A stretch of 5,699 nt of DNA, taken from the NCBI GenBank assembly GCA_018260755.1, contig JAGTWP010000072.1, positions 1 through 5,699 of the forward strand. Direction: 5' to 3'. This document shows positions 1 through 5,699 of this stretch, piece by piece. This DNA comes from Candidatus Altarchaeum sp. Its GTDB lineage: Archaea; Altiarchaeota; Altiarchaeia; Altiarchaeales; Altiarchaeaceae. A model generated the notes under the pieces. That model ran no database searches and was not told where the DNA came from. It saw nothing but the letters and a program-made list of their open reading frames with translations. A program made the translations under genes and the position numbers. Numbering within the stretch: the first letter of the stretch is position 1; the number at the start of each line of letters is the position of its first letter.

Positions 1-14
1 TCCAAACATTTTGT

Positions 15-135
15 AAGATTGAAAATCTGAATATTTTCAGTATTACAAAATTTCATTTTGAAAATACTCTCGGAATAGTTTATATATTAATAATCATAAT
101 GTATTAACATAAATTTAATACCTCTGAATAGTTAC
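15..135 (-). repeat. Degenerate copy of the dispersed palindromic repeat
   Basis: Bases 15-80 match, on the opposite strand, the left part of the larger element at 4419-4705. Shared pieces in the same order are AAGATTGAAAAT, then TTTTCAGTA, then ACAAAATTTCATTTTGAAAA followed by TAC. The copy lacks the GC-richer GAACGAAGTGAG core found in the other element. It contains two small palindromes: TGAAAAT/ATTTTCA at 20-39 and CAAAAT/ATTTTG at 46-60. A second terminal motif, CTGAATAGTTAC at 124-135, equals the right terminal repeat of the 4419-4705 element exactly. The copy may continue to the left of the window. It looks like a decayed or rearranged relative. No gene is seen here. Confidence 0.55.
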
Positions 136-151
136 AAACAATTATTTTGTA

Positions 152-173
152 TTTGTTTAGTTCACTAAACAAA
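152..173. promoter_or_regulatory. Perfect 22-bp palindrome, candidate operator site 1
   Basis: Arms TTTGTTTAGT (152-161) and ACTAAACAAA (164-173) are perfect reverse complements around a 2-bp centre. The palindrome lies 83-104 bases upstream of the ATPase start and upstream of its TATA-like box, a position that suits an activator or an autoregulator. The binding protein is unknown. A role as DNA hairpin or recognition site for the ATPase itself is possible but is only inference. Confidence 0.6.
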
Positions 174-183
174 AATCAATTAA

Positions 184-205
184 TTTGTTTAGTTAATTAA
201 ATAAA
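184..205. promoter_or_regulatory. Imperfect second copy of the palindrome, candidate operator site 2
   Basis: Left arm TTTGTTTAGT (184-193) is identical to that of site 1. The right arm ATTAAATAAA (196-205) differs from the perfect arm by two C-to-T changes. The start-to-start distance to site 1 is 32 bp, about three helical turns, so both sites face the same side of the DNA. This is the usual arrangement for cooperative binding of two dimers. Confidence 0.55.
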
Positions 206-230
206 ATCGTAATAAAATACACAATTAAAA

Positions 231-240
231 TTATAAATTA
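231..240 (+). promoter_or_regulatory. TATA-like box of the ATPase gene
   Basis: TTATAAATTA starts 25 bases before the ATG at 256. No Shine-Dalgarno-like GGAGG or GGTG lies in between, so transcription probably starts at or next to the ATG and gives a leaderless mRNA. Confidence 0.5.
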
Positions 241-255
241 TTATAATGCCACATC

Positions 256-1584
256 ATGGAAAAGTCAGATATTCTGGAAATATTATATGATTGGAATTTC
301 TGGAAAAAGGAATTATGCACAGGTAAAAAAAGGGAGAATTATACAAACAGGTGCATTAAATTTTTAAAAACAAACATTGTTGTTGCGATAATTGGCGTCC
401 GGAGGTCCGGAAAATCATACATTATGAGACAGGTAATAAGGGCTTTGATAGAGAATAATATAAAAAGTAAAAACTTATTAATGATAAATTTTGAGGATAA
501 ACGAATCGTGGATTTTTATCCCGGGCTTATTGATGAAATTTATAAAACATATATGGAGATTTTAAATCCTGACGAAATTCCATTCATTTTCCTTGATGAA
601 GTTCATAATGTGCCAAATTGGGAGCGATGGGTTAGAACGATGCACGAACTAAAAAAGGCGAAGATAGTTATTTCAGGATCTTCTTCAAAACTTTTGTCAG
701 GGGAGCTGGCAACGGTTTTAACCGGAAGACATCTTGATATTTTTACTTTTCCTTTAGGTTTTGAGGAATTTCTGCATTTCAGGAATTTAGAGATAAAGGA
801 CGAACTTGATGTAATAGCGAACAAAATAGAGATACAAAGATTCCTAAACGAATATTTTGAATTTGGCGGGTTTCCGGAGGTTATATTGAGCGATAATAAA
901 AAAGAGCTGCTGCTTACTTATTTTGATGACATATTGACAAAGGACATAGAAAAGAGATATAAATTAAAAAAGAGCGAGAAATTGAGAATGCTCGCGAGAT
1001 TCTATATGACAAATATCTCAAATTTAGTAACTTTTAATTCGTTGGCAAAATTTTTAGATACATCAACAGTTACTGTGGGAAAATTTTCTTCATATTTGGA
1101 AGAAGCAAATCTCATATTTTTTGTAAAACGATTTTCATTTAAAATTAAGGAGCAAGAGAAAGCCCCGAGAAAGATTTATTCTATTGATACGGGATTATCA
1201 AATGCCGTGGGATTTAAATTCACCTCTAATTACGGAAAAATTTTAGAAAATATCGTAGCAATTGAATTACGGAAAAAGGAGGTAGAGGATAAAAATACTA
1301 AAATATATTATTGGTACAACCAGCAGCACGAAGAGGTTGATTTCGTTATTAAAAATGGGCTGAATGTGGAGCAATTGATACAGGTCTGCTGGAATATAAA
1401 TGATTACAAAACAAAAGAGAAGGAAATTAAAGCATTGTTAAAGGCGAGCGATGAATTGAAATGTGACGATTTGCTTATTGTGAATCAAGACAAAGAAGGA
1501 AAAGAAACAATTAAAAACAAGAAGATAAACTACATATCATTAGCGACTTGGTTGCTAAAAATAAAACACAATTTAAAATTTTAA
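256..1584 (+). CDS. AAA+ ATPase, COG1373/DUF4143 type
   Basis: A 442-residue ATPase of the family widespread in archaea and bacteria, whose cellular role is not established. The AAA domain spans about residues 40-165. Walker A is GVRRSGKS (47-54), Walker B is IFLDE (111-115), a sensor-like SGSSS follows at 140-144, and the family-typical LTGR motif (155-158) precedes DIFTFPLGFEEFL. Residues about 240-300 look like a winged helix, and the C-terminal part (about 325-410) is the DUF4143 region with a PD-(D/E)XK-like fold. There E359/E360 and D362 are present, but the expected E-x-K is Q376-V-C378, so nuclease activity is doubtful. Full length for the family. ATG 256 is chosen because a TATA-like box lies 25 bases upstream. 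Paired palindromes further upstream suggest specific regulation. No toxin, antitoxin or defence partner is adjacent. Confidence 0.9.
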   Translation: MEKSDILEILYDWNFWKKELCTGKKRENYTNRCIKFLKTNIVVAIIGVRRSGKSYIMRQVIRALIENNIKSKNLLMINFEDKRIVDFYPGLIDEIYKTYMEILNPDEIPFIFLDEVHNVPNWERWVRTMHELKKAKIVISGSSSKLLSGELATVLTGRHLDIFTFPLGFEEFLHFRNLEIKDELDVIANKIEIQRFLNEYFEFGGFPEVILSDNKKELLLTYFDDILTKDIEKRYKLKKSEKLRMLARFYMTNISNLVTFNSLAKFLDTSTVTVGKFSSYLEEANLIFFVKRFSFKIKEQEKAPRKIYSIDTGLSNAVGFKFTSNYGKILENIVAIELRKKEVEDKNTKIYYWYNQQHEEVDFVIKNGLNVEQLIQVCWNINDYKTKEKEIKALLKASDELKCDDLLIVNQDKEGKETIKNKKINYISLATWLLKIKHNLKF

Positions 1585-1608
1585 CAAAATTTAACTTTAT
1601 AGACATAA

Positions 1609-1617
1609 TTATATAAA
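1609..1617 (+). promoter_or_regulatory. Possible additional TATA box upstream of rrp4
   Basis: TTATATAAA follows the ATPase stop by 24 bases and is closer to the archaeal TATA consensus than the repeat-borne boxes. Transcription from it would start near 1633-1640 and give an rrp4 leader made almost entirely of the 15-bp repeats. Confidence 0.35.
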
Positions 1618-1635
1618 AGATAGTTAAAAATAAAG

Positions 1636-1725
1636 CATAAAATTATAACGCATAAAATTATAACGCATAAAATTATAAAACCTAAAATTATAACGGATAA
1701 AATTATAAAACATAAAATTATAAAA
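1636..1725 (+). repeat. Six tandem 15-bp repeats ending at the rrp4 start codon
   Basis: Units begin at 1636, 1651, 1666, 1681, 1696 and 1711. The consensus is CATAAAATTATAACG; units 3, 5 and 6 end in AAA instead of ACG, unit 4 begins CCT and unit 5 begins GAT. Units 1 and 2 are identical, as are 3 and 6. Every unit carries the TATA-like core AAAATTATAA, and the copy in unit 5 (TTATAA at 1703-1708) lies 23 bases before ATG 1726, the same spacing as at neighbouring genes. The array therefore includes the likely core promoter of rrp4. It is also open in the rrp4 reading frame, though with no ATG, GTG or TTG. Confidence 0.9.
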
Positions 1726-2352
1726 ATGTTATATGTAAAAAATAAAGATGTGGTAATTCCGGGACAGTTGCTGGCGGAAAAAGAACGACATGGAGAAAAT
1801 TGTATGGTTGAGGATTCAAAAATTTATTCAAAAATTTATGGTACCGCAAGCATCGGGAATGGAATATCTGTAATCTCTTTGAATGGGGTCTATGTTCCGA
1901 GAAAAGATGATGTTGTTATCGGAGTAATTACAGGAGTTAGAGGACCTGTTTGTTTTGTGGATATAAATTCGCCTTATGAAGGTGTCATGATTTCGGAAAA
2001 AAGCAATGATTTTAGAAATAAGCAGGAGGAAAATTATAATATCGGAGATATTGTATCCGTGATTGTATCTGATATTGATGAAGTTAAAAAGACATATGTT
2101 GGAAGGGCATTCAAAATTTTCGGGGGAAATTTTATAAAAGTAAATCCGAAAAGGGTTCCGAGAGTCATCGGAAAAAACAAATCAATGCTAAATTTAATAA
2201 AGGACAAATCAAAGAGTAGAATTATTGTCGGCCAGAACGGAGTGATATGGCTCAGTGAAGGTGATGTTAAGAAAGCAACAGAGATAATAAATTTTGTCGC
2301 TGATAATGCGTATAAATCGGGATTGACGGATAAGGTTTCGGCAATACAATAG
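1726..2352 (+). CDS. rrp4: Exosome complex RNA-binding subunit Rrp4
   Basis: Rrp4 forms, with or in place of Csl4, the RNA-binding cap on the Rrp41-Rrp42 ring of the archaeal exosome and guides RNA into the 3'-5' phosphorolytic chamber in the cytoplasm. Three domains are readable: an N-terminal domain (about 1-55) opening with the typical VVIPGQLLAE; an S1 domain (about 60-130) with KDDVVIGVITGV and VDINSPYEGVMI; and a KH domain (about 138-200) with KVNPKRVPRVIGK, the family's G-x-N-G motif as VGQNGVIW (168-175), and the closing SGLTDK. The KH loop reads GKNK (149-152) where relatives usually have GKKG. At 208 residues it is slightly short at the C terminus. The start is fixed by the PGQ motif and by the TATA-like box 23 bases upstream. 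The usual neighbours SBDS, rrp41 and rrp42 are absent here. Confidence 0.95.
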   Translation: MLYVKNKDVVIPGQLLAEKERHGENCMVEDSKIYSKIYGTASIGNGISVISLNGVYVPRKDDVVIGVITGVRGPVCFVDINSPYEGVMISEKSNDFRNKQEENYNIGDIVSVIVSDIDEVKKTYVGRAFKIFGGNFIKVNPKRVPRVIGKNKSMLNLIKDKSKSRIIVGQNGVIWLSEGDVKKATEIINFVADNAYKSGLTDKVSAIQ

Positions 2353-2404
2353 ACATGTTGCGAAATAATTTTCAATCTATTGTTATTTTAAATTTATTTA
2401 AAAT

Positions 2405-2425
2405 CTCCGAGCAAAGCAAGGTGAC
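2405..2425 (+). repeat. GC-richer core motif, variant copy
   Basis: CTCCGAGCAAAGCAAGG followed by TGAC lies directly after a 9-bp-arm palindrome. Compared with the copy at 4461-4481 it is the same length and differs at four positions, all transitions (A/G or C/T). It stands out in otherwise AT-rich spacer DNA. Confidence 0.6.
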
Positions 2426-2511
2426 AATATATTCATAATAATTTCAAATTTTTTCCATCATATTTTCCAGCATAAAAAACAATTTTTTAGATTGTTTATC
2501 TGTTGTTATTG

Positions 2512-2532
2512 TAAAAACCTCCCGGGTTTTTA
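2512..2532 (+). terminator. Hairpin with oligo-T arm, possible terminator
   Basis: TAAAAACC (2512-2519) and GGTTTTTA (2525-2532) pair around the loop TCCCG, giving an 8-bp stem ending in five T. It could stop transcription from rrp4, but archaeal termination mainly needs oligo-T, and the hairpin may only be part of the repeat element. Confidence 0.3.
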
Positions 2533-2651
2533 GAATATTAAAAATACTTCAAATATTTTTAGTGTGGTATAAAATGAGGGGTATAAACTATTTCGCAACA
2601 ACTCTAATAATAATCTTTGTTTGTGGTTTGGATGAGCTGGATTGTTTTAAA

Positions 2652-2660
2652 TTTTATAAT
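2652..2660 (+). promoter_or_regulatory. TATA-like box that decides the MarC start
   Basis: TTTTATAAT contains TTATAA at 2654-2659, 23 bases before ATG 2677, the same spacing as at rrp4. No comparably good box precedes the alternative in-frame starts at 2617 (TTG) or 2632 (ATG). Confidence 0.45.
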
Positions 2661-2676
2661 TCAGACCTTTTTTAAG

Positions 2677-3288
2677 ATGTTATCTTTTTTGGAAATTTTC
2701 ATTCCGATATTTGTGATTGTGGATTCTCCTGGACTTGTTCCTGTATATCTGGGAATGACTGAAAAATACAGCGAAAAAAGAAGAAAAGAGATTGTAAATT
2801 TAGCAGTAATTGTTGCAGCAGGAATAGCATTAATGTTTGCATTATTGGGAAATTATATATTCGGATTTTTAGGGGTCTCTATTAATGCACTTGAAATTTC
2901 AGGCGGGATTTTGCTGTTCCTCATTGCTGTTGAAATGCTTTTTGGAATAAAATCAAAAACGACACACAGCGAGGAACAGGAAAAGGAGTCACTGGAAAAA
3001 GAAAATGTAGCAATCTTTCCGCTGGCAATTCCTCTTCTTACGGGTCCGGGTGCAATTACTACTGTTATAATGTTAATGAATTTATCCGAAACATTAGAAG
3101 AAAAAATGATGATTATATTGGCAATCATATTGGTATTTATCATAACAAAATTTGTTCTGAATAAGAGTGAAATTTTACTGAAACATCTCGGAATTACTGG
3201 ATTGCAGGTATTAACGAGAATTATGGGAATCGTTGTTGCAGCAATTGCTGTTGAATTTGTAATAAAAGGAGTTGAGACAATAGTATAA
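2677..3288 (+). CDS. MarC-family (UPF0056) integral membrane protein
   Basis: A 203-residue polytopic membrane protein, the usual MarC length, with about six transmembrane helices. The family's substrate is unknown; E. coli MarC, despite its name, was shown not to cause multiple antibiotic resistance. Visible hallmarks are the first-helix motif IVDSPGLVPVYLGMT (14-28), where many relatives have DPxG, and the matching second-half motif PLAIPLLTGPGAIT (115-128), which reflects the internal duplication. RIMGIVVAAIAVEF (181-194) is the typical last helix. A charged loop rich in Glu and Lys (about 92-110) separates the halves. The frame is open further up: TTG 2617 or ATG 2632 would add 20 or 15 residues, but family alignment (E. 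coli MarC starts MLDLFKA) and the promoter favour 2677. It lies alone between repeat-bearing spacers. Confidence 0.88.
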   Translation: MLSFLEIFIPIFVIVDSPGLVPVYLGMTEKYSEKRRKEIVNLAVIVAAGIALMFALLGNYIFGFLGVSINALEISGGILLFLIAVEMLFGIKSKTTHSEEQEKESLEKENVAIFPLAIPLLTGPGAITTVIMLMNLSETLEEKMMIILAIILVFIITKFVLNKSEILLKHLGITGLQVLTRIMGIVVAAIAVEFVIKGVETIV

Positions 3289-3300
3289 ATTAATTCAAAG

Positions 3301-3349
3301 GTGCTAAATTTACTGCTAAATTTAAATGCAAAAATAAGTGCAAAATTTA
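3301..3349 (+). repeat. Four degenerate 12-13-bp tandem units
   Basis: Successive units GTGCTAAATTTA (3301), CTGCTAAATTTA (3313), AATGCAAAAATA (3325) and AGTGCAAAATTTA (3337) share the pattern TGC(T/A)AAA-T-A. They lie between the MarC stop and the deoxyhypusine synthase promoter. The function is unknown; they may be replication-slippage products. Confidence 0.6.
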
Positions 3350-3373
3350 AATTCAATAAACAAATTTAATAAC

Positions 3374-3383
3374 AATTAATTAA
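3374..3383 (+). promoter_or_regulatory. TATA-like box of the deoxyhypusine synthase gene
   Basis: AATTAATTAA, with TTAATTAA at 3376-3383, starts its T-rich core 25 bases before ATG 3401. No Shine-Dalgarno sequence follows. Confidence 0.4.
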
Positions 3384-3400
3384 CAAGCCAAGTTACTAAA

Positions 3401-4363
3401 ATGAATCAAAATTTAAATGTAAGGCCTGTCAGGGACATGAAAGCAGGAAAATTTACCGCAAACGAAATAATAAACCAGATGTTTGAAGGTGGCGGATTTA
3501 CGGCAAAAAAGGTCGCGGATGGTGTTGATATTTGGGAAGCGATGGAAAACAAGAAGAACTGCATAAAATTCCTGTCATTTCCCGCTGACATTATAGCAAC
3601 AGGAACACGGGGAATAATAAAGGACTTGATAAAACACAAATTAGTTGATGTTGTAATTACAACATGTGGAACACTTGACCATGATTTGGCACGAATATGG
3701 AAGGATTATTATCACGGAAAATTTGAAGCGGACGACATTGAATTGCGAGAGAAGGGAATAAACCGTCTGGGAAATATTTTTGTGCCGAATGAAAGCTACG
3801 GAATAATACTTGAGGAAAAGATGCAAAAAATTTTGAATAAAATTTACAAAGATAAGGATACGGAAATCGGAACGCATGAAATAATCAGGGACTTTGGAAA
3901 GGCAATTGAAAACGAGAAAAATGCAGAGGAAAGTATTGTTTATTGGGCATACAAAAACGACATTCCGATTTTTGTTCCAGGAATAACCGACGGGGCATTT
4001 GGATTCCAGTTATTTATGTTCTGGCAGAACCACAAAAATTTCAGGGTAAATTTATTTAAAGACGAGAAGGAACTTGCGGATATTGTTTTTACCGCAAAGA
4101 ATACGGGAGCGCTGATGTTGGGCGGAGGAATAAGCAAGCATCATACGATATGGTGGAATCAGTTCAGGGACGGGTTAAATTTTGCGGTTTTTATAACAAC
4201 TGCGGTGGAATCAGACGGTTCTTTAAGCGGAGCAAGAACGAGAGAGGCAATATCATGGGGAAAGATAAACAAAAAAGCCAAACACATAACGATTGAGGGA
4301 GATGTTACGGTATTGCTTCCTTTAATGGCGGATGCGTTATTTGAGAGGATGAAGAAAATTTAA
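3401..4363 (+). CDS. dys: Deoxyhypusine synthase
   Basis: It catalyses the NAD-dependent transfer of an aminobutyl group, classically from spermidine, to one lysine of translation factor aIF5A in the cytoplasm, the first step of hypusine formation. At 320 residues it is full length. Recognisable blocks are ATGTRGIIKDL (66-76), VVITTCGTLDHDLAR (84-98), NRLGNIFVPNESY (121-133), VPGITDGAFGFQ (192-203), GGGISKHH (241-248) and DGSLSGARTREAISWGK (272-288). By alignment to human DHS from memory, K288 is the catalytic lysine (human K329), H247 is H288, W286 is W327, E282 is E323 and D197 is D238. Two human spermidine contacts, D243 and D316, correspond to F202 and L275. ATG 3401 is the first start and sits 25 bases after a TATA-like box. 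The aIF5A gene is not in the window. Confidence 0.95.
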   Translation: MNQNLNVRPVRDMKAGKFTANEIINQMFEGGGFTAKKVADGVDIWEAMENKKNCIKFLSFPADIIATGTRGIIKDLIKHKLVDVVITTCGTLDHDLARIWKDYYHGKFEADDIELREKGINRLGNIFVPNESYGIILEEKMQKILNKIYKDKDTEIGTHEIIRDFGKAIENEKNAEESIVYWAYKNDIPIFVPGITDGAFGFQLFMFWQNHKNFRVNLFKDEKELADIVFTAKNTGALMLGGGISKHHTIWWNQFRDGLNFAVFITTAVESDGSLSGARTREAISWGKINKKAKHITIEGDVTVLLPLMADALFERMKKI

Positions 4364-4418
4364 CCTAAAAACATAAAATTTAAAATTGAGCATAAAACAT
4401 AAAATTTAAAAAAATTTA
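4364..4418. repeat. AT-rich spacer with CATAAAAT words
   Basis: After the deoxyhypusine synthase stop, CATAAAATTTA occurs at 4371 and 4398 (with CATAAAACATA at 4391). The words resemble the 15-bp units before rrp4 (CATAAAATTATA). There is no gene. Confidence 0.4.
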
Positions 4419-4460
4419 GTAACTATTCAGAGGGTATTTTCAAAATGAAATTTTGTAAAT

Positions 4461-4481
4461 CTCCGAACGAAGTGAGGTGAC
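4461..4481 (+). repeat. GC-richer core motif, copy 1
   Basis: CTCCGAACGAAGTGAGG followed by TGAC. Its core CGAACGAAGTGAG (4464-4476) recurs exactly at 4579-4591 and 4641-4653. The left and right flanks CTC and GTGAC match the variant copy at 2405-2425 rather than the other two copies in this element. Confidence 0.75.
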
Positions 4482-4576
4482 AAAAATTTACTGAAAATTT
4501 ATAAATAAATTTTCAATCTTAAAAAATATTTCAAATATTTTTTAATACCTACGATTTTCAAACTTGTTTGAAAATG

Positions 4577-4594
4577 CACGAACGAAGTGAGCGT
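4577..4594 (+). repeat. GC-richer core motif, copy 2
   Basis: CACGAACGAAGTGAGCGT lies three bases after the TTTTCAAAC/GTTTGAAAA palindrome. It is identical over 18 bases to copy 3 at 4639-4656. Confidence 0.8.
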
Positions 4595-4638
4595 AAAATT
4601 TCAAAAAATACAATTTCAAAAATGAAATTTTTGAACTA

Positions 4639-4656
4639 CACGAACGAAGTGAGCGT
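4639..4656 (+). repeat. GC-richer core motif, copy 3
   Basis: CACGAACGAAGTGAGCGT lies three bases after the TTCAAAAAT/ATTTTTGAA palindrome, repeating the palindrome-then-motif order of copy 2, 62 bases further on. Confidence 0.8.
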
Positions 4657-4705
4657 AAAAAATCAAAAAATTTACCTGTGATTTTTTGGGTGGCTGAATA
4701 GTTAC

Positions 4706-4733
4706 AAAATTTAAAAAATTTAAAAAATTTAAA
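4706..4733 (+). promoter_or_regulatory. Rhomboid promoter in a 9-bp-period A/T repeat
   Basis: TTT triplets at 4710, 4719 and 4728 separated by AAAAAA give a 9-bp period right up to the ATG. TTTAAA at 4710-4715 starts 24 bases before ATG 4734 and is the best TATA-like candidate. The repeat element ends immediately upstream, so its insertion would have placed it next to this promoter. Confidence 0.4.
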
Positions 4734-5504
4734 ATGAGCAAAGGACTTTTATCCTATTTCGGAATTGCAACTATTGCATTGATAGTTCTAAATGTAGTCG
4801 TATTTTTCGGTGTGCAGATGACAGATAACCTGAAAATCTATGATGAAAACTGGACGGAAAATTGTACCCAAAATAAATATATTCCTAATGCAATTTATGA
4901 AGGAGAATATTATGTGTGTCCTGAAAGTGCTGCAAGGGATGGAGGTTATGATATAAATTACTGCACAAAATTTCCCGATAATGCCTGTGTATATACTTAT
5001 ACGGATAGTTTTTCACTTGTCGGAAAAAATGCATCTGAAAAGCCATGGACATTTATAACAAGCATGTTTATGCACGCAGATATAAATCATTTACTCGGAA
5101 ATATGCTCTTTTTGTTTATTCTTGGAGGAATTGTTGAGGCGGCAATAGGAATAAGAAAGTATTTATTGCTCTATTTTTTAGCAGGAATTTTTGGAGGAAT
5201 AACTATGATTTTTATGACATCAACCGGATTCATAAGCGACAATGTTTCAATACTCGGCGCTTCCGGGGCAATATTCGGAATTCTTGCGGCGGCGGCAATT
5301 CTCAGACCAATGCAGACGGTATATGTTTATTTTCTTCCGATGCCGTTAATAATTATCGGATTAATATATATCGGGCTTCAGGTATATTACATATTCATGG
5401 GCGGAGAAGCAGGGGTTGCAAATGGCGCTCATCTCGGAGGAGCAATTGTGGGTATAATCGCGGCAATTTATCTTAGAAAGAAGGTAAAGGAGGATGAATT
5501 TTAA
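4734..5504 (+). CDS. Rhomboid-family intramembrane serine protease
   Basis: A 256-residue membrane protease that would cleave transmembrane helices of substrates within the cell membrane. Catalytic Ser177 lies in GASG (175-178) and the partner His233 in NGAHLGG (230-236). The loop-helix motif HADINHLLGN (114-123) supplies H114, H119 and the oxyanion-type N123, and GGIVEAAIG (131-139) holds the conserved Glu of helix 2. Six transmembrane segments are expected: about 9-29, 119-137, 142-162, 171-189, 197-217 and 228-247, then a charged cytoplasmic tail. The first loop is long (about 30-105) and carries four cysteines (44, 62, 77, 85) and two N-x-S/T sequons (N43, N99). Substrates are not predictable. 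The gene stands alone, with its own promoter abutting the 4419-4705 element. Confidence 0.95.
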   Translation: MSKGLLSYFGIATIALIVLNVVVFFGVQMTDNLKIYDENWTENCTQNKYIPNAIYEGEYYVCPESAARDGGYDINYCTKFPDNACVYTYTDSFSLVGKNASEKPWTFITSMFMHADINHLLGNMLFLFILGGIVEAAIGIRKYLLLYFLAGIFGGITMIFMTSTGFISDNVSILGASGAIFGILAAAAILRPMQTVYVYFLPMPLIIIGLIYIGLQVYYIFMGGEAGVANGAHLGGAIVGIIAAIYLRKKVKEDEF

Positions 5505-5699
5505 AATTTTAGTTGAACATTCCATCTGAACTTATAATTTATTATATCTTTAAAATTTAATTTATTTATCTTAAAATTTAATTACTAACTCTAAAATTAA
5601 CAAAATTTAATTTAAAATATAAATTTATAACCTAAAATTTAATTTATAACCTAATTTATAACTTAAAATTTATTAAAATAATTAAAATTTAAAGTGACA
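5505..5699 (+). repeat. AT-rich spacer with repeated TTATAAC words
   Basis: No gene is seen in these 195 bases. AATTTATAACCT occurs at 5622-5633 and 5641-5652, and AATTTATAACTT at 5653-5664, joined by CTAAAATTT stretches. The words resemble the array before rrp4 (CCTAAAATTATAACG at 1681) and may be the promoter region of a gene beyond the window. Confidence 0.45.

What the first reader, a model, noticed from the sequence alone, without database searches (positions are those of the whole stretch)
4419..4705. Modular palindrome element with terminal inverted repeats between dys and the rhomboid gene
Perfect 12-bp inverted ends, a matching 8-bp flank on both sides, six internal palindromes and three copies of one 13-nt core are packed in 287 bp. 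The order palindrome-then-motif repeats (4555-4594, then 4615-4656), as if a module had been duplicated. It has no transposase, so it would need one in trans, or it acts as a structured RNA or DNA element.
Basis: partly seen in the sequence, partly recalled or inferred. Interest (0 to 1): 0.7.

Follow-up and report, generated by a model that had tools for sequence, protein, structure and literature searches.

The report
IS66-type MITE with nested palindromic repeats
The 287-base block is a non-autonomous jumping element (a MITE) whose ends match those of an IS66-family insertion sequence in a sister Altarchaeum species, and three of its inner modules belong to a separate, tiny palindromic repeat that also sits in frame inside ordinary genes of this archaeon.

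Summary
Confirmed and largely explained. 4419-4705 is one of dozens of copies of a MITE family in an Altarchaeum-type archaeal genome. Copies share the 12-bp terminal inverted repeat GTAACTATTCAG. In 16 of 33 copies the flanks are exact 8-bp target duplications (0.6 expected). Homology stops at the ends, and the dys-rhomboid site is empty in a sister genome. The missing transposase is identified: a decayed IS66-family (ISBst12-like) element in a sister species has ends identical to this copy over 15 and 18 nt. The own genome carries 361-bp internal deletions of the same element. ISDge4, a proven-active ISBst12-group element of Deinococcus, has near-identical ends and an 8-bp duplication.

The inner 'palindrome-then-motif' module is also real, and is a separate thing: a 36-48-nt repeat (variable palindrome plus a mini-hairpin built on CGAACGAAGTGAG), with 65-130 exact cores per Altarchaeum genome. 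It explains most of the MITE size classes. It also sits in frame inside genes whose sister-species orthologues lack it, much like Rickettsia palindromic elements. No Y1/RAYT transposase was found in four genomes. The MITE is a new member of a known kind; the nested unit looks like a new archaeal variant of protein-coding palindromic repeats, with unknown mobiliser.

The parts
4411..4418 (+). left copy of the 8-bp target-site duplication (AAAATTTA)
   Evidence: identical to 4706-4713; 8 bp exact in 16 of 33 copies against shuffle mean 0.59
4419..4705 (+). MITE, 287-bp form
   Evidence: family of dozens of copies in the own genome; empty orthologous site in L058
4419..4433 (+). left end (TIR GTAACTATTCAG plus AGG), identical to the left end of the IS66-family element of G001
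   Evidence: 15/15 nt identical
4688..4705 (+). right end (GGGTGG plus TIR), identical to the right end of the same IS66-family element
   Evidence: 18/18 nt identical
4706..4713 (+). right copy of the 8-bp target-site duplication (AAAATTTA)
4437..4480 (+). nested palindromic unit 1 (palindrome plus CTCCGAACGAAGTGAGGTGA)
   Evidence: absent from the 101-, 158-, 179-, 199- and 244-bp copies
4492..4548 (+). 57-nt double-palindrome block (no GA-hairpin), absent from 101-bp copies
4554..4594 (+). nested palindromic unit 2 (palindrome plus GCACGAACGAAGTGAGCGT, 41 nt)
   Evidence: absent from 101- and 158-bp copies, present in 179-292-bp copies
4613..4656 (+). nested palindromic unit 3 (palindrome plus ACACGAACGAAGTGAGCGT)
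   Evidence: absent from 101-, 158-, 179- and 199-bp copies; the palindrome in this copy differs from the one in 244-bp copies
74..135 (-). end of a second same-family element at the contig edge: left end of the IS66-type element
   Evidence: 92% identical over 62 nt to the IS66 left end of G001

Best explanation
The block is a MITE. It consists of the two recognition ends of an IS66-family (ISBst12-like, single-ORF transposase) insertion sequence around non-coding DNA. A TnpC transposase supplied in trans binds the GTAACTATTCAG ends and inserts the element into AT-rich intergenic DNA, duplicating 8 bp (ends, duplication and same-ended IS shown; catalysis in trans inferred). The different lengths (101, 158, 199, 244, 287 bp and others) arise largely because the inside has collected units of an unrelated 36-48-nt palindromic repeat, each a variable palindrome followed by a conserved mini-hairpin. 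This repeat is dispersed in Altarchaeum genomes and also sits in frame inside genes (presence/absence shown; how the unit moves is unknown).
For: Dozens of copies with the same ends. Exact 8-bp duplications in 16/33 copies, none of 6 or 7 bp, against 0.59 expected. Ends are homology boundaries and 31 of 32 copies are intergenic. Empty site: dys-to-rhomboid gap of 70 nt in L058 against 370 nt here, with BLAST segments abutting. G001:C134:3594-5318 has the same ends around an IS66 transposase (zf-IS66, DDE_Tnp_IS66 8e-26, NF033517). The own genome has 361-bp deletion derivatives 85-88% identical to both halves of that IS. ISDge4 (ISBst12 group) has TIR GTAACTGCTCAGCA, 8-bp repeats and observed transposition (PMC12898284). 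Nested units: MITE size series; same units in genes and absent from orthologues.
Against: No intact IS66 transposase was found: the G001 copy has stops and frameshifts, and the own genome (85% complete, 78 contigs) has no PF03050 match. About half of the copies lack a perfect duplication, as expected for old or recombined copies but not proved. Movement itself was not observed; all evidence is comparative.
Confidence: 0.93

Rival explanations
1. A structured regulatory RNA or DNA element (for example a terminator or mRNA-stability element between dys and the rhomboid gene) kept by selection, with the repeats serving folding.
For: Strong predicted fold, z about -5.8; the inner mini-hairpin shows covariation; position between two co-oriented genes.
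Against: Dozens of copies at unrelated sites with target duplications; the site is empty in a sister species; no Rfam match. A MITE with inverted repeats folds well in any case.
Confidence: 0.04
2. The copies were spread by another transposase family that recognises the same TIR (for example IS6 or IS1, which also make about 8-bp duplications).
For: IS6 and IS1 also duplicate about 8 bp (general knowledge); an IS1-like transposase occurs in G002 and G003.
Against: That IS1-like element in G002 has a different TIR (CCTTACATGTTTA). The IS66 element matches both ends, including the asymmetric subterminal bases.
Confidence: 0.03
3. The inner palindrome-plus-hairpin units are not mobile but arise by local duplication and template switching within MITEs, and those in genes are unrelated look-alikes.
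For: One 48-nt insert in L023/L024 forms an inverted copy of its insertion site, and matches at a regular 48-nt spacing in G003:C124:1491-1779 suggest a tandem array, both pointing to fold-back or slippage; no Y1 transposase for the unit was found.
Against: Units with the same architecture and core occur in unrelated genes as clean in-frame insertions absent from sister species; the 13-mer is 65-130 times per genome with 0 in the reversed control.
Confidence: 0.3

Closest known systems
ISDge4 and the ISBst12 group of the IS66 family (PMC12898284)
   Same: TIR GTAACTGCTCAG against GTAACTATTCAG (10 of 12), imperfectly matching longer ends, 8-bp direct repeats, single transposase gene.
   Different: ISDge4 is autonomous and bacterial; here the element is transposase-less, in an archaeon, and filled with palindromic repeats.
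Prokaryotic MITEs (review PMC10969869)
   Same: Under 400 bp, no transposase ORF, TIRs, target duplications, multicopy, mostly intergenic, internal-deletion derivatives of an IS also present.
   Different: Interior is not derived from the parent IS; it holds several copies of another repeat, giving discrete size classes. The review text has no mention of IS66.
Rickettsia palindromic elements and CGTC/GTAG-tagged REPs (PMC3733652, PMC10969869)
   Same: Short palindromes with a conserved tag at one end, dispersed, inserted in frame in unrelated genes; the CGTC class has no dedicated transposase.
   Different: Tag here is a mini-hairpin around CGAACGAAGTGAG, not GTAG or CGTC; unit of 36-48 nt (RPE about 150 bp); archaeal host; nested in MITEs; no Y1 transposase found in four genomes.

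Membership tests
MITE of the IS66 family (ISBst12 group) | short, no transposase ORF, terminal inverted repeats | tested here: met
   287 bp, no ORF of 50 aa or more inside, perfect 12-bp TIR
MITE of the IS66 family (ISBst12 group) | multicopy, ends are homology boundaries | tested here: met
MITE of the IS66 family (ISBst12 group) | 8-bp target-site duplication | tested here: met
   16 of 33 exact, shuffle mean 0.59; IS66 makes 8-bp repeats (PMC11946415)
MITE of the IS66 family (ISBst12 group) | same ends as an element that encodes the transposase | tested here: met
   G001:C134:3594-5318: 15/15 and 18/18 nt; zf-IS66 and DDE_Tnp_IS66; that gene is decayed
MITE of the IS66 family (ISBst12 group) | intact transposase present in the same cell | tested here: not met
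   no PF03050 match in the own assembly (85% complete); only deletion derivatives. Not a defining feature of a MITE, but needed for present mobility
MITE of the IS66 family (ISBst12 group) | transposition in trans observed | not testable with these tools
   needs an experiment
Rickettsia-type protein-coding palindromic element (for the inner unit) | dispersed palindrome inserted in frame in unrelated genes | tested here: met
   insertions of 36, 42, 42, 45 and 90 nt, absent from orthologues
Rickettsia-type protein-coding palindromic element (for the inner unit) | CGTC tag at one end of the palindrome | tested here: not met
   unit ends in a CGAACGAAGTGAG hairpin
REP/RAYT (GTAG-tagged REP) | Y1 (RAYT) transposase in the genome | tested here: not met
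   PF01797 absent in G000-G003

The most novel reading that the evidence does not exclude
The 36-48-nt palindrome-plus-mini-hairpin unit nested in this MITE is an independent mobile palindromic repeat of Altarchaeum, the archaeal counterpart of protein-coding palindromic elements of Rickettsia, with its own tag (a covarying GA-flanked mini-hairpin) and spread by a mechanism not involving a Y1 transposase; MITEs act as its intergenic landing sites and vehicles.
Probability: 0.5. Interest if true: 0.65.

Novelty: new variant of a known kind. Interest (0 to 1): 0.45.

Why it matters
It ties an orphan palindrome cluster to a defined transposase family in an uncultivated archaeal lineage, and shows a MITE family growing by nested insertion of another repeat. 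The nested repeat also adds 12 to 30 residues in frame to conserved proteins, so it makes the question of how protein-coding palindromes spread directly testable in archaea, in a genus where REP-type transposases appear to be absent.

Tried and rejected
Rfam scan: nothing. IS6 (PF13610) was tried first because of the 8-bp duplication: none in the own genome; the hits in G002 and G003 have a zinc-ribbon N-terminus like IS1, and the G002 element has different ends. Y1/RAYT transposase as mobiliser of the inner unit: absent in four genomes. L198 (IS66 fragment of G002) does not show the same ends. Literature searches for Altiarchaeum transposons or repeats, and for archaeal palindromic elements, gave nothing on point.

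Full report
Observation. The window is a whole 5,699-bp contig (G000:C32) of a 1.32-Mb, 78-contig archaeal genome. Nearest named relatives by the dys protein are Altarchaeum sp. HURL_140 (93%) and Altiarchaeales archaeon A3 (91%). Genes: an AAA/DUF4143 ATPase, an Rrp4-like exosome protein, MarC, deoxyhypusine synthase (dys) and a rhomboid protease.

It is a mobile family. BLAST with the element finds 101 matching segments in the own genome. The 12-bp end occurs 120 times with at most one mismatch, against 8 for the reversed control. In the fetched stretches 33 distinct complete copies pair up, at 89-374 bp, mostly 244 and 101 bp. Their flanks are exact 8-bp direct repeats in 16 of 33, never 6 or 7 bp; re-pairing the flanks at random gives 0.59 on average and never more than 5 in 2,000 trials. 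Pairwise identity is 0.82-1.00 over the last 12-15 bp inside the ends and about 0.3-0.5 outside; 31 of 32 copies are intergenic. In L058 (HURL_140) the dys-rhomboid gap is 70 nt instead of 370, and the two BLAST segments abut: an empty site.

The partner is found. Three sister genomes carry the same ends (99, 38 and 36 exact ends in G001, G002 and G003; reversed control 0). One pair in G001 (which, by identical search hits, is the A3 genome) lies 1,725 bp apart, at C134:3594-5318, and encloses a decayed transposase. Its pieces match DUF6444, zf-IS66 and DDE_Tnp_IS66 (8e-26), and NCBI's IS66 transposase model. Its left 15 nt and right 18 nt, including the asymmetric bases inside the TIR, are identical to the window's copy. 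The own genome holds two 361-bp derivatives that keep both ends of this IS (85-88% identity) and lack its middle, and the contig's first 135 bases carry another IS66-type left end. Literature anchor: ISDge4 of Deinococcus geothermalis, ISBst12 group of IS66, TIRs GTGACTACTCAGCA/GTAACTGCTCAGCA, 8-bp repeat, seen to transpose (PMC12898284); 8-bp repeats are characteristic of IS66 (PMC11946415). So the most likely mechanism is trans-mobilisation by an IS66 TnpC; the own assembly has no intact gene, so current activity is open.

The inner modules. Aligning size classes shows discrete gains: 101 bp (no unit), 158 (+57 nt double palindrome), 179/199 (one unit), 244 (two), 287 (three, the window), 292 (a different third one); the 288-bp copy owes its length to unrelated sequence near the left end. 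A unit is a variable palindrome followed by a hairpin of the form C-GA-XY-loop-Y'X'-GA-G (loop 3-4 nt, commonest CGA-AC-GAA-GT-GAG). XY and Y'X' are complementary in 88 of 229 distinct contexts against 33 shuffled (58 of 195 against 20 without the commonest form), and outer pairs 2 and 4 also exceed shuffles, with an unpaired T-T common at position 3. Alternative stems (GC-AACA-GC, GC-GTTA-GC, AT-GCTA-AT) were not part of the search pattern that brought the loci in, so the covariation is not built in, though the context set is not phylogenetically corrected.

The unit is not private to the MITE. CGAACGAAGTGAG occurs 65, 78, 101 and 130 times in the four Altarchaeum genomes and at most 5 times in any of the other 146 archaeal genomes searched; reversed control 0 in these four. 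CCGAGCNNNNGCGAGG occurs 29, 49, 15 and 98 times, control 0. Single units lie in protein genes, read in several frames (ISERSEV, TSLRSD, LTSFGDF). Orthologues in sister species lack them: clean insertions of 42 (L205), 36 (L206), 42 (L210), 45 (L218) and 90 nt (L219, two units), all multiples of three. L214 also shows a clean 42-nt difference against one relative (L251) and a gapped one against another (L241). The comparisons L210 against L225 and L205 against L245 are not clean. No target duplication of the unit could be fixed, since boundaries are blurred by AT bases. No Y1 transposase (PF01797) was found in the four genomes. This resembles Rickettsia palindromic elements and CGTC REPs in behaviour (PMC3733652, PMC10969869) but fails their tag test, so it is not filed as a member.

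Limits. Genomes are draft MAGs; sister genomes are 65-87% complete. Copy numbers are lower bounds because contigs end in these repeats. The in-frame sample (five clean genes, chosen from cores inside open frames) is biased towards frame-keeping cases, so no rate is claimed. The literature library holds open-access papers only.

Noticed in passing
window 2357-2599: A second, different palindromic element with ends GTTGCGAAATA/TATTTCGCAAC, containing a related core (CTCCGAGCAAAGCAAGGTGAC). It is shared with L059 and about 200 bp shorter or absent in L058; similar ends (GACATGTTGCAAAATAAC) are seen in L014 and L212.
   Followed up: partly
window 1-140: Contig edge lies in another copy of the family: IS66-type left end followed by further palindromes.
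   Followed up: partly
G003:C124:1491-1779: BLAST matches at a regular 48-nt spacing suggest a tandem array of about six palindromic units.
   Followed up: no
L059 about 5160-5330: Another palindromic element with ends CATAGTATCCTCTCAA/TTGAGAGGATACTATG carrying ACGAGCAACAGCGAGTGT downstream of dys.
   Followed up: no
L020 2250-2560, L033 and L034 ends: A further repeat array of the same palindromes bounded by ...AACATAAGAGCGAAAAT, a different end type from the MITE.
   Followed up: no
L035 1647-1964: A copy of the MITE appears to contain another inserted element with ends GGACTTACGCA.../...TGCGTAAGTTC.
   Followed up: no
L174 about 1144-1885, L175 about 497-1250: IS1-like transposase with a zinc-ribbon N-terminus in G003 and G002; the G002 copy is flanked by ends around CCTTACATGTTTA.
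   Followed up: partly
G112 (also G092, G150): An unrelated archaeal genus (g69) has 13 copies of CCGAGCGTAAGCGAGG/CCGAGCGTTAGCGAGG, suggesting that the mini-hairpin repeat is not confined to Altarchaeum.
   Followed up: no
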